The position numbers were made by a program, and so were the translations under genes. Positions 1-64,000 of a DNA stretch of 64,000 nucleotides are shown piece after piece (within the stretch, counting starts at the first letter, position 1; each line of letters begins with the position of its first letter). The DNA comes from Planctomycetota bacterium. GTDB lineage: Bacteria; Planctomycetota; UBA1135; GCA-002686595. The notes below the pieces were generated by a model that had not been told where the DNA came from, searched no databases, and worked only from the letters and a program-made list of their open reading frames with translations. Location of the stretch: NCBI GenBank assembly GCA_029259595.1, contig JAJDEW010000010.1, positions 1 through 64,000 of the forward strand, given 5' to 3'.

Positions 1-2
1 GC

Positions 3-152
3 CGCCAAGCCGTGCTCGACTCAACAAACAAACGTGCTCGGCGGCGTGCGGAACGCCACGCGATCCTGCACACCCTCGAGCAATTCAATCTGATCCGATG
101 GAACCGAGGCACGGAGCATCCCAAGGCGCAATTGCTGGAAGTAGTTAACTGA
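3..152 (+). CDS. 3' end of an unidentified gene (partial)
   Basis: An open frame enters from the left edge and ends at TGA 150-152. The last 49 residues are basic then mixed helical, ending in QLLEVVN. No family is recognised. The frame is uninterrupted and gives a plausible protein composition, but it is short, so this could be chance. It lies on the same strand as the next gene with about 125 bases between them. Confidence 0.3.
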   Translation, partial: RQAVLDSTNKRARRRAERHAILHTLEQFNLIRWNRGTEHPKAQLLEVVN

Positions 153-277
153 GCACCACAGAATTCATACGAGTACTCACTATGTTATCAGTACATATGG
201 GAGGCCGGTTCGGAAGCCAGCGGCCACTGGGTATCTACCAAAGCCATCGAAGTAGAAAGTCCTCTGGGAGTATTCGA

Positions 278-1681
278 ATGAGAGCATGGATAGCTGGATC
301 CGCGGCCCTTGCACTTGTCGCGACGTCTACCGGACCAGAAGCGCAGCTTGTTGATCTCCTGATTGAACAATCCGGAGACGGCACCAACACCCTGGATGGC
401 CCAATGGATGTCGCATTCGACTCTCTTGGGAACACTTATGTCAGTGGCATCTTCAGCGACAACGTTTTCCGGATCGGACCTGGCGGCAACATCGAACAGA
501 TCATCGACGCTTCGGGGGATGGCCAAGGGAATGCGCTAAGCAGGCCACGGTCGCTGGCTGTTGATTCCCAGGACATTCTCTACGTGGCCAGCGAGAGCAA
601 CAGTGCGAACATCTTCAAGGTCGAACCTAGTGGGAACATCAGCCTGTTCTTTGCAGGGCACTTGCACGGACTTACTCACGCATCCGACATTCTCCTAGAT
701 ACGAATGGCAACCTGTTCGTCATCGGGAGAACCTCAAACAATGTCTTCAAGGTCGCACCGGACGCTAGCTTCTTGGAGATCCTAGACGCCCAAGGCGATG
801 GGGCCAACGCCTTCGTAGACCCGCGCCTCGCGGCGCTCGACCCTGCCGGTAATCTGTTTGTAGCTACAATGACAGGGAATAACGCCTTTCGAGTGACAGA
901 AGCAGGCGTAATTACCCAATGGGTGAGCCCTAGTGATTTGGGCGGCATGATATACGGCGTAGCGGCGGATGGACTGGGCAACACATATTTCTCTCCCTAC
1001 TTTGGAAGCGAAGTTCTCCGAGTTGATGCATTAGGCCAGAAGGAGATAGTACTGGATCAGAGTGTTCAGTTCCCTCTAGGCTGGATTACAGGCATCGACG
1101 CTGATTCCAATGGCACGCTCTACTCTTCCGGGCTCCAAGGAAAGAACATCCTCCGCACCAGAGACAGTGGCGTTGTGACTCAGATCATGGACAACACGGG
1201 CAACGGCCTGGTGCCGCCGGATCAGCCCTGGACCGTGAGAGTTCATCCCTCCACGGGTGAGGTCTTTCTCTGTGACACTGGACTCGATGTCGTGTTTCGG
1301 GTTGAGGGATGCGGCTTTTCTCCCGCCTCAGTGACACCACGACTCGGCTCCGGGTCCAATCCGAATGCGTTCGTCGAGCAATCTCTCCCTGTCACAGGCG
1401 TAGAATGGCAGACCACCGTTGATGTCTCTCAGGGTGGCGGATCCCTAAGCACCATCTTGCTTGGGGGGTCGAGCACGCAACTTGGCACGGCCTTTGGCGA
1501 GCTGCTGGTGCTGCCACCGTTTCTGGTCCTAGACGTAGGCAGTGAGACGCACAATCTTTTAATCCCCGAGGACTGCTCGCTCGTGGGGCGAACCTTGGTG
1601 GCACAGGGAGCCATCGTGCAAGGGGCACCTCTTGCTATCCAGCTGACGAATGCGCTAGACCTAGTCATTGGTACTCACTAG
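278..1681 (+). CDS. Secreted NHL/SMP-30-like beta-propeller protein
   Basis: About 467 residues. The start is placed at ATG 278 because GGGAG (266-270) lies 7 bases upstream and the product then opens with a clean signal peptide (MRAWIAGSAALALVATS); an in-frame upstream start at 182 would put a non-signal extension in front. The body has repeated units of the type G-N-x-Y/L-F-V-x-x-x-x-x-N-x-V-F/F-K-V, matching NHL-type propeller blades that read a path of secreted sites; no enzymatic motif is seen. The last about 90 residues (IPEDCSLVG, then LTNALDLVIG) form a beta-domain also found at the ends of the proteins at 32443 and 34025. Its G+C content and codon choice are visibly lower than the genes to the right, suggesting transfer or a different evolutionary history. 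Probably exported to periplasm or surface; ligand unknown. Confidence 0.75.
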   Translation: MRAWIAGSAALALVATSTGPEAQLVDLLIEQSGDGTNTLDGPMDVAFDSLGNTYVSGIFSDNVFRIGPGGNIEQIIDASGDGQGNALSRPRSLAVDSQDILYVASESNSANIFKVEPSGNISLFFAGHLHGLTHASDILLDTNGNLFVIGRTSNNVFKVAPDASFLEILDAQGDGANAFVDPRLAALDPAGNLFVATMTGNNAFRVTEAGVITQWVSPSDLGGMIYGVAADGLGNTYFSPYFGSEVLRVDALGQKEIVLDQSVQFPLGWITGIDADSNGTLYSSGLQGKNILRTRDSGVVTQIMDNTGNGLVPPDQPWTVRVHPSTGEVFLCDTGLDVVFRVEGCGFSPASVTPRLGSGSNPNAFVEQSLPVTGVEWQTTVDVSQGGGSLSTILLGGSSTQLGTAFGELLVLPPFLVLDVGSETHNLLIPEDCSLVGRTLVAQGAIVQGAPLAIQLTNALDLVIGTH

Positions 1682-2259
1682 AACCAAGCAACCAGAGCCT
1701 TGCGGGCAGAATTGACAGGTTGGCCGTTGTTACGTACTCGCACATCGCGCAACAGTGGTGCAGAGACCGCTGCGCTCGTGGTGGTCGTCGTCCTGTTGCT
1801 GCTCTTGACGATGCTTCGGATGTTGTCGCTGTTGATGTTGCTGTTCCCGGTGCTGTCCGTGATGGTGCTCGTGCTCATGTTGCTGCCCATGATGCTGTCG
1901 ATGATGCTCCTCATCCACCCCGTCGCTCGGGGGCGCAGGCTGCGGAGGTTGCGAAGGTCGTCATCGTCGAGCACTGCACGAAGCCGTCGGATCTGCGCGA
2001 TGTCGTCCGCACCATCGCGACCGAGGAAGTGGAGGGCACGGAGCACGAGCCCGGCCTTGGTGTCCGATCCGAGCATTCGGGAGGGAGACACCCTCTTGAA
2101 GCGAATGTCAAAGCCCCGCCCGTCGCCGAGGTCCACGCGCACGACACGGTTGGTGCCGGTGGTCAGGTAGACCGCCTGCGCGGGAACCTGCGTGGAGACG
2201 CCAAGGAAGTTGGCAGCCCTGGCGTCGGAGACCACGATGGTCTTGAGGCAGCCCCCGAC
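1678..2259 (-). pseudogene. 5'-truncated AbiEi/DUF6088-type antitoxin remnant
   Basis: The frame from 2259 leftwards begins right after a stop (2260-2262) and offers only a GTG at 2235. Its first about 105 residues look like the C-terminal half of DUF6088/AbiEi-like type IV antitoxins: VVSDARAANFLGV, then AVYLTTGTNRVVRV, FKRVSPSRM, GLVLRALHFLGRDG and a closing ATGWM. In full-length members this part follows an N-terminal winged helix, which is absent here in all three minus frames up to about 2440. After the conserved part the frame runs through a Ser/Thr/Asn-rich low-complexity tract and stops by 1678, overlapping the end of the propeller gene. No AbiEii-like nucleotidyltransferase partner is present. 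The family call rests on remembered motif similarity; the alternative is an unrelated hypothetical protein. Confidence 0.5.
1783..1918 (-). repeat. Degenerate CAN-triplet tract
   Basis: Read on the minus strand, roughly 135 bases consist largely of triplets CAG, CAA, CAT, CAC, GAG and GAC in one phase. The three minus frames therefore give His/Gln/Glu-rich, Ser/Asn/Thr/Ile-rich and Ala-poor strings, and the plus strand a Leu/Val/Met string. None of these looks like a folded protein. It sits at the 3' end of the antitoxin remnant and resembles an expanded, decayed trinucleotide repeat. Confidence 0.55.
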
Positions 2260-2557
2260 TTAGGGCCACGGATTTCTTGGATCTCAGGCACTCTCAGGTC
2301 CTGACGAGAGCGTGTTGGGGCAGGTTGACAGGTACAGGCTGCTGCTCAGGCGCCGCCCCAACGCCAGACGCTGACGATCGAAGTGACGGCCGACGTGTTC
2401 GGTGTCGCGACCACGACGGTCTGAAACGATCGGGCGCTGGCGTGCGCCTGGTCGTGCCGCGAGCTCGCGGCCAGAGCGGCCTGAGGTCAGCGCTCGGTGC
2501 TACCCTGGGCGCGCCGACCGCCGCACGTTCTGAAGCTCCTGTTCACGGGAACTCCGC

Positions 2558-4060
2558 ATGCTCGTTTGCTTCCTCGCTTCCCTGGCCTTGTCCGCACCCC
2601 CGCAGGACCGATCGACCGAACTCGAGAGCGCGCTCGCTCTCGCGGGTGCAAATCGCCCGGCCATCGAGGCCGTGCTCGCGCATTACGCCGAGGAGAACGA
2701 TGCCGAGAAGCTCGCGGCCGCGCGCTTCCTGATCACCGAGATGCCGGGGCACGGACGCGTCGACTACGGGTTGTTCGACGCCGCCGGCAACGAGATCGCC
2801 TTCGACGCGCTCGCCTATCCGAACCTCGACGCGGCGCAGGCGGCGCTCGACGCGCTCGAGGTCGAGCACGGTCCGCTCGACTTCGCGAAGAAGGCCTTGG
2901 TCGAGGACCTGCAGGTGCTGACGACCGACGCGCTCGTCGCCAACGTCGACGGGGCCTTTCGCGTGTGGCGCGAGCGGCCCTGGGCGCGCGACGTGACCTT
3001 CGAGACCTTTTGCGAGTACCTGCTCCCGCACCGCGGCAGCAACGAGCCGGCGGAAGACTGGCGCGGACCGTTGGAGGAAGCGCTGCGCGGGCCGCTCGCT
3101 GGCCTGGAGGACGACGTCGCGCTCAATCAGGTCGTCGGCTTGGCCAACGCCGCCGCGCGCGAGCGGGTCGGCTTCGCGACGCTCTTCTACCTGCACCCGA
3201 CTGATCAGGGCTTCGCCGAGATGTGCTCCAACGGGCGCGGGCGCTGCGAGGACATCACGAACATGGTGTCCTACGCCATGCGCGTCGCCGGTGTCGTGGC
3301 GGCCGCCGACTACACGCCGTTCTGGGGCCATCGCGACAACAACCACGCCTGGCCGGTGACGCTCGACGGCGCCGGCCGCGGTAGCGCGCCGGACGGTCGC
3401 CTGGCCGCCAAGGTCTATCGCAAGACGTACTCGAAGCAGAGGGGGAACCTGTGCTTCCAGCTCGCGGAGGGCGAGTCGGCACCGCCGTGGCTGGATCGAC
3501 CGACCTACGTCGACGTCACGGATCAGTACGGTCCGACGAGCGACGTCGAGGTCGCGCTCGACGCCGGCGTGAGCGAGCGCTTCGCCTATCTCTGCGTGTT
3601 CAACGGAGGTGACTGGAAGCCGATCTGCTGGGCGCGCGTCAGCGATGGTCGTGCGACGTTTCCTTCCCTGGGGCGCGGGCTCCTGTACTTGCCCGCGACC
3701 TGGGTCGACGGTGCCGTGCAACCTGCCGGCGAGCCCTTCGTCCTCGAGGCGCAGGGCACCGTCCGAACGCTGCGTTCCGATCCGGCCCGGCCGATCGAGG
3801 CCGCGCTCTTCAGCGCGACCGCGCGCGCGGCCAAGGCCGGTCCCGACGGCGGCCGTCTGCCGCAGTTCGAAGCCGGGCAACGCTACGAGCTGTTCCTCTG
3901 GCGTGCCGGGTGGCACGCGCTCGGCATCCACGTCGGCGGCGACGGGCCGTTCGTCGTGCACGACCTGCCGGCGAACGCGCTCTTCTGGCTCGTCCAGGAG
4001 GGCTCCCGGCGCCTCGAGCGCCCGTTCCGGATGGAAGGCGGGCGGCAGGTCTTTCTCTGA
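2558..4060 (+). CDS. Secreted transglutaminase-like protein
   Basis: 500 residues, opening with a short signal peptide (MLVCFLASLALSAPP). The middle contains GRCEDITNM with Cys230, followed by DNNHAWPV with His263, and a later YVDVTD segment: the Cys-His-(Asp) order of the transglutaminase-like/papain-fold core. The N-terminal about 200 residues are helical and alanine-rich; the C-terminal about 170 residues are beta-rich and resemble a carbohydrate-binding or Ig-like accessory region. Members of this superfamily act as proteases, amidases or crosslinkers, so the reaction cannot be fixed. The start follows the only signal peptide in frame; the Shine-Dalgarno is weak (GGGAAC). The 295 bases upstream hold no convincing gene or clear promoter. 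It stands alone, convergent with the sugar operon. Confidence 0.75.
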   Translation: MLVCFLASLALSAPPQDRSTELESALALAGANRPAIEAVLAHYAEENDAEKLAAARFLITEMPGHGRVDYGLFDAAGNEIAFDALAYPNLDAAQAALDALEVEHGPLDFAKKALVEDLQVLTTDALVANVDGAFRVWRERPWARDVTFETFCEYLLPHRGSNEPAEDWRGPLEEALRGPLAGLEDDVALNQVVGLANAAARERVGFATLFYLHPTDQGFAEMCSNGRGRCEDITNMVSYAMRVAGVVAAADYTPFWGHRDNNHAWPVTLDGAGRGSAPDGRLAAKVYRKTYSKQRGNLCFQLAEGESAPPWLDRPTYVDVTDQYGPTSDVEVALDAGVSERFAYLCVFNGGDWKPICWARVSDGRATFPSLGRGLLYLPATWVDGAVQPAGEPFVLEAQGTVRTLRSDPARPIEAALFSATARAAKAGPDGGRLPQFEAGQRYELFLWRAGWHALGIHVGGDGPFVVHDLPANALFWLVQEGSRRLERPFRMEGGRQVFL

Positions 4061-4134
4061 GCGCGGTTCGCCGTCGGAGCGCGGCGTCATCCGGTGCGCC
4101 ACGCGCGACCTTCAGCGGAGGGCGAGGGAAGTCC

Positions 4135-5820
4135 TCAGCGCTCCGGACGCTCGACGGTCGAGTCGAGTTCCACGAGCAGGTTCGCCTCGGGGCCGGCCCA
4201 AGTCTCTTCGACGAGAACGCGCCCTGCGATTTGGGCCTGATCGCGGCGGCGGACCAACACGAGCGGAGTCGCCTCGCCGTCGCGCGGACGTTGGATGTCG
4301 CTCCACGGCCCGCGCCGGACCCCGCGATCCGCGTACTGCACGAGCACCTCCCAGTCTCCGCTGCGAACCGCGATCGGTCGCGTGTCGGGGACCTGGGCTC
4401 GAACCCGCCGGGAGAACTCGGCGATCGTCTCCCGGCGCGCGGAATGGAGCACGGCGGTCGCGTTGGCGGCGATCGCGATCAGGACGGCGGAGGCGGCGAG
4501 CGCGATCCACGCACGCCGTTGTCCGGATCCCCAACGCCAGGCGACGAGGACGAGCGCGGCCGCGAGCCCGACGAACGCGGCGACGAAGGCAGGGGACACG
4601 CGCGTCGGCCCGGCGGAGCGCCAGACGAGGAACGGGAGCAGCGCGCACGCCACGACGAGCAGACCCGCGTGGAAGTTCCAGGCCGGGCGCAACCAGGGCA
4701 AGCGCTCCCCGCGCTTCGACCGTCGCCACACCTCGGCCATCCAGACTCCCGTGAGGACGCTCAGGGGAGCGAGCGAGGGCAGCATGTAGTAGGCGTGCGG
4801 TCCGCTGGTGAGGCTGAGGAAGAAGGCGTTGGACAGGACGGAGGCGAGCAAGATCCGCAGCCCGAGTCCGCGCTCGTCGCGCTGTCGCCACGCGTGCAGG
4901 AGCGCGCCCGGCAGGGCCAGGCTCCAGGGCAAGAGCAGGATCGGTGTCGACCAGGCGTAGTAGAGCTTGAAGGGCTGCAGCCAGACGGCGTCGTCGGCGC
5001 CCGAGTCCTCGAACACGTCCGTCAACCAGATCGACACGGCGCCGGGGACGCGCCACGCGAGGAAGGCGAAGTAGCTGCCCGCCAGGCCGACGACCAGGAC
5101 GCCGGCCAGGGGCAGGTGCAGGGCGCGCAGCCCCTTCCGTCCGCGAGCATGGATCAGAACGAGGGACGTGGCGAAGAGGAACGCGAGGCAGACGAACGGC
5201 CCCTTGCCGAGCGTGGCGAGCACGAAGGCGAGCCAGGTTCCCGTCGCCAGGAAGCGCGTGGGTTCGGAGCGGGCCGAGCGCTCGCAGAGTCGCACGAGCC
5301 CGAGCAGGAACAGGGCCGCGAACAGCGCGTGCACCATCTCGGGCCGCGCGTTCTGCGCGTAGCTGATGAAGCCGACGCTCATCGCGAGCAGGGCGGTTGC
5401 GATCGCCGCGGCGTTCTCGCCGGCGAGCCCGCGCGCCAGGGCCCAGGTCGTCGCCAGCAGGCCGAGTGCCGCCAGCAACGACGGGAGGCGCGCTTCTCCG
5501 CCCGTGACCGGTGCGTCGGAGTCTGCCGTGGAGAGGCGATGGACTCCGATGGCGGCCCAGTACGAGAGCGGCGGCTTCTCGAGACGCGGCGCGCCGTTGA
5601 ACGACGGCACCCAGTACTCGCCGCTGCGCGCCATCTCCGTCGCGGTCCGGGCCACGAACACCTCGTGCGCTTCGAGCGGACGATCCGCGCGATGCCCGGC
5701 GAAGTGGATGGCCAGCGTCGCCAGGAGGGACGCCAAGAGGACCAGGCGCGCGGCGAGCGGGCGAGGGCTCGCCGTGTCCGTCAAGCGAAGACGTGCGTCG
5801 GAGCTGCTTGCCGTGCCCAT
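4135..5820 (-). CDS. ArnT-like (GT83-type) membrane glycosyltransferase
   Basis: 561 residues with about 10-12 hydrophobic segments, the layout of the ArnT/PMT family that moves a sugar from a polyprenyl-phosphate carrier onto lipid A, glycan or protein at the periplasmic face. The first periplasmic loop holds acidic residues (PLEAHEV) followed by RLEKPPLSYW, the family's second-loop motif. The C-terminal about 100 residues are soluble. It is the last gene of a leftward operon and its ATG lies 40 bases inside the preceding dehydrogenase gene, so translation is probably coupled. The acceptor is unknown; lipid A is a guess from the Arn-like context. Similar in type to the protein at 19171. Confidence 0.82.
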   Translation of the reverse strand: MGTASSSDARLRLTDTASPRPLAARLVLLASLLATLAIHFAGHRADRPLEAHEVFVARTATEMARSGEYWVPSFNGAPRLEKPPLSYWAAIGVHRLSTADSDAPVTGGEARLPSLLAALGLLATTWALARGLAGENAAAIATALLAMSVGFISYAQNARPEMVHALFAALFLLGLVRLCERSARSEPTRFLATGTWLAFVLATLGKGPFVCLAFLFATSLVLIHARGRKGLRALHLPLAGVLVVGLAGSYFAFLAWRVPGAVSIWLTDVFEDSGADDAVWLQPFKLYYAWSTPILLLPWSLALPGALLHAWRQRDERGLGLRILLASVLSNAFFLSLTSGPHAYYMLPSLAPLSVLTGVWMAEVWRRSKRGERLPWLRPAWNFHAGLLVVACALLPFLVWRSAGPTRVSPAFVAAFVGLAAALVLVAWRWGSGQRRAWIALAASAVLIAIAANATAVLHSARRETIAEFSRRVRAQVPDTRPIAVRSGDWEVLVQYADRGVRRGPWSDIQRPRDGEATPLVLVRRRDQAQIAGRVLVEETWAGPEANLLVELDSTVERPER

Positions 5821-6770
5821 TCCAGGATCCTGAGGGCCTCCTCGCCGCGGACCGTCGGCTCTTCATGGGAGCGGATCGCGCGCACGAAGTCGAGGTGCTG
5901 GCGGCGGAAGGGCTCGAGGGCGTCCGTGGCCCCAGGCGAGGTCCGGCTCGGGGGCTCGGGCAAGGCGAGTCCTTCCTGGACGACGAGCCGCGTCACTTGG
6001 CCGCCCCGGATTTCGAACGAGCCGAACTCGCAGTGGAACTCGAAGCGCTCGGGCTCCTGGGCGTGGATGGATGTCGTCGTGGTCAATGTACCGAAGGCGC
6101 CGCTCTCGAAGTCGATATGCAGGAGGGCGGTGTCCTCGACGGCGATCGAGTGAGTGCGCGTCGCCTTCCGAGCTTCGACGGAGCGGGCGGGACCAGCCAA
6201 CCAGAAGAGAACGTCGAGGGCGTGCACGGCCTGGTTGAGCAGGACGCCTCCTTCCGAGGGATCCTGCAGTCCGCGGCCCGGTGCGGCCTCGTAGTAGGCC
6301 TGGTTTCGCCTCCACAGGCTGCTGGCGGAGATCAGAATCGTCTTCCCGAGGACGCCGTCGCGCAGCACCTTGCGGGCCCACTGGACGTCATCGTGGAAGC
6401 GATGCTGCGACACGACCGACAGCGTGAGCCCCTTGGCGGCGGCCAGGTCGATGGCACGTCGCGCACGTTGCGGGTCCAGGTCGATCGGCTTCTCGACCAG
6501 CACGTGCTTGCCGCATTCGAGCGCTTGCAGGGCCAGGTCCGCGTGGCTGCCAGGCGGCGTCGTCACGAGGACGCAGTCGACGTCCTTGCGACGGATGAGC
6601 TCTTCGGGAGTGCAGGCCTGCGCACCGAACTCGGAGCGGAAGTGCTCCGCCCGTGCGGGATCCAGGTCGCCGACCGCGGCGAGTGTGGTCTCGGACAGCT
6701 CGTCCAGGACCTTGGCGTGACGTGCGGCGATGTTGCCGCAACCGAGGAGGCCGTAGCGCACGGGTTTCAT
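5781..6770 (-). CDS. Gfo/Idh/MocA-family sugar dehydrogenase
   Basis: 329 residues. The N-terminal Rossmann fold starts with YGLLGCGNIAARH, the active-site EKP lysine is Lys94, and the C-terminal sheet domain carries GGVLLNQAVHALD with His183. The YYEAAPGRG segment just before that motif resembles the WlbA/WbpB subgroup, which oxidises the 3-position of UDP-2-acetamido-glucuronate. Next door is a DegT aminotransferase, the partner needed to aminate such a ketosugar, so a WbpB-WbpE-like step is plausible, but substrate is inferred from context only. The gene begins 8 bases after the VTT gene and overlaps the ArnT-like gene by 40 bases. Confidence 0.85.
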   Translation of the reverse strand: MKPVRYGLLGCGNIAARHAKVLDELSETTLAAVGDLDPARAEHFRSEFGAQACTPEELIRRKDVDCVLVTTPPGSHADLALQALECGKHVLVEKPIDLDPQRARRAIDLAAAKGLTLSVVSQHRFHDDVQWARKVLRDGVLGKTILISASSLWRRNQAYYEAAPGRGLQDPSEGGVLLNQAVHALDVLFWLAGPARSVEARKATRTHSIAVEDTALLHIDFESGAFGTLTTTTSIHAQEPERFEFHCEFGSFEIRGGQVTRLVVQEGLALPEPPSRTSPGATDALEPFRRQHLDFVRAIRSHEEPTVRGEEALRILEWARQAAPTHVFA

Positions 6771-6778
6771 GGGGCGGT

Positions 6779-7486
6779 TCACGAGGCGATGGACTTGCGT
6801 CGGGCGCGTTGGTTCCAGCGCTTCGTGACGAAGACGTGGGCGAGGAAGAGCAACACCAGGAGCGCGGCGGACGCGCCGAGGCGCAGTGCGACCTGGCCGC
6901 TCGCGCTGCTGCCGAGGAGAGAGTAGATGACGGTTTCGGGCAGCGTTCCGAGCAGCGTCCCGAGCGCGAAGGCGCGCACCGGGATCGGACTCACTCCCAT
7001 GAACAGGTTGACGGCAAAGCAGTTGCCGACGGGCGCCGCCCGCAGCAGGACGTTGGCGGCAACGCCGTTCTCGCCGATCAGGGTCAAGGCCTGCTCGAGC
7101 CGGGCGAAGCGCGGTCCGATCCGGGCGGCGACGTGCGTGCGTCCCAGCGCGCGCGCGACGAAGAAGGTCACCGTCGAGCCGAGCAGCGTCGCGGCGGTCG
7201 AGAGGAGGCTTCCGGACACCCACCCGAAGCACACGCCGCCCAGCGCCGCGAACCAGAGCCGGGGCGCTCCGCAGGCGATCGCGGCCGCGGACAGCAGGAC
7301 GAAGACCAGGGGCGCCGCGTTGCCCAGCTCGGCCAGACGAGCGCGGAGCCGGTCGAGCGACGAGAACGCGAAGACGTCCCGCAACGGCGTGAAGGCCCAG
7401 AGCGCGAGCAGGCTGACGGCGCCGACGATCAGGCAGACGAAGCGCCAGCGTCCGGTTCCTGTCTTGCCCTGGCTCGGCTCGTTCAC
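6779..7486 (-). CDS. VTT/TVP38-DedA-type membrane protein
   Basis: 235 residues with about six hydrophobic segments. The central LRAAPVGNCFAVNLFMG segment, with G-x-x-x-G patterns around it, matches the VTT (SNARE-associated/TVP38, PF09335) family. Some DedA relatives recycle or flip undecaprenyl phosphate, which would fit between a GT2 that charges the carrier and an ArnT-like enzyme that discharges it; this role is inferred. A GTG start is chosen because GTGA overlaps the stop of the GT2 gene by four bases. Confidence 0.75.
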   Translation of the reverse strand: MNEPSQGKTGTGRWRFVCLIVGAVSLLALWAFTPLRDVFAFSSLDRLRARLAELGNAAPLVFVLLSAAAIACGAPRLWFAALGGVCFGWVSGSLLSTAATLLGSTVTFFVARALGRTHVAARIGPRFARLEQALTLIGENGVAANVLLRAAPVGNCFAVNLFMGVSPIPVRAFALGTLLGTLPETVIYSLLGSSASGQVALRLGASAALLVLLFLAHVFVTKRWNQRARRKSIAS

Positions 7487-8310
7487 CGCGCTTGGACCTG
7501 CGGATCGGCCGGCCGCGCTGTCGAGCTCGTATTCGTCCTGGCGGTCGGAGTCAGCGGTAGGTCCCGTAGCGCGTCGCTCTCCACGAGCGTTCGGCGGGCG
7601 ACGACGACGCGCTGCTTCCACCAGCGCATGGCCAGGCAGTCGCGGATGCCCCGGAACAGCCGGTTGCCCACGCCGTACTTCGAGCTGCCGGTCGTTCTGG
7701 CGCGATGGTTCGTCTCGATCTCGACCACCGTGTAACCCTGCCAGCGCAGCAGCGTGGGGAGGAAGCGGTGCATGCCGTTGAACACGGGCAGCTCGCTGAC
7801 GACGTCGCGCGCGAAGGCGCGGTACGTACATCCGGCGTCGGCGATCCGATCACCGGTGAGCCGGTTACGGAAGCCGTTGGCGAGGCGCGTCGAGAGCCGT
7901 CGTACCCAGTCGTCCTCGCGACGGCTGCGCACGCCGCAGACGACGTCCGCGCGCTCCAGGGCATCGAAAAAGGCCGGCAAGTCGGCGGGATCGTTCTGCC
8001 GATCGCTGTCCATCGTCACGATGGTGCGGCCCCTGGCATACCGGAAGCCGGTCGCTTGCGCGGCGCTTTCACCGCTGTTGATCGTGTGCGTGACGATGCG
8101 CACGCAGGGCCGTTCGGCTTGCAACTGCCATAGGACGTCCGCGGTCGAGTCTGTACTGGCGTCGTTCACGAACAGCAGTTCGTACGAGAGACAGTGCGGA
8201 TCGAGCGCGGCGATCAGCTCGTCCGTGAGCTCGGCGACGCAGTCTTGTTCATTGAAGCAGGGCAGCACCACGGTGAGGTCGATGCTGGCCGGACTGAGCT
8301 GAAGCGTCAT
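7483..8310 (-). CDS. Polyprenyl-phosphate GT2 glycosyltransferase (ArnC/DPM1-like)
   Basis: 275 residues. Starts TVVLPCFNEQD, has a VNDASTDST acidic motif, the MDSDRQNDP DxD motif and the GMHRFLPTLLR and SSKYG motifs of dolichol-phosphate-mannose synthase-like enzymes, which load a nucleotide sugar onto a polyprenyl phosphate at the cytoplasmic face. Unlike ArnC or GtrB there are no clear C-terminal transmembrane helices, so it is a soluble or peripheral type. It overlaps the aminotransferase stop (ATGA) and the VTT start (GTGA). Closely related in motifs to the GT2 at 17821. Confidence 0.88.
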   Translation of the reverse strand: MTLQLSPASIDLTVVLPCFNEQDCVAELTDELIAALDPHCLSYELLFVNDASTDSTADVLWQLQAERPCVRIVTHTINSGESAAQATGFRYARGRTIVTMDSDRQNDPADLPAFFDALERADVVCGVRSRREDDWVRRLSTRLANGFRNRLTGDRIADAGCTYRAFARDVVSELPVFNGMHRFLPTLLRWQGYTVVEIETNHRARTTGSSKYGVGNRLFRGIRDCLAMRWWKQRVVVARRTLVESDALRDLPLTPTARTNTSSTARPADPQVQAR

Positions 8311-9461
8311 GGCTGCACGGACAGTGGTTCGGAGGACGAGAGTCCCGCCACCAGCGAAGGCGAGCAGAACGAGCGCACGCTCCGGCCGACGTGAGCGACC
8401 TCGTCGCGTGTCAGGAACGGGTCCATCGGCAGGGAGAGCAGCGTGGCGCAGGCCTCCTCGGCGACGGGCAGGCTGCCGGGGCGCAGGCCGAGGTGTTCGT
8501 AGACCGGCTGCAGGTGGCAGGGCAGCGGATAGTGCAAGCCGGTTCCGATGCCGTCCGCGGACAGGGCCGCGCGCAGCTCGTCGCGCCGCGGGTGCCGGAT
8601 CGCGTAGACGTGCCAGACGGGCTCGCAACTCGCGACGACGGCGGGGAGTCGCACCTCGTCGAGGCCTTCGAGCTCCTCCCGGTACCAGGCGGCCACGTTG
8701 CGTCGCCGTTCGTTCCAGTCGTCGAGGACCCGCAGCTTCACGCTGAGAATCGCGGCCTGAAGTCCGTCCAGCCGTTCGTTGGAACCCACGACCTCGTGCG
8801 TGAACTTCTCCAGACGGCCGTGGTTGCAGTAGCGGCGGACCGAGCGCGCCAGCTCGTCGTCGTCGGTGAGGACCATCCCCCCGTCCCCGAAACCTCCCAG
8901 CGGCTTGGACGGGAAGAACGACAGGCAGCCGGCCAGGCCGGACGTACCGAGCGGCCTCCCGAGGTACGTGGCTCCGAAGGCTTGTGCCGTGTCCTCGACG
9001 AGCGCGAGCCCGCGACGTCGCGCGAGCCCCAGCAGGGCGGTCAAATCGACGCTGGCACCGTGCAAGTGAACGGGGACGATGGCGCGCGTGCAGTCGGTGA
9101 TGCGGCTCTCGACGTCGCGTGGGTCGAGCTGGAGCGTCTTCTCGTCGACGTCGGCGAAGACGACGCGCCCACCGGCGAGCGAGACGGCTTCGGGCGTCGG
9201 AATCGCCGTCAAGGTCGGCACGATGACCTCGTCGTCCGGCTCGATCAGGAGCGTGCGTAGAACGGCGGAAAGAGCCGCCGTACAGCTCGAAACGCCGATC
9301 GCGTGCCGAACGCCGGCATAGGTGCAGACGTCGTTCTCGAAGGTTCGGACGACCTCGCCACCGATGAACTGCGAACCGCCGACCACGGCCGCAAAGGCCT
9401 CGTCGATCGATGAACGAAGACGCTCGTTTTGCGCACTCAGATCCAGGAATGAAACCTTCAA
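8307..9461 (-). CDS. DegT/DnrJ/EryC1-family sugar aminotransferase
   Basis: 384 residues, normal length for the family. PLP-binding Lys186 lies in FFPSKPLGGFGDGG, with the phosphate-pocket EDTAQ at 156-160 and the SSCTAAL loop near 58. These enzymes aminate nucleotide-linked keto-sugars (ArnB, WbpE, DesV). The start is TTG at 9461, four bases after a GGAGGAG ribosome site, giving the conserved beginning KVSFLDL. It is the first gene of the operon; the neighbouring dehydrogenase could supply its keto-sugar. Substrate unresolved between an ArnB-like 4-keto and a WbpE-like 3-keto sugar. Confidence 0.9.
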   Translation of the reverse strand: MKVSFLDLSAQNERLRSSIDEAFAAVVGGSQFIGGEVVRTFENDVCTYAGVRHAIGVSSCTAALSAVLRTLLIEPDDEVIVPTLTAIPTPEAVSLAGGRVVFADVDEKTLQLDPRDVESRITDCTRAIVPVHLHGASVDLTALLGLARRRGLALVEDTAQAFGATYLGRPLGTSGLAGCLSFFPSKPLGGFGDGGMVLTDDDELARSVRRYCNHGRLEKFTHEVVGSNERLDGLQAAILSVKLRVLDDWNERRRNVAAWYREELEGLDEVRLPAVVASCEPVWHVYAIRHPRRDELRAALSADGIGTGLHYPLPCHLQPVYEHLGLRPGSLPVAEEACATLLSLPMDPFLTRDEVAHVGRSVRSFCSPSLVAGLSSSEPLSVQP

Positions 9462-9550
9462 GGGACTCCTCCGAATTCGTTGGGTCTCGACGGAAGAGAT
9501 AGTCGAGCCCCGATCCGGAACGTGGTTACAACCGTGATAGGCCGTCCGGG

Positions 9551-9567
9551 TTCGGGGGGTACCCGAA
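9551..9567. other. Short hairpin in the kinase/aminotransferase intergenic region
   Basis: TTCGGG and CCCGAA form a six-base stem around GGGTA. It lies between the end of the histidine kinase and the start of the sugar operon, both leftward, so it could be a weak terminator for the kinase transcript; there is no T-run. The rest of the 125-base gap must hold the sugar-operon promoter, but no box stands out. Confidence 0.3.
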
Positions 9568-9586
9568 TCGGTCGGGGGCCGCAAAC

Positions 9587-10969
9587 TCAGGCGACGTCGA
9601 CGTCCGGTGCGGCCGCGTGCTCTGCGCGCGGGAACGTCGCGCGGAAGCTGGCGCCACCGAGTACCGATTCGCCGACGACGATCTGCCCGCCGTGCGAACC
9701 GATGGCCGACCGGGCGAGCGCGAGTCCCATTCCGTAGCCGATGCGCCGCTTGCCCGTCTTGGGACCCTGATGGAACGGCTCGAAGATCTGCTCGCGGGCC
9801 GCTTTGGGAACGCCCGGGCCGGTGTCTTCGACGACAAAGGTGATCTCGTCGGTGCTGGACTCGAGCTTGACGTGGACCTTGCCCCCCTGTCCGGCCCACT
9901 CGATGGCGTTCATGACCAGGTTGCGCAGGGCGAGCAGGAGCGCTTCGCGGTCCCCTTCGCACTCGATCGGGCTCGGGCTCTCGATCGTCAGCGCGACGCC
10001 CTGCTCCTGCGCGACCTGGCGTTCGCGATCGAGGCGCAGCCGCACCTCGTGACCCAGCTCGAAGCGTTCGAAGCTGCGGTGGTCGCGCAGTTCGTTGCTC
10101 GCGCAAAGCAGGACCAGGTTGTCGACGACGCGCCCGAACTCACGCGCTTCGGAGACCGTGTGGCGCAGGGCGCTGCGATACTCTTCCTTGGTGCGGTCCC
10201 GGAGGAGCGCGACCTCGGAGGTGCCCAGCAAGTTCTGGATCGGCGAGCGTAGTTCGTGGGCCAAGCCCGACGTGAGCAGGCGGGCCTTCTTGATGCCTTC
10301 GTCGATGTTCGTGAGCATCTCGGCCAGAGCTTCGGCCACCGCACGAACCTCTTCCGGCGCGCCTTCCGCGTCCAGGTCGGGCGCGTTCGTGCTGCGGAGC
10401 GAGCGCATGGCTTCGGCGACCCGCGCGAGTTGTCGGGAGACCTTGCGGCTCAGGATCCAGCCGATGACGCTGGCCGCGAGGACCGTGATGCCAATCATGG
10501 CCGCGCTCGCGGCCGCGAAGGCGTGAACGATGTCCCACTGGCTCGAACCGTCGAGGGCGAGCGTGGCCGTGAGTCCCGGTGCGAGCTCGACACGTCCCGA
10601 ACGCAGCTGCCGGTCCACGGAGGCCTTTCCGCCTTCCAGCTCGCCGATGACGTCCAAGAGATCGCGCGGCCCCGCTTCGCTCCACGTCCGGTCGCTGCGG
10701 GTGTCGTGGACCCTCCAGGCCATCGGTGTCGAGGAGTGTTGACCCTGCAGAGTCTCCGCGATGCGCTGGAAGTCGGCGACGGTCCCTTCGCTGAGGGCGA
10801 AGGACAGGCGCAGCTCCTCGAGCTCTTCCTTGGCAAGGGCGTCGAGCCGCTCGCCGACGACCTCGTACGCGACCCAGATCCCGATGCACGTCACGGCGCC
10901 GACCAACAACGAGGTCGTGGCCGCGAACCAGATCGCGATACGGCGCGAGAAGCTCCAGCTCTTCCTCAC
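9587..10969 (-). CDS. Membrane sensor histidine kinase (CusS-like class)
   Basis: 460 residues. Two transmembrane segments (about 14-34 and 155-175) enclose a periplasmic sensor of about 115 residues, followed by a HAMP region, the H-box LAHELRSPIQ, the N-box NLVMNAIEWAG, DTGPGVP and GYGMGLAL. It should phosphorylate the adjacent response regulator. Its ATG overlaps the regulator stop by four bases. The divergent efflux operon suggests it senses a metal or toxic compound in the periplasm; no metal-binding His/Met cluster stands out in the sensor. Confidence 0.9.
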   Translation of the reverse strand: MRKSWSFSRRIAIWFAATTSLLVGAVTCIGIWVAYEVVGERLDALAKEELEELRLSFALSEGTVADFQRIAETLQGQHSSTPMAWRVHDTRSDRTWSEAGPRDLLDVIGELEGGKASVDRQLRSGRVELAPGLTATLALDGSSQWDIVHAFAAASAAMIGITVLAASVIGWILSRKVSRQLARVAEAMRSLRSTNAPDLDAEGAPEEVRAVAEALAEMLTNIDEGIKKARLLTSGLAHELRSPIQNLLGTSEVALLRDRTKEEYRSALRHTVSEAREFGRVVDNLVLLCASNELRDHRSFERFELGHEVRLRLDRERQVAQEQGVALTIESPSPIECEGDREALLLALRNLVMNAIEWAGQGGKVHVKLESSTDEITFVVEDTGPGVPKAAREQIFEPFHQGPKTGKRRIGYGMGLALARSAIGSHGGQIVVGESVLGGASFRATFPRAEHAAAPDVDVA

Positions 10970-11634
10970 CGAGCTTCCGTCGGAATCATGTAACCCTCGC
11001 CCACGATCGTCCTGATGAGGGTCGGTTGCCCGCGTCCCAGCTTGCGGCGCAGGCGGGACACGACGACGTTGACGAGATTCGTCTCCGGATCGAAGTTCAT
11101 GTCCCAGATATCTCGCAGGAGGTCTTCGCGCGAGAGCACGCGACCACGGGCCCTGACGAGGGCCAACAGGACCTCGTACTCGCGTTGCGTCAGGTCGATG
11201 CGTGCGCCCGCACGCTTCACGATGCGCGTCTCCAGCTCGATCGTCAGCGGACCGATCGAAAGCGTTCCCGGACCGCGGCGTCGTTGCACGGCTTCGACGC
11301 GGGCCAGGAGCTCCTTGAAGTCGAACGGCTTCAGGATGTAGTCGTCCGCGCCCGCACGCAGGCCGCGCACGCGTTCCTCGATCTCATGGCGAGCCGTGAG
11401 GAAGATGACCGGCGTCAGGTCACCCGCGGCTCGAATCTCGTCGAGCAGGCTCCAGCCGGTCTGCCCGGGCATCATGACGTCGAGGAGGATGAGATCGAAC
11501 GGGCCGGAGTCCCGGAGGCGCACGCGCGCATCGGGGCCGTCGGCCGCGGTTTCACAGGCGAGTCCCGAGTCCGTCAAGCCGTCCAGCATGAAGCGACGGA
11601 ACTCGGGGTCGTCGTCGACGAGGAGGATCTTCAC
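10966..11634 (-). CDS. OmpR/PhoB-family response regulator
   Basis: 222 residues: receiver domain with acidic pocket VDDD, phosphoacceptor Asp52 (LLDVMMPG) and ILKPFD, then a C-terminal winged helix (LTQREYEVL, VNVVVSRLRRKLG, TIVGEGYMI). Typical length for CusR/PhoB-type activators, which bind tandem or inverted sites. It is transcribed away from the efflux operon, and the GTAAC palindrome at 11730 in the gap between them is a candidate site. Confidence 0.92.
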   Translation of the reverse strand: MKILLVDDDPEFRRFMLDGLTDSGLACETAADGPDARVRLRDSGPFDLILLDVMMPGQTGWSLLDEIRAAGDLTPVIFLTARHEIEERVRGLRAGADDYILKPFDFKELLARVEAVQRRRGPGTLSIGPLTIELETRIVKRAGARIDLTQREYEVLLALVRARGRVLSREDLLRDIWDMNFDPETNLVNVVVSRLRRKLGRGQPTLIRTIVGEGYMIPTEAR

Positions 11635-11729
11635 CCGGGTCAGGATACGCTACCGACGGCCGGCGATCGGCTGGCAGCCGTGCAACTCGTGTCCGGCGAG
11701 GACCCGTCTCGAGGCCAGATATCGTCGCT

Positions 11730-11743
11730 GTAACTTCTGTTAC
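11730..11743. promoter_or_regulatory. Candidate operator GTAAC-N4-GTTAC
   Basis: A perfect five-base inverted repeat with a four-base spacer sits in the 178-base gap between the divergent response regulator and efflux genes. A further half-site-like GTAAG follows at 11751. Position and form suggest a binding site for the adjacent regulator; assignment is inference. Confidence 0.35.
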
Positions 11744-11812
11744 GCGACACGTAAGGTTCGGGGCTCGTGTCGTAATGAGCCCGTCGACGCGCCCGGGTGT
11801 TCCACTGGTGCG

Positions 11813-13120
11813 ATGCCCTCGGTCTCGCAGCGCTTCCGGACGTTCGCCGCTGCCCTCGTGCTCGGCGTCTCTGCGTGCCGGACGCAGGGCGAGCTGGTCG
11901 ACGCGCGGGATGTGCGCGAGTCTTTGGCCGCAAGCGTGTCGGGGGCCTCGGCCGAGGTCGACTTCTCGGACGGCTTGGCGCTCGAGGAGGCGGTGGTGTT
12001 CGCGTTGGCGAACAACCCGCGCTTCGCGGCCAACCTGAATCGCTTGGAGGTCGCGCGCGCGGAGGCTCTGCGGGCCGGCGAACTTCCGAACCCCGGCCTG
12101 TCCGTGCTCTTCCCGGTCGGCCCGAAGCAGTTCGAGGCCACGCTCACGGCCTTGGTGTCCGCATTCTGGAACCGTCCCCTCGCGCTCCGGATCGCGCGGG
12201 CGCAGGTCGAGGCGACGGCCCAGGAGCTCGTGGCGCAAGGCGGCGTCCTGATCGCGGCCACGAAGAAGGCCTACGTCGACGTGGTTCTGGCGCGCGCCCT
12301 GGCCGAGCTCGGGCGCGAGCGCGCGGAGCTCTTGCACCGGCGCGCGGCGGACGCGACACGCCGCGCCGAGCTGGGGCAGAGTCCGGCTCGCCAGGCCGAC
12401 GTCGAGCGGCAGGCCGCGCTCGAGGACGAGCTCGCGCTGCTCGAGCTCGAGCGTGCCAGCGAGCACGCTGCGCTCTCCCTGCGCGAGCTGCTCGGCACGG
12501 GACCGGACGAGCTGGGTGCGCTCGACCTGCGGCTCGACGAGGTGCAGCCCGCGCGCACGCTCCCCACGCGCGAGCGTGCGCTCGAGCTGGCCCTGAGTCA
12601 GCGTGCCGAGCTGCGTCGTGGGGAATTCGAGCTCGCGCGAGCGGCGGCGGAAGCCGGCCATCGGATCGACGACTGGACCAAGCTCGAGCTCGTGGTGGAT
12701 GCGAACGGCGAGGGCCAGGACGGCTTCGAGGTCGGACCCGGCCTGAAGCTGGAGCTGCCCGTTTTCCAGCGTGGGGAAGGGCGCCGGAGCGTTGCGCAGG
12801 CGCGGCTCGACGAAGTCGTGCGCACCCGGGTTGCCGTACAGGCCGAGATCGCCTTTGCCGTCGAGCGTGCGCTGCGCGCCGCGGTCAGGGCCACTCAGGC
12901 GAGCGAGAGCGCGGCCCTCGTCCTGCGCGCGGCCCGCGCTCGTCTGCTCGCGGCCCGTGCCGGCGTCGAGCTGGGCGCCTGGTCGCGCCAGGAGACGCTC
13001 GCTGCGGAACAGACCGTGTTGGCCGCGCGCGAAGAACTCGTGCGCCGACGCGCCGCGGAACTCCAGGCGCGGATCGAGCTCGCGTATCAAATCGGCGGTC
13101 CCTGGGACCCGGAAGCATGA
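11813..13120 (+). CDS. TolC/CusC-type outer-membrane efflux lipoprotein
   Basis: 435 residues. Lipoprotein signal with Cys22 (VLGVSAC). The mature part has two long heptad-rich helical repeats characteristic of outer-membrane efflux proteins, with NPRFAANLNRLEVARAEAL opening the first. It would form the outer-membrane exit duct for the RND pump. The start at 11813 directly precedes the signal peptide, although the frame stays open upstream. Its stop overlaps the adaptor start by ATGA. Confidence 0.85.
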   Translation: MPSVSQRFRTFAAALVLGVSACRTQGELVDARDVRESLAASVSGASAEVDFSDGLALEEAVVFALANNPRFAANLNRLEVARAEALRAGELPNPGLSVLFPVGPKQFEATLTALVSAFWNRPLALRIARAQVEATAQELVAQGGVLIAATKKAYVDVVLARALAELGRERAELLHRRAADATRRAELGQSPARQADVERQAALEDELALLELERASEHAALSLRELLGTGPDELGALDLRLDEVQPARTLPTRERALELALSQRAELRRGEFELARAAAEAGHRIDDWTKLELVVDANGEGQDGFEVGPGLKLELPVFQRGEGRRSVAQARLDEVVRTRVAVQAEIAFAVERALRAAVRATQASESAALVLRAARARLLAARAGVELGAWSRQETLAAEQTVLAAREELVRRRAAELQARIELAYQIGGPWDPEA

Positions 13121-14418
13121 ACACGAGCCCGAAGACCCTGCACGTGCCCCCACGAACGATCGGATTCCGCCTGGCGGCCGCTGCGCTCTGCGTGTCGACG
13201 GCTTGCGAGCGAGTCCCGGACGCCGCGGTCAAGGCTCACGCGCCCGCTCAGGTCCCCGCTCAGGTCCCCGCTCAGGTCGGCGGTGCCGCGCACGAGGGCG
13301 AGGCGAGCGTCGTGACGCTGACGCCCGCGGCCGTGGCGCGGCTCGGCCTGGAGACCGCCGACGTCACGGAGGCGAGCGCCTCGAAGCAGCGCGAGTATCC
13401 GGCCGAGGTCGTCGTTCCGGCGGACGCGCGCACGACGTTGCTGGCGCCCTTCGCCGGTGTCGTGCGAACGGCCGACGAGCGGGCCCTGCCCTTCGCCTTC
13501 GAGCGCGTGTCGGCTGGCGAGTCGCTCTTCGTTCTCGATCCCTGGTTTTCGCCGGAGGGGGGGCCGCGGAGCGCTCCCGAGGCGCGCGCGGAAGCCGTGC
13601 AAGAGCTCGGCCTCGAGCAAACGCGTGCGGCGGCCGAAGCCGAGATCGAACGGGCGCGCCTGCGCCTCGCGACGCTCGAAGGCCAGGTGACCCGCTCGGA
13701 AGGGCTCTTGCGCGAGGAGCTCGGTTCCGAGCGCGACGTGGAGGACGCGCGCCTCGCACGGGACCTGGCGCGGTCCGACCTCGAGCTCGCGCAGCGTCGA
13801 CTCGGGCTCCTGCCGGAGGGCGCGGCCGCGCTGGTCGAGGACAGCCAACCGCTCGTGTTCCGGGCCTCGGTCGCGAGCGTGATCGAGGAGCTCTTCGTGC
13901 ATCCGGAGCAGGCCGTTCCCGCCGGCGCACCGCTCGCACGCCTGCTCGACGACAGCCGCGTCTGGATCGTGGTGGCCTGTCCCGTCGGAGACGTCGTCGA
14001 GCTCGCGCTTGGCGAAGAGGCCCAGGTTATCAGCGCGGTCGGCGAGCCGACGCTCGTCGCCCGTCCCTGGCCCGGACCGTTCGGAGACGATGCGCGCGCG
14101 TCCACGGCGCGCCTCGTCTACGTCCTGGAAGACCCCCCGGTCGGACTCCATCCGGGGCGGCGCGTGCACGCGCGCCTGCCGGTCAAGGGAGTCGAGCCGA
14201 CGCTCGCCGTTCCGTGGAGTGCCGTGGTTTACGGCTTCCAGGGCGACGCCTGGGTCTACGAGGACGCGGGCGAGGGGCGCTACCAGCGCCGTCGCATCGC
14301 CGTTCGACGGCGCGCGGGCGAATTGGCCCTGCTCGATGCGGGGCCGCCGCTCGGAACAAGGGTCGTGAGTGAGGGCGCCGTGCTGCTCTTCGGTACCGAG
14401 TTCGGCGTGGGACACTGA
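13117..14418 (+). CDS. RND periplasmic adaptor lipoprotein (CusB/CzcB-like)
   Basis: 433 residues. Lipobox ending at Cys30 (CVSTAC), then a short linker with three tandem AQVP units encoded by 12-base repeats near 13250-13280. The rest has the barrel-sandwich and helical hairpin order of membrane fusion proteins: VVVPADARTTLLAPFAGVV, a coiled-coil hairpin at about 150-225, then the beta-barrel and membrane-proximal parts (VPWSAVVYG). No N-terminal heavy-metal-binding domain is seen. Bridges the RND pump and TolC-like duct. Confidence 0.87.
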   Translation: MNTSPKTLHVPPRTIGFRLAAAALCVSTACERVPDAAVKAHAPAQVPAQVPAQVGGAAHEGEASVVTLTPAAVARLGLETADVTEASASKQREYPAEVVVPADARTTLLAPFAGVVRTADERALPFAFERVSAGESLFVLDPWFSPEGGPRSAPEARAEAVQELGLEQTRAAAEAEIERARLRLATLEGQVTRSEGLLREELGSERDVEDARLARDLARSDLELAQRRLGLLPEGAAALVEDSQPLVFRASVASVIEELFVHPEQAVPAGAPLARLLDDSRVWIVVACPVGDVVELALGEEAQVISAVGEPTLVARPWPGPFGDDARASTARLVYVLEDPPVGLHPGRRVHARLPVKGVEPTLAVPWSAVVYGFQGDAWVYEDAGEGRYQRRRIAVRRRAGELALLDAGPPLGTRVVSEGAVLLFGTEFGVGH

Positions 14419-14420
14419 CG

Positions 14421-17400
14421 TTGCTACGCGCCCTCGTCTCCGCGTCGCTGCGACTGCGCCTGCTGATCGTGGCTGGCGCGGCCCTGCTCGTGTTCCTGGG
14501 CGCCCGGAGCACGCGCGAGATCCCGATCGACGTCTTTCCGGAGTTCGCTCCGCCGCTCGTGGAGGTCCAGACGGAAGCTCCGGGGCTGTCCACCGAAGAG
14601 GTCGACGCGCTCGTGACCCTGCCGCTCGAGAGCGCGCTGAACGGCAGCCCGTGGGTGCGTACTGTGCGCTCCAAGTCGGTGCAGGGACTCTCGTCGGTCG
14701 TTCTGATCTTCGAGGAAGGAACCGATCTGCTCGAGGCGCGTCAGTTCGTCGGTGAGCGCCTGTCCCACGCCGCCGCGGGACTTCCGGCGGTCGCCAAGCC
14801 GCCGGTGCTCCTGTCTCCGCTCTCGGCGCTGAGCCGAGTCCTGAAGATCGGCGTCAGCTCGGACGAGCTTTCCCTGCTGGAGCTCTCGGACCTCGTCCGT
14901 TGGACGATTCGACCCCGTCTCTTGTCGATCCCCGGGGTGGCGAACGTCGCCGCCTGGGGAGAGCGCGCGCGCAATCTGCAGGTGCTGCTCGATCCGGCCG
15001 AGCTGCGTGCCCAGGGGGTCGCGCTGAGCGACGTTCTCGCCACCGTCCAGGGCGCGACGAAGCCGACGACGGGTGGCTTCGTCGACACGCCGAACCAGCG
15101 CCTGGCCGTCGTCGCCGAAACGGGCGTGCGGACCGCCGACGAGCTCGCCGCCGTCGTGTTGCAGGCGCCCGCGGGAACGAATCCGTCTCCGGCGACGGGT
15201 GTGGCTACGCGTCGCCTGGGGGACGTCGCAGACATCGTCGAGGGCCACGCACCCTTGATCGGCGAGGGCTACGTCGACGACGGACCCGGTCTTCTGCTGA
15301 TCGTCGAGAAGCAACCCTGGGCCAACACGCTCGAGGTCACGCGGAGGGTCGAGGAAGCCATCGACACGTTGCGGCCCGCGCTCGGGCCGGTCCAGATCGA
15401 CACGACGATCTTCCGGCCGGCGACGTTCGTCGAGATGTCGATCCGGAACCTGTCGTTGGCGCTCTTGCTCGGCGCGGTGATGGTGATCATCGTCCTGTAC
15501 TCCTTCTCGCTGGACTGGCGCTCGGCCTTCATCAGCATGACGGCGCTGCCGATCTCGCTGCTCGCGGCGGTACTGACGCTGCGCTTCCTCGGGGAGACGG
15601 TCAACACGATGATCCTCGCGGGACTGACGATCGCGCTGGGGGAGGTCGTGGACGATGCGATCATCGACGTCGAGAACATCGCGCGCCGGCTGCGTCAAAA
15701 CGAGGGCAGGAAGAGCGCCTTCCGCGTCGTGCTGGAAGCGTCGCTCGAGGTGCGCAGCGCGGTCATCTTCGGCAGCCTGATCGTCTGCCTCGTGATGCTG
15801 CCGGTCTTCTTCCTGGAAGGGCTGGCGGGGACCTTCTTCCGTCCCCTGGCCAGCGCCTACGTGCTCGCCATGTCGGCTTCGCTCTTGACGGCCTTGACGG
15901 TGACGCCCGCGCTCTCGCTGATGCTCCTCGGGCCACGCGCTACCCGCGCTCCTCACCGCGGCGTGCGCCTGCTCGATCGGGCCTACATGGCGCTCTTGAA
16001 GCGTGCCTGCGCTCGACCCGTGAGGCTCGGTGCGGCCGCGCTCACTGTGCTGGCCGTGACGGCCGCGGCCGTTCCACGCCTGGGCGAGGCCTTCCTGCCG
16101 TCCTTCAAGGAGTACGACTTCCTGATGCACTGGGTCGCGAAACCCGGGGCCTCGGTCGAAGCGATGACGCGCATCACCGGACGCGTGTCCGAGGAACTGC
16201 GCGCGATCCCCGGTGTACGCAACTTCGGCGCCCACATCGGCCGTGCCGAGGTGGCGGACGAAGTCGTCGGCGCCAACTTCGCCGAACTCTGGATCAGCGT
16301 CGACCCCGACGTGGACTACCAGCCCACCGTCGAGCGCATCCAGGACGTCGTGAACGGCTATCCGGGCTTGTACCGGGACGTCTTGACCTACCTGCGCGAA
16401 CGGATCAAGGAGGTCCTCACCGGTACCAGCGGCAGCATCGTGGTTCGCATCTTCGGACCGGACCTCGGCGTGTTGCGCGGTGAGGCCGAGCGCGTTTCAC
16501 GCGAGCTGGAATCCGTCGACGGAATCGCCGACCTGTCGCCCGAGCAGCAAGTGCTCGTCCCGCAGGTGAAGATCGAGCTCACGCCCGAGGCGCTGGCCGC
16601 GCACGGCCTGACGCCCGGAGCCGTTCAGCAGAGCCTGTCCGTCTTCATCCAAGGCAAGGTGGCAGGCGAGATCTTCGAGCAGCAGCGCTCGCGCGAGGTC
16701 GTCGTTTGGGGGCTCCCACAAGTGCGCCAGGACGTGGCTTCGCTGCGCGAGATCGAGATCGAGCTGCCGGGCGGCGGAGCCGTGCGCCTGGGCGAGCTGG
16801 CCGCGATCGAGATCGTCCCGGCTCCCAACGTCATCAAGCGCGAGGCGTCCTCGCGGAAGATCGACGTCGTCGCCAACGCCGCGGGGCAGGACATCGGTTC
16901 GGTCACGCGGGACGTAGAGCAGCGCGTCGCGTCCCTCGCCTTCCCGCAGGGCTACCATGCCGAGGTGCTGGGAGAGTTCGCCGCCCAGCGCGCCGCGCGC
17001 CAGCGCCTGATCGGCCTGTGTCTGATCTCGCTCGTGGCCGTCTTCTTGTTGGTGCAGACCGAGCTCGGATCGTGGATCGCGAGCCTGTTGCTCGTCGGCA
17101 GCCTGCCCTTCGCGCTCGTGGGCGGGGTCGCGGCGCTCTTCGTGACGGGCTCCGTCCTTTCCCTGGGCGCCATGATCGGCTCGTTCGCCCTGCTCGGAAT
17201 CGCGGCACGCAACGGCATCATGCTCTTCTCGCATTGCCGTCACCTGCAACTCGAGGAAGGCGTGCCGTTCGGCCCCGAGCTGGTACGACGCGCGGCCCGT
17301 GAACGCCTTGCACCGATCCTCATGACGGCCTTGACGACCGGGTTCGCTCTGGTGCCCGTGGCCCTGGGTGGGGCGCGCCCCGGCTACGAGATCGAGCATC

Positions 17401-17513
17401 CGATGGCGGTGGTCATCCTGGGAGGGCTCGTCACCACGACCTTCTCGAGCTTGCTCCTGTTGCCCGCCTTGTGCAGTCGCTTCGGTCGTGCTGCGCGAGC
17501 TTCCGCGGACTGA
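14421..17513 (+). CDS. Heavy-metal-type RND efflux pump (CusA/CzcA-like)
   Basis: 1030 residues, the usual length for heavy-metal RND transporters, with 12 transmembrane segments and two large periplasmic loops. The N-terminal [14 protein letters not shown] segment is typical of this subfamily. The transmembrane-4 proton-relay motif reads [15 protein letters not shown] (Asp411/Asp412), not the DFGxxxDGA of CzcA, so a Zn/Co/Cd substrate should not be assumed. The start is TTG, two bases after the adaptor stop. With the two upstream genes it completes a tripartite pump spanning both membranes; substrate unknown. Confidence 0.9.
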
Positions 17514-17820
17514 CGAGCTTCGCGCGCCGGCGCCAAGGACAGCGCTGCAGTGTGCCTTGAACGCGGTCGCGGCATTACGCCGTCGAGAGACAGATCTCGC
17601 GTTTGTGAACCTGTTGACGTTGAAGAAATGGTCCCCGCGGAGAGCGACGGAGTTGTCAAGCTCGGGGTCGCGCCGGGTTCTCTTCGAGCGGCGCTGCGTC
17701 GTTCTCGGCGCGTTCCTTCGACACGGTTCTTCGGGTGCAAGCATGCGTACGATCCTCGACAACGAGTGTGCCTTGTCCGTCGACGCGCCTCGAGTTCGGG
17801 CGGAGGCAGAGCGGTCGAAC
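17514..17820. other. Intergenic region between RND and GT2 genes
   Basis: About 300 bases with no convincing gene. The GT2 frame is open through the right part, with an alternative ATG at 17743, but no family residues precede 17821. A small CGAGA/TCTCG hairpin lies near 17583-17598; it has no T-run, so termination is uncertain. Confidence 0.4.
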
Positions 17821-18543
17821 ATGTCCCCGTGCGCCTTGACGCTCGTCGTTCCGGCGCTGAACGAGCAGGACAGTCTCACAGGGCTCTATCGGCGCGTGGT
17901 CGAGGTCTTCGGACGTCGCGACGATTGGGAGCTCGTGATCGTCGACGATGGCAGCACCGACGAGACTTCGGACGTGATCCACCGCATCGTCGACATGGAC
18001 CCGCGAGTGGTCGGAGTGGTCTTGGAGCGGCGCTGTGGTCAAAGCACCGCCATGGCCGTGGGCATCCGTCAAGCACGCGGAAGGCTGATTGCGACGCTGG
18101 ACGCCGACTTGCAGAACGACCCGGCCGATCTGCCCGCGATGATCGCGGCCCTGGGGCAGCACGACGCCGTGGCGGGCTACCGCGTCGGCCGCAAGGACGG
18201 GTTCCTTCGTCTGCTCTGCTCGAGGATCGCGAACCGCATCCGCGACCGCGTGTCCGGTGATCACGTCCGCGACACGGGCTGCTCGCTCAAGGTCTTCCGT
18301 AGCGAGGCGATTCGGTCCGTGCCCTGGTTCGAGGGCATGCATCGCTTCCTGCCGACCTTGCTGCGCTTTCGCGGCTACTCGGTGATCGAGGTTCCGGTCT
18401 CGCACCATCCACGGCGCGCCGGTGTCAGCAAGTACGGGATCCGCAACCGTGCCTGGTGCAGCTTTCTCGATCTCCTGGCGGTCCGCTGGATGCGTCGTCG
18501 CATGAGGCGGCCGGTCATCGGGGAGATCGTCCATGGCGCCTGA
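17821..18543 (+). CDS. Polyprenyl-phosphate GT2 glycosyltransferase (ArnC/DPM1-like)
   Basis: 240 residues from ATG 17821 (MSPCALTLVVPALNEQD); GGAGG lies 14 bases upstream. An in-frame ATG at 17743 would add 26 residues. Has VDDGSTDET, LDADLQNDP, the GMHRFLPTLLR motif and VSKYGIRNR, the same set as the GT2 at 7483. It should charge a polyprenyl phosphate with a sugar for the ArnT-like enzyme two genes downstream. No C-terminal transmembrane helices. Overlaps the LAB_N gene by 11 bases. Confidence 0.87.
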   Translation: MSPCALTLVVPALNEQDSLTGLYRRVVEVFGRRDDWELVIVDDGSTDETSDVIHRIVDMDPRVVGVVLERRCGQSTAMAVGIRQARGRLIATLDADLQNDPADLPAMIAALGQHDAVAGYRVGRKDGFLRLLCSRIANRIRDRVSGDHVRDTGCSLKVFRSEAIRSVPWFEGMHRFLPTLLRFRGYSVIEVPVSHHPRRAGVSKYGIRNRAWCSFLDLLAVRWMRRRMRRPVIGEIVHGA

Positions 18544-19171
18544 GGCGGTGGCGCTGGGCGGAGGCCTGGCGGCCCTGGGGTGGCTCGGCCAGGGCTGCTT
18601 CTTCTCGCGCTTCTTCGTGCAGTGGGTCGCCTCCGAGCGCGCCCGCGCCTCGGTCGCTCCGGCCGCCTTCTGGTGGCTGTCGTTGGCAGGAGCCGTCCTG
18701 ATGTCGGCCTTCACGCTCGAGGCGCGCGAGATTGTTCTCCTGCCCGGCTTCGCCGTCGGTGGCGCGATCGCTGTACGCAACCTCACCATGCGCGAGCGTC
18801 GAACCGGCCGGTTCGACCTCGTGTGGTTGCTCGCCGTAGCGCTGGTGTCGCTCGTGGGCTTGACGCTCGCCGAGCTGCGGTCGGGTTCCTTCGAGCAGCA
18901 AGCCGCGCTGCCGTGGCTCGTGATCGGCGTCACCGGGCAGCTGCTCTGGATCACACGCTTTCCGTTGCAATGGTTCGCGTCCGAGCGGGCCGGCCGGAGT
19001 CACTTTCCGCTGGCCTTCTGGTGGATCTCGCTGGCGGGCAACCTCCTGCTCCTGGCTTACAGCCTGCATAGCGGTGTGCTCGTCTACGTGCTGGGCTTCC
19101 TGCCGGGGCCCTTGGTTCAGATCCGCAACCTCGTTCTCGCGGGAGGCTCCAGGCGCTCCCGCCCGGCCTGA
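18533..19171 (+). CDS. Tandem LAB_N-domain membrane protein
   Basis: 212 residues with six hydrophobic segments arranged as two copies of the LAB_N (lipid-A-biosynthesis N-terminal, PF07578) unit: GWLGQGCFFSRFFVQW then FWWLSLAG, and again GQLLWITRFPLQWFASE then FWWISLAG. LAB_N units are suspected to move lipid-linked intermediates. Between a GT2 and an ArnT-like transferase, a flippase role, like that of ArnEF, is a reasonable inference. GGGAG precedes the ATG by 8 bases. Confidence 0.85.
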   Translation: MAPEAVALGGGLAALGWLGQGCFFSRFFVQWVASERARASVAPAAFWWLSLAGAVLMSAFTLEAREIVLLPGFAVGGAIAVRNLTMRERRTGRFDLVWLLAVALVSLVGLTLAELRSGSFEQQAALPWLVIGVTGQLLWITRFPLQWFASERAGRSHFPLAFWWISLAGNLLLLAYSLHSGVLVYVLGFLPGPLVQIRNLVLAGGSRRSRPA

Positions 19172-20688
19172 TGTGGCGACGAGTTTCGTTGCCCGTCGCT
19201 CTGGCCGGGGTCTGTGCGCTCGCCGTGATCCTCGTGCGGCCGCCGCTGCCGGTCGACGAGACGCGCTACCTGGAGGTGTTTCGCGAGACGCTGGCCGGTA
19301 ACCCGATGCTGCTCTTCCTCGGCGGCGAGCCCTACGCCGAGAAGACACCGCTCTTGTTCTGGCTGGCCCGCTGTCTGACCGCCCTCGGTTGTCCCTTTCA
19401 GCTGGCCTTGCGCAGCATCCCGGCGCTGGCCGCCGCCGGAACCGTGCTCGCGACGATGCGCCTGGGCCGGCGGGTCGGTTTGGAACTCGCCGGTTGGTTG
19501 CAGGCCGCGCTCTTGCTCCCCTTCCTGATCGCGCAGTTCCTGCTCTTCGATTCGCTCCTGGCCTGCGCGGTCTGGTGGACGCTCGTGTTCTGGGTCGACG
19601 GTCGCGACCGGGCGACCGTGGTCGCGGCGTCCTTCGCGTTCCTGGCGAAGGGGCCCGTCGCGCTCCTGTTTCTGGCACCCTTCTTCTGGGCCCTCGCACC
19701 GCTCCAACCCGTTCCGCGCAGCGGGCCGCGAGCCGCGGGGCTGCTTGCTCTCGGTCTGGTGCCCCTCGCCTGCTGGGCGATCGGGGCGTCCCTGGCGGGT
19801 GGCCCCGACTTCGCCGGAGCGCTCTTGTGGGACCGCTGGGCGGGGCGGATCGCCGGCTCGACCGCGCATGCGAAGCCGTTCTACACCTATCTCCCCGTCG
19901 TCTTGGTCGGGGCGCTGCCGTGTACGGCGCTTCTGTTCGCGCGCGATTCGACGCCCGGAGAGAGTTGGCGACGGCGGACCCTCGTGTGTCTTGTCGGGAT
20001 CTTCTTGGCGTTCTCCCTCATCAGCGGCAAGCAGCCGCACTACCTGGTTCCGCTGGCACCGGCCGTGGCCTTGATCGGAGCCTGGCACGTGGAGCGCACG
20101 GAGCGGGGCTTGGCGAGGTTGCGGCTCGGCCTGCGAATCGAGCTCGCGCTCGCGGGCCTGCTGCTGATCGCCGCGTTCGTGGCGCTCCAGCGGGTCGCAC
20201 CTCCCGCGGGAGCCACGTCGTGGCGGACCTTCCGCGAGAGCGCCGTTTGGCCGTTTCCGCTCGTGTGGGGCTTCGCCCTGCTCGCCGTCGCTGCAGGGGC
20301 GACCTTCTTCGCGCAAAAGCCGCGAGCGCTGCTCACGGCCTCGATCGCCGGGCTCGCCGCGGGGACCTTGGCGTTGCACTTCACGGCGGGCCAGATCCTC
20401 CACCCTCATGTCCTGAGGCGCGCGCTCGACGTCAGCCCTTCGCTGCCCGTGGCCCGCTTCGGCTCGTCCAAGCACGGTCTCTTCAACTACCTGGCGCGCC
20501 GCATCGCGATCGACGAGCTGAACGACGTCGAAGAACTCGAGCTCTGGACCGCCGCGCACCCCGGTGGACGGATCGTGATCGAGCCGGAGCTCTTGCCTGC
20601 CGAGGGCCGCGAGCGCTGGGAGTTCATGGGCAGCGATGTGGTTCAGAGCGAGGAGTTCCAAGTCCTGCGCGTCCGGACCGCGCGTTGA
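19171..20688 (+). CDS. ArnT-like (GT83-type) membrane glycosyltransferase
   Basis: 505 residues with about 11 hydrophobic segments. The first periplasmic loop has the classic PVDETRYLEV acidic motif, the second has EKTPLLFWL, and SGKQPHYLVPL appears in the later membrane part, all typical of ArnT-family transferases. Expected to pass a sugar from polyprenyl phosphate to an envelope acceptor. Its ATG shares one base with the LAB_N stop (TGATG). The C-terminal soluble domain of about 80 residues is common in the family. Confidence 0.85.
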   Translation: MWRRVSLPVALAGVCALAVILVRPPLPVDETRYLEVFRETLAGNPMLLFLGGEPYAEKTPLLFWLARCLTALGCPFQLALRSIPALAAAGTVLATMRLGRRVGLELAGWLQAALLLPFLIAQFLLFDSLLACAVWWTLVFWVDGRDRATVVAASFAFLAKGPVALLFLAPFFWALAPLQPVPRSGPRAAGLLALGLVPLACWAIGASLAGGPDFAGALLWDRWAGRIAGSTAHAKPFYTYLPVVLVGALPCTALLFARDSTPGESWRRRTLVCLVGIFLAFSLISGKQPHYLVPLAPAVALIGAWHVERTERGLARLRLGLRIELALAGLLLIAAFVALQRVAPPAGATSWRTFRESAVWPFPLVWGFALLAVAAGATFFAQKPRALLTASIAGLAAGTLALHFTAGQILHPHVLRRALDVSPSLPVARFGSSKHGLFNYLARRIAIDELNDVEELELWTAAHPGGRIVIEPELLPAEGRERWEFMGSDVVQSEEFQVLRVRTAR

Positions 20689-20699
20689 CCTGAGCTCGG

Positions 20700-20718
20700 A
20701 CATGACGGCTACATGACG
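20700..20718 (+). promoter_or_regulatory. PHO-box-like direct repeat
   Basis: CATGACG occurs twice with four bases between (11-base period), the 7+4 spacing used by PhoB-type and other OmpR-family regulators. It lies 60-80 bases upstream of the phosphatase ATG in a 90-base gap. The bases match the PhoB consensus only partly. Confidence 0.35.
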
Positions 20719-20778
20719 TGCAATGGTTGTGATGCAGCTGTAATGAAACCGCTGCGTTCCGCGCCCTAGGTTCCCTGC

Positions 20779-21363
20779 ATGGACAAGCTCGATCGTGTTC
20801 CGCGGATGACCTGGAAGTTCTGGGGTCTTGGTCTCTTCGCGCCGGCGCTGCTCTTGACGGGTGGCCCCTGGGCCTATTGGCGCTTCGTCGACCATGGCTT
20901 TCGGACGATCGCGCCAGGGGCCGTCTACCAGTCGGCGGAGATGCCACCGGAGGCTTTGCTGCGGACCGTGGAGCGCTACGGCATCCACACGGTGCTGGAC
21001 CTGCGGGAGGAACCGCAGGACAAGCTCGACGAAGAGCGGGCCGTGTTGGATGCGGCGGGTGTGCGCTACGTGAACCTGCCGACGCCGCAGGTCCCGGCAG
21101 ACGCGACCGTCGCGACCTTCCTGGACTTGATTCAGGAGCCGGACTCGTTGCCCGTCCTGATTCACTGTGAGCACGGCGAAGGACGCTCGGTGCTCTTTGC
21201 CGCCCTGTACCGGATCGAGTTCGAGGGGTGGGAGCCCGAAGTGGCTCGTCAGGCGACGCGCTTGTTCGCCTGGAGGGGGAGCTTCAAGCCCGGAGCCTCC
21301 AAGGGCGAGTACTTGCGCAACTACGAGCGCCGGCTGCCCGTGAGCGACGACGCGACTCACTGA
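20779..21363 (+). CDS. Membrane-anchored dual-specificity/tyrosine phosphatase-like protein
   Basis: 194 residues. One N-terminal transmembrane segment (about 13-32) anchors a DSP-fold domain with the CX5R loop HCEHGEGRS and a general-acid loop region before it. Members act on phosphoproteins, phosphoinositides, phosphatidylglycerol phosphate or lipid A phosphate. Position after a lipid-linked sugar module and the membrane anchor favour an envelope lipid or glycolipid phosphate substrate, but this is inference. The last seven bases overlap the convergent LtaS-like gene. Confidence 0.8.
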   Translation: MDKLDRVPRMTWKFWGLGLFAPALLLTGGPWAYWRFVDHGFRTIAPGAVYQSAEMPPEALLRTVERYGIHTVLDLREEPQDKLDEERAVLDAAGVRYVNLPTPQVPADATVATFLDLIQEPDSLPVLIHCEHGEGRSVLFAALYRIEFEGWEPEVARQATRLFAWRGSFKPGASKGEYLRNYERRLPVSDDATH

Positions 21364-23417
21364 CGCGCGTTGGCGGAGAGGGTGGCCTGCAAGGCACCCT
21401 CCTGGGCCAAGCGGCGCTGCGCGTCGTGCTGCGCCCAGAGCGCCCAGTTCTTCAGGGCCGCGTGCGTCGTGGCGAGCTCCCGTGCCCGCTCCGGATCGCG
21501 TTCGAGGTGGTCGACCTCGGGCTGCTCCGAGGCATACCGAAAGAGCCCGGTACGCCCATCGCGCTCGTGCCGCCAGAACCAGTCGCCCAGGATCAGCCCG
21601 TTCGAGAGGAACGCGAATCCCTGCTCGGCCGGCCGTGGACGGAGGGCATCGCGACCCAACGCCGTGTTCACGTACGGAACACCCATCAGGGCCAGGCAGG
21701 TCGGAAGGATGTCGAGCGAGCTGGCGGGCGTGTCCACGACCCGGCCCGCGGGGACCAGGCGCGGGGCGTGAATCAAGAGCGGGACGTGGTGCCGGACGAT
21801 GCCGATGCGCTCGAAGGGGACGCCGTTGACCGACGGCACGCCGTGGTCTCCGTAGATCGCGAAGACGGTGTCTCGGTACCAGGGCCGCGTGCGCGCGAGC
21901 TCGAAGAAGTGTCCCAGGGCGTGGTCGAGGAAGCGGAAGCCATCGTAGGCCTCCCGCGACTTGAAGCCCGCCGCCAGCAGCACGTCGTCGTCGAGGTCCG
22001 AGCGCTCGAAGCCGTCCGTGTCGTCGGGGATGGTGTAGGGCGCATGGTTGCCGGACGTCTGGAGGAAGGCGAAGAACGGGCCCTGCGCGGCGTCGAGCGT
22101 CTCGCAGGCGGCCTCGAACAGCGTGACATCGCTGATGCCCCAGACGTCGACGCGTTCGGCGTCGTAGCTGCCTTCCTCGTGGATGACGATCTCGGGGATG
22201 TTGCCGGCGAAGAGCGCGCGAATGTTGGCCCAGTTCGCGCTTCCTCCGAGGAAGTAGTGCTTCTCGTGGTTCGTGAGGGCGTTCACGAGCGTCGGCTGCC
22301 GGACCGAACCCGGGTCGCGCGACGCCGAGCGCGCCGTGTTGTTCTCCGGGATGTCCGGAATCCCCGTGAGCATCGAGAAGACCGAGCGCGCGGTCGGACC
22401 GCTGGGGACGAAGAAGCGTCGAAAGAGGAGCGATTCGGCGGCCAGGGCGTCGGCCTGCGGCGAAGACGGCAAGGTCGCTCCGAACATGCCCGTCTGGAAG
22501 GCCGCCCACGACTCCATGTGGATCACGACCAGGTTGGGCACGAAGGGCGGCGGTTCCGCCGGCCGAAACGTGCGTGCGAACGCGAGGGCGGCGCGGTCGC
22601 GCGGCTCGACCTCGAGCAGCTCGGCCACGCGCTCGTAGGTCGCGTCCACGGCGCTCCTGTCCGGGCGCCTGCTGCCGACGCCGAGCGTCTCGAAGAAGTA
22701 CAGCGCCGGATTGGAGGCCAGCGCGGCGACGAACGGATTCGTGTCGAAGAAGGCCTGGCTCCAGCGCAGCGGATACCAGGAGAGGTTGCCGTACAGGCCG
22801 AACAGGATGGCGAGCGTGGCGACCGCCCGCACGCCGCTGCGAACCGCGCGCGTCGTGGGCGCTGGAGTGCGTCGCGCGCGCTTCACCGCCATACGTCCGA
22901 GCACGTTCCAGGCGAAGGCGATCAGCGCAAGGCCGAGCAAGCCCGGCAAAACCGGGTAGCTCTCCCAGATCATGCCGGCCGCTTCGCGAGGTGAACGCAG
23001 CTCGTCGAGGACCTTGGCATCGAGACGCTCGTGCAACCAGTCGTAGTGCCCGAGGTCGAAGGCGTAGATCGCCGTGAGCAGCATGCCCGCGACGGGAATC
23101 CAGCCGCGCCAGAGGAGGGCGCCCGCTCGCCGCGTCGGGCGCAGGTGGGGCAGCAAGGTCAGCGTCAGGAGGGGCAAGACGAGCAGCAAGGCGAGCCGCA
23201 GGTCGAAGCGCAGTCCGAGCCAACCGGCGTAGAGCACGTCGCCCGTGCTCACGTCCCCGGCGGTGTCCCGGAAGAGCGCATAGAACGCGACGCGCAGCAG
23301 CGTGAAGGCTGCCAGCTGGCAAGCCACGAGCAGGACGACGGCGCTGATCCACGGGAAGCGGCTCGCGCCCTCGGACAACGCCACAGGACGCGCGTCGGTT
23401 CGGGATTCTCGCTCCAT
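21357..23417 (-). CDS. LtaS/OpgB-like membrane phosphoglycerol transferase (sulfatase fold)
   Basis: 686 residues from ATG 23417, with GGAGG 11 bases upstream; a GTG at 23456 is an alternative. Five N-terminal transmembrane helices are followed by an extracytoplasmic alkaline-phosphatase/sulfatase-fold domain: metal ligand in VIHMES (about Glu302), Thr nucleophile in SGPTARSVF (about Thr342) and the YGDHG pair. The architecture is that of lipoteichoic acid synthase and OpgB-type phosphoglycerol transferases, which use phosphatidylglycerol as donor. In a Gram-negative cell the acceptor may be a periplasmic glucan or an envelope glycan; unknown here. Confidence 0.83.
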   Translation of the reverse strand: MERESRTDARPVALSEGASRFPWISAVVLLVACQLAAFTLLRVAFYALFRDTAGDVSTGDVLYAGWLGLRFDLRLALLLVLPLLTLTLLPHLRPTRRAGALLWRGWIPVAGMLLTAIYAFDLGHYDWLHERLDAKVLDELRSPREAAGMIWESYPVLPGLLGLALIAFAWNVLGRMAVKRARRTPAPTTRAVRSGVRAVATLAILFGLYGNLSWYPLRWSQAFFDTNPFVAALASNPALYFFETLGVGSRRPDRSAVDATYERVAELLEVEPRDRAALAFARTFRPAEPPPFVPNLVVIHMESWAAFQTGMFGATLPSSPQADALAAESLLFRRFFVPSGPTARSVFSMLTGIPDIPENNTARSASRDPGSVRQPTLVNALTNHEKHYFLGGSANWANIRALFAGNIPEIVIHEEGSYDAERVDVWGISDVTLFEAACETLDAAQGPFFAFLQTSGNHAPYTIPDDTDGFERSDLDDDVLLAAGFKSREAYDGFRFLDHALGHFFELARTRPWYRDTVFAIYGDHGVPSVNGVPFERIGIVRHHVPLLIHAPRLVPAGRVVDTPASSLDILPTCLALMGVPYVNTALGRDALRPRPAEQGFAFLSNGLILGDWFWRHERDGRTGLFRYASEQPEVDHLERDPERARELATTHAALKNWALWAQHDAQRRLAQEGALQATLSANARQ

Positions 23418-23609
23418 CGCTTGCCAAGCCTCCGTGTTCGTAGAGATCGCGAGCACTCGTCAGCGTGTGCACGTCGGGCGGGATCGTACCCTCGCCCGGA
23501 GGGGCGCACGGGTATCAATGTCGTCATGCGAACGACCGCTCGCTCGCGCGGTCGGATCCCCGCTTCGTCGGAAGCCCGTCAGCTTCGAAACGCGTTCCGC
23601 GGCTGGCGG

Positions 23610-24269
23610 CTAGCCGGCGCCCTGTTCGCTCGAGAAGCGCTTCTGGAGTCCGTCGACGCGGCTCTCGGTGGTGAGGAGGACGACCTCGTCGCCTGTCTCG
23701 AGGCGCGTGTCCTGCTCGGCGAACGAGGATTCGTTGCCGCGCGTGATGGCGACGGCGCGTACGCCCTTCGGAAGGTCGAGCGCTTCGATCGAGCTGGCGT
23801 CCGCGGCGGAGACGGTGAACGAGAAGAACCGCAGGCCGCTGCGGAGAACCGTCGAGATGCGGGGGTCGTCGCGACCCTTCACGAGGTCGAGGATGTGCGT
23901 CGCGCCGGCCCGGTCGGGGGCGAAGACCTTGTCGAGACCCAGCTCGGTGCAGATTGGCTCGAGGGTCGGGTCCTGCAGCTTGGGAACGACCTGCGCGAAA
24001 CCCAGCGAACGCCCGACGAGCGCCCCGAGGATGTTGACCTCGTCGCTGTCGCTGAGGCAGAAGAGGAAGTCCGTCTGCTCGGGGCCGACCTCCGCCAGCA
24101 CTTCCGGGCGACTCCCGTCGCCCGTGATCAGCCCGCAATCGAGGATCTCCTGAAGGCTTTCGATCGTCTCCGCGGAGCGGTCGATCACCACGACCTCGTG
24201 TCCGCCCTCGAGCAGTTGCTTGGCTGCCATCACGGTCAGTGCGCTCGCTCCGACGAAGACCACTCTCAT
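23610..24269 (-). CDS. trkA: TrkA/KtrA-type potassium regulatory subunit
   Basis: 219 residues: RCK-N Rossmann domain (VVFVGASALTVMAA, VVVIDR, LITGDGS) and an RCK-C domain (KGVRAVAITRGNE, GDEVVLLT). Single-RCK length, like KtrA, rather than the double RCK of E. coli TrkA. Binds nucleotides and gates the membrane subunit encoded immediately upstream; the two genes overlap by ATGA. About 190 bases separate it from the LtaS-like gene. Confidence 0.9.
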   Translation of the reverse strand: MRVVFVGASALTVMAAKQLLEGGHEVVVIDRSAETIESLQEILDCGLITGDGSRPEVLAEVGPEQTDFLFCLSDSDEVNILGALVGRSLGFAQVVPKLQDPTLEPICTELGLDKVFAPDRAGATHILDLVKGRDDPRISTVLRSGLRFFSFTVSAADASSIEALDLPKGVRAVAITRGNESSFAEQDTRLETGDEVVLLTTESRVDGLQKRFSSEQGAG

Positions 24270-25783
24270 TGCGCCGATCGCTTCCTTCCGATCCAGGTGA
24301 CGGGAAACACGAGGATCAACAACGCGAAGACCTCGAGCCGCCCGAGCAGCATGCCCGTGCAGAGCACGAGCTTCAACGGCGCTTCGAGTTCGGGTCCGGT
24401 CACCCCCGCCGACAGGCCGACGGTGCCGAGAGCGGAGACGACGTCGAAGAGCGACGCGAGCGGCTCGTGTCCGTAGGCCAGGAAGGCCAGCCAGAACAGG
24501 GCCGCGAACGCGAGCAGCACGAGCGCGAGCGTCGCGGCCCCTTCGATCTCGGCCGGGCGGATGGTCTGACCGTTCAGGCGCTCGGAGAGCTCGCTGCGGG
24601 CCGGCATGGAGGCGCGCAGCATCCGGTTGACGAACAGCTTGCCGAGGATGAGCGTGCGCAGGATCTTGAGTCCGCCGGCGGTCGAGCCGACCTCGCCCCC
24701 GATCAGCATCTGCAGTCCCACCGTGACCAGGGCGAAGTCCGGCAGGTCGGCGGGCGCGAGCGTCGCGAACCCCGCCGTCGTCTGGGCCGAGATCGACATC
24801 CAGAGGCTTTGCCAGACGGCCTCGCGGCCGGTCACGAGTCCATGGTTGGCGAGCGCGCAGCCGATCGGGACCGCCCCCAGCGCGACCAGGACGACGAGTG
24901 TCGACACTTGCCTGTCGCGCAGCGCGTGGCGCAGCGTGCGCGGTGAGAGTCGCAGGAACCAGAAGAAGGAGACCGCGCCGAGCAAGCACACCACGCTGAC
25001 CGCGGTCCGTGCCAGGGGCGTGAAGTCGGCCAGGCTCGCGTTGCGAGGTGCGAACCCGCCGGTCGAGATCGCGCTCAGCGTGAGCTCCAGCGCGGTCGCG
25101 GCCTCCAGCCCCGCGAGCTTGCACAGGACCCAGCCCAGTGCGGTGAGCAGTACGTACACGACGAGGATGCCGCGCGCCCGCGTGCGCGTGCTGCCCACGA
25201 GCTCGGACTCCGCGTGGCTGTCGAAGCCGAGGCGCTTGGCGGCCAGGCTCGACGGCAGGACGAGCGCGAGCACCAGGACCACGGTGCCCAGCCCCCCGAT
25301 CCACTGCAGCCAGGCGCGCCCGAAGTGGAAGGCCGCGGGCAAGTTCTCGACGTCCGCCAGCGTGCTCAGGCCCGTCGTGGTGATCCCGGAGATCGAGTCG
25401 AACAAGGCGTCGATCGGCGCGATTCCGAAGCCGAGCAGCGGCAGGGCCATCGCGATCCCCGGAAGCACGAAAGCCAAGGCGGACACGACGAGGGCCTCGT
25501 TGGTCTGGATCGCCGTCGTGCACGAGAGGCGCGCGGCCGCGCCGCCGACGAGGGCGAAGAGCGCGATCACCACGAGATAGAGCCAGCCCACCGCCGCCGG
25601 CGCGCCCAGGAGCGACACGCTCGCGGGAACCAGCGCGAGCGCGGCGTGGGCGAGGAGGATCTGCCCGGTGTACTTGGCCACGACCCGAGGGCGGACCGCG
25701 AAATGCAGGGATCGGAAGGCTCTACGGAACACGCACGTTCGCCCTTGCCCGGCCGGTGCGACACCCGGGCTCGCGGCGCTCAT
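24266..25783 (-). CDS. trkH: TrkH/KtrB-type potassium transporter subunit
   Basis: 505 residues with the four-fold pore repeat. The four selectivity-filter loops are visible as SGITTTGLS, SAISTGGFA, SAQTTAGFA and SALGTVGLS, each with its conserved glycine. Forms the membrane channel for K+ uptake with the RCK subunit. Faces away from the CPA2 antiporter gene across a 252-base gap that must contain both promoters; no clear box is seen there. Confidence 0.92.
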   Translation of the reverse strand: MSAASPGVAPAGQGRTCVFRRAFRSLHFAVRPRVVAKYTGQILLAHAALALVPASVSLLGAPAAVGWLYLVVIALFALVGGAAARLSCTTAIQTNEALVVSALAFVLPGIAMALPLLGFGIAPIDALFDSISGITTTGLSTLADVENLPAAFHFGRAWLQWIGGLGTVVLVLALVLPSSLAAKRLGFDSHAESELVGSTRTRARGILVVYVLLTALGWVLCKLAGLEAATALELTLSAISTGGFAPRNASLADFTPLARTAVSVVCLLGAVSFFWFLRLSPRTLRHALRDRQVSTLVVLVALGAVPIGCALANHGLVTGREAVWQSLWMSISAQTTAGFATLAPADLPDFALVTVGLQMLIGGEVGSTAGGLKILRTLILGKLFVNRMLRASMPARSELSERLNGQTIRPAEIEGAATLALVLLAFAALFWLAFLAYGHEPLASLFDVVSALGTVGLSAGVTGPELEAPLKLVLCTGMLLGRLEVFALLILVFPVTWIGRKRSAQ

Positions 25784-26035
25784 TCTGACCCGCGCGGCCT
25801 CGCGCTCGACGAGGTCGCGGCGATTTCTTCGCCCGCCTCACTTCGAAGCCAACGCCTCGCTGCTCGGAGCCCGGGTACGGTGTGCCGTAGCTCGAAGGGC
25901 GTTCGCCTGGCGCTCGAGCGCCGTCTACGGATCGCGCCAGCGGTTCGCGCGCGCGCGTGCCGCAAACGTCCGATCGCGAGCGAACCGGGACCTTTGCGTT
26001 CGTCGCGCGAATCCGAAGCGCTAGAGTAGCGCGCC

Positions 26036-27682
26036 TTGGACATCTGGCAGGTTCTCATCGACGTCGTTGTCTTGCTCGGAGCGGGGGCGCTGCTCGGGGC
26101 GTTGTTCGAGCGGGTGGGGCAGAGTGCCATCCTCGGCTACCTCCTGGCCGGGGCGCTGCTCGGGCCGAACGTGCTGTCGGTCGTCCAGAGCACGGAGGAC
26201 GTGCTCTCGGTCTCCGAGCTGGGGGTCGCGCTCCTGCTCTTCGCGATCGGGCTCGAGTTCTCGTTTGCCCGGCTGCGGATGATGGGACGGGTGGCGCTGG
26301 GCGGCGGCGTCGTTCAGGTGCTCCTGACGACGGCGGTCGGTACGGGCCTCGCGATGCTGACCGGGCTCGACATCGCGGCGGCCATCGCGGTCGGTGCGAT
26401 CTGCGCGCTGAGCAGCACCGCCTGCGTCCTGCGGATGCTGATCGCGCGTGGCGAGCTCGAGAGCATGCACGGCGAGCGCGCGCTCGGGATCCTCTTGGTA
26501 CAGGACATGGCGGTCGTGCCGTTGGTCCTGACCGTCAACCTCCTGGCCGAGGGCGGGAGCGCGACGGAGGTCACCCTGGGGTTGCTGCGCACGCTCGGCA
26601 TCGGACTGGGGCTGGTCGCCGGCCTGTGGGTGCTCTTCCACCTCGTCGTGCCGAAGCTGCTCGCCAGCGCGCCGATGCACACGAACCGCGAGCTGCCCTT
26701 GTTGGTCGCGCTCGTGTCCGGCCTCGGAGCCGGGGCCGCGGCGCACGAGGCCGGCGTCTCCCCCGCGCTGGGTGCCTTCGTCGCGGGCATCCTCCTGGCC
26801 GAGTCGCCCTTCGCCGTGCAGGTGCGGGTCGACATCGCCTCGCTGAAGACGTTGCTCTTGACGCTGTTCTTCACGGCCGTGGGGATGCTGACGGACCCCG
26901 CCTGGATCGCGGACAACGCCTTGCGCGTGGCCGCCCTCGTCGTCCTCGTGGTGGTGGGCAAGGCCGCGCTGGTTCTCTTCTCGCTGCGGCTCTTCGAGGC
27001 TCGCGCCCGCACCGCACTCGCGGCGGGGATCGCACTGGGCCAGCTGGGTGAGTTCTCGTTCGTGCTGGCGAGCATCGCGCGCGGGAAGCTGTTCGACGAG
27101 GACACCTTCCTCTTGCTGGTCTCCGCCACCGTCCTGACGATGTTCTTGTCGCCCTTCCTCGTCGGCTCGGCCCCGCAGCTCGCGGCCAAGTTGATGCGGC
27201 GACCGGCTCCGCCGCCCGGAGACGGTCCCGACGAGTTCCCCGACGAGGAGCTGGGCCTCGTCATCGGCTACGGTCCCGCCGGCCGCGCCGCGGCGGAACG
27301 CATCGCCGAACTCGGCTGTCGCGTCGTCGTCATCGACCAGAATCCGACCTCCGTCCGCGACGCCAAGCGCTCCGGCTTCGCCGCCGTCACCGGCGACGCC
27401 CGCTATGCCGAAGTGCTCGAGCACGTCGGCGCAGCGCGGGCCGGCGTGATCGTCGTCACGATTCCGAGCGCGGACGCCGCCCTTCAAATCGTGCGCTATG
27501 TGCGCTTGCACGTGCCCGCAGCGACCCTGTTCGTGCGCGCGCGCTTCCATCGCTCGATCGTCGCGCTGGTCGGGGCCGGTGCGCACTACGTCATCGACGA
27601 AGAGCACGAGGTCGGTCGGCTGATCGCCGTGGCGTACGAGGAAGTGGCCGCGGCGCGCAAGGTGGACGCGGTCGAGGCCTAG
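26036..27682 (+). CDS. CPA2-family cation/proton antiporter with RCK domain (KefB/Ybal-like)
   Basis: 548 residues: about 12 transmembrane helices with GYLLAGALLGPNVL, LFAIGLEFSF and LVQDMAVVPL, the CPA2 hallmarks, then an RCK-N domain from about residue 405 (LVIGYGPAGRAAAERI, VVIDQNP, GDARYAEVL). Probably exchanges K+ or Na+ for protons. Placed back to back with the TrkAH potassium importer, suggesting opposing K+ fluxes. Starts at TTG 26036; no later start keeps the first helix intact. Confidence 0.88.
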   Translation: MDIWQVLIDVVVLLGAGALLGALFERVGQSAILGYLLAGALLGPNVLSVVQSTEDVLSVSELGVALLLFAIGLEFSFARLRMMGRVALGGGVVQVLLTTAVGTGLAMLTGLDIAAAIAVGAICALSSTACVLRMLIARGELESMHGERALGILLVQDMAVVPLVLTVNLLAEGGSATEVTLGLLRTLGIGLGLVAGLWVLFHLVVPKLLASAPMHTNRELPLLVALVSGLGAGAAAHEAGVSPALGAFVAGILLAESPFAVQVRVDIASLKTLLLTLFFTAVGMLTDPAWIADNALRVAALVVLVVVGKAALVLFSLRLFEARARTALAAGIALGQLGEFSFVLASIARGKLFDEDTFLLLVSATVLTMFLSPFLVGSAPQLAAKLMRRPAPPPGDGPDEFPDEELGLVIGYGPAGRAAAERIAELGCRVVVIDQNPTSVRDAKRSGFAAVTGDARYAEVLEHVGAARAGVIVVTIPSADAALQIVRYVRLHVPAATLFVRARFHRSIVALVGAGAHYVIDEEHEVGRLIAVAYEEVAAARKVDAVEA

Positions 27683-27700
27683 CCGCCCGACGATGAAATG

Positions 27701-27727
27701 CTTCGCGCGCGTACAGCGCGCCGGAAG
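27701..27727. terminator. Possible bidirectional terminator
   Basis: CTTC-GCGCGC and GCGCGC-CGGAAG form an imperfect stem around GTACA between two convergent genes. No T-run on either side, so intrinsic termination is uncertain. Confidence 0.35.
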
Positions 27728-27755
27728 GCTCTCTCAGCAAGCTGCCGGACGGGGT

Positions 27756-29441
27756 TCAGGCGCGCTTGGACAGGCTGCGGAGCCCGGTCACCAGGCCGAC
27801 CACGACGGATACCAAGGTCAGCAGGTTCGCCAGGATTCCGGCCCGGGCCGAGCGTTCCCAGTCCTCGACGGAGCGCATCTGGAGCTCGTCGACGACACCG
27901 TTGGAGAGCTCGAGCAGCTCGATGTAGGCCGCGTCGTACTTGTGATCCAAGGGGCCGCCGGGCTTGCCGGACGTGTCCTTGTTCTTCCAGCGCTCCTCGG
28001 TCAGACGGAGGTAGCTCATGAGCTCGCTGCGCAGTGTTCGGAGGTCCGCTGCCGCACTCTTCGAGTGCACGGGCAGAACCTGACCGAAGGGTGACTCGCC
28101 GCCGAGCAGCGCGAGCTCGACCGAGTCCATGGACCGTCGCAGCAGGCGGTAGACGTCGTCTTCGACGTCCAGGGTCTCGTCGCCCGAGATGGCTTCCTCG
28201 AACCACAGGTGCGCGTTCGCGATCTCCTTCTGCATCGATTCGCAGACGCGGATCACGACTTCGGTCTCGCTCCGGGACGTGCCGGCCTGCAGGTGCAAGA
28301 CCGTGCTGACGGTCGAGCCCGTGACCATCGCCAGAACCAACAGGATGGCGACGATGACTTCGGTCCTGTGGCGCGCGAAGAAGCGCTCGAGCCGATAGCC
28401 CGAGCTCGACGGACGCGCCAGGACGGGCTCCTTGCGGAGGAAGCGCTCGACGTCGCTGGCCAGCTCGGAGACGGTGACGTAGCGGCGCTCGGGGTCCTTC
28501 TCGAGAGCCTTGAGCGCGATCCAGTCCAGATCCCCGCGGACCTGCTTGAGCAGCGACTCCCGGTCGGTGCGGCGCTTCTCCGCGATGGCCGCGATCTCGC
28601 TCTCGAGCTCGTCCAGGCGAGTGCTCGGCTTGCTGGATTCTTCTTCGCGGGCGCTCTTGGCGAAGCCCAACCTGCCGTCCTGCGTGAACTTGCGCTCGTG
28701 GGGCCGAACGCCGATCAAGAGCTCGTAGAGCAACACGCCCAGGGCGTAGATGTCGGCGCGCGTGTCGACCTCGGTATCCGAGCTCTCGATCTGCTCGGGA
28801 CTCATGTACTGGGGGGTCCCGAGCATCTGACCTTGCTGCGTCAAGCCGGCCATGCTGGCGGGTTCGCCGCGAATGGCTTTCGCCAGGCCGAAGTCGATGA
28901 TGACGGGTGTCGCCACGCCGTCGCGGAGCGTGACCAGGATGTTCGAAGGCTTCAGGTCGCGGTGGATGACACCCTTTTGGTGCGCGTGCTGGACGCCGCG
29001 ACAGACCGTCACGAACAGCTGCAGGCGTTCGGCGATGTCGAGCCGCTGGACGTCGCAGTAGTCGGTGATCGGCGCGCCCGGCACGTACTCCATGACGAAG
29101 TAGGGGCGGCCGGAGCTCGTTTCGCCCGACTCGAACACCTTCGCGATGTTCGGGTGGTTCATGAGAGCCATCGACTGACTCTCGAGGTTGAAGCGCGCCA
29201 GGATCTCGCGCGTGTCCATCCCGAGCTTGACCAGCTTGATCGCGACCCGGCGGCTCAGGGCTCCGTCCTGCTCGGCCAGATAGACCGCACCCACCCCGCC
29301 CGTTCCGAGCACGTCGAGCACCTCGTACGGGCCGATCTCTTTGGGATGTCCTGCGAGAGTGGGCAACGGGAAGTCCTGCTGGGTACGGGCTCGGGGCGAA
29401 CCGAACTCGGCGAAGCGCGCGATCTTAACGAAGTGACTCAA
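27756..29441 (-). CDS. Membrane-anchored Ser/Thr protein kinase with C-terminal sensor region
   Basis: 561 residues. Kinase domain about 38-340: glycine loop GTGGVGAVY, Lys69 in VAIKL, HRDLKPSN at 160-167, DFGLAK at 183, GTPQYMSPEQ. A transmembrane helix at about 361-381 leads to an all-helical region of about 150 residues with AHLWFEEAISGD near 410, and a second hydrophobic segment closes the protein. The helical part should lie outside the cytoplasm and may be a ligand-binding bundle of the kind called DAHL; that name is my tentative recall. Convergent with the antiporter and divergent from the pseudopilin gene. Substrate unknown. Confidence 0.9.
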   Translation of the reverse strand: MSHFVKIARFAEFGSPRARTQQDFPLPTLAGHPKEIGPYEVLDVLGTGGVGAVYLAEQDGALSRRVAIKLVKLGMDTREILARFNLESQSMALMNHPNIAKVFESGETSSGRPYFVMEYVPGAPITDYCDVQRLDIAERLQLFVTVCRGVQHAHQKGVIHRDLKPSNILVTLRDGVATPVIIDFGLAKAIRGEPASMAGLTQQGQMLGTPQYMSPEQIESSDTEVDTRADIYALGVLLYELLIGVRPHERKFTQDGRLGFAKSAREEESSKPSTRLDELESEIAAIAEKRRTDRESLLKQVRGDLDWIALKALEKDPERRYVTVSELASDVERFLRKEPVLARPSSSGYRLERFFARHRTEVIVAILLVLAMVTGSTVSTVLHLQAGTSRSETEVVIRVCESMQKEIANAHLWFEEAISGDETLDVEDDVYRLLRRSMDSVELALLGGESPFGQVLPVHSKSAAADLRTLRSELMSYLRLTEERWKNKDTSGKPGGPLDHKYDAAYIELLELSNGVVDELQMRSVEDWERSARAGILANLLTLVSVVVGLVTGLRSLSKRA

Positions 29442-29686
29442 GGTGGTGGAATGGAGCCGCGACGGGAGAAAGCGGATTCGCCTCGGACCCGCAGTGCAAC
29501 TTCAGCGGTGGTAGACGACGTGGCAATCTCACGCTACCCCGCTGGAGTCGCCGAGAGCGGATTGGCTGCGGGAATTGGGGTCGCAGGTCCCACGACCGGA
29601 AAAAAGGTGTCGGTAGGGCTCGTTCGAGCGGGGCGCGGCGGCCGGGGTTCAAGCGATTCGACACGGTGGTCGAAGAAGTTTCGGCC

Positions 29687-30211
29687 ATGTTCCGCTCACG
29701 CCAAGGCTTGACTCTTCTCGAGGTCGTCGTCGCCCTTGCCATCGTGGCGATCCTCTCGCTCTACCTGGTCGGGACCTCCGTCCAGCTGCGCATGAGCTTG
29801 AACGAGCGCGCGGCACGGGAGCACCTGCGCCAGGTCGCGTTGGCGCAGACCAGCTTCCACACGCGCGGCTTCGTCGATCGCGACGCGGACGGTGTCGGAG
29901 AGTACGGCTTCTTCTCACAGCTCGCGGATCACGACACGGGACTCCTGCCGGCATGGTTCGGTCGGGTCGTGGACGGAGTCGTCGAGCGTGGCGGCTATCG
30001 CTTCGCGCTCTGGTTGCCCGATGGCGGCGGCTCGGGAGTGCTGGAGGCGTCGAGCCCGCTCGAGCAGGAGTTGCCTTCGGTGGACGCGGCCGAACAGAGC
30101 TGGCGCTGCTACGCCTGGCCCAGCGACGCCGGAGTCACGGGCCAGCGCGCCTTCTTCGTCGACGAGTCCGCGATCATCCACCAAAACGCGAACTGGAGCT
30201 CGCGGCCATGA
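29687..30211 (+). CDS. Prepilin-type N-methylation protein (pseudopilin-like)
   Basis: 174 residues from ATG 29687; a GTG at 29666 is possible but would distance the leader. The leader MFRSRQG is followed by LTLLEVVVALAIVAIL, the type III signal cleaved after Gly with Glu at +5, so it should be processed by a prepilin peptidase and assembled in a type II secretion or type IV pilus-like fibre. The C-terminal part contains DRDADGVGEYGF, a calcium-loop-like stretch. Overlaps the next gene by ATGA. No other pilus genes are nearby. Confidence 0.8.
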   Translation: MFRSRQGLTLLEVVVALAIVAILSLYLVGTSVQLRMSLNERAAREHLRQVALAQTSFHTRGFVDRDADGVGEYGFFSQLADHDTGLLPAWFGRVVDGVVERGGYRFALWLPDGGGSGVLEASSPLEQELPSVDAAEQSWRCYAWPSDAGVTGQRAFFVDESAIIHQNANWSSRP

Positions 30212-30579
30212 CCGTCACGTGGGAGCTCCTCGTCTTCGTGCCCTCCGTCTTCGGCGTGTTGGCCCTGATCTGGCAGCGCGAAGAGCAGAGCGCAGGCGCC
30301 GAACGGCATCCGCTCGATCCGCGCAGCTTGCCGCCGTTGACGCGCAAGCTGGCGCTGGTCGCCCTGTTGGCGACGAGCGCGCCGACAGGCTACCTGCTCC
30401 TGCGGCCGTCGAGCGCGCCGGACACGACCGACCCGGGGGTGGCGGACGCGGCCGACGAACCCCGTGGCAAGGATCCGCAGTCCCCGGGACCTGAAGCGTC
30501 AGGACGCGAGGCACTCTTCTCGGGCCAGCGAAGTCCCGACTTCGACGCCTTCGAGCAAGGCGGCTGGAAGGAGCGTTGA
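30208..30579 (+). CDS. Small two-helix membrane protein
   Basis: 123 residues, unrecognised. Hydrophobic helices at about 4-22 and 47-66 flank a short charged loop; the tail is Asp/Pro/Gly-rich and probably disordered. It starts inside the pseudopilin stop codon (ATGA), so it is probably translated with it and may help it at the membrane. Its stop lies one base from the end of the convergent gene. Confidence 0.55.
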   Translation: MTVTWELLVFVPSVFGVLALIWQREEQSAGAERHPLDPRSLPPLTRKLALVALLATSAPTGYLLLRPSSAPDTTDPGVADAADEPRGKDPQSPGPEASGREALFSGQRSPDFDAFEQGGWKER

Positions 30580-30580
30580 G

Positions 30581-31099
30581 TCAGCGCAGCCCGGCCAGCA
30601 CGAGGAGCGCACCAGCGAGCAACGCCAAGAGCTGCAGCATCAGGCGGAAGGCGTTCGACGGCATTTCGCTCACGGCTCGTAGCCACTGACGCAGGGCGAG
30701 CCGCAGCCTCGGCCCGTTGCTCCAGTGAACCTGCCGACGCTTGGCGACGAAGCGGACCTGCAGGCACTGCAACTCGCGCAGGCGAGCCTCGGAAACCAGC
30801 CCGAACAGCGCCGGCAAGGGGTCGATGCACGCGGCGGCGATCCGGAAGCGGCGATGGAGACGGGTCGAGCCGGACCAGTAGCCTGTCCAGAGCCAGGAGG
30901 CGTAGTGTCCGAGGCAGGCCCCGCTCACGGGCAGGAACGGGATCAGGAGCAGCCCGACCGAACGGGTGCGGAAGAACACCGCCAGGAGCACGAGCTCGAG
31001 CGCCACGACCGTCCCCCAGGCGAGGCCCGTTCGGGAGGCTGCCGCGCGCCGGGCCGCGGGATCGGGGTCGAGGAGGCGTGTACGCATAGGAAGTTGCAT
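30581..31099 (-). CDS. Small membrane protein of unknown function
   Basis: 172 residues from ATG 31099 (an ATG at 31087 is equally possible). Three hydrophobic segments: about 24-43, 49-72 and the extreme C-terminus. Between them is a basic, cysteine-containing stretch (ACIDPLP, ELQCLQVRF). No family recognised. Divergent from the deacetylase-like gene with about 195 bases between them. Confidence 0.55.
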   Translation of the reverse strand: MQLPMRTRLLDPDPAARRAAASRTGLAWGTVVALELVLLAVFFRTRSVGLLLIPFLPVSGACLGHYASWLWTGYWSGSTRLHRRFRIAAACIDPLPALFGLVSEARLRELQCLQVRFVAKRRQVHWSNGPRLRLALRQWLRAVSEMPSNAFRLMLQLLALLAGALLVLAGLR

Positions 31100-31294
31100 A
31101 AAGCAGAGCCAGACTACCCCGCGCTGCGCGAACGGTGACGCGCGGCGGACCTCGATTGCGGCCGGCGTCGTCCCCGGGGCCTTGGGGTCGGGGTCGAGGC
31201 CGGTCCTTTTTTTCCCGCCTTGGCCTCCGCCGCCCGCCAAGCGCCGCGTCGGTTTGACGGTGGGTCGGCGCAGGGGTTGTGATGGCCGCGTGCC

Positions 31295-32212
31295 ATGAGC
31301 TCGGAACGCCTCCACTTCGTCCTGCCTCCGCCCGGGAGCCTGGACTTCGGTCCGCACGTGTTCCCCGTCGAGAAGTACGCGCTCGTGCCGCGCCTCGTGC
31401 GGGAGGAGCTCGGCGTCGGCGCGGACCGCTTCCATCCTCCGGACGAGCTCAGGCTCGACGACCTCCTGCGGGTGCACGACCCCGCGTACTGCGACGACCT
31501 CGAGCACGCACGGGAGACCGAAGCCACGCTGTCGAGCGAGCTGCCGGTCGACGCGGGCGTGATCCAGGGCATCCGGTCCATGGCCGGTGGCACGGTCACG
31601 GCTCTGCGCCTGGCCCTGGAGCACGGGGTCGGCTTCCATCTCGGTGGGGGCTTCCACCACGCCTTCCGCGACCATGCCGAGGGCTTTTGCTACCTGAACG
31701 ACATCGCGCTCGCGATCGAGGGCCTGCGCGCGGAACGGGGCCTCGGCCGGGTCCTGATCGTCGACGTCGACGTTCACCAGGGCAACGGGACGGCGTCGAT
31801 CTTCGCGGACGATGCGAACACGTTCACCTACTCGATCCACCAGGAGCGCAACTACCCGTTCTACAAGGAAGCGAGCGACCTCGACCGCGGGCTCGCGGAC
31901 GGTGTCGGCGACCGGGACTACATGCACGCGCTCACGGCCGACCTGGACGCCGTCGATGCTCGTTTCGATCCACAGCTCGTGCTGGTCGTCGCCGGGGTCG
32001 ATCCCTACGAGTTCGACCAGCTGGGCGGTCTGCGCCTCACGCCGCTCGGACTCGAGCAGCGCGACGAGGCCGTGTTCCAGCGCTACCTCCGACGTGGCCT
32101 GCCCCTCGCCATCGTGCTGGCCGGGGGCTACGCGCGGACGGCGGAGGAGACCTCGCGGTTGCATCTCGGGACGGTGCGGGCCGCCCTGCGCGCGGCCGCG
32201 GTCGGGGGCTGA
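31295..32212 (+). CDS. Histone-deacetylase-fold hydrolase
   Basis: 305 residues. Shows LGGGFHHAF (His121/His122), VDVDVHQGNGT (zinc ligands Asp159/His161) and AGVDPYEFDQLGGL supplying the third zinc ligand, plus a late AGGYA motif: the full zinc-amidohydrolase set of the HDAC/acetylpolyamine family. In bacteria such enzymes deacetylate polyamines, acetoin-related compounds or proteins. The compact form and DPYEFDQLG motif resemble small class IV-like members. Single gene; substrate unknown. Confidence 0.88.
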   Translation: MSSERLHFVLPPPGSLDFGPHVFPVEKYALVPRLVREELGVGADRFHPPDELRLDDLLRVHDPAYCDDLEHARETEATLSSELPVDAGVIQGIRSMAGGTVTALRLALEHGVGFHLGGGFHHAFRDHAEGFCYLNDIALAIEGLRAERGLGRVLIVDVDVHQGNGTASIFADDANTFTYSIHQERNYPFYKEASDLDRGLADGVGDRDYMHALTADLDAVDARFDPQLVLVVAGVDPYEFDQLGGLRLTPLGLEQRDEAVFQRYLRRGLPLAIVLAGGYARTAEETSRLHLGTVRAALRAAAVGG

Positions 32213-32442
32213 ACCGCCCGCCGTGACCGGACCGACGGCTCCTCCCGGTTCGCGTCCTCGGTCCGCTTTCCGGAATTGGGTGTTCCTGGGGCAGCCCGAA
32301 CCCGCCATCTTTTCCTAAGATCTCGGTGCGCCCGGCCTCGTCCCGGGCGCCTCGTCACCGCCCCCCGACGTCCGCGCATCCCCGGCCGCAGCTCGGTCCG
32401 TCGAACGCGCGTCGCGGGGACACCCCTGCCCCCTCGTTCGAC

Positions 32443-33939
32443 ATGAAGACGTTCACCCGCCCGATCTTCCGGACCGTCCCGACGTTCCTCACCGCCTTCC
32501 TTGGACTGACCGCCAGTTCCGCCGCGCTGCAGGTCAATCCCTGCCAGGACACGATCACCTTCGAGCTCTTGCCCGCCGGTCTGCAACCGGCCCAGGTCTT
32601 CGGACAGAACGGCATCGGCCCGATCGGTGTGAAGGGCACGCACCCCTTGCTCGGCGGCGGCGTTCCGAACGCGGCCGTCGTGTTCGATTCCAGCGCGCCC
32701 ACGGGCGGCGACCCCGACCTGGGCTCGCCCAACGAGACCTTCGGTGGACCGGGAATCGGCCTCGCCGGTGAGCTGGGGAGTCCGTTCCAGAACGCGGTCG
32801 CGCTCGGCAAGATCCTCGTGTTGGCCGAGAACCTGGTCGATGCGAACAACGACGGACTGGTCGACGATCCCGATGACGCCAACGTGGTCAACGCCTCGAT
32901 CGAGTTCGACTTCACGGCGCTCGGTTCGGTCTACATCGAACAGATCACGATGATCGACATCGAGACGACGCAGAACCCGACGCGCTTCCGGCTCTTCGAT
33001 CCGCAGGGCGCGATGCTCCAGACCGTCTTCCTGCCGCGTCCGGGCAACAACGGCGTCGCGACCGTCACGATCAACAACGGTCCCGTCGCTCGCGCCGTGC
33101 TCTTCATCGAAGGTTCGGGGGGCTACGACAACCTCCGCTTCCAGGTCTGGAAGGACTGCAACGCCAACGGAGTGCTGGATTCGATCGACGTCGGTTCCGG
33201 CGCGAGCGCGGATTGCAACGGTGACTTCGTCCCCGACGAATGCCAGCCCGATTGCGATGCCGACGGCCTGATCGACGCCTGTGAAGCCGACTGCAACATG
33301 GACGGGACGCCGGACGACTGTCAGGCCTTCGTGGATTGCAACTCGAACGGCATTCCGGACGAGTGCGATATCGCCGACGGCAAGAACGATTGCGACGGCA
33401 ACGGGATCCCCGACTCTTGCGACCCCGACTGCGACAGCGACGGTGTGCCGGACACTTGCGAGCCGGACTGTGACGTCGACGGCATCCCCGACGACTGCGA
33501 AGCCGACTGTGACGGCGACAGCTTGCCGGACGACTGCGAGGACGACTGCAACGCGAACGGAACGCCGGACGACTGCGAGGGCTCGACCTCGACGACGCGC
33601 AACGGCACGGACGTGAACCCCGTGAGCTACACGCAGGTCACCCCGCCGGCCATCGGCACGAACTGGCTCCTGGCGGTCGACCTCGCCGGCAACACGGCCA
33701 GCATCGTCGCGATCAGCCTGACCGGCCCGACTCCGGGCGTCCTGTTGAACGGGGCCATCCAGGGCGAGCTCCTGGGCCTGCCGCCGTTCGCGACGGACGC
33801 CGACTTCGGCAACCACTCGATCCCGATCCCCGGCAGCTGCAGCCTGATCGGGTTGTCCTTCACGACCCTGGGCGCCGTCTTCTCACCGGGGACGGTGACG
33901 CTCTACAACGCGATCGACATCGTCGTCGGCACCTTCTGA
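32443..33939 (+). CDS. Secreted protein with thrombospondin-3/EF-loop calcium repeats
   Basis: 498 residues from ATG 32443, which starts the signal peptide. The N-terminal about 235 residues form a beta-rich domain. Residues about 245-385 are a run of about ten Cys-linked acidic loops (DCDSDGVPDTC, DCNANGTPDDC), the pattern of TSP3/dockerin-like calcium-binding stalks. The end is the shared C-terminal beta-domain (IPIPGSCSLIG, LYNAIDIVVG). Expected to be a calcium-stiffened secreted or surface protein. A GCGCCCGG/CCGGGCGC hairpin (32328-32350) lies in the leader region. Confidence 0.8.
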   Translation: MKTFTRPIFRTVPTFLTAFLGLTASSAALQVNPCQDTITFELLPAGLQPAQVFGQNGIGPIGVKGTHPLLGGGVPNAAVVFDSSAPTGGDPDLGSPNETFGGPGIGLAGELGSPFQNAVALGKILVLAENLVDANNDGLVDDPDDANVVNASIEFDFTALGSVYIEQITMIDIETTQNPTRFRLFDPQGAMLQTVFLPRPGNNGVATVTINNGPVARAVLFIEGSGGYDNLRFQVWKDCNANGVLDSIDVGSGASADCNGDFVPDECQPDCDADGLIDACEADCNMDGTPDDCQAFVDCNSNGIPDECDIADGKNDCDGNGIPDSCDPDCDSDGVPDTCEPDCDVDGIPDDCEADCDGDSLPDDCEDDCNANGTPDDCEGSTSTTRNGTDVNPVSYTQVTPPAIGTNWLLAVDLAGNTASIVAISLTGPTPGVLLNGAIQGELLGLPPFATDADFGNHSIPIPGSCSLIGLSFTTLGAVFSPGTVTLYNAIDIVVGTF

Positions 33940-33968
33940 GCCGCAGGCGGTCGAACCGCTTCTGATGA

Positions 33969-34008
33969 CAGCGGCGCGTGGGCCCGGCCAAGGGTCCACG
34001 CGCCGCTG
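33969..34008. terminator. Strong bidirectional terminator hairpin
   Basis: A 17-base-pair stem (CAGCGGCGCGTGG pairs with CCACGCGCCGCTG and continues inward with one G-T pair) closes a six-base loop exactly between two convergent genes. It lacks a long T-run. Confidence 0.6.
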
Positions 34009-34024
34009 CTCGTTCGCCTCTCCC

Positions 34025-36361
34025 TCAGACTCCCATCAGGAGCCGGTAGGCGTCGGCCAAGCCGAGCTTCACCGTCGCTCCTGGCGAGAGGTCGAGCATC
34101 AGGCCCTGGGCGTACAGGAAGAAGTTCACGATCGAAGGGACGACCGGGATGACGAAGTCGACGGGGGCCGGCATGCCGGGGCCCGCCCACAGGCTGCCGC
34201 CCACGAGGAGCGGTCGCAGGATCAGCGGTCCGGTCTGGATCAGGAGCTCGCCCGGTCCGTTCATGCCGAGCGTCGGGACGTTGATCCCGCACGGGAACGT
34301 GGGCCACGTGCCGACGGAGATGGCGACCAGCGCGACCGAGCCGGCGGACTGCGTGCCGACCGGGTTGTCGACGCCGAAGACCATGGTCGAGCCGATCCTG
34401 GGCTCGCCGGAGACGATGCTGAAGCTGCCGGCCGGGTTGACTCCGCAGCCGATGGCGAGCGACTCGGCGTTCGGTGCGAAGCGGAAGCGGTCGACGTAGC
34501 CGAGCGAAGGCTGACCCGCATCACCGCCGTTGCCCACCTGGATGGTGAGCGTGAAGGCGGTCGTCGGTGTCGAGCCGGGGAAGGTGGTCTCCAGGTTGAC
34601 CGCCAGCGTCTCGCGCTTCGTCGCCGCGAGGCCGTGGATCGCCGAAGTCTCGTTCGCCGTCGAGAACGTGTCCTTGTAGAAGACGTTGACGGTCGTCGAG
34701 CCGTCGGAGATGTCGACGCTCATCCAGTCGTTCGTCGTCGTCTGCATCGGCGGTTCATTGCGGATGAAACTCGCCTCGAAGAGCAAGCTCGGCGTTCCCG
34801 AGGGGTAGCGGAAGACCTGCGAGATGCCCGAGCCGCCGACCGCGGGGCTGGTGACGCCGCCCGGGTTCGAGGGCGGGGTCGCGTTGTCCGAGCCGTCGGC
34901 GCTGATCTCGCACCATTGCGTGCCGCCGGCGGGCATCAGGAGGTCGCTGGCCACACCGGTCGGACGGATGACGTGCGCCGTGCCCTGGGTCACGGTCCAG
35001 GCGCCCGACGGCGCCGTTCCGGCCGTCTGGAGCTCGAAGTCGGGGTCCAGGAGGTCGGCGTCGACCGTGATGTAGCTCGGCTCGATCTGCGAGTCCGAGC
35101 CGCCCGGACCGATCGCCATGAACAGGACGGTGTAGCTGCCCGGCTGGGTGTAGACGTGGGTCGGGTTCTGGAGGCTCGAGACCCCCCCGTCGCCGAAGCT
35201 CCAGCTCCATGCGGTGACGACGCCCGACGAGAGATCCGAGAAGGCGACCGACAGGGGCGCTTGGCCGCTCGTCGGCGTCCCGGAGAAGGCGGCCACCGGC
35301 GGCTGCTCGTTCACGGTGACGTAGGCGAGCTTCGTCTCGGGGTCGCTGCCGCCCGGTCCGGTCGCCGTCAGGGTGACGTCGTAGGTTCCGGCGGAGGCGT
35401 AGTTGTAGCTCGGGTTCTGCAGCGTGGAGGTGCCGCCGTCGCCGAAGGTCCAGCTCCAGGACGTGACCGCACCGCTCGAAAGGTCGTTGAAGGCCACGAC
35501 CAACGGAACGGTCCCCGACGTCGGGCTGCCCGAGAAGTCGGCCACGGGAGCCGGCTGGTTCGCGACGATGTAGTTGATCTTGTTCTCGACGTCGCTGCCC
35601 CCCGGCCCGGTCGCGGTCAGAGCGACCGAGTACGTGCCGGCCGCGCTGTAGACGTGGCTCGGGTTTTCGAGCGACGACGTTCCGCCGTCGCCGAAGGTCC
35701 ACGCCCAGGACGTGACCACACCGCTCGATAGGTCGCTGAAGGCGACGTTCAAGGGCGTCGTTCCGGACGTCGGTGTGCCCGTGAACTCGGCCACGGGCGC
35801 CGGGTCGGTCACCGCAATGTAGGCCACCTTGGTGTCGTTGCTCGAGCCGCCCGGACCGGTCGCCGTCAAGCTGACGTCGTACGTCCCGGACGCGGCGTAG
35901 CTGTGACTCGGATTCTGGAGCGACGAGGTGCCGCCATCGCCGAACGTCCAGGCCCAGGACGTGACCGTGCCGGACGAGAGGTCGCTGAAGGTGACGTTCA
36001 AGGGCGCCGTTCCCGAGGTCGGCGTGCCCGAGAAATCCGCGATCGGCGCGGCGTTCGTCACCGAGATGTACGCGATCTTCGTCTCCGAGCCGGTACCCAA
36101 GGGTCCGGTCGCCACGAGCGCCACCGTGTACGTGCCGGCCGCGGTATAGACGTGGGTCGGGTTCTGGAGCGACGACGAACTCGTGTCGCCGAAGTCCCAA
36201 GCCCAGATCGTGATGGTCCCGATCGAGGTGTCGGTGAAGTCGACGGAAAGTGGGGCGTTGCCGCTCAGCGGGGTCGCGCTGAAGTCGACGATCGGACCTT
36301 GGGCGGCGGCGACGGTACCGAGGAAGAGCGAGACGACAAGAGTCGGGAGGAAGCGCTTCAT
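34025..36361 (-). CDS. Secreted protein with five PKD domains
   Basis: 778 residues. Signal peptide (MKRFLPTLVVSLFLGTVAAA), then five PKD domains of about 82 residues each from about 24 to 440, each with W-x-F/W-x-FGDGG and a final H-x-Y/Y-x-A-x-G-x-Y-x-V. The repeats are very alike in DNA, implying recent duplication. A lectin-like domain with DWMSVDISDG follows, and the tail carries the C-terminal beta-domain seen in two other proteins of the window. PKD arrays act as spacers or bind polysaccharide and protein; no catalytic domain is present. Start taken at the signal peptide; no strong ribosome site. Confidence 0.85.
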   Translation of the reverse strand: MKRFLPTLVVSLFLGTVAAAQGPIVDFSATPLSGNAPLSVDFTDTSIGTITIWAWDFGDTSSSSLQNPTHVYTAAGTYTVALVATGPLGTGSETKIAYISVTNAAPIADFSGTPTSGTAPLNVTFSDLSSGTVTSWAWTFGDGGTSSLQNPSHSYAASGTYDVSLTATGPGGSSNDTKVAYIAVTDPAPVAEFTGTPTSGTTPLNVAFSDLSSGVVTSWAWTFGDGGTSSLENPSHVYSAAGTYSVALTATGPGGSDVENKINYIVANQPAPVADFSGSPTSGTVPLVVAFNDLSSGAVTSWSWTFGDGGTSTLQNPSYNYASAGTYDVTLTATGPGGSDPETKLAYVTVNEQPPVAAFSGTPTSGQAPLSVAFSDLSSGVVTAWSWSFGDGGVSSLQNPTHVYTQPGSYTVLFMAIGPGGSDSQIEPSYITVDADLLDPDFELQTAGTAPSGAWTVTQGTAHVIRPTGVASDLLMPAGGTQWCEISADGSDNATPPSNPGGVTSPAVGGSGISQVFRYPSGTPSLLFEASFIRNEPPMQTTTNDWMSVDISDGSTTVNVFYKDTFSTANETSAIHGLAATKRETLAVNLETTFPGSTPTTAFTLTIQVGNGGDAGQPSLGYVDRFRFAPNAESLAIGCGVNPAGSFSIVSGEPRIGSTMVFGVDNPVGTQSAGSVALVAISVGTWPTFPCGINVPTLGMNGPGELLIQTGPLILRPLLVGGSLWAGPGMPAPVDFVIPVVPSIVNFFLYAQGLMLDLSPGATVKLGLADAYRLLMGV

Positions 36362-36614
36362 GGAGCGGATCAAGCCGGGTTCGGGAGATGGGGACGAGTC
36401 CGCGGCGGGGGGGCCTCGGGGGGGAAGTCCGAGACTAGGGGCAAAGCAGCGCTTCGTGGGGTATGCGATGACGCAAAATGTGCCCGCGCTGCTTTTGCGC
36501 CGTCGAACCACGACTGCGGGCACGTCGAAGACGTCTCCTTTTTCCGAATCACGCCCCGAACCGGCCTGGATCCGAGCACCCGGAAGCGAGCCGGCTGACT
36601 GTTTCAGAGGCCTG

Positions 36615-38489
36615 CTAGGGCCAGCTGACGACGACGGTGGTGTCGGGAGTGAGCTCGAGCGGGATGCGATCGAGCACGAAGCCGGCGCGGTACAGCACGA
36701 GGGTCGCTGCTCGTGGCGCGGTCAAGAGGAGATCGGAGCGTCCTGCGGGGAGCGGGATCGAGCGCAGCGCGCGCTCGGGGTTCGCGGCACGGCGTTGCGC
36801 GACCACGTTGCCGTCCGCATCCAGTACGCAAGCCGCCTCCGGCACCGGGCCGCCGAGCTGGGCTTCGAAGCGCCAGGCGCGCGCGCGAGTCGTGTTCAGC
36901 ACGACCTCGCTGTCCCGTTCCGCGGCCGTGAGCTGGCGCTCGAGGGGCAGGATCCCCGCGGCCGTGACGGTGAGGGTGAGTGCTCCGTGCGGGATACCTT
37001 CGAATCCGAAGGCCCCGGTGGCATCCGAGGTCGTCTCCAGCTCGCGACCTTCGCCGAAGCGGACGCGGATCCGAGCCGCTGCCAGCGGACGACCGCTCTC
37101 GCTCACGACTCGACCGGCGAGCGCCGCTGCGCGCCGCGCACCGAAGAGCAACACGATGTCGTCCCGGGGCGGAGTCAGGGGTTCGCTCTCGATCGTGCGT
37201 CCGCTGCGCTTGTCGGTCGCGCGCAGCACGTAGGGTCGGTCGAAGAGCCCCTCCAGGACGAACGAACCGTTCCCGTCCGTGCGAGCGGAAGCGGGCGAGG
37301 CCGTCTCCGGACGACACAGATCCTCGAGCCGCAGGTTCGCGCGCCCCTCGAGGGGCGTCGGATCGACGAGCGCGAGACGGACGCGACGCTCGGGTGTGCC
37401 GCCCTCGTCGAGCACGCGGCCGCTCAACCGCAAGGTGGCGGGGCCGAGGACCAGCTCGACCGACTCGACCGGGCTGAGCGTGCGCTGGAAGAGCTCGCCG
37501 AAGCGTCTCTCGACGGCAGGTTGGAAGCCGCGCACGCAGGCGACGAGTGGCGAATCCGCGAGCACGCCGGTGGGCACGAACGCGAACCCGCCGAGCTCGT
37601 CCGACGTCGTCTCCGACGAACCGAACAAGACGCGCGCACCGGGGACGAGAGTGCCATCGTCGTGGATCACGTGTCCGCGCAGTTCGCGCTGGAGGGGGGC
37701 GAGGACGATGACCTGATCGCTGGAGCGCGTGGCGAGCTCGCGGGCGTCGGAGGCGTGGCCGGCACGGTTCGTCGCCAGGCGATTGCCACGCAGGGCCGGT
37801 GCGGACGCGAACTCGAAGTGTCCGTCCTTTCCGGACTGTGTGCCCCAGGGCGGCCGACCGGCGCTGGCCACCAGCGCCGCGGCCTCGTACGGCAGCACGA
37901 GCCGCACGTCGGCTCCGGCGAGCGGGCGCTGGGCGGTGTCGACGACCCGGCCGCTGATCCGGATCGCCGGTGCCGCGACCAGGACGGGCTCGGCGCCACT
38001 ACCGCAGGCCGATACGGGCAGCGGAGCGAGACAGGCCCACTTCGGATCGATCACGGTCAGGAGGAACGTGCGCTGTGGACAGGGGCAGGCGAAGCGTCCG
38101 TCGGCGTCGCTCGTTGCGAGGGCGGCGTCGGAGCCCGCGAGTCCGATCCCGACATCCGCCAGCGGACGTCCGTCGACGTCCTGGACGCGACCGCGCAGCT
38201 CGCGCCCCGTGCTCGCGGATGGGGAATCGCCCTCGCGTACGGGTCCGGATTCGGTTCGTGTGCCGAGTCGAGCCGCAGCGGGGGACGAGGAGCGAGCGGT
38301 CTGCGCGCCGTCCGCGACGACCGGCGTCGCGTCCCGGTCCTTGCCCGCGAGCGTCGCGTAGCCGAACCAGGCCAGGAGCAGGCCGAGGATCAGGACGACG
38401 AAGAGCGTGGGCGAGGTCGTACCGCCCTGCCGCGACGCGGCTCGCGCAGCGGCGCCCGGTCGGGCAGGTCGTCTCGGGACGGATCGCAT
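36615..38489 (-). CDS. Membrane-anchored carboxypeptidase-regulatory-like repeat protein
   Basis: 624 residues from ATG 38489. One transmembrane helix near residues 28-48 after a basic, Arg/Pro-rich cytoplasmic start; the rest is predicted periplasmic and contains at least five CarboxypepD_reg-like beta-sandwich units, each starting with L-x-G-R/H-V and containing G-x-P-L-A/V-x-G/A-x-V and D-x-x-G-x-F. These domains are structural and often bind carbohydrates or stack in adhesins. Divergent from the lipoprotein gene across 113 bases. The 253 bases downstream, before the PKD gene, show no gene. Confidence 0.72.
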   Translation of the reverse strand: MRSVPRRPARPGAAARAASRQGGTTSPTLFVVLILGLLLAWFGYATLAGKDRDATPVVADGAQTARSSSPAAARLGTRTESGPVREGDSPSASTGRELRGRVQDVDGRPLADVGIGLAGSDAALATSDADGRFACPCPQRTFLLTVIDPKWACLAPLPVSACGSGAEPVLVAAPAIRISGRVVDTAQRPLAGADVRLVLPYEAAALVASAGRPPWGTQSGKDGHFEFASAPALRGNRLATNRAGHASDARELATRSSDQVIVLAPLQRELRGHVIHDDGTLVPGARVLFGSSETTSDELGGFAFVPTGVLADSPLVACVRGFQPAVERRFGELFQRTLSPVESVELVLGPATLRLSGRVLDEGGTPERRVRLALVDPTPLEGRANLRLEDLCRPETASPASARTDGNGSFVLEGLFDRPYVLRATDKRSGRTIESEPLTPPRDDIVLLFGARRAAALAGRVVSESGRPLAAARIRVRFGEGRELETTSDATGAFGFEGIPHGALTLTVTAAGILPLERQLTAAERDSEVVLNTTRARAWRFEAQLGGPVPEAACVLDADGNVVAQRRAANPERALRSIPLPAGRSDLLLTAPRAATLVLYRAGFVLDRIPLELTPDTTVVVSWP

Positions 38490-38602
38490 GGTGGGGGGTG
38501 GCCGAGCCGCTCCCAGGATGCCGCCCGAGCTCGTCCACGGGAATCGGCGGCCAGGGTTCCGCGCATGTTCCCGCACGGAAGGCGGCCGTACAATCGGCCC
38601 CG

Positions 38603-39478
38603 ATGAAGGTCAAAACGCTCCGCTTGGGCGGCTCCGGGCTGCTGCTCGTGTCCTTGTTCCTGTTGTCCGGCTGCGGCGCCGAATCGGCGGCGGCACCCGG
38701 CCCCTACGACGCGGCCAGCGCGGTCGAGCCGGCGGTGTTCCTGGACGGGCGCGAGGTCGCGCGCCCGCTGCCCGCGGACTTCGACGGCCGCCGTCCGCTC
38801 GCCGAGCTCCTGGCGGAGACCGGCGTCGACGTGCAGGACTGGACGTTGGTCGAGCTGCGCGCGGACGATGGCCGTCGGATGCCGCTCGCGCGGCCGGCCG
38901 CGACCTGGCCGGACCAGGACCTGCTCCTGTTCCGGGACGAGGACGGGCGTTCGGCGATCGGGCTCTTCCGTCGACCGGATGCGACGATGCCTGAGACTGT
39001 GCTCGCCCTGCTCGCGGAGCCCACGTTGCGCTTCGTGCTCCCGGCCTCGATCCGCGTGCACACGAGCGCCGTGCCGGAAGGGGCGGAGGGTGCGTCGCCC
39101 GCGCTCGTCGTGGAACTCGACGGGGAGGTGCTCGTGCGCTTGTCGCTGGAAGAGCTCGCCGCGCTCGAGGCGACGCCCCATACGGGGCGCGGCGAGGGAG
39201 ACGGCCGCCGACGCAAGGGCGACCGGGCCGGCCTCTCGAACACCTGGCCATTGGCCGATGTCGTCGCCTCGGTCGTGCCGCTCGAACGCGTTTGCGAGGT
39301 GCGGCTCTTCGACGCCGCCGGGACCGAAGAGTCCTGGCCCGCGGACGCGCTCCGGAACGAAACCGCGCCGGAGGCCTTGCTCAAGGCCAACCGGCGCGGG
39401 GAGCTCGTCTTTCGGGTCGCGAGCGAAGGGCGCGAGCTGCGTGGCGTCACGCGTCTCGCCCTGCGCTCGTGCCCCTGA
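38603..39478 (+). CDS. Lipoprotein of unknown function
   Basis: 291 residues with a lipobox ending at Cys24 (LFLLSGC). The mature part has alternating beta and charged segments, including VFLDGREVARPL and VDVQDWTLVELRADDGR; these resemble a repeated metal-free sandwich but no family is recognised. Its stop is five bases from the stop of the convergent gene at 39484. Confidence 0.65.
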   Translation: MKVKTLRLGGSGLLLVSLFLLSGCGAESAAAPGPYDAASAVEPAVFLDGREVARPLPADFDGRRPLAELLAETGVDVQDWTLVELRADDGRRMPLARPAATWPDQDLLLFRDEDGRSAIGLFRRPDATMPETVLALLAEPTLRFVLPASIRVHTSAVPEGAEGASPALVVELDGEVLVRLSLEELAALEATPHTGRGEGDGRRRKGDRAGLSNTWPLADVVASVVPLERVCEVRLFDAAGTEESWPADALRNETAPEALLKANRRGELVFRVASEGRELRGVTRLALRSCP

Positions 39479-39483
39479 GGTTG

Positions 39484-41034
39484 CTAGTTGCGGGACATCG
39501 TCAGGAAGTGCGCCCGGATCTGCTCGGGCAGCAGGATGTTCGTCACGCCGTTGCCGCCGTCGTTGTCGGTGTCGACGCGGACGTCGCCGGTCGTCTCGAA
39601 GACCGCGAGGTCATTGTAATTGGCGACGTAGTAGCGCGAGCCGCTCTTGTTGAACACGATCCCGCACGCTTCCGTCCCGCCGCTGAAGGCCGGGTCGGGC
39701 TGGCGCTCGTTGCTGTTGGAAAGGGTGAAGATCGAGAACGGGCTCGTCCCGTCGCGCGTCGGGTAGTACACCTCGCCGTTGCGAGCCGTCATGACGCCCG
39801 CCGCCTCACCCGCTCCCGTCGGAGTGAGCTGGGTCACGGCGAAGTTCGACGTGTTGACGACGTCGATGTCGATGGCCATGTTGCCGCCGAAACGATGGTC
39901 GTTGAAGCCGACCAGGAACCGGTCGTTGCCGGACCAGCAGCCCTGCTGAGCGAAGGTTCCGGCGCCCGGTGCGGACAGCGTGACGGGTTGGACGCCGGCC
40001 GTGCCGGCATCCGTGTCCACGAGCGAGAAGGACGCGGTGTTGATGAGCCAGAGCTCGTTGGCCGAGCCGTCGATCGTGCCGACGATCACCGCCAGCCTCG
40101 AGCCGTCCGGCGAGAGCTCGATCCGGCCGCCGAAGCGGCCCCCGGCGTCCATCGTGAAGAGGTTCAGGCGACCGACCTCGATCAGGCTGCTCTCGTCGAC
40201 GGCCACGACGTCCACGGTGGTGGAACCGACGACCCCACCGCTGCCGTCCGGCGCGCCGTAGGCGTGGGTGCCGACGTTCACGACGCCGTAGATGCGGCTC
40301 CCGTTGGCGGAGAGCGTGATGCCGCCGATGCTTCCGGAGGCCGTGCCCGAAAGGTCCGGGCCGGTCGCGATCGTGTACGTGCGCGTGTCGATCACGCCGA
40401 TGTTCGGGTTTTCCTTGTCGCCCGTGTAGACGAACTCGCCGTCGGCTGCGACGACCGCCTGGCGGACGTTGGCGGCGAGGCTGTTCGTGCCGATGATGCC
40501 CGTTTCGAAGACCTCACCGGAGAGCGACGTGTCGATCGCGAGGAAGTCTCCGCCGAAGTTGCCTCCGAAGAGCATCGCTGCGTCCTCGAAGGTGAGATCG
40601 ATCTCGATCGGGTCGACCGCGCCGGTGATCCCGGTGAAGACGAGGTTCTCCGTCCGCATCGCCGTCCGGTCGAGGCCCTCCGGGCCGTAGTAGGTGTAAG
40701 GCAGACCGCCGCCGGGCAGCATCGTGCCGGTCTGCGTACCCTCGTTGACCATTTGGGTGATGCCCTTCAGGTTGAAGAGCAGACGGCTGAAGTCGTTGCG
40801 CACCGTGAGCGAGACGGTGAGCATGTCGCCCGGATCGTCGTACACGGCGGTGGCCGAGAGAAACAGACGCGAGGGCTGCTGCGTGATCGTGACCCCGGCG
40901 GAGGTGAGGTCGATCGACAGGCTGCCGTTCTGAACGGGGAAGCCTCCACCGCCTCCTCCACTGCTACCGCCGCTGCTGCAACTTGCCAATGCGCCTGCTG
41001 CGAGCGCAACGCACATGTTCATGACCTTGGACAT
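39484..41034 (-). CDS. Beta-propeller lipoprotein
   Basis: 516 residues. AGGAAG lies six bases before ATG 41034. Lipobox around Cys19 (GALASC), followed by a Ser/Gly linker. The remainder is YVTN/lactonase-like: repeated V-x-D-T-R/A-x-x-x-x-V and G-x-x-I-x-L-S-P-D-G-S-R-L-A-V units, and GIVFNKSGSRYYVANY. Probably a surface or periplasmic binding propeller; ligand unknown. Confidence 0.72.
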   Translation of the reverse strand: MSKVMNMCVALAAGALASCSSGGSSGGGGGGFPVQNGSLSIDLTSAGVTITQQPSRLFLSATAVYDDPGDMLTVSLTVRNDFSRLLFNLKGITQMVNEGTQTGTMLPGGGLPYTYYGPEGLDRTAMRTENLVFTGITGAVDPIEIDLTFEDAAMLFGGNFGGDFLAIDTSLSGEVFETGIIGTNSLAANVRQAVVAADGEFVYTGDKENPNIGVIDTRTYTIATGPDLSGTASGSIGGITLSANGSRIYGVVNVGTHAYGAPDGSGGVVGSTTVDVVAVDESSLIEVGRLNLFTMDAGGRFGGRIELSPDGSRLAVIVGTIDGSANELWLINTASFSLVDTDAGTAGVQPVTLSAPGAGTFAQQGCWSGNDRFLVGFNDHRFGGNMAIDIDVVNTSNFAVTQLTPTGAGEAAGVMTARNGEVYYPTRDGTSPFSIFTLSNSNERQPDPAFSGGTEACGIVFNKSGSRYYVANYNDLAVFETTGDVRVDTDNDGGNGVTNILLPEQIRAHFLTMSRN

Positions 41035-41206
41035 GACGATCTTCCTGACGATAGGCCCGTCCGAGACGGGGGGGACCGGGGGAACGCGGAGCCGAGAGTC
41101 CGAACCGTAGGAAGCGCGGCAGGCTGCGTCAACGAAGCACGAAGAGGGCCGCACCTGTGGGGGGAAGAGGCGGCCCCACATGCATCGGCCGATTCGAGCG
41201 CGCGCT

Positions 41207-42073
41207 TCAGGGCGCAGCGACCGGAATCCGGTCGGTGGCGGGCTCCTTGCGGATGACCGAGCCCACGTTTTCGCCGCGCAGGGCCTTCGTGACCTGTCCG
41301 GGCACGAGCCCGTTCACGATCCGGATCTCGGTGACGCTGCGGGCGCGGTCGAGATACTCGAGCACCGCGCGCTCGACGACGATGTCGTCCTGGCCGCTGT
41401 CCAGCAACTCGCGGGCCGTGATCTCGGGGATGTGGCGCGCCGTCGGGTCCTTCTTGGGGTCGTCGGTGTAGAGCCCGTCCTCGTCCTTGATGAAGAGCAC
41501 GCCCTTGGCACCGAGGAACTCGGCGATCAGGTAGACGCCTGCGTCCGTCCGGTTGGCCGGGATGCGACCGACGGCGGGCGCCTTCTCCCAGAACTCGAAG
41601 GGCGGCATGCCCGACATGATCGGGATCACGCCCATCGAGAGGAACAAGGGCAGCTTCTCGAAGTCGTCGGGGTACACCATGATCCCGCCGTCCTTCGCGA
41701 GCAGCATCTGCAGCATGCGCGCGTTCTGGACCGGGACACTGGCGCCCACCTTGGCGAGCATCGCGGTCGGCAGATCCAGGTCCAGGGCCACGGAGTAGGC
41801 GTGACGCGCGCGCGTGCCACCGCCCGTACCCAGGAGGAACGACACGCCTTGCTTGCGCGCCGCCACGAGCTCCTCGAGGATCGGGTACACGGCCTTGCGA
41901 CCGCGGTCCATGATGCTCTGCCCGCCGATCTTCAGCACCCAGATGTCGGGCAGGATGGGGGCGATCGGGGTCGGCGTGCCGCCGGAGTTCGTGGCGTCGA
42001 GGCTCGAGAGCTTGCCCGAAAGGGCGTTCTCCATGCCCTCGATCCAGATCTTGCCGTTGCGCTTGGTCGTCAT
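41207..42073 (-). CDS. mosB: Molybdenum storage protein subunit beta (MosB-like)
   Basis: 288 residues of the amino-acid-kinase/UMP-kinase fold. Matches the Azotobacter MosB subunit in remembered motifs: VLKIGGQSIMDRGRKAVYP (Lys48), GTGGGTRARHAYS, SGMPPFEFW, RTDAGVYLIAEFLGAKG, KDEDGLYTDDP and the end VNGLVPGQVTKALRGENVG. In the known heterohexamer, ATP hydrolysis drives assembly of polyoxomolybdate or tungstate clusters inside a cage. Overlaps the mosA-like stop by ATGA, so expressed at matching levels. Chance of being a plain UMP kinase is low given these motifs. Confidence 0.85.
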   Translation of the reverse strand: MTTKRNGKIWIEGMENALSGKLSSLDATNSGGTPTPIAPILPDIWVLKIGGQSIMDRGRKAVYPILEELVAARKQGVSFLLGTGGGTRARHAYSVALDLDLPTAMLAKVGASVPVQNARMLQMLLAKDGGIMVYPDDFEKLPLFLSMGVIPIMSGMPPFEFWEKAPAVGRIPANRTDAGVYLIAEFLGAKGVLFIKDEDGLYTDDPKKDPTARHIPEITARELLDSGQDDIVVERAVLEYLDRARSVTEIRIVNGLVPGQVTKALRGENVGSVIRKEPATDRIPVAAP

Positions 42074-42948
42074 GAGGTCGTCTTCCCGTTGTTCCGTGCA
42101 CTCTGGGTCACGAGCGTTCCGACGGGCTCACCCGCGAGATAGGCGCGCAGGTTCTCCGGGCGTCGACCGTCGATGAGCCGGAAGGAGCGAACGAGCTTCG
42201 AGTTCTCGAGGCAGCGCAGGACCTCGCGTTCGATCGGCAGCTCGGGCAGGTTGCGCTCGAGCAACTCGGCGGCCGTGATCTCGTCGATGCGTTTGGCGTC
42301 GGGGTTCTCGAAGGGATCCGCCTCGAAGATGCCGTCGACGTCCTTCACGAAGACGAGCTGTGGCGAGCCCAGGATCTCCGCCATCAGGAAGAGGCCGACG
42401 TCCGAGCCGTTCTCCGGCAAGAGCCCTTCGCGCGCCGGCGGCTCCCAGAAGTGGTAGGGCGGCTGGCCGATGCAAACCGGGATCATGCCCTTGCTGATGA
42501 AGAGCTGCAGGTCCTGGAAGTGCTCCTTGATCAGGGTCACGGCGCCGTGGGGCGCGAGCAGGAACTGCAGCATGTCGCGGTTCTGCTCTTCGATGCCGCC
42601 GACGATGCGGGCCAAGCCACCGATCGGAAGTCCCAGGTCGAGCCCGATCTCGAGCGTGTGACGCGCGCGCGCTCCGCCGCCGACGCCCAGCACGAACTTG
42701 TGCCCTTCGCCGTGCAACGCCGCGATCTCACGCGTGAGCGGGACCAGCGCCTCGGCGCCGCGGTCCATGATGCTCGAGCCGCCTATCGCGACCATCGTGA
42801 TACCGGGCACCATCGCCCGCACGACGTCGTTGTCGGTCTCGCGCAGCAGTCGCGTGCTGACGAGCGACTCGCGCATCAAGCCCGAGCCGACGTGCGTGCG
42901 CCCGTCGCCGGTGAAGAGGTTCGAGGGGGACTGTCGGATGTCAGGCAT
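42070..42948 (-). CDS. mosA: Molybdenum storage protein subunit alpha (MosA-like)
   Basis: 292 residues of the same fold as the downstream gene, closer to MosA: VGGGARARHTLEIGLDLGLP, GQPPYHFWEPP, GSDVGLFLMAEILG and KDVDGIFEADP. The N-terminal about 48 residues are an extra arm, as in MosA. In the KIGG motif that binds phosphate the lysine is replaced by alanine (VAIGGSS, Ala54), whereas the beta subunit keeps lysine. ATG 42948 is chosen; a TTG at 42978 that overlaps the upstream stop (TTGA) would add ten residues. Confidence 0.82.
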   Translation of the reverse strand: MPDIRQSPSNLFTGDGRTHVGSGLMRESLVSTRLLRETDNDVVRAMVPGITMVAIGGSSIMDRGAEALVPLTREIAALHGEGHKFVLGVGGGARARHTLEIGLDLGLPIGGLARIVGGIEEQNRDMLQFLLAPHGAVTLIKEHFQDLQLFISKGMIPVCIGQPPYHFWEPPAREGLLPENGSDVGLFLMAEILGSPQLVFVKDVDGIFEADPFENPDAKRIDEITAAELLERNLPELPIEREVLRCLENSKLVRSFRLIDGRRPENLRAYLAGEPVGTLVTQSARNNGKTTS

Positions 42949-42974
42949 GGGGGGCTTGGCAACGGCTAGTGGGA

Positions 42975-44234
42975 TCAAACGAGCGGTTCCGGCGAGGGTT
43001 CCGGCACGTCGGGTGTGCTCCTGCTCTCGGGAGCCCCGGATTCGGGCTTGGCGAGCTTTCCGGACTCCGCGGCGGGAGTGTACGCCAACCAGTCATCGCT
43101 CCCCAGGAGGAACATGCTGACGAAGCCGCTCAGCGTGCCGAACACGACTTGCGAGACGAGCATCGGCGCATAGACGACGAACATCTCGAGCTTGGCGCCG
43201 GCCAGCACGATGACCGAGAAGTTGGCCGCGAAGCGAGCGGCGCCGAGCACCGCGCCCATGCCCATGAGCTGGATGAGTCGCCACAGGCCGCGTCCATGCA
43301 GGAACGGGACCAACAGGTCGGCCAGCAGGCCGGGGACGACGAAGTGCAGGACCTCGAGGATGCCGTAGCGTCCGTAGCCCAAGAAGAACGAGATCAAGCC
43401 GATCGTGGTCCCGGTCCACAGTCCGCCGAAGCGCGTGCGCGTGTGCTTCGCCGCCAAGAGGAAGAAGGGGATCAGGAGGACGTTCTTGTGGCCGGGTGCG
43501 ACGGGCAATCCCGGCATCACCTGCAGCATCTTCAGACCCATGGCGGCCAGCGAGACGCCGCTGACGAGTGCCAGGTCGCGCGCCCAGGCGCGCGAAGCCT
43601 CGGGATGTTCGCGCGCGACGCGCTCCTCGGCGCGATCGATCGAGCGCCGCAGGAGCTCGCGGATGAAGCTCAGGTCGCCGCGCCGGATGGCCGCGAAGTC
43701 GATCACCGGCCGATCGGTCGTGCGGTCCCGTCCGCGTCCACCGCCACCGCCGCCACCGCCACCGCGGCGGCCGCCGCCCCCTCCTCCACCGCCGCCGCTC
43801 AGCATCGCCAGCGTCCCGTCGATCGAGTACGCGACCGCGCGCGGCAACCGGAAGGTGGTCAAGGCCCGTACGAAGTCCGACGGCTGTCCGCTGTTCTGCA
43901 CCCACGTGCTGGCCAGGATCAACGTGGCGACGCGCAGCCCCATCTCGAGCGCGAGCGCCAGGCCGGCCAGGTTGATCTCCAGGCCGAAGGCGAGCTCGAC
44001 CCAGCGGTCCTCGGCCCGGCTCCCGGCCGAGAAGAAGGCATAGGTCACCGTGAGGATGACCAGGAACACCGTCATGCGGCGCGCGAGTCGCCCGAGCATG
44101 CGGAAGTCGAGTCGGCTCGAGGCCCAGAGCACGAGCTGCAGGAGCGCCAACCCACCGAGCAGCCACGGATCACGCAACAGGAAGAGGCCGACGGCGAGCG
44201 CGACGAGGTAGGCCAGTTTCAGCGTGGGCTTCAT
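42975..44234 (-). CDS. ECF transporter T component fused to an S-component-like domain
   Basis: 419 residues. The first half has about five hydrophobic helices and then a cytoplasmic region AAIRRGD and RRSIDRAEERVAREHPEAS (about 180-213), like the A-R-G coupling helices of CbiQ/EcfT. The second half (about 220-376) has six helices with a GTTIGLISFFLG to GLLADLLVPF pattern like ECF substrate-capture (S) units. The halves are joined by a Gly/Arg linker at 147-167. No ATPase gene is in the window. Its position 26 bases before mosA suggests molybdate or tungstate uptake; inferred. The tail is Pro/Glu-rich. Confidence 0.6.
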   Translation of the reverse strand: MKPTLKLAYLVALAVGLFLLRDPWLLGGLALLQLVLWASSRLDFRMLGRLARRMTVFLVILTVTYAFFSAGSRAEDRWVELAFGLEINLAGLALALEMGLRVATLILASTWVQNSGQPSDFVRALTTFRLPRAVAYSIDGTLAMLSGGGGGGGGGRRGGGGGGGGGRGRDRTTDRPVIDFAAIRRGDLSFIRELLRRSIDRAEERVAREHPEASRAWARDLALVSGVSLAAMGLKMLQVMPGLPVAPGHKNVLLIPFFLLAAKHTRTRFGGLWTGTTIGLISFFLGYGRYGILEVLHFVVPGLLADLLVPFLHGRGLWRLIQLMGMGAVLGAARFAANFSVIVLAGAKLEMFVVYAPMLVSQVVFGTLSGFVSMFLLGSDDWLAYTPAAESGKLAKPESGAPESRSTPDVPEPSPEPLV

Positions 44235-44306
44235 CGGGAGTCCTGGGCGGACCGCGGGCGGGCCGGGACGAAGCCGGGAGTCTACCAAGCGCTGCGTGGC
44301 GCTGGT

Positions 44307-45425
44307 TCAGCCGTTCTGCGGGGCGGGCGGAGCCGTGCCCCCGAGCAGCGCGCGGATCCGATCCAGCGTGATCCAGCCCACGAGCCGCGAGTCCTCGAGC
44401 ACCGGCAGGGCCGAGCTCGGGCCCTCGACGAGGCGCGCGAAGACCGACTCGAGCGAATCCCCTGGCTGCACCGTCTCGAAGTCCGCGCGCATGACGTCCG
44501 CGACGAGCGCCTCGGTCCGCGAGCGGTTCCAGCCGGCGACGTCCTTCTGTGCCAACAGACCGACGACGCGCCCGTCGGATACGACCGGGTACTCGTCCTG
44601 CGGGAAGCGCTCGCGCTGCCAGAAGGCGAACTCGAGCGGATCGTTCGGCTGAAAGGCCAAGAAGTCCTTCGTCATCGCGTTCGCGACCGGCGTGCTACGG
44701 AGCTTGCCCAGGATGCGCGCCTGATAGGCCTCGCGCACGGCGCTGAACCAGACGAAGACGGCGATCACGACCAGAACCGGATTGCCGAACAGGCCGATCA
44801 CGAGCAGACCGAAGGCGAGGATGCGACCGATGCGCGCAGCGATCAGCGTCGCTCGGACCGAGTCCATGCGCATCGCGAGGAAGGCGCGCAGCACCCTCCC
44901 TCCGTCCATCGGAAAGGCGGGGATCAGGTTGAATCCGAACAAGAGCAGGTTCGCGAGCGAGAGGAACCCGAACGTCTGCACGCCGAACGTGCCATAGGGC
45001 TCCGGAACGAAGAAGAACGCGACCCCGAGGGCGAGCAGGAACACGAACGCGAGCACGGCGTTGACGAGCGGTCCGGCCAGGGCCACCCACAGCTCCTGAG
45101 CCGGCTTCTCGGGCATGCGCTCGAGCCGCGCCACTCCACCGATCGGCAGTAGCGTGATGTCGCGCGTCCGGATCCCGAACTGGCGCGCTGCGAGGGCGTG
45201 CCCGAACTCGTGCAGCAGAACGCAGCCGAACAGAGCCACCAACGACCCCAGCGTGATCGCGGCCTGCACCACGCTGCCCGATTCCTGGAGCTGCAGGAAT
45301 CCGAGCACGAGGAGCAGCACGAGAAAGCTCACATGCAGGCGAACGGGAATGCCGAAGTAGCGCCCGGCCGGCAGCGACCAAAGGCTGCGGCGCGCGGTCC
45401 GAGGTTTGGGGGTAGGGCCTGCCAT
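44307..45425 (-). CDS. Site-2 protease (M50) with C-terminal CBS domains
   Basis: 372 residues. Membrane zinc metalloprotease core with HEFGH (His72, Glu73, His76) and NLIPAFPMDGGR (Asp174), followed by two CBS domains from about 245 to 365. Same layout as SpoIVFB-like and Rip3-like proteases, which cut transmembrane substrates; CBS domains probably sense adenine nucleotides. ATG 45425 follows GGAAG by about ten bases. Substrate, such as an anti-sigma factor, not identifiable here. Confidence 0.88.
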   Translation of the reverse strand: MAGPTPKPRTARRSLWSLPAGRYFGIPVRLHVSFLVLLLVLGFLQLQESGSVVQAAITLGSLVALFGCVLLHEFGHALAARQFGIRTRDITLLPIGGVARLERMPEKPAQELWVALAGPLVNAVLAFVFLLALGVAFFFVPEPYGTFGVQTFGFLSLANLLLFGFNLIPAFPMDGGRVLRAFLAMRMDSVRATLIAARIGRILAFGLLVIGLFGNPVLVVIAVFVWFSAVREAYQARILGKLRSTPVANAMTKDFLAFQPNDPLEFAFWQRERFPQDEYPVVSDGRVVGLLAQKDVAGWNRSRTEALVADVMRADFETVQPGDSLESVFARLVEGPSSALPVLEDSRLVGWITLDRIRALLGGTAPPAPQNG

Positions 45426-45541
45426 CGGATGGATTCTTCCATCTTTTGGTACGCCACCGGGACCTTTTCGCGACCACATTCCGACACCCGCCACCCGAGG
45501 GTCGCAACGGCCTTGCCGGCTCGGGCTGGACCGTTACCTGT

Positions 45542-46072
45542 TCAAAACGAGCCGTGCTGCGCCCGCATCTCGTCGTTGCGGGTCTCGGACTGGCCGAGCG
45601 GGATGCTGAGGCTCTGCCAGCGATCCCCGGCCTGATGGCGCGCGAGCAGGACGATCTGGCCGGTGTGGTAGGTCACGTGGGTCAAGCCGCGGATCAAGGC
45701 CTTCGGGACGTCGTGCGGCTCGCCGCGAATCTTGACCGTACGTGCGAGGTCCTCCGCTCGGAGGCCCTTCAGCGTCGCGAGAACCGTCCGCCAACCCTCG
45801 TTCCATTGCGCCTCGATCGACGCGCGCGTGTCGCCGTCGACGACGAACTCCGTGTCCCGCTGGCGATCGGGCTTCTCCCCATCGGTCGTGAGGAAGTCAC
45901 GCCAGCGCGAGCGCAGATTGCCCCCGATGTGCTTCACCTGCACCGCGAGACACTGCGGTCCGAGCCGCTCGAAGAAGGCCGTCTCATCGACCTGGGCCAA
46001 GGCTCGCTCCGCACGCTCTCGCTCCGCGCGAAAGGCCTCCGCGATCTCGTTCAAGAACGTCGAGTCCTGCAT
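45542..46072 (-). CDS. DUF1572/DinB-superfamily protein
   Basis: 176 residues, four-helix bundle type. The VQVKHIGGNLRSRWRDFLTTDGEKPDRQRD segment and the late HVTYHTGQIVL place the three histidines of a DinB-like metal site; the first stretch is characteristic of DUF1572. Family members are probably thiol- or metal-dependent small-molecule transferases, function unknown. Lies 30 bases after the sulfatase-fold gene on the same strand. Confidence 0.8.
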   Translation of the reverse strand: MQDSTFLNEIAEAFRAERERAERALAQVDETAFFERLGPQCLAVQVKHIGGNLRSRWRDFLTTDGEKPDRQRDTEFVVDGDTRASIEAQWNEGWRTVLATLKGLRAEDLARTVKIRGEPHDVPKALIRGLTHVTYHTGQIVLLARHQAGDRWQSLSIPLGQSETRNDEMRAQHGSF

Positions 46073-46102
46073 GGGTTCCTGCTTCCTGTTGCGACCGGCG
46101 CC

Positions 46103-47611
46103 TCAGTCCTCGCCAACGTAGCCGAGTTTGCGCATCAGCTCCATGTCCGCTTCGCTCAGCGCGCGCGGGCGGCCGACGACGTCGGTTTGCACGCGCTCCA
46201 TGGTCACCATCAAGCCCTTCTGGAGGAGTTGGCGGCGTTCGGGTTCGGAGCCGACGAGGTTCGTGCGTTCGTCGCCGAGGCGGTAGAGCTCCTCGGCCAC
46301 GCGGCCGCCGCCCAGGTCGGTGACGAGGTACTTCCAGCCGTCGCGGACCAGCCCGCGCCTCGAGCGGATCGCGCCGCCGGAGGTCGCGAGGTAGGCCAGC
46401 CCGCCGCCGGGCGGCGCGGGAGCCAGGAGGTCGCGTCCGAGCATCTCGGCGGGCGGCTCGATGCCGAACAGCGCCAGGAGCGTCGGAGCGACGTCGGCTA
46501 GCGCGACGACGTCCGTGCGTCGTTCGGACGAATGACCCGGCAAGCGCAGGAAGAGCGGCACGCGCACCAACGGATCGCTGAGGTACTCGCCGTGGGCGAA
46601 CCAGTAGTCCGCTTCGCCCATGGCCTCGCCGTGGTCGGCCACGAAGACGATCACGGCGTCGTCGAGCAGGCCGCGTTGCGCGATTCCGTCGAGCAACCGC
46701 GCGAGCTCTTCGTCCGTCCAGCGCACCTCGCCGTCGTAGCCCGCCGCGTAGAAGGCCGGATCGCTGCGCCCGTCGAGCGCCTGGTACGACGGCAGGCTCG
46801 CCAGGCCGCGTTGCTCGAACTCGGGCACGCCTGGCGGGGCGTCCTCGGGTTGCGCGCGCGGCAGCTCGGTCCGCGGCCAAGGTCGTTCGCTCTCGGCCGC
46901 GAGGTAGCGCTCGCGGTAACCCTCGGGCGGCGTGTACGGACCGTGCGGATCCTGGTAGTGGACCCACAGAAAGGTCTTCTGGGCTTCGCCTTCACCGCGC
47001 AGGCGATCGAGCATGGCGAGTCCGGCCGCGGTCGTGTCGGGCGCCAGGCGCTCGGGGATCTGACGGTTGGCTTCCTGCTCGGGAAAGCGGTCGTCGTAGT
47101 GGTCGAAGCCACGATCGACCGTGCTGCCCTCGGTCTGCGGCGTCTGGCGCAAGACCCAATTCGACACGACGGCGCCGGTGCGAAAGCCGCGCTCCTTCAA
47201 CAAGGAAGCGAGCGTCGGAATCCCGAGCGGCAGGAGCGACTTGTTCCCGTGAACGCCGTTCTGCTCGGGGTAGCGCCCGGTCAAGAGCGTGCTGACCGAC
47301 GGCATCGTGAACGACGAGGGCGCATACGCGGCCTCGAAGACGAGACTCTCCGCGGCCAGTGCGTCGAGCCGCGGCGAAAGGCCGAGTCGACAGCCGTAGG
47401 CGCCGAGGCGATCCGCGCGCAGGGTGTCGACGCTGATCAGGAGGACGAGCGAGGGCGCGGGCGCGCGGCGGCCGCAGCCCGCAGCGCAGAAACCGAGCGC
47501 GGCGAGCAGCACCGTCCCTGCGAGCGGGAGCGCCCAGGGCCGTGGCGCGCGCCTGCCGCCGACGGTCCGACCGCGCCGTCCGAGCGGCAAGACGAGGGGA
47601 CCGACGACCAT
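46103..47611 (-). CDS. Sulfatase-fold lipoprotein (Thr at nucleophile position)
   Basis: 502 residues from ATG 47611; an upstream start would lengthen the Arg-rich leader. Hydrophobic signal ends with a lipobox at about Cys46 (CAAGC). Metal-site motifs ISVDTLRADRLGAYG and ADHGEAMGE are intact. At the position of the formylglycine-forming C/S-x-P-S-R motif it reads FTMPSVSTLLTG: Thr102 replaces Cys/Ser and Val replaces Arg. It may therefore be a phosphotransferase or phosphodiesterase rather than a true sulfatase. Divergent from the propeller gene at 47806. Confidence 0.8.
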   Translation of the reverse strand: MVVGPLVLPLGRRGRTVGGRRAPRPWALPLAGTVLLAALGFCAAGCGRRAPAPSLVLLISVDTLRADRLGAYGCRLGLSPRLDALAAESLVFEAAYAPSSFTMPSVSTLLTGRYPEQNGVHGNKSLLPLGIPTLASLLKERGFRTGAVVSNWVLRQTPQTEGSTVDRGFDHYDDRFPEQEANRQIPERLAPDTTAAGLAMLDRLRGEGEAQKTFLWVHYQDPHGPYTPPEGYRERYLAAESERPWPRTELPRAQPEDAPPGVPEFEQRGLASLPSYQALDGRSDPAFYAAGYDGEVRWTDEELARLLDGIAQRGLLDDAVIVFVADHGEAMGEADYWFAHGEYLSDPLVRVPLFLRLPGHSSERRTDVVALADVAPTLLALFGIEPPAEMLGRDLLAPAPPGGGLAYLATSGGAIRSRRGLVRDGWKYLVTDLGGGRVAEELYRLGDERTNLVGSEPERRQLLQKGLMVTMERVQTDVVGRPRALSEADMELMRKLGYVGED

Positions 47612-47805
47612 CGGACCCACGCTAGCGCCCTCCGTGTCGCCGCGCAATCGCCGTCGAGGGCCGCCGCGCGGGCCTTTTCGCCCCATCCGGCGAGAAAGGA
47701 ACGGAAAGCGGTCACAGAACCAGCGCGCTTTCCTCTGTCGTCGGCACGGCCCGAGGGACGCGCTCTCCGGCCACCGCCTCCGGTCCCCGTTTCAGCGAGT
47801 CCACC

Positions 47806-48897
47806 ATGTCTGTTCTTTCCACGGCCTTTGCCGTTCTCGCCGTCGCGGGCGGGTTCCAAGACGCCCGGCCGAGCGCCGACGCGCTGCCCGCCGACGTCCG
47901 CTTCCACACGCGTCACTTCGCCACCTCGGGCGCCGGGGCCGACGCCCAGCTCGTCGCTCTGTCGCCCGAGGGTCGCGTCCTGCGCCATTCGCTGGCCGCC
48001 ACGTCCTTCGTCTTCGGTCCGGGCGAACGCGTCGCGCTCCTCGGGCCGGAGCTGGACGGCGAGCGCGTCTTGCGCGTCCTCGACCGCACGCTCGAACAGC
48101 GCCTCGTCCGCACGGTCGGCGCGGACCGCGCCGTGCGACTCTCCGCACAGGGCCTGGTCCTGGTTCCGCGTGCCGACCATGCGGCCGGGACGGCGATCGA
48201 GCTCGAGTTCCTGGACACTCAGGGGCGTTCGCTCGCGAGCTTCCAGGAGCGCGAAGGGCGCCTGCTGGACGTCGTCGCGCAGCCTGCCGGTGGCTGGGTC
48301 GCGCTCTGGACCGGACCCGAGGGCGGGCACGTCGTGGCGCGCTTCGATGACCACGGCACCCTCCTGTGGCGACACGTCGTCCCTTCGGAGGTCGCGCCGC
48401 TCGTGGTGACCGCCGCACGCACGGGCTACACGGCCATCGTCACGACCTCGGTCTTCGGCGCGAGCACGCTCGAGCTGCTCGATCGCGGCGGGCGCGTCGT
48501 CGCACGGCTCGACGAGGCGCCCGCGGCTTGCGTCGCGACCTTCGCGCCCGACGGACGGACCTTGGCCCTGCGCAGCGACGAAGCCGTGACGTTGGTCGCG
48601 AGCCGTGACGCGCGCGTTCTGTGGCGACGCCCGGTGCGCGACGTGGCGGCCCATGGCGATGGTCTGGCCTTCTCCGACGACGGGCGCTCGCTCGCGACCG
48701 TTTCGCTCGCGCTGGATGCGCGCGCGGAGCCGACGGCGGTTACCTACCAGGTGTTCCGTTCCGCCGACGGACGCAGTCTGAGTTCGCGTCCCGTGCCGTC
48801 CGCCGACGCTCGCGGTCTTTCGGTCGTTTCCCTCGAGCACGCCGTCGACGGCTGGCAGCTCGTCACCCGTTCCGGCCGTTGGTCGCTCGACTCGTGA
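47806..48897 (+). CDS. Secreted beta-propeller-like protein
   Basis: 363 residues with a signal peptide (MSVLSTAFAVLAVAGG). Repeats such as VLDRTLEQRLVRTVG, FLDTQGRSLASF and LLDRGGRVVARL suggest a six- or seven-blade WD40/PQQ-like propeller. No catalytic residues recognised. It is followed 17 bases later by the M23-like gene on the same strand, so they are probably co-transcribed. Confidence 0.6.
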   Translation: MSVLSTAFAVLAVAGGFQDARPSADALPADVRFHTRHFATSGAGADAQLVALSPEGRVLRHSLAATSFVFGPGERVALLGPELDGERVLRVLDRTLEQRLVRTVGADRAVRLSAQGLVLVPRADHAAGTAIELEFLDTQGRSLASFQEREGRLLDVVAQPAGGWVALWTGPEGGHVVARFDDHGTLLWRHVVPSEVAPLVVTAARTGYTAIVTTSVFGASTLELLDRGGRVVARLDEAPAACVATFAPDGRTLALRSDEAVTLVASRDARVLWRRPVRDVAAHGDGLAFSDDGRSLATVSLALDARAEPTAVTYQVFRSADGRSLSSRPVPSADARGLSVVSLEHAVDGWQLVTRSGRWSLDS

Positions 48898-48914
48898 GCC
48901 CGCGAGGACTTCCC

Positions 48915-50720
48915 ATGCAATCTCGACACACACGCTCCATGCTTTCCTCTCACCTGCTCGCCGGCGTGCTCGCCTGCACCGCTCTCGCGAACGTCTCCTC
49001 CTCCCAGGTCCGACCGGCTGGACCGCCCGTGCGCGTGGCGCCGGATCGCTTCCTGGTCGTTCCGAACTACGGAACGGGCGAGATGGTGGCCCTCTGGCGC
49101 GACCTGCCGAACGAGACCGGCTATGAGATCCTGAGGGCCGAGACGGGCGGCGCGCTCGCGCTCGTCGCGACGCTTGCGGCGAACACGGACTCCTGGATCG
49201 ACGGGACCGCCGACGTCACGAAGGAGTACCTCTACGCCATCCGGGCCCGCTACGGAGCGGTGACCTCCGCACGCTCGCGGATCGTCCGCCAAGGCTTCGG
49301 CACCGTGTGGCCCGCACCGGCGACGCACGAGCTCCTGCACGGGTGGATGGACACGATCGGAACCGCCGGGCAGTGGGGGGACGGCTTCCACGTCGGCGTC
49401 GACATTCAGCGCGTCGGAACCGGCAACAAGGTCCTGGCCGCGCGCGGAGGTCTCGTGACTCACGCCACCGACGGACCGAACGGCGTCGTCAACATCCTCT
49501 ACCTCGACGGAGCCAGCACCTTCCTGGTGCAGACCAACCACATCGATGCGCCCCTGGTGCGGCCTGGCCAGAGCGTCTATCCGGGTCAGGAGATCGCGAA
49601 GATCTCCGAGCGTCACTTCCCCGTGGACTTCGTCGACCACATCCACTTCGTCACGATGACGAACGCGTCGACGTTCCGGCCGCTCAACCCGCTCCTGATC
49701 TTCTCGGCCGCGGCCGACCGGGATCCGGGTGGCAACACGCCCGGGCTGGTCGACCACGGCGGCGACGGCAGCGTGTTCTACCGCGTTCAGGGCGGCGGTC
49801 CGTTGACCGTCGACGCGACGCACCCGGCCCACGGCGACCTCGACATCATCGTCGAGCTCTCGGACGAGATGGGGACCAGCCCCGACCAGATTCCGTCGCT
49901 GATCGCCTACGCGATCGAGCCGCCTGCTCCGGCCTTGGGCGTCGTTCACCATGGCGTGAAGTCGACGGGCCTTCCGTATGTGCTCTTCTTCACGGACACG
50001 ACCTGCTACTCGTGCGACATCTCGGTGGCCGCAGCCACGGCTCTGCACGCCAAGCTCGTCGACACGACCAAGAACTACGGCGCGACGATCCCGGGCTTTC
50101 CCTGGCAGAACTTCAAGCACTACGTCATCACGAACACGAAGGGTCTCGACGGCAGCGCCGGCAACGTGGACGAGGGTCAGTACTGGAACACGAACGCCAA
50201 GAACGACGGAACGGATGACGGAGTGCCTCACGCGAACTTCGCCGGCAAGCCGGACACGACGAAGGCCACGGAAGCGCGTTTCCCCGACGGCGACTACACG
50301 GTCCGCGTCCACACCGCCGACCTGGTCCACAACAACACGGACATCTCCTGGACCGTGCGGCTCGAGAACTTCCACCCGATCGTCGTCGAGACCGACCCGC
50401 CGATGGGCGCCGAACTGCCCGCCGGCACCGACGAGGTCGGCGACCTGACGGTGATCTTCAACGAGCCGATGGACATGACCGTTCCGGCCGCTTCCATCCT
50501 CGCCATCGCCGGTGGTGCGACCCTGCACGACCAGGTCTGGATCAATCCCCACACGATCAAGTTCACCGCCAAGGGCCTGGTCGACGGCAACGCCTACACG
50601 CTGATCGTCAAGGCACTCGCCAAGGACCGCCCCGGCACCCCCGGCGGCCGCGCTCTCGACGGCAACAAGGATGGGGTCGGCGGCGACGACTACCTGACGA
50701 ACTTCCACATCGGATTCTGA
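48915..50720 (+). CDS. Secreted M23-like (LytM) protein with Ig-like domain
   Basis: 601 residues; ATG 48915 precedes a signal peptide. An FN3-like segment (about 60-125) leads to an M23-type core with HVGVDIQ (H-x3-D) and DHIHFV (H-x-H), the zinc ligands of LytM-class peptidases, and RPGQSVYPGQEIAKI between them. A DTTCYSCDI stretch and a C-terminal Big_5-type domain (DPPMGAELPAG, VIFNEPMD) follow. Could cut peptidoglycan or a secreted protein, or may only bind; not all M23-like folds are active. Confidence 0.72.
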   Translation: MQSRHTRSMLSSHLLAGVLACTALANVSSSQVRPAGPPVRVAPDRFLVVPNYGTGEMVALWRDLPNETGYEILRAETGGALALVATLAANTDSWIDGTADVTKEYLYAIRARYGAVTSARSRIVRQGFGTVWPAPATHELLHGWMDTIGTAGQWGDGFHVGVDIQRVGTGNKVLAARGGLVTHATDGPNGVVNILYLDGASTFLVQTNHIDAPLVRPGQSVYPGQEIAKISERHFPVDFVDHIHFVTMTNASTFRPLNPLLIFSAAADRDPGGNTPGLVDHGGDGSVFYRVQGGGPLTVDATHPAHGDLDIIVELSDEMGTSPDQIPSLIAYAIEPPAPALGVVHHGVKSTGLPYVLFFTDTTCYSCDISVAAATALHAKLVDTTKNYGATIPGFPWQNFKHYVITNTKGLDGSAGNVDEGQYWNTNAKNDGTDDGVPHANFAGKPDTTKATEARFPDGDYTVRVHTADLVHNNTDISWTVRLENFHPIVVETDPPMGAELPAGTDEVGDLTVIFNEPMDMTVPAASILAIAGGATLHDQVWINPHTIKFTAKGLVDGNAYTLIVKALAKDRPGTPGGRALDGNKDGVGGDDYLTNFHIGF

Positions 50721-50795
50721 CGGTCGTTCGAGCCGGCCACTCCCGCGCGAAGGCGCGTGCGCCGCGACGTGACGAGCGGGGGTGATTGACGCACC

Positions 50796-50831
50796 GACGG
50801 GGGGAGGGGTCTTCGACCCCGTCCCCCCGTC
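50796..50831. terminator. Bidirectional terminator hairpin
   Basis: GACGGGGGGAGGGGTC and GACCCCGTCCCCCCGTC form a 16-base-pair stem with one bulge around a TTC loop, midway between the convergent M23-like and DUF2330 genes. No T-run. Confidence 0.6.
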
Positions 50832-50864
50832 CTCGGATCTCCGCACCTCTGAAGCGCGGCTCTG

Positions 50865-53504
50865 TCAGCGTGAGCCTTGACGTTCGGTGCTCGACACGAA
50901 GCGGCGGAAGCGCCGCTGATCGCCGAGCCCTTGGGCCTCCAGCAGGCGCGCCGCCGCACCGGGCCCTTCGACGGCGTCCCAGACCTCGAGCCAGACCGCC
51001 GGGTCGCCGCCGTCGCCGCCGGGCATCGAGAACGACAGGAGGTTCGCGAGCGCCCAGCTGTTCAGGTTGTTGTGGATCTGGCGCTTCTCGGCCGTGAGGC
51101 CACGGTCATCGCACCACACGTGCCAGGCGATCAGGTTGCGCAGCAGCTCGCGCGCCTCCGGTTTCGTCCACGCGAGTCCGGGCAGGAACAACGGGCCGCC
51201 CGTCCACGGCACGCGCTCGGCCTTCGGCGCGAAGCGCAGCGCGGTCAAGACCGGCGTCGCCGCGTCCAGCTCGCCCTGCGCCGCGAGGGTCGCGAGGCAG
51301 CCGGCCGCGAGGCGGCGGGCCGCTTGGTTCTCGTCCGTGAACAGGTTCGTGACGAACTCGCGCGGAGCCCGCCCGAGGACCAGCGGCAGAAGCTCCGCCT
51401 GCAAGCGCTGCGAGCGCGAGAGGACATCGAGCACGAGCGAGAGGGACGGCGCGCTGTCGCTCGCGAGCAGCCCGGCCCACTTCGTCGCGACCGGCCGCAC
51501 GAGCGCGGCGTAGCTCGCCGTGGCTTCCGAGAAGGCGGCCAGCGCGCGCGGGTTCTCCGAGCGTCGCACCTGCGCGGCCAGCAGCCACAGGTGGACGAGG
51601 CGCTCCCCGTCCCGTTCGGCCTCCGTCCCGAGCGTGAGCAGGGCGCGATCCGCCTCGCGCCCGTCGACGTCGGCGAGCTCGAGCACCGCACGACCGCGTT
51701 GCGTCATGGAAACACCGTCGCGAACGAGCGCCGCGAGCCGTGCGACGCGTGCACGCGTCTCGTCCGCTTCTTCCTGCAGATCGCGCGGTGGCTCGGCACA
51801 GATCAGGACGCATGTTTCGGCTTCCGCTTGCCGCGCGCGCGGCTCCGTGGTCGGAGCGATGGCAGCGAGCGTCGCGTGCCCGTCGTCGCGTGCTGGCTGG
51901 CGCGGCGGAGGAGCACTGCAGAAGAAGACGCGCGCCGTGGGTTCTGCGGGCTCTGCTTGCTGCGCGTGCGGAATTCCGGCCAGGCCGAGGAGAGCGAGCG
52001 CGAAGAGCGCGGCCGTCGAACGGCGTGGTGCGAGAACGCCTGCGGTCCGTGGTGAGCGCACCACGAGGAACAGGCCGAACAGCGCGAGGGCGAGCGCTCC
52101 GAAACGGACCGAGCTCGGGACGCGCGCGAGGAAGCCGCCGTCGAGGTCTCCGCCGTCGCCGCGAAACAGCGTTCCGCCGAAGGCCGGCGCCGGCCCGCAG
52201 TGGCGTGCGTCGTACTCGCTCTTCGTGTTGTCGCCGCGAGGCATGCGGTAGGCCGCGAAGGTCAGGTTCTCCGATGCGATCACGTCGCGCTGGAAGTCGC
52301 CGTCGATGACGGTCAGCGTCATGCCCGCGAGTTCGTCGAGGGCCACCGTGACCATGCGCTCGCGCTCGGTGGCGAGGACTTCGGCATGCAGGGCGTCCAG
52401 CTCGGGACCGCGCAGCCCGAGCTCTTCCCCGATCTCGAGCAAGTCCTTTTCGATCTGCTCGTGCTCGTGCAAGAGCGCGCGCAGCCGCACCGCCAGGAGA
52501 TCCGAGGCGAAGAGCTCACGCGCGATGCCGGAGTGCTGTAGCGGGTCGCGTTCCTGGGCGAGACCGCTCCTACGCCAGTCGGGGATCTCGGACAGGCTGC
52601 CCCCGACGACGCGCAGCGGCAAAGGGTCGGTGACGTTGCGGTACAGCTGCCAACCCGGGATCTGGCGCACGACCATGCTCGCGGGCAGGTTGGCGATGCG
52701 CGTGGGCTCGTCCGTCAGGACGTAGACGACGTTGCGCAGCTCGCCCTCGTTGAAAGCCGACAGCCGCATCGGAACGACGAACTCGTTCGTGAAGAAGCGA
52801 AAGCCCATGGCCTGCACGTGGCCGTCGAAGGACGAGCCGGGTCGCAGCGCCGTGTTGGTCGCACGCATGCCGGGCCGTGGGTCGGCCCCGTCCTTGTTCC
52901 CGACCCGCGCCTTGACCGCGACGAAGCACCAGCCGTCGGCGACGTACTCGGCGCAGGTCACGTCCATACCTTCGGGATAGCGGAAGCCGTGCTCCTCCAT
53001 CCAGCGCTTCAAGGCGTCCGCACTGCCCGCTTCGAGCACGGCCACCTCGTACATGCCGACGGCCTCGCGCCGCAACACGGCGACCTCTTCCGACTCGGTC
53101 TTCAGCCGCAGGCCGTTCTCGCGCATCGCCGCTCCGGCGGGAGCGACGCTGTCGCAAACCATGTAGCGCACGCTCAGGTCGACGACGACCTCCGGCGGAT
53201 CGACGGCCGCCGCGACGTGCGGAAAGACGTCGTCGGCCACCTTGCGGATCGCCGGCGGCGTCGGGAACGGAATGAGCATCCCGAACTCCTCGACCTTCCC
53301 GGTGAAGCCCGGTCGCAGGACGATCGACTCGATCCCGTCCTTGTAGAACACGTACGTCTTCTGCAGACCGACGCGCGCGATCGGCACCGGACCGCTTCCG
53401 AAGCGGATCGGCGGCACCATGCCGCACGGATCGGCATGACTCGCCGTCGGCAAGAGCGCCGTCATCACGGCCAACGTTTGGGCGAACAGGTCTCTCCACT
53501 TCAT
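50865..53504 (-). CDS. DUF2330-domain membrane protein
   Basis: 879 residues. Signal peptide, then a DUF2330 domain (DPCGMVPPI, VFYKDGIESIVLRP, GMLIPFPTPP), known from planctomycetes and related groups but without assigned function. A hydrophobic helix pair at about 468-520 (ALALALFGLFLVV, LFALALLGLAGI) separates it from a helical, HEAT-like C-terminal half of about 300 residues. GAGGAAAG precedes the ATG, and the ATG overlaps the TGA of the upstream interrupted gene, so the two are coupled. Confidence 0.8.
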   Translation of the reverse strand: MKWRDLFAQTLAVMTALLPTASHADPCGMVPPIRFGSGPVPIARVGLQKTYVFYKDGIESIVLRPGFTGKVEEFGMLIPFPTPPAIRKVADDVFPHVAAAVDPPEVVVDLSVRYMVCDSVAPAGAAMRENGLRLKTESEEVAVLRREAVGMYEVAVLEAGSADALKRWMEEHGFRYPEGMDVTCAEYVADGWCFVAVKARVGNKDGADPRPGMRATNTALRPGSSFDGHVQAMGFRFFTNEFVVPMRLSAFNEGELRNVVYVLTDEPTRIANLPASMVVRQIPGWQLYRNVTDPLPLRVVGGSLSEIPDWRRSGLAQERDPLQHSGIARELFASDLLAVRLRALLHEHEQIEKDLLEIGEELGLRGPELDALHAEVLATERERMVTVALDELAGMTLTVIDGDFQRDVIASENLTFAAYRMPRGDNTKSEYDARHCGPAPAFGGTLFRGDGGDLDGGFLARVPSSVRFGALALALFGLFLVVRSPRTAGVLAPRRSTAALFALALLGLAGIPHAQQAEPAEPTARVFFCSAPPPRQPARDDGHATLAAIAPTTEPRARQAEAETCVLICAEPPRDLQEEADETRARVARLAALVRDGVSMTQRGRAVLELADVDGREADRALLTLGTEAERDGERLVHLWLLAAQVRRSENPRALAAFSEATASYAALVRPVATKWAGLLASDSAPSLSLVLDVLSRSQRLQAELLPLVLGRAPREFVTNLFTDENQAARRLAAGCLATLAAQGELDAATPVLTALRFAPKAERVPWTGGPLFLPGLAWTKPEARELLRNLIAWHVWCDDRGLTAEKRQIHNNLNSWALANLLSFSMPGGDGGDPAVWLEVWDAVEGPGAAARLLEAQGLGDQRRFRRFVSSTERQGSR

Positions 53505-54202
53505 ACTTCACTTTCCTCGAGTTTGACTTCGAGCTCGACGCGGACCGCCTCGTGCTCTGTTCCGTTGCTGATCCAGATCCGTTCCACGACGACGGCGGGC
53601 GCGCCGTCCTCCACGACCGTGAACCACGGTCCGCCCACGAAGTGGACGCCTTCGATTCACAAGCGCGCCCACAGGTGGTCGACGCCGACCCGGCGGACCG
53701 TTCCGCTGATCTCCGGCGGCTGCAGGTCGTGCGTGAGCTCGGGAAACAGATGCTGTTTCTCGTCGAGCGGCACGCGCGCCTCGAGCACGGCGCGTTCGTG
53801 CCCGGCGTCGTTCACGAGCCTGACCCGCAGCAACGCTCGTGTGCGTGCGAGCTCGCGTTCGAGCCAGGCCGCGCGTTCGGCGTCGAGCCCGGCCAGACCC
53901 AGCTCGGCCACGAGCTCCCGCGTGCGCGCCCCGTGGAACAGGAGGGTTTCCAGCGCCACGCTGCCCGCGGCCAGCGGCTCGCGCGCCAGGCGGGCCACGA
54001 GCGCGCGAAACTCATCCGCGTCCAGCTCGGCCGCCGGCGCCGGGACCGCCGCACAACCCGTCGCGCAGACTTCGGGCGCGGCACCGCCGCCGCCCCGTCC
54101 CGTCGTCGGCGGGTCGCAGACGAGCGGGTCGAGAGGAGCCGCTGTCCAGAGGGGCCAGGCCAGGCCAGCCAGCAAGAATCCGATTCCCATGGTCGTTCGC
54201 AT
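53501..54202 (-). CDS. Signal-peptide protein interrupted by an in-frame TGA
   Basis: AGGAGG lies nine bases before ATG 54202. The product has a signal peptide and a Cys-containing region, then helical segments. Translation meets TGA at 53659-53657 after 181 residues (HLWARL). The same frame then stays coding-like for another 51 codons (GVHFVGGPWFTVVEDG to LEVKLEESEV) and ends at a TGA that overlaps the DUF2330 ATG. A single C-to-T change (CGA to TGA) would explain it; alternatives are a nonsense mutation, assembly error or recoding. Family unknown; probably partner of the DUF2330 protein. Confidence 0.6.
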
Positions 54203-54739
54203 CGCACGTGCCCTCCTCGGGGTCACCTCCACAACGCCGCGGCGGCGTGCACTCTTGGCCGCGCCTCGAAGGAAGTCGCAAAAAGGCGAGGGGGAGCCGG
54301 GGCGAAGCGCCCCGGCCCGGCCAGGAGGGCGTGGAGGCGCGGGGCAGGCCGGGAGGCGGCGCTGGTTCCGCAGTGCCGGGCCCGTTCGCCCTCGCCTTCG
54401 GGCGGACTGTGCCACCTGGGTGGTGACGACGCACCCGAGGCTCCGGCCCGAGCTCGAGTTGGGACGATCCAGGGCCTGGGGCCTCCGTCATGACCCTGCT
54501 CAGGCTCTCGAAGCCTCGAAAAGGGTCCTCAGAGGGTCAGCAAGGCCCTTCCAGCGGACACTCCAGCGACGTGCCCGCTGGGGATCCCCACCCAGGTGGC
54601 ACAGTTTCTTGGCATGACCCGGGGGTGGGCGTCGCTCTAGACCTCGATGACGCTGCCCCGTTCGTTGCCCACGGCCTGCCCGAACTCCCGCTCCTGCCCG
54701 GCCGCTATTAAAGGGTGCCCCGCCGGCCGCGAAGCCTCC
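54203..54739. other. Intergenic region with hairpins and an inverted repeat
   Basis: No convincing gene in 537 bases. CCGGGGCG/CGCCCCGG forms an eight-base stem around AAG at 54297-54315, with a T-run about ten bases further in the leftward direction, so it could terminate the leftward gene at 54740. The 18-base inverted repeat at 54406-54605 is listed separately. The DUF2330 pair promoter must also lie here; no clear box is seen. Confidence 0.45.
54406..54605. repeat. Perfect 18-base inverted repeat flanking 164 bases
   Basis: ACTGTGCCACCTGGGTGG at 54406-54423 recurs as its exact reverse complement at 54588-54605. The 164 bases between encode no convincing protein, and no flanking duplication longer than three bases is seen. 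Could be a small non-autonomous element (MITE-like), an invertible segment or a dispersed repeat; no transposase is nearby. Confidence 0.6.
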
Positions 54740-55534
54740 CTAGGCTTCGTCGGTGGGCTTCTTGAGCTTGGCGAGCAGGGCGGCCTGCTTGCGTCGCATC
54801 TCGGCCAGGAGGTCCGGCGCTTCTCCGGACTCCGGGGGCGCTTGGGGCTTTTTGCCCGACGCAGTTTCCGCTTCCGCAGCCGGCCCGGGAGCCGGGGCTT
54901 GCCCCCCTCGGGAGCGCTCGGCCAGTTGCCGCTTCATCTGCTCGAGCAGGCTCGGGGCGGGGGCCTGCGGTTCGCTCTCGGCCCCAGCCGCCTCGTCACG
55001 CTGCTGGAGGAGCTCCGCCTGCTTGCGCCGCATCGCCGCCAAGAGATCGGAGGCGCCCGGGCTCGGCGCGTCGACCGGGGGCGGCGGGGGGTCCGGGTCC
55101 GGCGCGGCGTCGGATTCGACGGGCGCCGGCTCGCTGGTCGCGGGCTCCGGGGGCGTGAAGAGCTCGCCATAGCTCTCCTCGAAGACCATCCGCGGAGGTT
55201 CGGCCGAGAGCCCGCGCTTCGGCGGCGCCTCGGCCTCGTGAGCGGACGGCTCGGATTCGAGCGTCCTGTCCGCGTCGTCGTCGGGTTCGACGACGTCCTG
55301 GGGATAGGCGTAGTCGGCCGGCGGGGGCGCGGATTCGTCCCGCGACGGCGGGCCGGAGCTCGAATCGTCGGCTTCGAAGGTGCCGTACGACGGCGGCGAC
55401 AGGAGCGGGTCGGCCCCGGGTTCGGGCTGCGCCGGCGGAGCGTCGGGATACGGCTCGGAGAAGGCCGTCTTGCCGTCGTCCTCGGACTCGTCGAACGAGT
55501 CCAGGTCGAATTCCTCGTCGTCGTTTGCAGCCAT
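54740..55534 (-). CDS. Acidic disordered protein with three amphipathic helix motifs
   Basis: 264 residues, unrecognised. The N-terminal two thirds is acidic and Pro/Ser-rich, hence probably disordered. Three similar short helices are spaced through the C-terminal part: DLLAAMRRKQAELL, SLLEQMKRQLAER and DLLAEMRRKQAALL, each separated by a Pro/Ala/Gly linker. This looks like a multivalent short-motif binder. Divergent from the T6SS genes across about 300 bases; its relation to them is unknown. Confidence 0.65.
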   Translation of the reverse strand: MAANDDEEFDLDSFDESEDDGKTAFSEPYPDAPPAQPEPGADPLLSPPSYGTFEADDSSSGPPSRDESAPPPADYAYPQDVVEPDDDADRTLESEPSAHEAEAPPKRGLSAEPPRMVFEESYGELFTPPEPATSEPAPVESDAAPDPDPPPPPVDAPSPGASDLLAAMRRKQAELLQQRDEAAGAESEPQAPAPSLLEQMKRQLAERSRGGQAPAPGPAAEAETASGKKPQAPPESGEAPDLLAEMRRKQAALLAKLKKPTDEA

Positions 55535-55663
55535 GGTGAAGCGCCCAAGGAGGGGCGCCGCGCCCCGCGATCGTACCACGGGTGCTCGTCGCGAACGGAG
55601 CGCGCGACGGCGTCGAATCGAAGGAAACCGTCCGCCTCCCGGCTCGCGCGCGGCCATCGTGCC

Positions 55664-55834
55664 GTGATCGAAGGCTCAGGAGGGGATTGCTACACTTGGC
55701 CCCTGTCCGCACGGTGCGTCCCGTCGCGCGGAACGACGAACCAGGGGCAGTCACCGTGCCCGCCCTCGTTCGAGGGGATCGGCCAGAACATCGAGCCGGA
55801 CCTGGTGCCGGACTTCAAGGAGGTGCAGAGGTGA
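55664..55834 (+). CDS. Possible small protein overlapping the MORN gene start
   Basis: 56 codons from GTG 55664, ending in the TGA of GTGA that overlaps the GTG start of the next gene. The last about 40 codons have third positions almost entirely G or C, in this frame only, ending EPDLVPDFKEVQR. No ribosome site or family, and the start is uncertain. Coding-like composition and the overlap are the only support. Confidence 0.28.
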   Translation: MIEGSGGDCYTWPLSARCVPSRGTTNQGQSPCPPSFEGIGQNIEPDLVPDFKEVQR

Positions 55835-57519
55835 GCGTCGTCTTCCGCAATCTCGTGCTCGTCGGACTGTGCGCGGCTTTCCAGGGCTGTGCGTTGACCG
55901 AGGGCTTGATCCGTTCCGCGCTCGCGAAGGGTGCGACCCAGGACGGGCTCCAGACCGGCGTCTGGACGTACTGGTACGAAAACGGGAACAAGAAGGCCCA
56001 AGGCGAATACGACGGCGATCGCCAGATCGGTCCGTGGACGTACTGGCATCCGAACGGTGCTCTCGAATGGCAGGGAACGTTCGCCGAGAACCGCCTGCAC
56101 GGACCGAGCACCTTCTTCTTCGACACCGGGCGGCCGCGCGCGCGCGGGGAATACCGCGACGGCTTCGAGGAAGGTCTGTGGCGCTTCTGGGACTCGGAGG
56201 GCAACGTCGCGACCGAAGGCGACTTCTTCGCCGGACGCGCCGGGCTGCGCTGGACCTACTTCGCGGAGGACGGACGCATCCGGGCCGAGGGTTACCGTCA
56301 CCGCGGTGAGAAGGTCGGCATCTGGCAGTTCTGGGACGACGACCAGACGCTCTACGAACGCGCCTATCCGGTGCCGGAAGGCCTCGAGGTCGTGAACGAA
56401 GCCTGGGACGGCGGCGGGGTCCGGCGCGAGGGCTTGGTCGAAAACGGCAAGAAGATCGGCCGCTGGTTGACCTACCACCGCAACGGTCAGCGACGCGCGA
56501 TCGGCAACTTCGTCGACGGGCTGGCGTCGGGCAAGTGGTTCTTCTACTCGCCGCGTGGTGAGCTCCTGGCGAAGGGCGAGCTGTTGTTCGGGCGCCCGTC
56601 GGGACGCTGGGACTTCCGCGTCGGCTCGGGCTTCGAGCGCGCGACCGGTACCGCGCTGCCGCCGCCGCCCAGCCACCGCGGCTCGTTCTCGTCGGACGAA
56701 TGGAGCGAGAGCACGCCGCTCGAGAAGGTCGCGCTCACGTGGGTCGCCGAGGCTTCGACGGGCGTCGACGGCGTCGTCGATCAGACGCCCACGGCCGGCG
56801 TGGCCGGGCCGCCCCAGGGCCTCGAGCTCGCGACCGACCTCGTCCCGATCATCCCGCTGCGCCGCCAGCCCTGGACCGTCAGCGAGCAGGCTTCGATGGA
56901 CTACCTCGTGACGCGTTACAGGGACGGTGAGGCGGCCGCCAAGCCGCCGCCGGGCTCGCGCTACGGCAAGCGGGCCAAGGCCGTTTCGGTCGATGCGCCG
57001 CCTTCCAAGGGCGATCTCGCGCTGTCCGTGCCGCTGATGAACAAGCCGCTCCCGCACACGCGCTTCTACAACGAGCTCGGTCAGCCCGTCGATCTCGACG
57101 ACCTGAAGGGCGAGAAGTTCGTCGTGCTGGTGGTGCTGCGGGGCTTCGCCCGGGAGATCTGCGTCTACTGCGTGACCCAGACCGAAGCCCTGGCCCAGAG
57201 CGTCGAGGCCTTCGGCGAGCTCGACTCCGAGATCTTCGTCGTCTACCCCGGCGAGGGCAATCGGCTCGAAGCTTTCCTCAAGGCTTTCGAGGCACAGACC
57301 GAGATCTTCGGCGAGATCCCCATCGGAACCCTGTACGACCCCGACCTCGCCCTGGTCACCAAGATGAACATCGAAGACGAGCTCGCGATCCCTTCGACGT
57401 TCATCCTCGATCGGGACGGGATCGTGCGCTACGCCTACGTCGGTACGTCGATCGAGGACCGGCCGCCGGCGAAGGACTTGCTGGAGGCCATCGAGGCGAT
57501 GGTGCCGGCGGAACGATGA
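55831..57519 (+). CDS. MORN-repeat lipoprotein with C-terminal thioredoxin/peroxiredoxin domain
   Basis: 562 residues from GTG 55831, seven bases after a strong AAGGAGG. Lipobox ending at Cys20 (CAAFQGC). About eleven MORN-variant (YwqK-like) repeats follow (GVWTYWYENGNKKAQGEY, GLWRFWDSEGNVATEG). A Pro-rich spacer leads to a thioredoxin-fold domain (about 410-562) with CVYC at 444-447 after FVVLVVLRGFAREI and IPSTFILDRDG. Suggests a periplasmic or surface redox protein. It overlaps the T6SS kinase start by ATGA and is thus in that operon; this fusion is not part of the usual T6SS set. Confidence 0.75.
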   Translation: MSVVFRNLVLVGLCAAFQGCALTEGLIRSALAKGATQDGLQTGVWTYWYENGNKKAQGEYDGDRQIGPWTYWHPNGALEWQGTFAENRLHGPSTFFFDTGRPRARGEYRDGFEEGLWRFWDSEGNVATEGDFFAGRAGLRWTYFAEDGRIRAEGYRHRGEKVGIWQFWDDDQTLYERAYPVPEGLEVVNEAWDGGGVRREGLVENGKKIGRWLTYHRNGQRRAIGNFVDGLASGKWFFYSPRGELLAKGELLFGRPSGRWDFRVGSGFERATGTALPPPPSHRGSFSSDEWSESTPLEKVALTWVAEASTGVDGVVDQTPTAGVAGPPQGLELATDLVPIIPLRRQPWTVSEQASMDYLVTRYRDGEAAAKPPPGSRYGKRAKAVSVDAPPSKGDLALSVPLMNKPLPHTRFYNELGQPVDLDDLKGEKFVVLVVLRGFAREICVYCVTQTEALAQSVEAFGELDSEIFVVYPGEGNRLEAFLKAFEAQTEIFGEIPIGTLYDPDLALVTKMNIEDELAIPSTFILDRDGIVRYAYVGTSIEDRPPAKDLLEAIEAMVPAER

Positions 57520-59633
57520 ACGCGAAGGACGGAGAGTACGGCGGACCGCCGCCCGAGCGCCCGGAGGCCGACGACGACGGCCCGGCGTTCGAGGGTGGCT
57601 ATCCGCCGCTCCCCGCCGAGCCCGGAGTCGGGACGCCGAGCGGCGACGTTCCGAGCGCCGGGGACACCCTCGTGTTGGACTCGGGCGTGGCGCGGACGGG
57701 CTGGCCGAACATCCCCGGCGTCGAGCTGAAGCGCGAGATCGGTCGCGGCGGGATGGGCGTCGTCTATCTCGGGACGCAGACCTACCTCGAGCGGCGCGTG
57801 GCCGTGAAGGTCCTTTCGGGCCAGCACGGGGGTCCGACCTACAGCGCCCGCTTCCAGCGTGAAGCCAAGATCCTGGCCTCGCTCTCGCACCCCAACATCG
57901 TCTCCTGCTATTCGGCCGGCACGCTCGCGGATGGTCAGTGCTATCTGATCATGCAGTTCATCGACGGCCCGAACCTGTTCGAGTGGCTCGAAGACAACGG
58001 GGCCCTGCCGCTCGAGCGGGCCTTGGCCGTGTGCCGTGACGTCGCCAAGGCTCTGGCCTGTGCGCACGAGGCCAGCATCATCCACCGCGACGTCAAACCG
58101 GCCAACGTGCTCCTGCAGCCGGCCGACGATCCCGAGGGCGTGTTTCCTTACAAGGCGAAGCTGGCCGACCTGGGCCTCGCGCGGCCGACGGATCCGGGCG
58201 TCACGATGATGGAGCTCACGGTCCAGGGCGCCGTGATGGGGTCGCCGCCGACGATGGCGCCCGAGCAGTTCGACGATCCTGACAACGTCGACTACCGCGT
58301 CGACATCTACGGGCTCGGTTGCCTTCTGTTCCACATGCTGACGGGCAACCTCGCCTATCCGCAGAAGACGCTGACCGCGACGATCGCCAAGAAGATGCAG
58401 GCCCACGCGCCGGATCCGCGCAAGATCCGCGCGAACCTGCCGCACGAGGTCGCCGAGTTCGTGCGCTCGATGCTGGCGCGCGACAAGAACGATCGCCCGC
58501 AGAGCTACGCGGCGATCGTCGAGACCTGCGACACCTTCCTGTCGACGACCTTCACGCCGACCAAGGAGAAGCGCTCGCTCCTGCCGTGGGCGCTCGCCTT
58601 CGCGGTGCTCGGAGGTGCTGCCTTCGGCGTCTGGCGCTGGCGCGCGGGAGCGGATCCGTCGCCTTCGAACGGAACCGACGTGGCCGCGCTCACCCCTGAG
58701 GACGGCTCGCTTGCACCGCTGGCGGGCGCCGGCACGCCCGAGACGCAAACCGACCCGGATCCGCCGAAGAACACCGAACCACAGGGCCAAGCGGGGACCG
58801 GCGCGAGCGACACGGACGCGACGCAGCAGGCCACGGACCCTGCGTCCGGAGGCGAGACCGCCGCGGGTGTGCCGCCGGAAGAGCCGGCGGATGAGCCGGC
58901 GGACCCCGACGCCGCCAACGGCACGCCGCCCGCGAACGGCGTCGACGCGACGGCCGGGACGAATGCTTCGACGCCCGTTGAACTCGACCCCGGGCCGCGC
59001 CTCTATCCCGCGCTCGAGGAAGGCGCGTCGTTGCCGTTGATCAGCTTCGTCGAGAGCGATCCTAGCTCCGACCCGCTCGCCAACTGGACCGTCGAGCTCG
59101 GGGACAACGGCGCCTGGAGCGCCCAGACCGAGCGCGCCGGGGCCTGGGTCGTCGGCCGTGCACCGCGCGAAGCGTTGACGGCCAGCCATCTTCTGGTCGA
59201 GGGCGACTGGCGCCTCGAGGGGCATCTCGAGCTCGTCAGTCCCAAGTACGCCCGCACGCCGCCCGCGGCCCAGGTGCGCATCGAGTTCGACCGTGGCCCC
59301 GTTTGGGGTGTCGAGCTCGCGCGCATCGACGGCGGCGTGGCCACGCGCGCCGGGGAGTTCGAAGAGGTCGACGGGCGGTGGACGCTCACGAAGCCGCTGG
59401 AAGCGTTGCAGCTCGAGCGCTCATTCGAAGCCTACGACGACGCGAAGGACTCGAAGTTCGTGTTGATGTGGGCGGAGGGCGAGTTGCTCGTCCGTTGGGA
59501 CATCGGTTCCGAGGCCGACTTCGGAACGGTTCGCGCCGAGGACGGGATCGCCGGTCGGCGCCCGCTGCGCGTGGTCATGTCCGTGCTCTCCGGCCTCGCG
59601 CAATTCGAAGGCATGGTCCTTACCCTGCCCTGA
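57516..59633 (+). CDS. Membrane Ser/Thr kinase of the T6SS locus (PpkA-like role)
   Basis: 705 residues. Kinase domain about 68-340: GRGGMGVVY, Lys98 in VAVKVL, HRDVKPAN at 190-197, activation-loop motif ADLGLA (Leu instead of Phe in DFG) and MAPEQF. Transmembrane helix about 355-373, then an acidic Thr/Pro/Ala-rich linker of about 130 residues and a C-terminal beta-sandwich (about 520-705) that would be periplasmic. Next to an FHA gene, it probably phosphorylates an FHA-binding partner, as PpkA does in Pseudomonas T6SS. Confidence 0.85.
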   Translation: MNAKDGEYGGPPPERPEADDDGPAFEGGYPPLPAEPGVGTPSGDVPSAGDTLVLDSGVARTGWPNIPGVELKREIGRGGMGVVYLGTQTYLERRVAVKVLSGQHGGPTYSARFQREAKILASLSHPNIVSCYSAGTLADGQCYLIMQFIDGPNLFEWLEDNGALPLERALAVCRDVAKALACAHEASIIHRDVKPANVLLQPADDPEGVFPYKAKLADLGLARPTDPGVTMMELTVQGAVMGSPPTMAPEQFDDPDNVDYRVDIYGLGCLLFHMLTGNLAYPQKTLTATIAKKMQAHAPDPRKIRANLPHEVAEFVRSMLARDKNDRPQSYAAIVETCDTFLSTTFTPTKEKRSLLPWALAFAVLGGAAFGVWRWRAGADPSPSNGTDVAALTPEDGSLAPLAGAGTPETQTDPDPPKNTEPQGQAGTGASDTDATQQATDPASGGETAAGVPPEEPADEPADPDAANGTPPANGVDATAGTNASTPVELDPGPRLYPALEEGASLPLISFVESDPSSDPLANWTVELGDNGAWSAQTERAGAWVVGRAPREALTASHLLVEGDWRLEGHLELVSPKYARTPPAAQVRIEFDRGPVWGVELARIDGGVATRAGEFEEVDGRWTLTKPLEALQLERSFEAYDDAKDSKFVLMWAEGELLVRWDIGSEADFGTVRAEDGIAGRRPLRVVMSVLSGLAQFEGMVLTLP

Positions 59634-59635
59634 TC

Positions 59636-61054
59636 ATGTTCACGATCCTGCTCAAGAAGGAAGGCGAGGAGCCGCAACGGATCACGGTCGAGGGCTCCTC
59701 CGCCGTGCTCGGCCGCAACCCCGCCTGCGACGTGGTCGTCTCCGAGCCGTTCGTGAGCAACCGCCACCTGCGGATCCTGCAGGGCTTGATCGTCGCCGAC
59801 CTCGGTTCCCGCAACGGGACCTTCCTCGACGGCGTGCGCCTGGTCGATCCCGTGCGCGTCGACGGGCTCACGGTGACGATCGGTCAGGGCCAGCTCGAGT
59901 TCGAGGTCCTCTCCGAGGGGACCTTCGACGCCGATTCCGCCGCGGGCTACGCCGGTTCGTCGGAGCCGCAGGCAGCGGAGCTCGTCTCGCCCCAGGCCAC
60001 CGAGCTCGCGGCCCAGCTCGTGCGACTCGAGGACGAGCTCGAAGCGGCCCGCAAGCGCGAAGCCCAATGGGAGGCGCAGTGGGCGGCGGAGCGCGAGGCG
60101 GCGCAGTTGCCGGGACCGGACGCCGGATCCGACACGACCGAGCTCGAGCGCTTGCGCGCGCAAGTGGCCGAGCTCGAAGCGGAGCGTGACGAACGCGCGG
60201 CGGAGGACGAGCCGCTCGAGCCGCCGGAGGGCGCCTCGGCCAGCACGATCCTGATCTTCAAGCTGCAGGAGAAGGTGCGTCAGGCCCAGTCGCGCGAGCG
60301 TGAGCTCGAGGCGGAGCTGGCGCAGGCGAAGAGCGCGGCTTCGGGCGCGGCCCCGCACGACGACGGTCCCGCGCTCGCGGCCCTGAAGCGGGAGCGCGAT
60401 GCGCTCGCCGCCCGGCTCGCGGCCCTGGAAGCGGCCCCACGCCCGGCCGCGCCGGCCGCCGCGCAGCCGATGCCGGCGCGCCACGTCGGCGCCGGCGACG
60501 CCTACGAACGCATCCTCTCGGACATGGTCCAGAACGACGTCGAGTCGCTCGAGCTCGCGCCCGCGAGCTCCGTGTCCGAGTTCGTCTTCGTCTCGACCCT
60601 GCGCATCCTGCGACAGATGGAGCGCGTGATGACGCGCATGGCCGGCGACTTCATCCAGCTCTACCAGCTCAACACGATGCTGCCCGACGTGCAGGGCAAC
60701 CTGCGCAAGCTCACCGGCGACATGCTGGCCGCCCCCGACGACCCCGGCGCGCGAGCCGCGTTGACCGACTATCTCCAAGAGCTCGGTCGTTGGACCGTCG
60801 CCTCGCTCGGGGCCTACCGCAAGTCCGCCGTGGCCTTCGCGGCGGAGATCCGCGACGAGCTCGGCGAAAAGGCCCTGACGCGCGAGCATCCGATCCCGAA
60901 GATCAAGCGCATCGCGGGCCAGCGCGAAGCCGAGCTGTGGAAGCGCGTGTGCGACTACGTCGAAAGCCTGTCGCCCGACATCGTCGAAGACCGCATCGAG
61001 TCGCTCGCGCGCGACGCGGTGCAAGAGATCCTGGGCCGGGGAGGTTCGCTGTGA
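59636..61054 (+). CDS. FHA-domain T6SS protein (Fha/TagH-like)
   Basis: 472 residues. N-terminal FHA domain (residues about 1-95) with LGRNPACDVVV, FVSNRHL and DLGSRNGTFLDG, the phosphothreonine-binding loops. A Glu/Ala-rich coiled coil spans about 125-290, and a helical C-terminal domain (about 300-472) resembles the conserved end of T6SS FHA proteins. Only two bases follow the kinase stop. Expected to receive the kinase signal and trigger assembly. Confidence 0.78.
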   Translation: MFTILLKKEGEEPQRITVEGSSAVLGRNPACDVVVSEPFVSNRHLRILQGLIVADLGSRNGTFLDGVRLVDPVRVDGLTVTIGQGQLEFEVLSEGTFDADSAAGYAGSSEPQAAELVSPQATELAAQLVRLEDELEAARKREAQWEAQWAAEREAAQLPGPDAGSDTTELERLRAQVAELEAERDERAAEDEPLEPPEGASASTILIFKLQEKVRQAQSRERELEAELAQAKSAASGAAPHDDGPALAALKRERDALAARLAALEAAPRPAAPAAAQPMPARHVGAGDAYERILSDMVQNDVESLELAPASSVSEFVFVSTLRILRQMERVMTRMAGDFIQLYQLNTMLPDVQGNLRKLTGDMLAAPDDPGARAALTDYLQELGRWTVASLGAYRKSAVAFAAEIRDELGEKALTREHPIPKIKRIAGQREAELWKRVCDYVESLSPDIVEDRIESLARDAVQEILGRGGSL

Positions 61055-61167
61055 GGCCTCGCCAGGTCTGCTTCCTTCGGTTTCGGGCCCTTTGTATGCT
61101 CGCCCGACCGCTCGAGCGCGACTCCGACTCCCGGGGTCGTCGCGGATTCAGCTCACGCGAGGTTCCC

Positions 61168-61704
61168 ATGTCCATGCGGAAAGCGGCGCTCCTGGCGCTC
61201 CCGCTCCTGCTCGTCATGTCCCTGACGGCTTGCAAGAGCATCAACCTTCCCTTCCTCGGCCCCGGGGCCTTCGCTCTGGACATCGCTGCGGATCGTCCCG
61301 ACGAGATCGTGTCCTTGTTCGTGATCGTCGGCGCCAAGGGCGACCTGCGTCCGGCCGACGACCGCAAGACGATCAGCGACGTCGTACACCCCGACAAGCA
61401 CGACGACTACGAGGGCATCGGCCAGTTCGCCCCCGAGCAGGACGGCGCCGACTGGGTCTGGGTCCAGCGCCGCGTCGAGGTCTCCGGCGGGGCGCCGATC
61501 ACGATGGAGGTCGAGCGCGGACTGATCCACGTCAAGGTCTCGCGCAAGCTGCTCACGACCCAGCCCGAGCTCGAGGTGGTGGTCGTCGCCAACTGCGGGA
61601 GGCTGGGTTGGACGGCGGAGAAGTTCACGACGCTCGAGCTCGAAAACCTCGACGCGATGACCATCGAGGTGCGCGGCGAAAACCTGCGACGGGCGTCCCA
61701 ATGA
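61168..61704 (+). CDS. tssJ: TssJ-like outer-membrane lipoprotein
   Basis: 178 residues; GAGG precedes ATG 61168. Lipobox ending at Cys22 (MSLTAC). The mature protein is a beta-sandwich-like 155 residues, the right size and position for TssJ, which tethers TssM to the outer membrane. Sequence alone is weak; the call rests on lipobox, size and its ATGA overlap with tssK. Confidence 0.6.
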   Translation: MSMRKAALLALPLLLVMSLTACKSINLPFLGPGAFALDIAADRPDEIVSLFVIVGAKGDLRPADDRKTISDVVHPDKHDDYEGIGQFAPEQDGADWVWVQRRVEVSGGAPITMEVERGLIHVKVSRKLLTTQPELEVVVVANCGRLGWTAEKFTTLELENLDAMTIEVRGENLRRASQ

Positions 61705-63068
61705 CCAAGCGGTCCGAGCTCTCGGTTCTCTGGCGCGAGGGGATGTTCCTCTCGCCCCAGCACTTCCAGGCCTTCCAGCGCGAGGTCGAGTCGCGCGTCC
61801 AGAGCGGCGACTCCGTTGCCCGGCCGGGTGGTTTCGGAGCGCTCGAGCTCACGATCGATGCCGAAGCGCTGGCTCGCGACGTCTTCCGCATCGAGACCGC
61901 GACCGTGCTCTTTCGCGACGGCAAGCTCGCCTCCTTCCCGAAGAACGCCAACGTCGCGCCGCGCGAGTTCACCGAGCACCTGACCGGTGCGGACCTCATG
62001 GTTTGGCTCGGCATTCCCGCCGCCCAGGACAACCAGCCGCAGATCGGCAACGGCACGGACCGCAACTACCGGTACGAGGTCGAGGTGCGCGGTGTCCACG
62101 ACGAGAACGAGCGCGATGCCAAGAAGGAGATCGAGTTCCGCGCCCTGCGCGGCCACGTCTTCTTCGGCGACGAGGACCGCTCCGGCTTCGAGACGCTTCC
62201 GATCGCGCGGCTCGTACGCCGCGGTCAGCCCGAGGCCGTCACGCTGGTCTGTCCCGACTACGTCGTGCCGGTTCTCGCCTGCGGAGCGTCCACGGCGCTG
62301 GAAAACGGACTGCGCGAGACGGCCGAGCGTGCGCGCGCCCAGGCCCGCGACCTGGCGGCCCACCTTCCCAGCACGTCGCTGTTGTCGAGCGCGGACAAGG
62401 GCGCCGATCTCGCCGGGCTCGTCAAGCTGCAGGCGGTGAACCAGAGCGTGGCCGGTCTCGAGCAGGTCGCGAGTCAGCCCGACCTGCATCCCTTCGACGC
62501 CTATCTCGAGCTCGTGCGGACGGTCGGCAACCTGGCGCTGTTCGCCGACGACCGCGTGCTGCCCGAGCTTCCGAAGTACGATCACGGCCGCCTGAACGAC
62601 TGCTTTTCGAAGGTCTTCGCCGAGGTGCGGCGCCTCCTGGCGGCCGAGGTCGCGGTGCCGTACGACACGATGCGCTTCGACGAGGATCCGGCGCGCGAAG
62701 GCATCTTCACCAGCGCGATCCCGGCCGAGTGGCTCGAGGCTGACCCGATCTTCTACCTCGGCGTCGAGATGAATCAGCCCCAGGAAGCCGCGGCGGAGCT
62801 CGTTGCGGCCGGGGTCAAGATGCTGGCGGAATCGGACCTCGAGAACGTCTTGCAAGGCGTGCTGCCCGGCATCGGGCTCGAGTCCGTACGGATCGCACCG
62901 CCGTCGTTTCCCAAGCGCGAAGGCCTGCACTACTTCCGTGTCGAGACCGAAGGCGCGTCGCGCGACTTGTGGCTGCGCGTGCTGGCGGACCGCAAGGTCG
63001 TGATCCTGAGCGCGCTCGGCGCGATCGAAGAGGTCAAGTGCGGCATCTACGTCGAGCTGCGAGGCTGA
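61701..63068 (+). CDS. tssK: T6SS baseplate protein TssK
   Basis: 455 residues, the usual TssK length. The start VLWREGMFLSPQHFQ is the family hallmark, and LGVEMNQPQEAA with PSFPKREGLHYFRVE near the end also fits. TssK links the cytoplasmic baseplate to the TssJLM membrane complex. Confidence 0.9.
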   Translation: MTKRSELSVLWREGMFLSPQHFQAFQREVESRVQSGDSVARPGGFGALELTIDAEALARDVFRIETATVLFRDGKLASFPKNANVAPREFTEHLTGADLMVWLGIPAAQDNQPQIGNGTDRNYRYEVEVRGVHDENERDAKKEIEFRALRGHVFFGDEDRSGFETLPIARLVRRGQPEAVTLVCPDYVVPVLACGASTALENGLRETAERARAQARDLAAHLPSTSLLSSADKGADLAGLVKLQAVNQSVAGLEQVASQPDLHPFDAYLELVRTVGNLALFADDRVLPELPKYDHGRLNDCFSKVFAEVRRLLAAEVAVPYDTMRFDEDPAREGIFTSAIPAEWLEADPIFYLGVEMNQPQEAAAELVAAGVKMLAESDLENVLQGVLPGIGLESVRIAPPSFPKREGLHYFRVETEGASRDLWLRVLADRKVVILSALGAIEEVKCGIYVELRG

Positions 63069-63072
63069 ATCC

Positions 63073-63795
63073 ATGACCGGACCGACGTCCCCGACCGCGA
63101 CGGCGCCCGCGACCCTGGTTCAGGCTTGCGCGCCGTTCTTCCTCTACCTGACGACCTTCCGGCGCAACGCCGGGACATCGACCCAGGACGTACAGGCGCT
63201 GCGCGCTTCGCTGGTGCAGGAGCTCGAGCGCGTGAAGGATCGCTGCGAGGGCGACGCCGTGCTGCGCAAGCTCTTCGAAGAGGTGCGCTATCCGCTCGTC
63301 GTGACCGCCGACCAGGTCGTTCTGACCTCGCCCTGGCCGCACCGGGCCGGGTGGTCGATGCAGCTCTTCGAGGCCGCGACCTTCGGCAGCATGCAGGGCG
63401 GCAAGAAGTTCTTCCACGCCATGGACAAGGTGCTGGCGGATCCGTCCGACGGCGCGGTCCAGGTCGCCGAAGTCCTGTTTCACTGCATGGGCATCGGCTT
63501 CCAGGGCGAGCTGCGCGGTGAGAAGGACGAGCTGTCCAAGCGCCGGCGTCAACTCTTCGAGAAGGCGCGCCTGCCCGGCTCGATCGGCGACCAACTGACG
63601 CCCGCGGCCTATGGGCGCAACGTCGCGAAGAGCACGCTCAAGCTGCCGACGGTCGGGATCCTGCGCTTCGTGATCGCCGCGGTGGGGGCCCTGTTGTTCA
63701 CGCTCCTCGCCGGCAACGCGGTCACCGCCTTCAAGAACCGCGGTCTCAACGAACGGATCGATACGGTGATCGAGACCCTGGACCCGGAGCGTTGA
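63073..63795 (+). CDS. tssL: T6SS membrane protein TssL (DotU-like)
   Basis: 240 residues: cytoplasmic helical domain followed by a single C-terminal transmembrane helix (about 195-218), the TssL/DotU topology. Contains the family's LFHCMGIGFQGEL motif. Four bases after tssK. No C-terminal OmpA-like peptidoglycan-binding extension is present, so anchoring must be done by another protein. Confidence 0.85.
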   Translation: MTGPTSPTATAPATLVQACAPFFLYLTTFRRNAGTSTQDVQALRASLVQELERVKDRCEGDAVLRKLFEEVRYPLVVTADQVVLTSPWPHRAGWSMQLFEAATFGSMQGGKKFFHAMDKVLADPSDGAVQVAEVLFHCMGIGFQGELRGEKDELSKRRRQLFEKARLPGSIGDQLTPAAYGRNVAKSTLKLPTVGILRFVIAAVGALLFTLLAGNAVTAFKNRGLNERIDTVIETLDPER

Positions 63796-63817
63796 GGAGC
63801 CCGCGGGGAGCGGCCTG

Positions 63818-64000
63818 ATGAAGAAGACCAAGCTCATCCTGATCGTCTCGGGCGTCGTTCTCGCGCTCTTTTTGATCCTGTTGATCGTCTGGATCCCCGA
63901 GTTGGTCCAGCCGGTCGTTTTCACGTTGCTCTTCGTCGCGCTCTTGTGGCTCGCCGCCGACGTGACGATGCGCGTCCTCAAGAAGAAGAAGCAGCGCAGC
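63818..64000 (+). CDS. tssM: TssM/IcmF-like protein, N-terminus (cut by window end)
   Basis: 61 codons before the window end. GGGGAG lies seven bases before the ATG. Two transmembrane helices (about 5-24 and 30-48) are followed by a basic stretch KKKKQRS, as at the start of TssM, the inner-membrane channel of the TssJLM complex. The call depends on position after tssJKL. Confidence 0.7.
   Translation, partial: MKKTKLILIVSGVVLALFLILLIVWIPELVQPVVFTLLFVALLWLAADVTMRVLKKKKQRS

Follow-up and report, generated by a model that had tools for sequence, protein, structure and literature searches.

Our data show that a planctomycete genome carries, side by side on one strand, two genes related to those of the molybdenum storage protein (MoSto) subunits MosA and MosB together with the gene of a membrane protein derived from ECF transporters, and that this is no chance arrangement, since it recurs across phyla. 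Sequence, profile, and fold comparison show that the membrane protein joins an EcfT-like half to an S-like half, and comparison across its relatives shows that the coupling part which binds the ATPase has been lost. The window, i.e., the stretch of 64,000 nucleotides of contig JAJDEW010000010.1 (assembly GCA_029259595.1) analyzed here, had been described in a preliminary description as holding an operon of two Mos genes and a membrane gene, and all three open reading frames are indeed present on its minus strand. The gene of the T-S fusion membrane protein (44234-42975; 419 amino acids) comes first and is separated by a gap of 26 bases from that of the MosA-like subunit (42948-42070; 292 amino acids), which overlaps by 4 bases with that of the MosB-like subunit (42073-41207; 288 amino acids). 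Immediately upstream of the membrane gene lies a gene for an M50 peptidase with CBS domains (45494-44307). A lipoprotein encoded at 38603-39478 of the window weakly matches a secreted family that is found near Mos in Myxococcota.

The two smaller proteins had been proposed to be Mos subunits rather than plain uridylate kinases, and phmmer searches against PDB sequences bear this out. The MosB-like protein matched MosB of Azotobacter vinelandii (2ogx_B) at 3e-69 and MosA at 1e-46, compared with 3e-10 for the best UMP kinase, and the MosA-like protein matched MosB at 6e-49 and MosA at 1e-38, compared with 3e-8 for the best UMP kinase. Pfam and NCBIfam recognized the general kinase fold in both, with AA_kinase as the only Pfam family. 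A UMP kinase or another kinase of the amino-acid-kinase fold was also considered as the identity of the pair and is ruled out by the profile and phmmer scores. Homology shows the two proteins, designated MosA1 and MosB1, to be putative subunits of a MoSto-type cage that form a sister family to Azotobacter MosAB. As in MoSto, two homologous subunits are encoded next to each other, and they fall into separate clades, A1 and B1.

A tree of 178 Mos sequences divides the family into two types, with 31 entries in type 2 and 147 in type 1. The type 2 clade (support 98) unites Azotobacter MosA and MosB with a second Mos pair, found on contig C186 of the same genome (an assembly of 6.07 Mb in 186 contigs, 90% complete). 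Under midpoint rooting, the window pair falls outside this clade and belongs to its sister group, type 1, in which the A and B subunits form clades of their own and a further branch, from Bacillota and Chloroflexi, consists of single genes. With the root placed at the midpoint and Azotobacter MosA on a long branch, the history of the A/B duplication that can be read from the tree is provisional. The C186 pair is nearer to Azotobacter than the window pair is, its MosB matching at 3e-96; judged by sequence, the C186 pair and not the window pair is the closest Mos relative of Azotobacter MosAB in this genome.

Catalysis in Azotobacter MoSto takes place in the beta subunit, with Met149 as the gate. 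Equivalents of Lys42 (in KIGGQS) and Met149 (in SGMPP) of A. vinelandii MosB are retained in the window MosB, and each is present in 66 of 66 type-1 B subunits; we take the Lys42 equivalent in B1 to be catalytic and the Met149 equivalent to be the gate. In the window MosA, the active-site lysine is replaced by alanine (VAIGGSS), the equivalent of His156 is present (PPYH), and there is an additional KEH motif. The lysine is likewise replaced in type-1 A subunits, mostly by serine, glycine, or alanine, and the His156 equivalent is found in 62 of 64. In Azotobacter MoSto, His156 and Glu129 serve as covalent cluster ligands (PMC4504029). Neither Glu129 nor His140 of Azotobacter MosA is retained in the window MosA, which would be in keeping with a pair of amino-acid-kinase-fold proteins that act as kinases or regulators and do not store metal, as would the sole Pfam assignment to AA_kinase and the fact that storage by type-1 proteins is predicted from homology. 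However, both ligands vary even among Azotobacter's closest relatives within its own clade, the gate methionine is kept throughout B1, the sequences are far nearer to MosA and MosB than to any kinase, and the genes are linked to ModABC or TupABC; we therefore regard a function other than storage as very improbable.

Compared with MoSto of A. vinelandii (PDB 2ogx, 4f6t, 6gu5), which likewise consists of two homologous subunits of UMP-kinase-like fold encoded by adjacent genes, the type-1 proteins keep the lysine and methionine of the B subunit and, in A1, the N-terminal His10 of MosA. They differ in forming a sister clade (~42-46% identity for B), in an A1 subunit that is devoid of the active-site lysine and of the Glu129 and His140 ligands, and in being coupled to a membrane gene and absent from nitrogen fixers among the genomes checked.

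The membrane protein had been proposed to be an EcfT fused to an S unit, and CbiQ profile matches, profile alignment, and S-component fold matches support this reading. Its EcfT/CbiQ-like half (residues 1-148; 43791-44234, minus strand) contains four transmembrane helices followed by the beginning of coupling helix 1. The Pfam CbiQ profile (34.6 bits; cut-off of 25) and TIGR02454 (47.8 bits, below its cut-off of 111.8) matched residues 2-136 only, and TIGR02454 matches 31 of 34 fusion homologues. An hhalign comparison of this half with ten canonical CbiQ/EcfT proteins aligned transmembrane helices 1-4 with a probability of 96.7 and an E-value of 3.7e-10. The AlphaFold model of the whole fusion is confident (pLDDT of 84.9, pTM of 0.82) apart from a disordered linker, and Foldseek placed EcfT chains first and ThiT lower down. 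A CbiQ-like transmembrane domain, the T fold of ECF transporters, is hence found by Pfam, profiles, Foldseek, and hhalign alike. Like EcfT and CbiQ, the fusion has four N-terminal transmembrane helices and the A-L-x-x-L-x-x-P motif; unlike them, it has the S half in place of the last part of T. A search of the fusion against PDB sequences returned Gly-linker artefacts only, mostly scFv antibodies.

The fusion does not have the coupling helices and two Ala-Arg-Gly motifs of an ECF T subunit. In whole genomes, fusions cover CbiQ model positions up to ~146 of 216 only, and a Gly-rich linker (residues 149-172; 43719-43790, minus strand; predicted to be disordered, pLDDT < 50) occupies, according to the profile alignment, the position at which coupling helix 1 of canonical CbiQ/EcfT proteins runs and ends in Ala-Arg-Gly. 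Compared with the ten canonical proteins, the second of these motifs is decayed, and among the 34 fusions no conservation of the Ala-Arg-Gly motif was found. These motifs are needed for ATPase docking in ECF transporters (PMC6828968). In the 34 homologues, the linker has a mean length of 45 amino acids and is 44% glycine over the aligned stretch. The idea that this Gly/Arg-rich segment is a polyanion-binding tail was dropped, as its net charge is weakly positive (mean of +2.5, positive in 28 of 34).

The S-component-like half (residues 185-385; 43080-43682, minus strand; pLDDT of 88.3) is modeled as one cytoplasmic helix followed by six transmembrane segments, and AlphaFold and Foldseek give it the six-helix fold of ECF S-components. 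RibU, FolT, and ThiT were the top Foldseek matches (probability of 0.75-0.99, TM-score by target of ~0.56-0.60), with E-values above 0.05 that are not significant alone, such that the assignment derives from the match probabilities and the consistency of the families. The Trep_Strep profile weakly matched two or three fusion members, and a profile of the S half found nothing significant among the solved S-components in PDB. Across the 34 homologues, P241, P244, G248, K250, G286, G291, P301, D306, and R334 are invariant, and they lie in the loops that connect transmembrane segment 1 to 2 and 3 to 4, and at the segments that come after. Loop L1 carries the motif PGLPVAPGHK (43485-43514, minus strand), in which P241, P244, G248, and K250 are invariant in 34 of 34, and loop L3 carries GYGRYG (43362-43379, minus strand; GDGRYG in most relatives), in which the same holds for G286 and G291. 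Both loops are predicted to face outward by the positive-inside rule and by the S-component topology given in PMC4820897. The six-helix fold and the conserved motifs in outward L1 and L3 are shared with S-components such as RibU, ThiT, FolT, and Trep_Strep/MptD, whereas the fusion to T, the invariant PGxPxAPGHK, and the lack of a significant sequence match to any solved S-component set this half apart.

The ATPase that would energize such a protein had been expected elsewhere in the genome. No CbiQ-like protein other than the fusion is encoded in this genome, and a profile search of the genome found no CbiO above the cut-off. Analysis of 35 genomes with the fusion revealed another, canonical CbiQ in 8 and a CbiO-like ATPase above ~150 bits in 7; in 6 of these 7, the ATPase gene lies within ~2 kb of the canonical CbiQ gene on the same contig. 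In the other 28, no CbiO-like ATPase at an E-value of 1e-42 or better was present among the candidates scored, at most the best 68 per genome. Neither a canonical CbiQ nor a CbiO-like ATPase was found in 26 of the 35, our genome included, and most of the 35 are incomplete assemblies, which makes the absence of the ATPase from any single genome weak evidence. The search for an ATPase in our genome and the 34 others thus succeeded in 7 genomes only, mostly next to a separate gene for canonical CbiQ. Given a T half without the ATPase-docking part and 26 genomes with neither CbiQ nor CbiO, a hidden ATPase is therefore unlikely.

The more specific possibility of a normal ECF importer of molybdenum or tungsten (Mo/W), served by an EcfA/CbiO ATPase encoded elsewhere in the genome, agrees with the truly CbiQ-like nature of the T half and with a Chloroflexi locus (L072) in which the neighbors of a single Mos gene are TupABC and all parts of an ECF system, namely, fused ATPases, a CbiQ-type T, and an S protein. 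We nevertheless consider it highly unlikely in view of a T half that stops before the coupling helices and has no conserved Ala-Arg-Gly motif, and of the genome counts given above, in which most CbiO-like ATPases have a separate CbiQ as neighbor. The S protein of L072 is related to the S half of the fusion (E-value of 2.4e-5), and in Pelotomaculum (L084) two ECF-type ATPase genes, CbiQ, and MobB lie beside the Mos gene. The ECF genes next to Mos in these two loci suggest that Mo/W handling by an ECF system came first and that the fusion of T to S and the loss of the motor followed, an order of events that we infer.

A scan of GTDB genomes uncovered 80 Mos loci in many phyla, and the fusion is present in 43 of them, usually immediately upstream of the MosA-MosB genes. 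Loci with the fusion come from at least six phyla, among them Planctomycetota, Pseudomonadota, Myxococcota, Nitrospirota, Gemmatimonadota, and a metagenome-assembled genome labelled Cyanobacteria, and one further Myxococcota genome (G569) has the fusion in an altered gene order. With later loci included, the fusion is found beside Mos in 52 of 66 type-1 loci, in 0 of 15 type-2 loci, and in 0 of 11 single-gene loci. Some of the 14 type-1 loci without it are cut by contig ends, and others, mostly in Kofleriaceae, truly have none; about 8 have sufficient upstream sequence and no fusion, which indicates that the cage can work without it. Among 284 Myxococcota genomes, 12 have the fusion, 14 have Mos, and 11 have both (p = 2e-16), and in the single fusion genome without Mos the fusion lies at a contig end. 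Among 392 Planctomycetota genomes, 3 encode Mos and 2 encode the fusion; the second fusion (G236) is cut by a contig end. The three genes are also present together in two other genomes of the same family, and in one of them ModABC adjoins. The storage proteins had been called rare, which holds for their frequency in Planctomycetota (3 of 392) and Myxococcota (14 of 284) but not for the family as a whole, which spans many phyla.

Genes of Mod or Tup importers are present in 31 of the 43 fusion-bearing loci of the first set, and ModB is above the cut-off in 27 of the 35 fusion genomes, including our own, in which ModA, ModB, and ModC are encoded together on contig C1. Nitrogenase was considered as the client and set aside, as no NifH above the cut-off was found in the 35 fusion genomes (two of them have distant NifH-like proteins). 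In the genomes checked, the three genes thus occur outside nitrogen fixation, and the metal would serve other molybdo- or tungstoenzymes.

We postulate that the operon serves Mo/W homeostasis and that its membrane protein, of ECF origin, works without an ATPase, a proposal whose substrate, direction of transport, and cage contact are deduced and to which we give about an even chance. High-affinity oxyanion uptake would be carried out by ModABC or TupABC, which neighbor the operon in most relatives and are encoded elsewhere in this genome. To judge from which residues are conserved and from how the Azotobacter protein works, the B1 subunit would load molybdate or tungstate into the cage in an ATP-dependent manner, and A1 would be catalytically dead and contribute conserved histidines to the cavity. 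The fusion would be an ATPase-independent membrane partner of the cage. On the outer side, its conserved PGxPxAPGHK and G(D/Y)GRYG loops would bind Mo/W, either as the oxyanion or as a small species, and the fusion would let the metal move down its gradient toward the cage. Such downhill passage would be possible because trapping by MosAB keeps Mo/W low on the cytosolic side and so sustains the gradient. Transport by an S-type protein without an ATPase module was reportedly described by Finkenwirth in 2013. Solitary BioY offers a precedent for such transport (PMC4820897), although it has neither a T half nor a storage cage. A bolder version, in which the MosAB cage replaces the ABC motor, the S half binds molybdate or tungstate outside, the membrane unit delivers it directly to a cage docked on the cytosolic side, and ATP hydrolysis by MosB draws the metal inward by fixing it as a cluster, seems distinctly doubtful to us; if true, a storage protein and not EcfA would power this ECF-derived importer.

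The fusion may or may not be the dedicated uptake partner that had been suggested, given the ModABC genes elsewhere in the genome and the Mod or Tup genes of most fusion-bearing loci. With ModABC or TupABC nearby, a second importer would be partly redundant, and exporter, sensor, or tether roles are possible. The fusion might thus act as a release valve that exports excess molybdate or tungstate, or returns metal released by the cage, and guards against overload. High-affinity importers are already in place, downhill export requires no motor, and the linkage to storage genes fits; conversely, the positive-inside rule puts the conserved loops predicted to bind ligand on the outside, characterized S-components are importers, and we view a valve as unlikely. 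The loss of the motor interface, the replacement of coupling helix 1 by the linker in 34 aligned homologues, and the tight linkage to Mos would also suit a fusion that transports nothing and instead holds MosAB at the membrane near ModABC or TupABC or reports external metal. The invariant residues that the S half retains, many of them in the ligand loops, would be superfluous for a mere anchor, however, and a tether or sensor likewise appears improbable to us.

Among known systems, ModABC and TupABC handle the same metal oxyanions and neighbor the operon in most relatives, but they are ordinary ABC importers with their own ATPase and no homology to the fusion. The TOBE-domain Mo and W storage proteins Mop and Tub also store Mo/W in the cytoplasm (PMC11980592), but have an unrelated fold, hold few oxyanions per protein, and use no ATP. 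MoSto has been stated to have no known homologues in databases (PMC6448029), and in the open literature we found no description of a link of ECF-type proteins to MosAB.

Collectively, MoSto, treated so far as nearly unique to Azotobacter and tied to nitrogenase, is a two-branch family across many phyla, and its type-1 branch travels with a motorless membrane protein derived from transporters. What makes these genes interesting is less this one locus than the wide distribution of the trio, of which our search of the open literature turned up no previous description. Two questions now become testable, namely, what role a polyoxometalate cage plays outside nitrogen fixation and how an ECF-type protein may work without binding an ATPase.

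The trio of fusion gene, MosA-like gene, and MosB-like gene is flanked in the window by a gene (44307-45494, minus strand) whose product is a peptidase of the M50 family that carries two CBS domains; this gene lies directly upstream of the fusion gene on the same strand, at a distance of 72 bases. Just downstream of MosB, we found a putative lipoprotein (39484-41181, minus strand) with a weak match to a beta-propeller (PD40). Another window lipoprotein (38603-39478, plus strand) may be a distant member of a secreted protein family that recurs close to Mos operons in 17 Myxococcota loci and is present in several copies in a Nitrospirota locus, L048 (among others, L047:390-1553, L023:2567-3835, and L048:9230-11408). 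A family of small secreted proteins was also found to adjoin the operon, comprising 12 ORFs chiefly from Gamma- and Alphaproteobacteria (members include L014:8858-9403, L016:3777-4262, L018:2321-3263, and L019:8777-9298); a Pfam scan of two of these proteins returned no match.

The same genome carries a second, type 2 Mos pair on contig C186 (L002:3794-5516), which is nearer than the window pair to Azotobacter MosAB. Downstream of it are two genes, one for an ABC ATPase and the other for a permease of ABC-2-like type, and upstream of it is a methyltransferase gene; a methyltransferase is close to other type 2 pairs as well (L077, L078, L086, L119, and L120).

In a Chloroflexi locus, a complete ECF system together with TupABC was found beside a Mos gene (L072:1820-5022). 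This locus also encodes a TupA-like binding protein (L072:6468-7847), whose N-terminal domain weakly matches Oxidored_molyb (E 3e-4, under the cut-off). In Pelotomaculum, ECF-type ATPases and a T component, with MobB, adjoin a Mos gene (L084:3420-5839). Since ECF systems adjoin Mos genes in both loci, these gene neighborhoods point to an ECF-type route for molybdenum/tungsten or a related compound.
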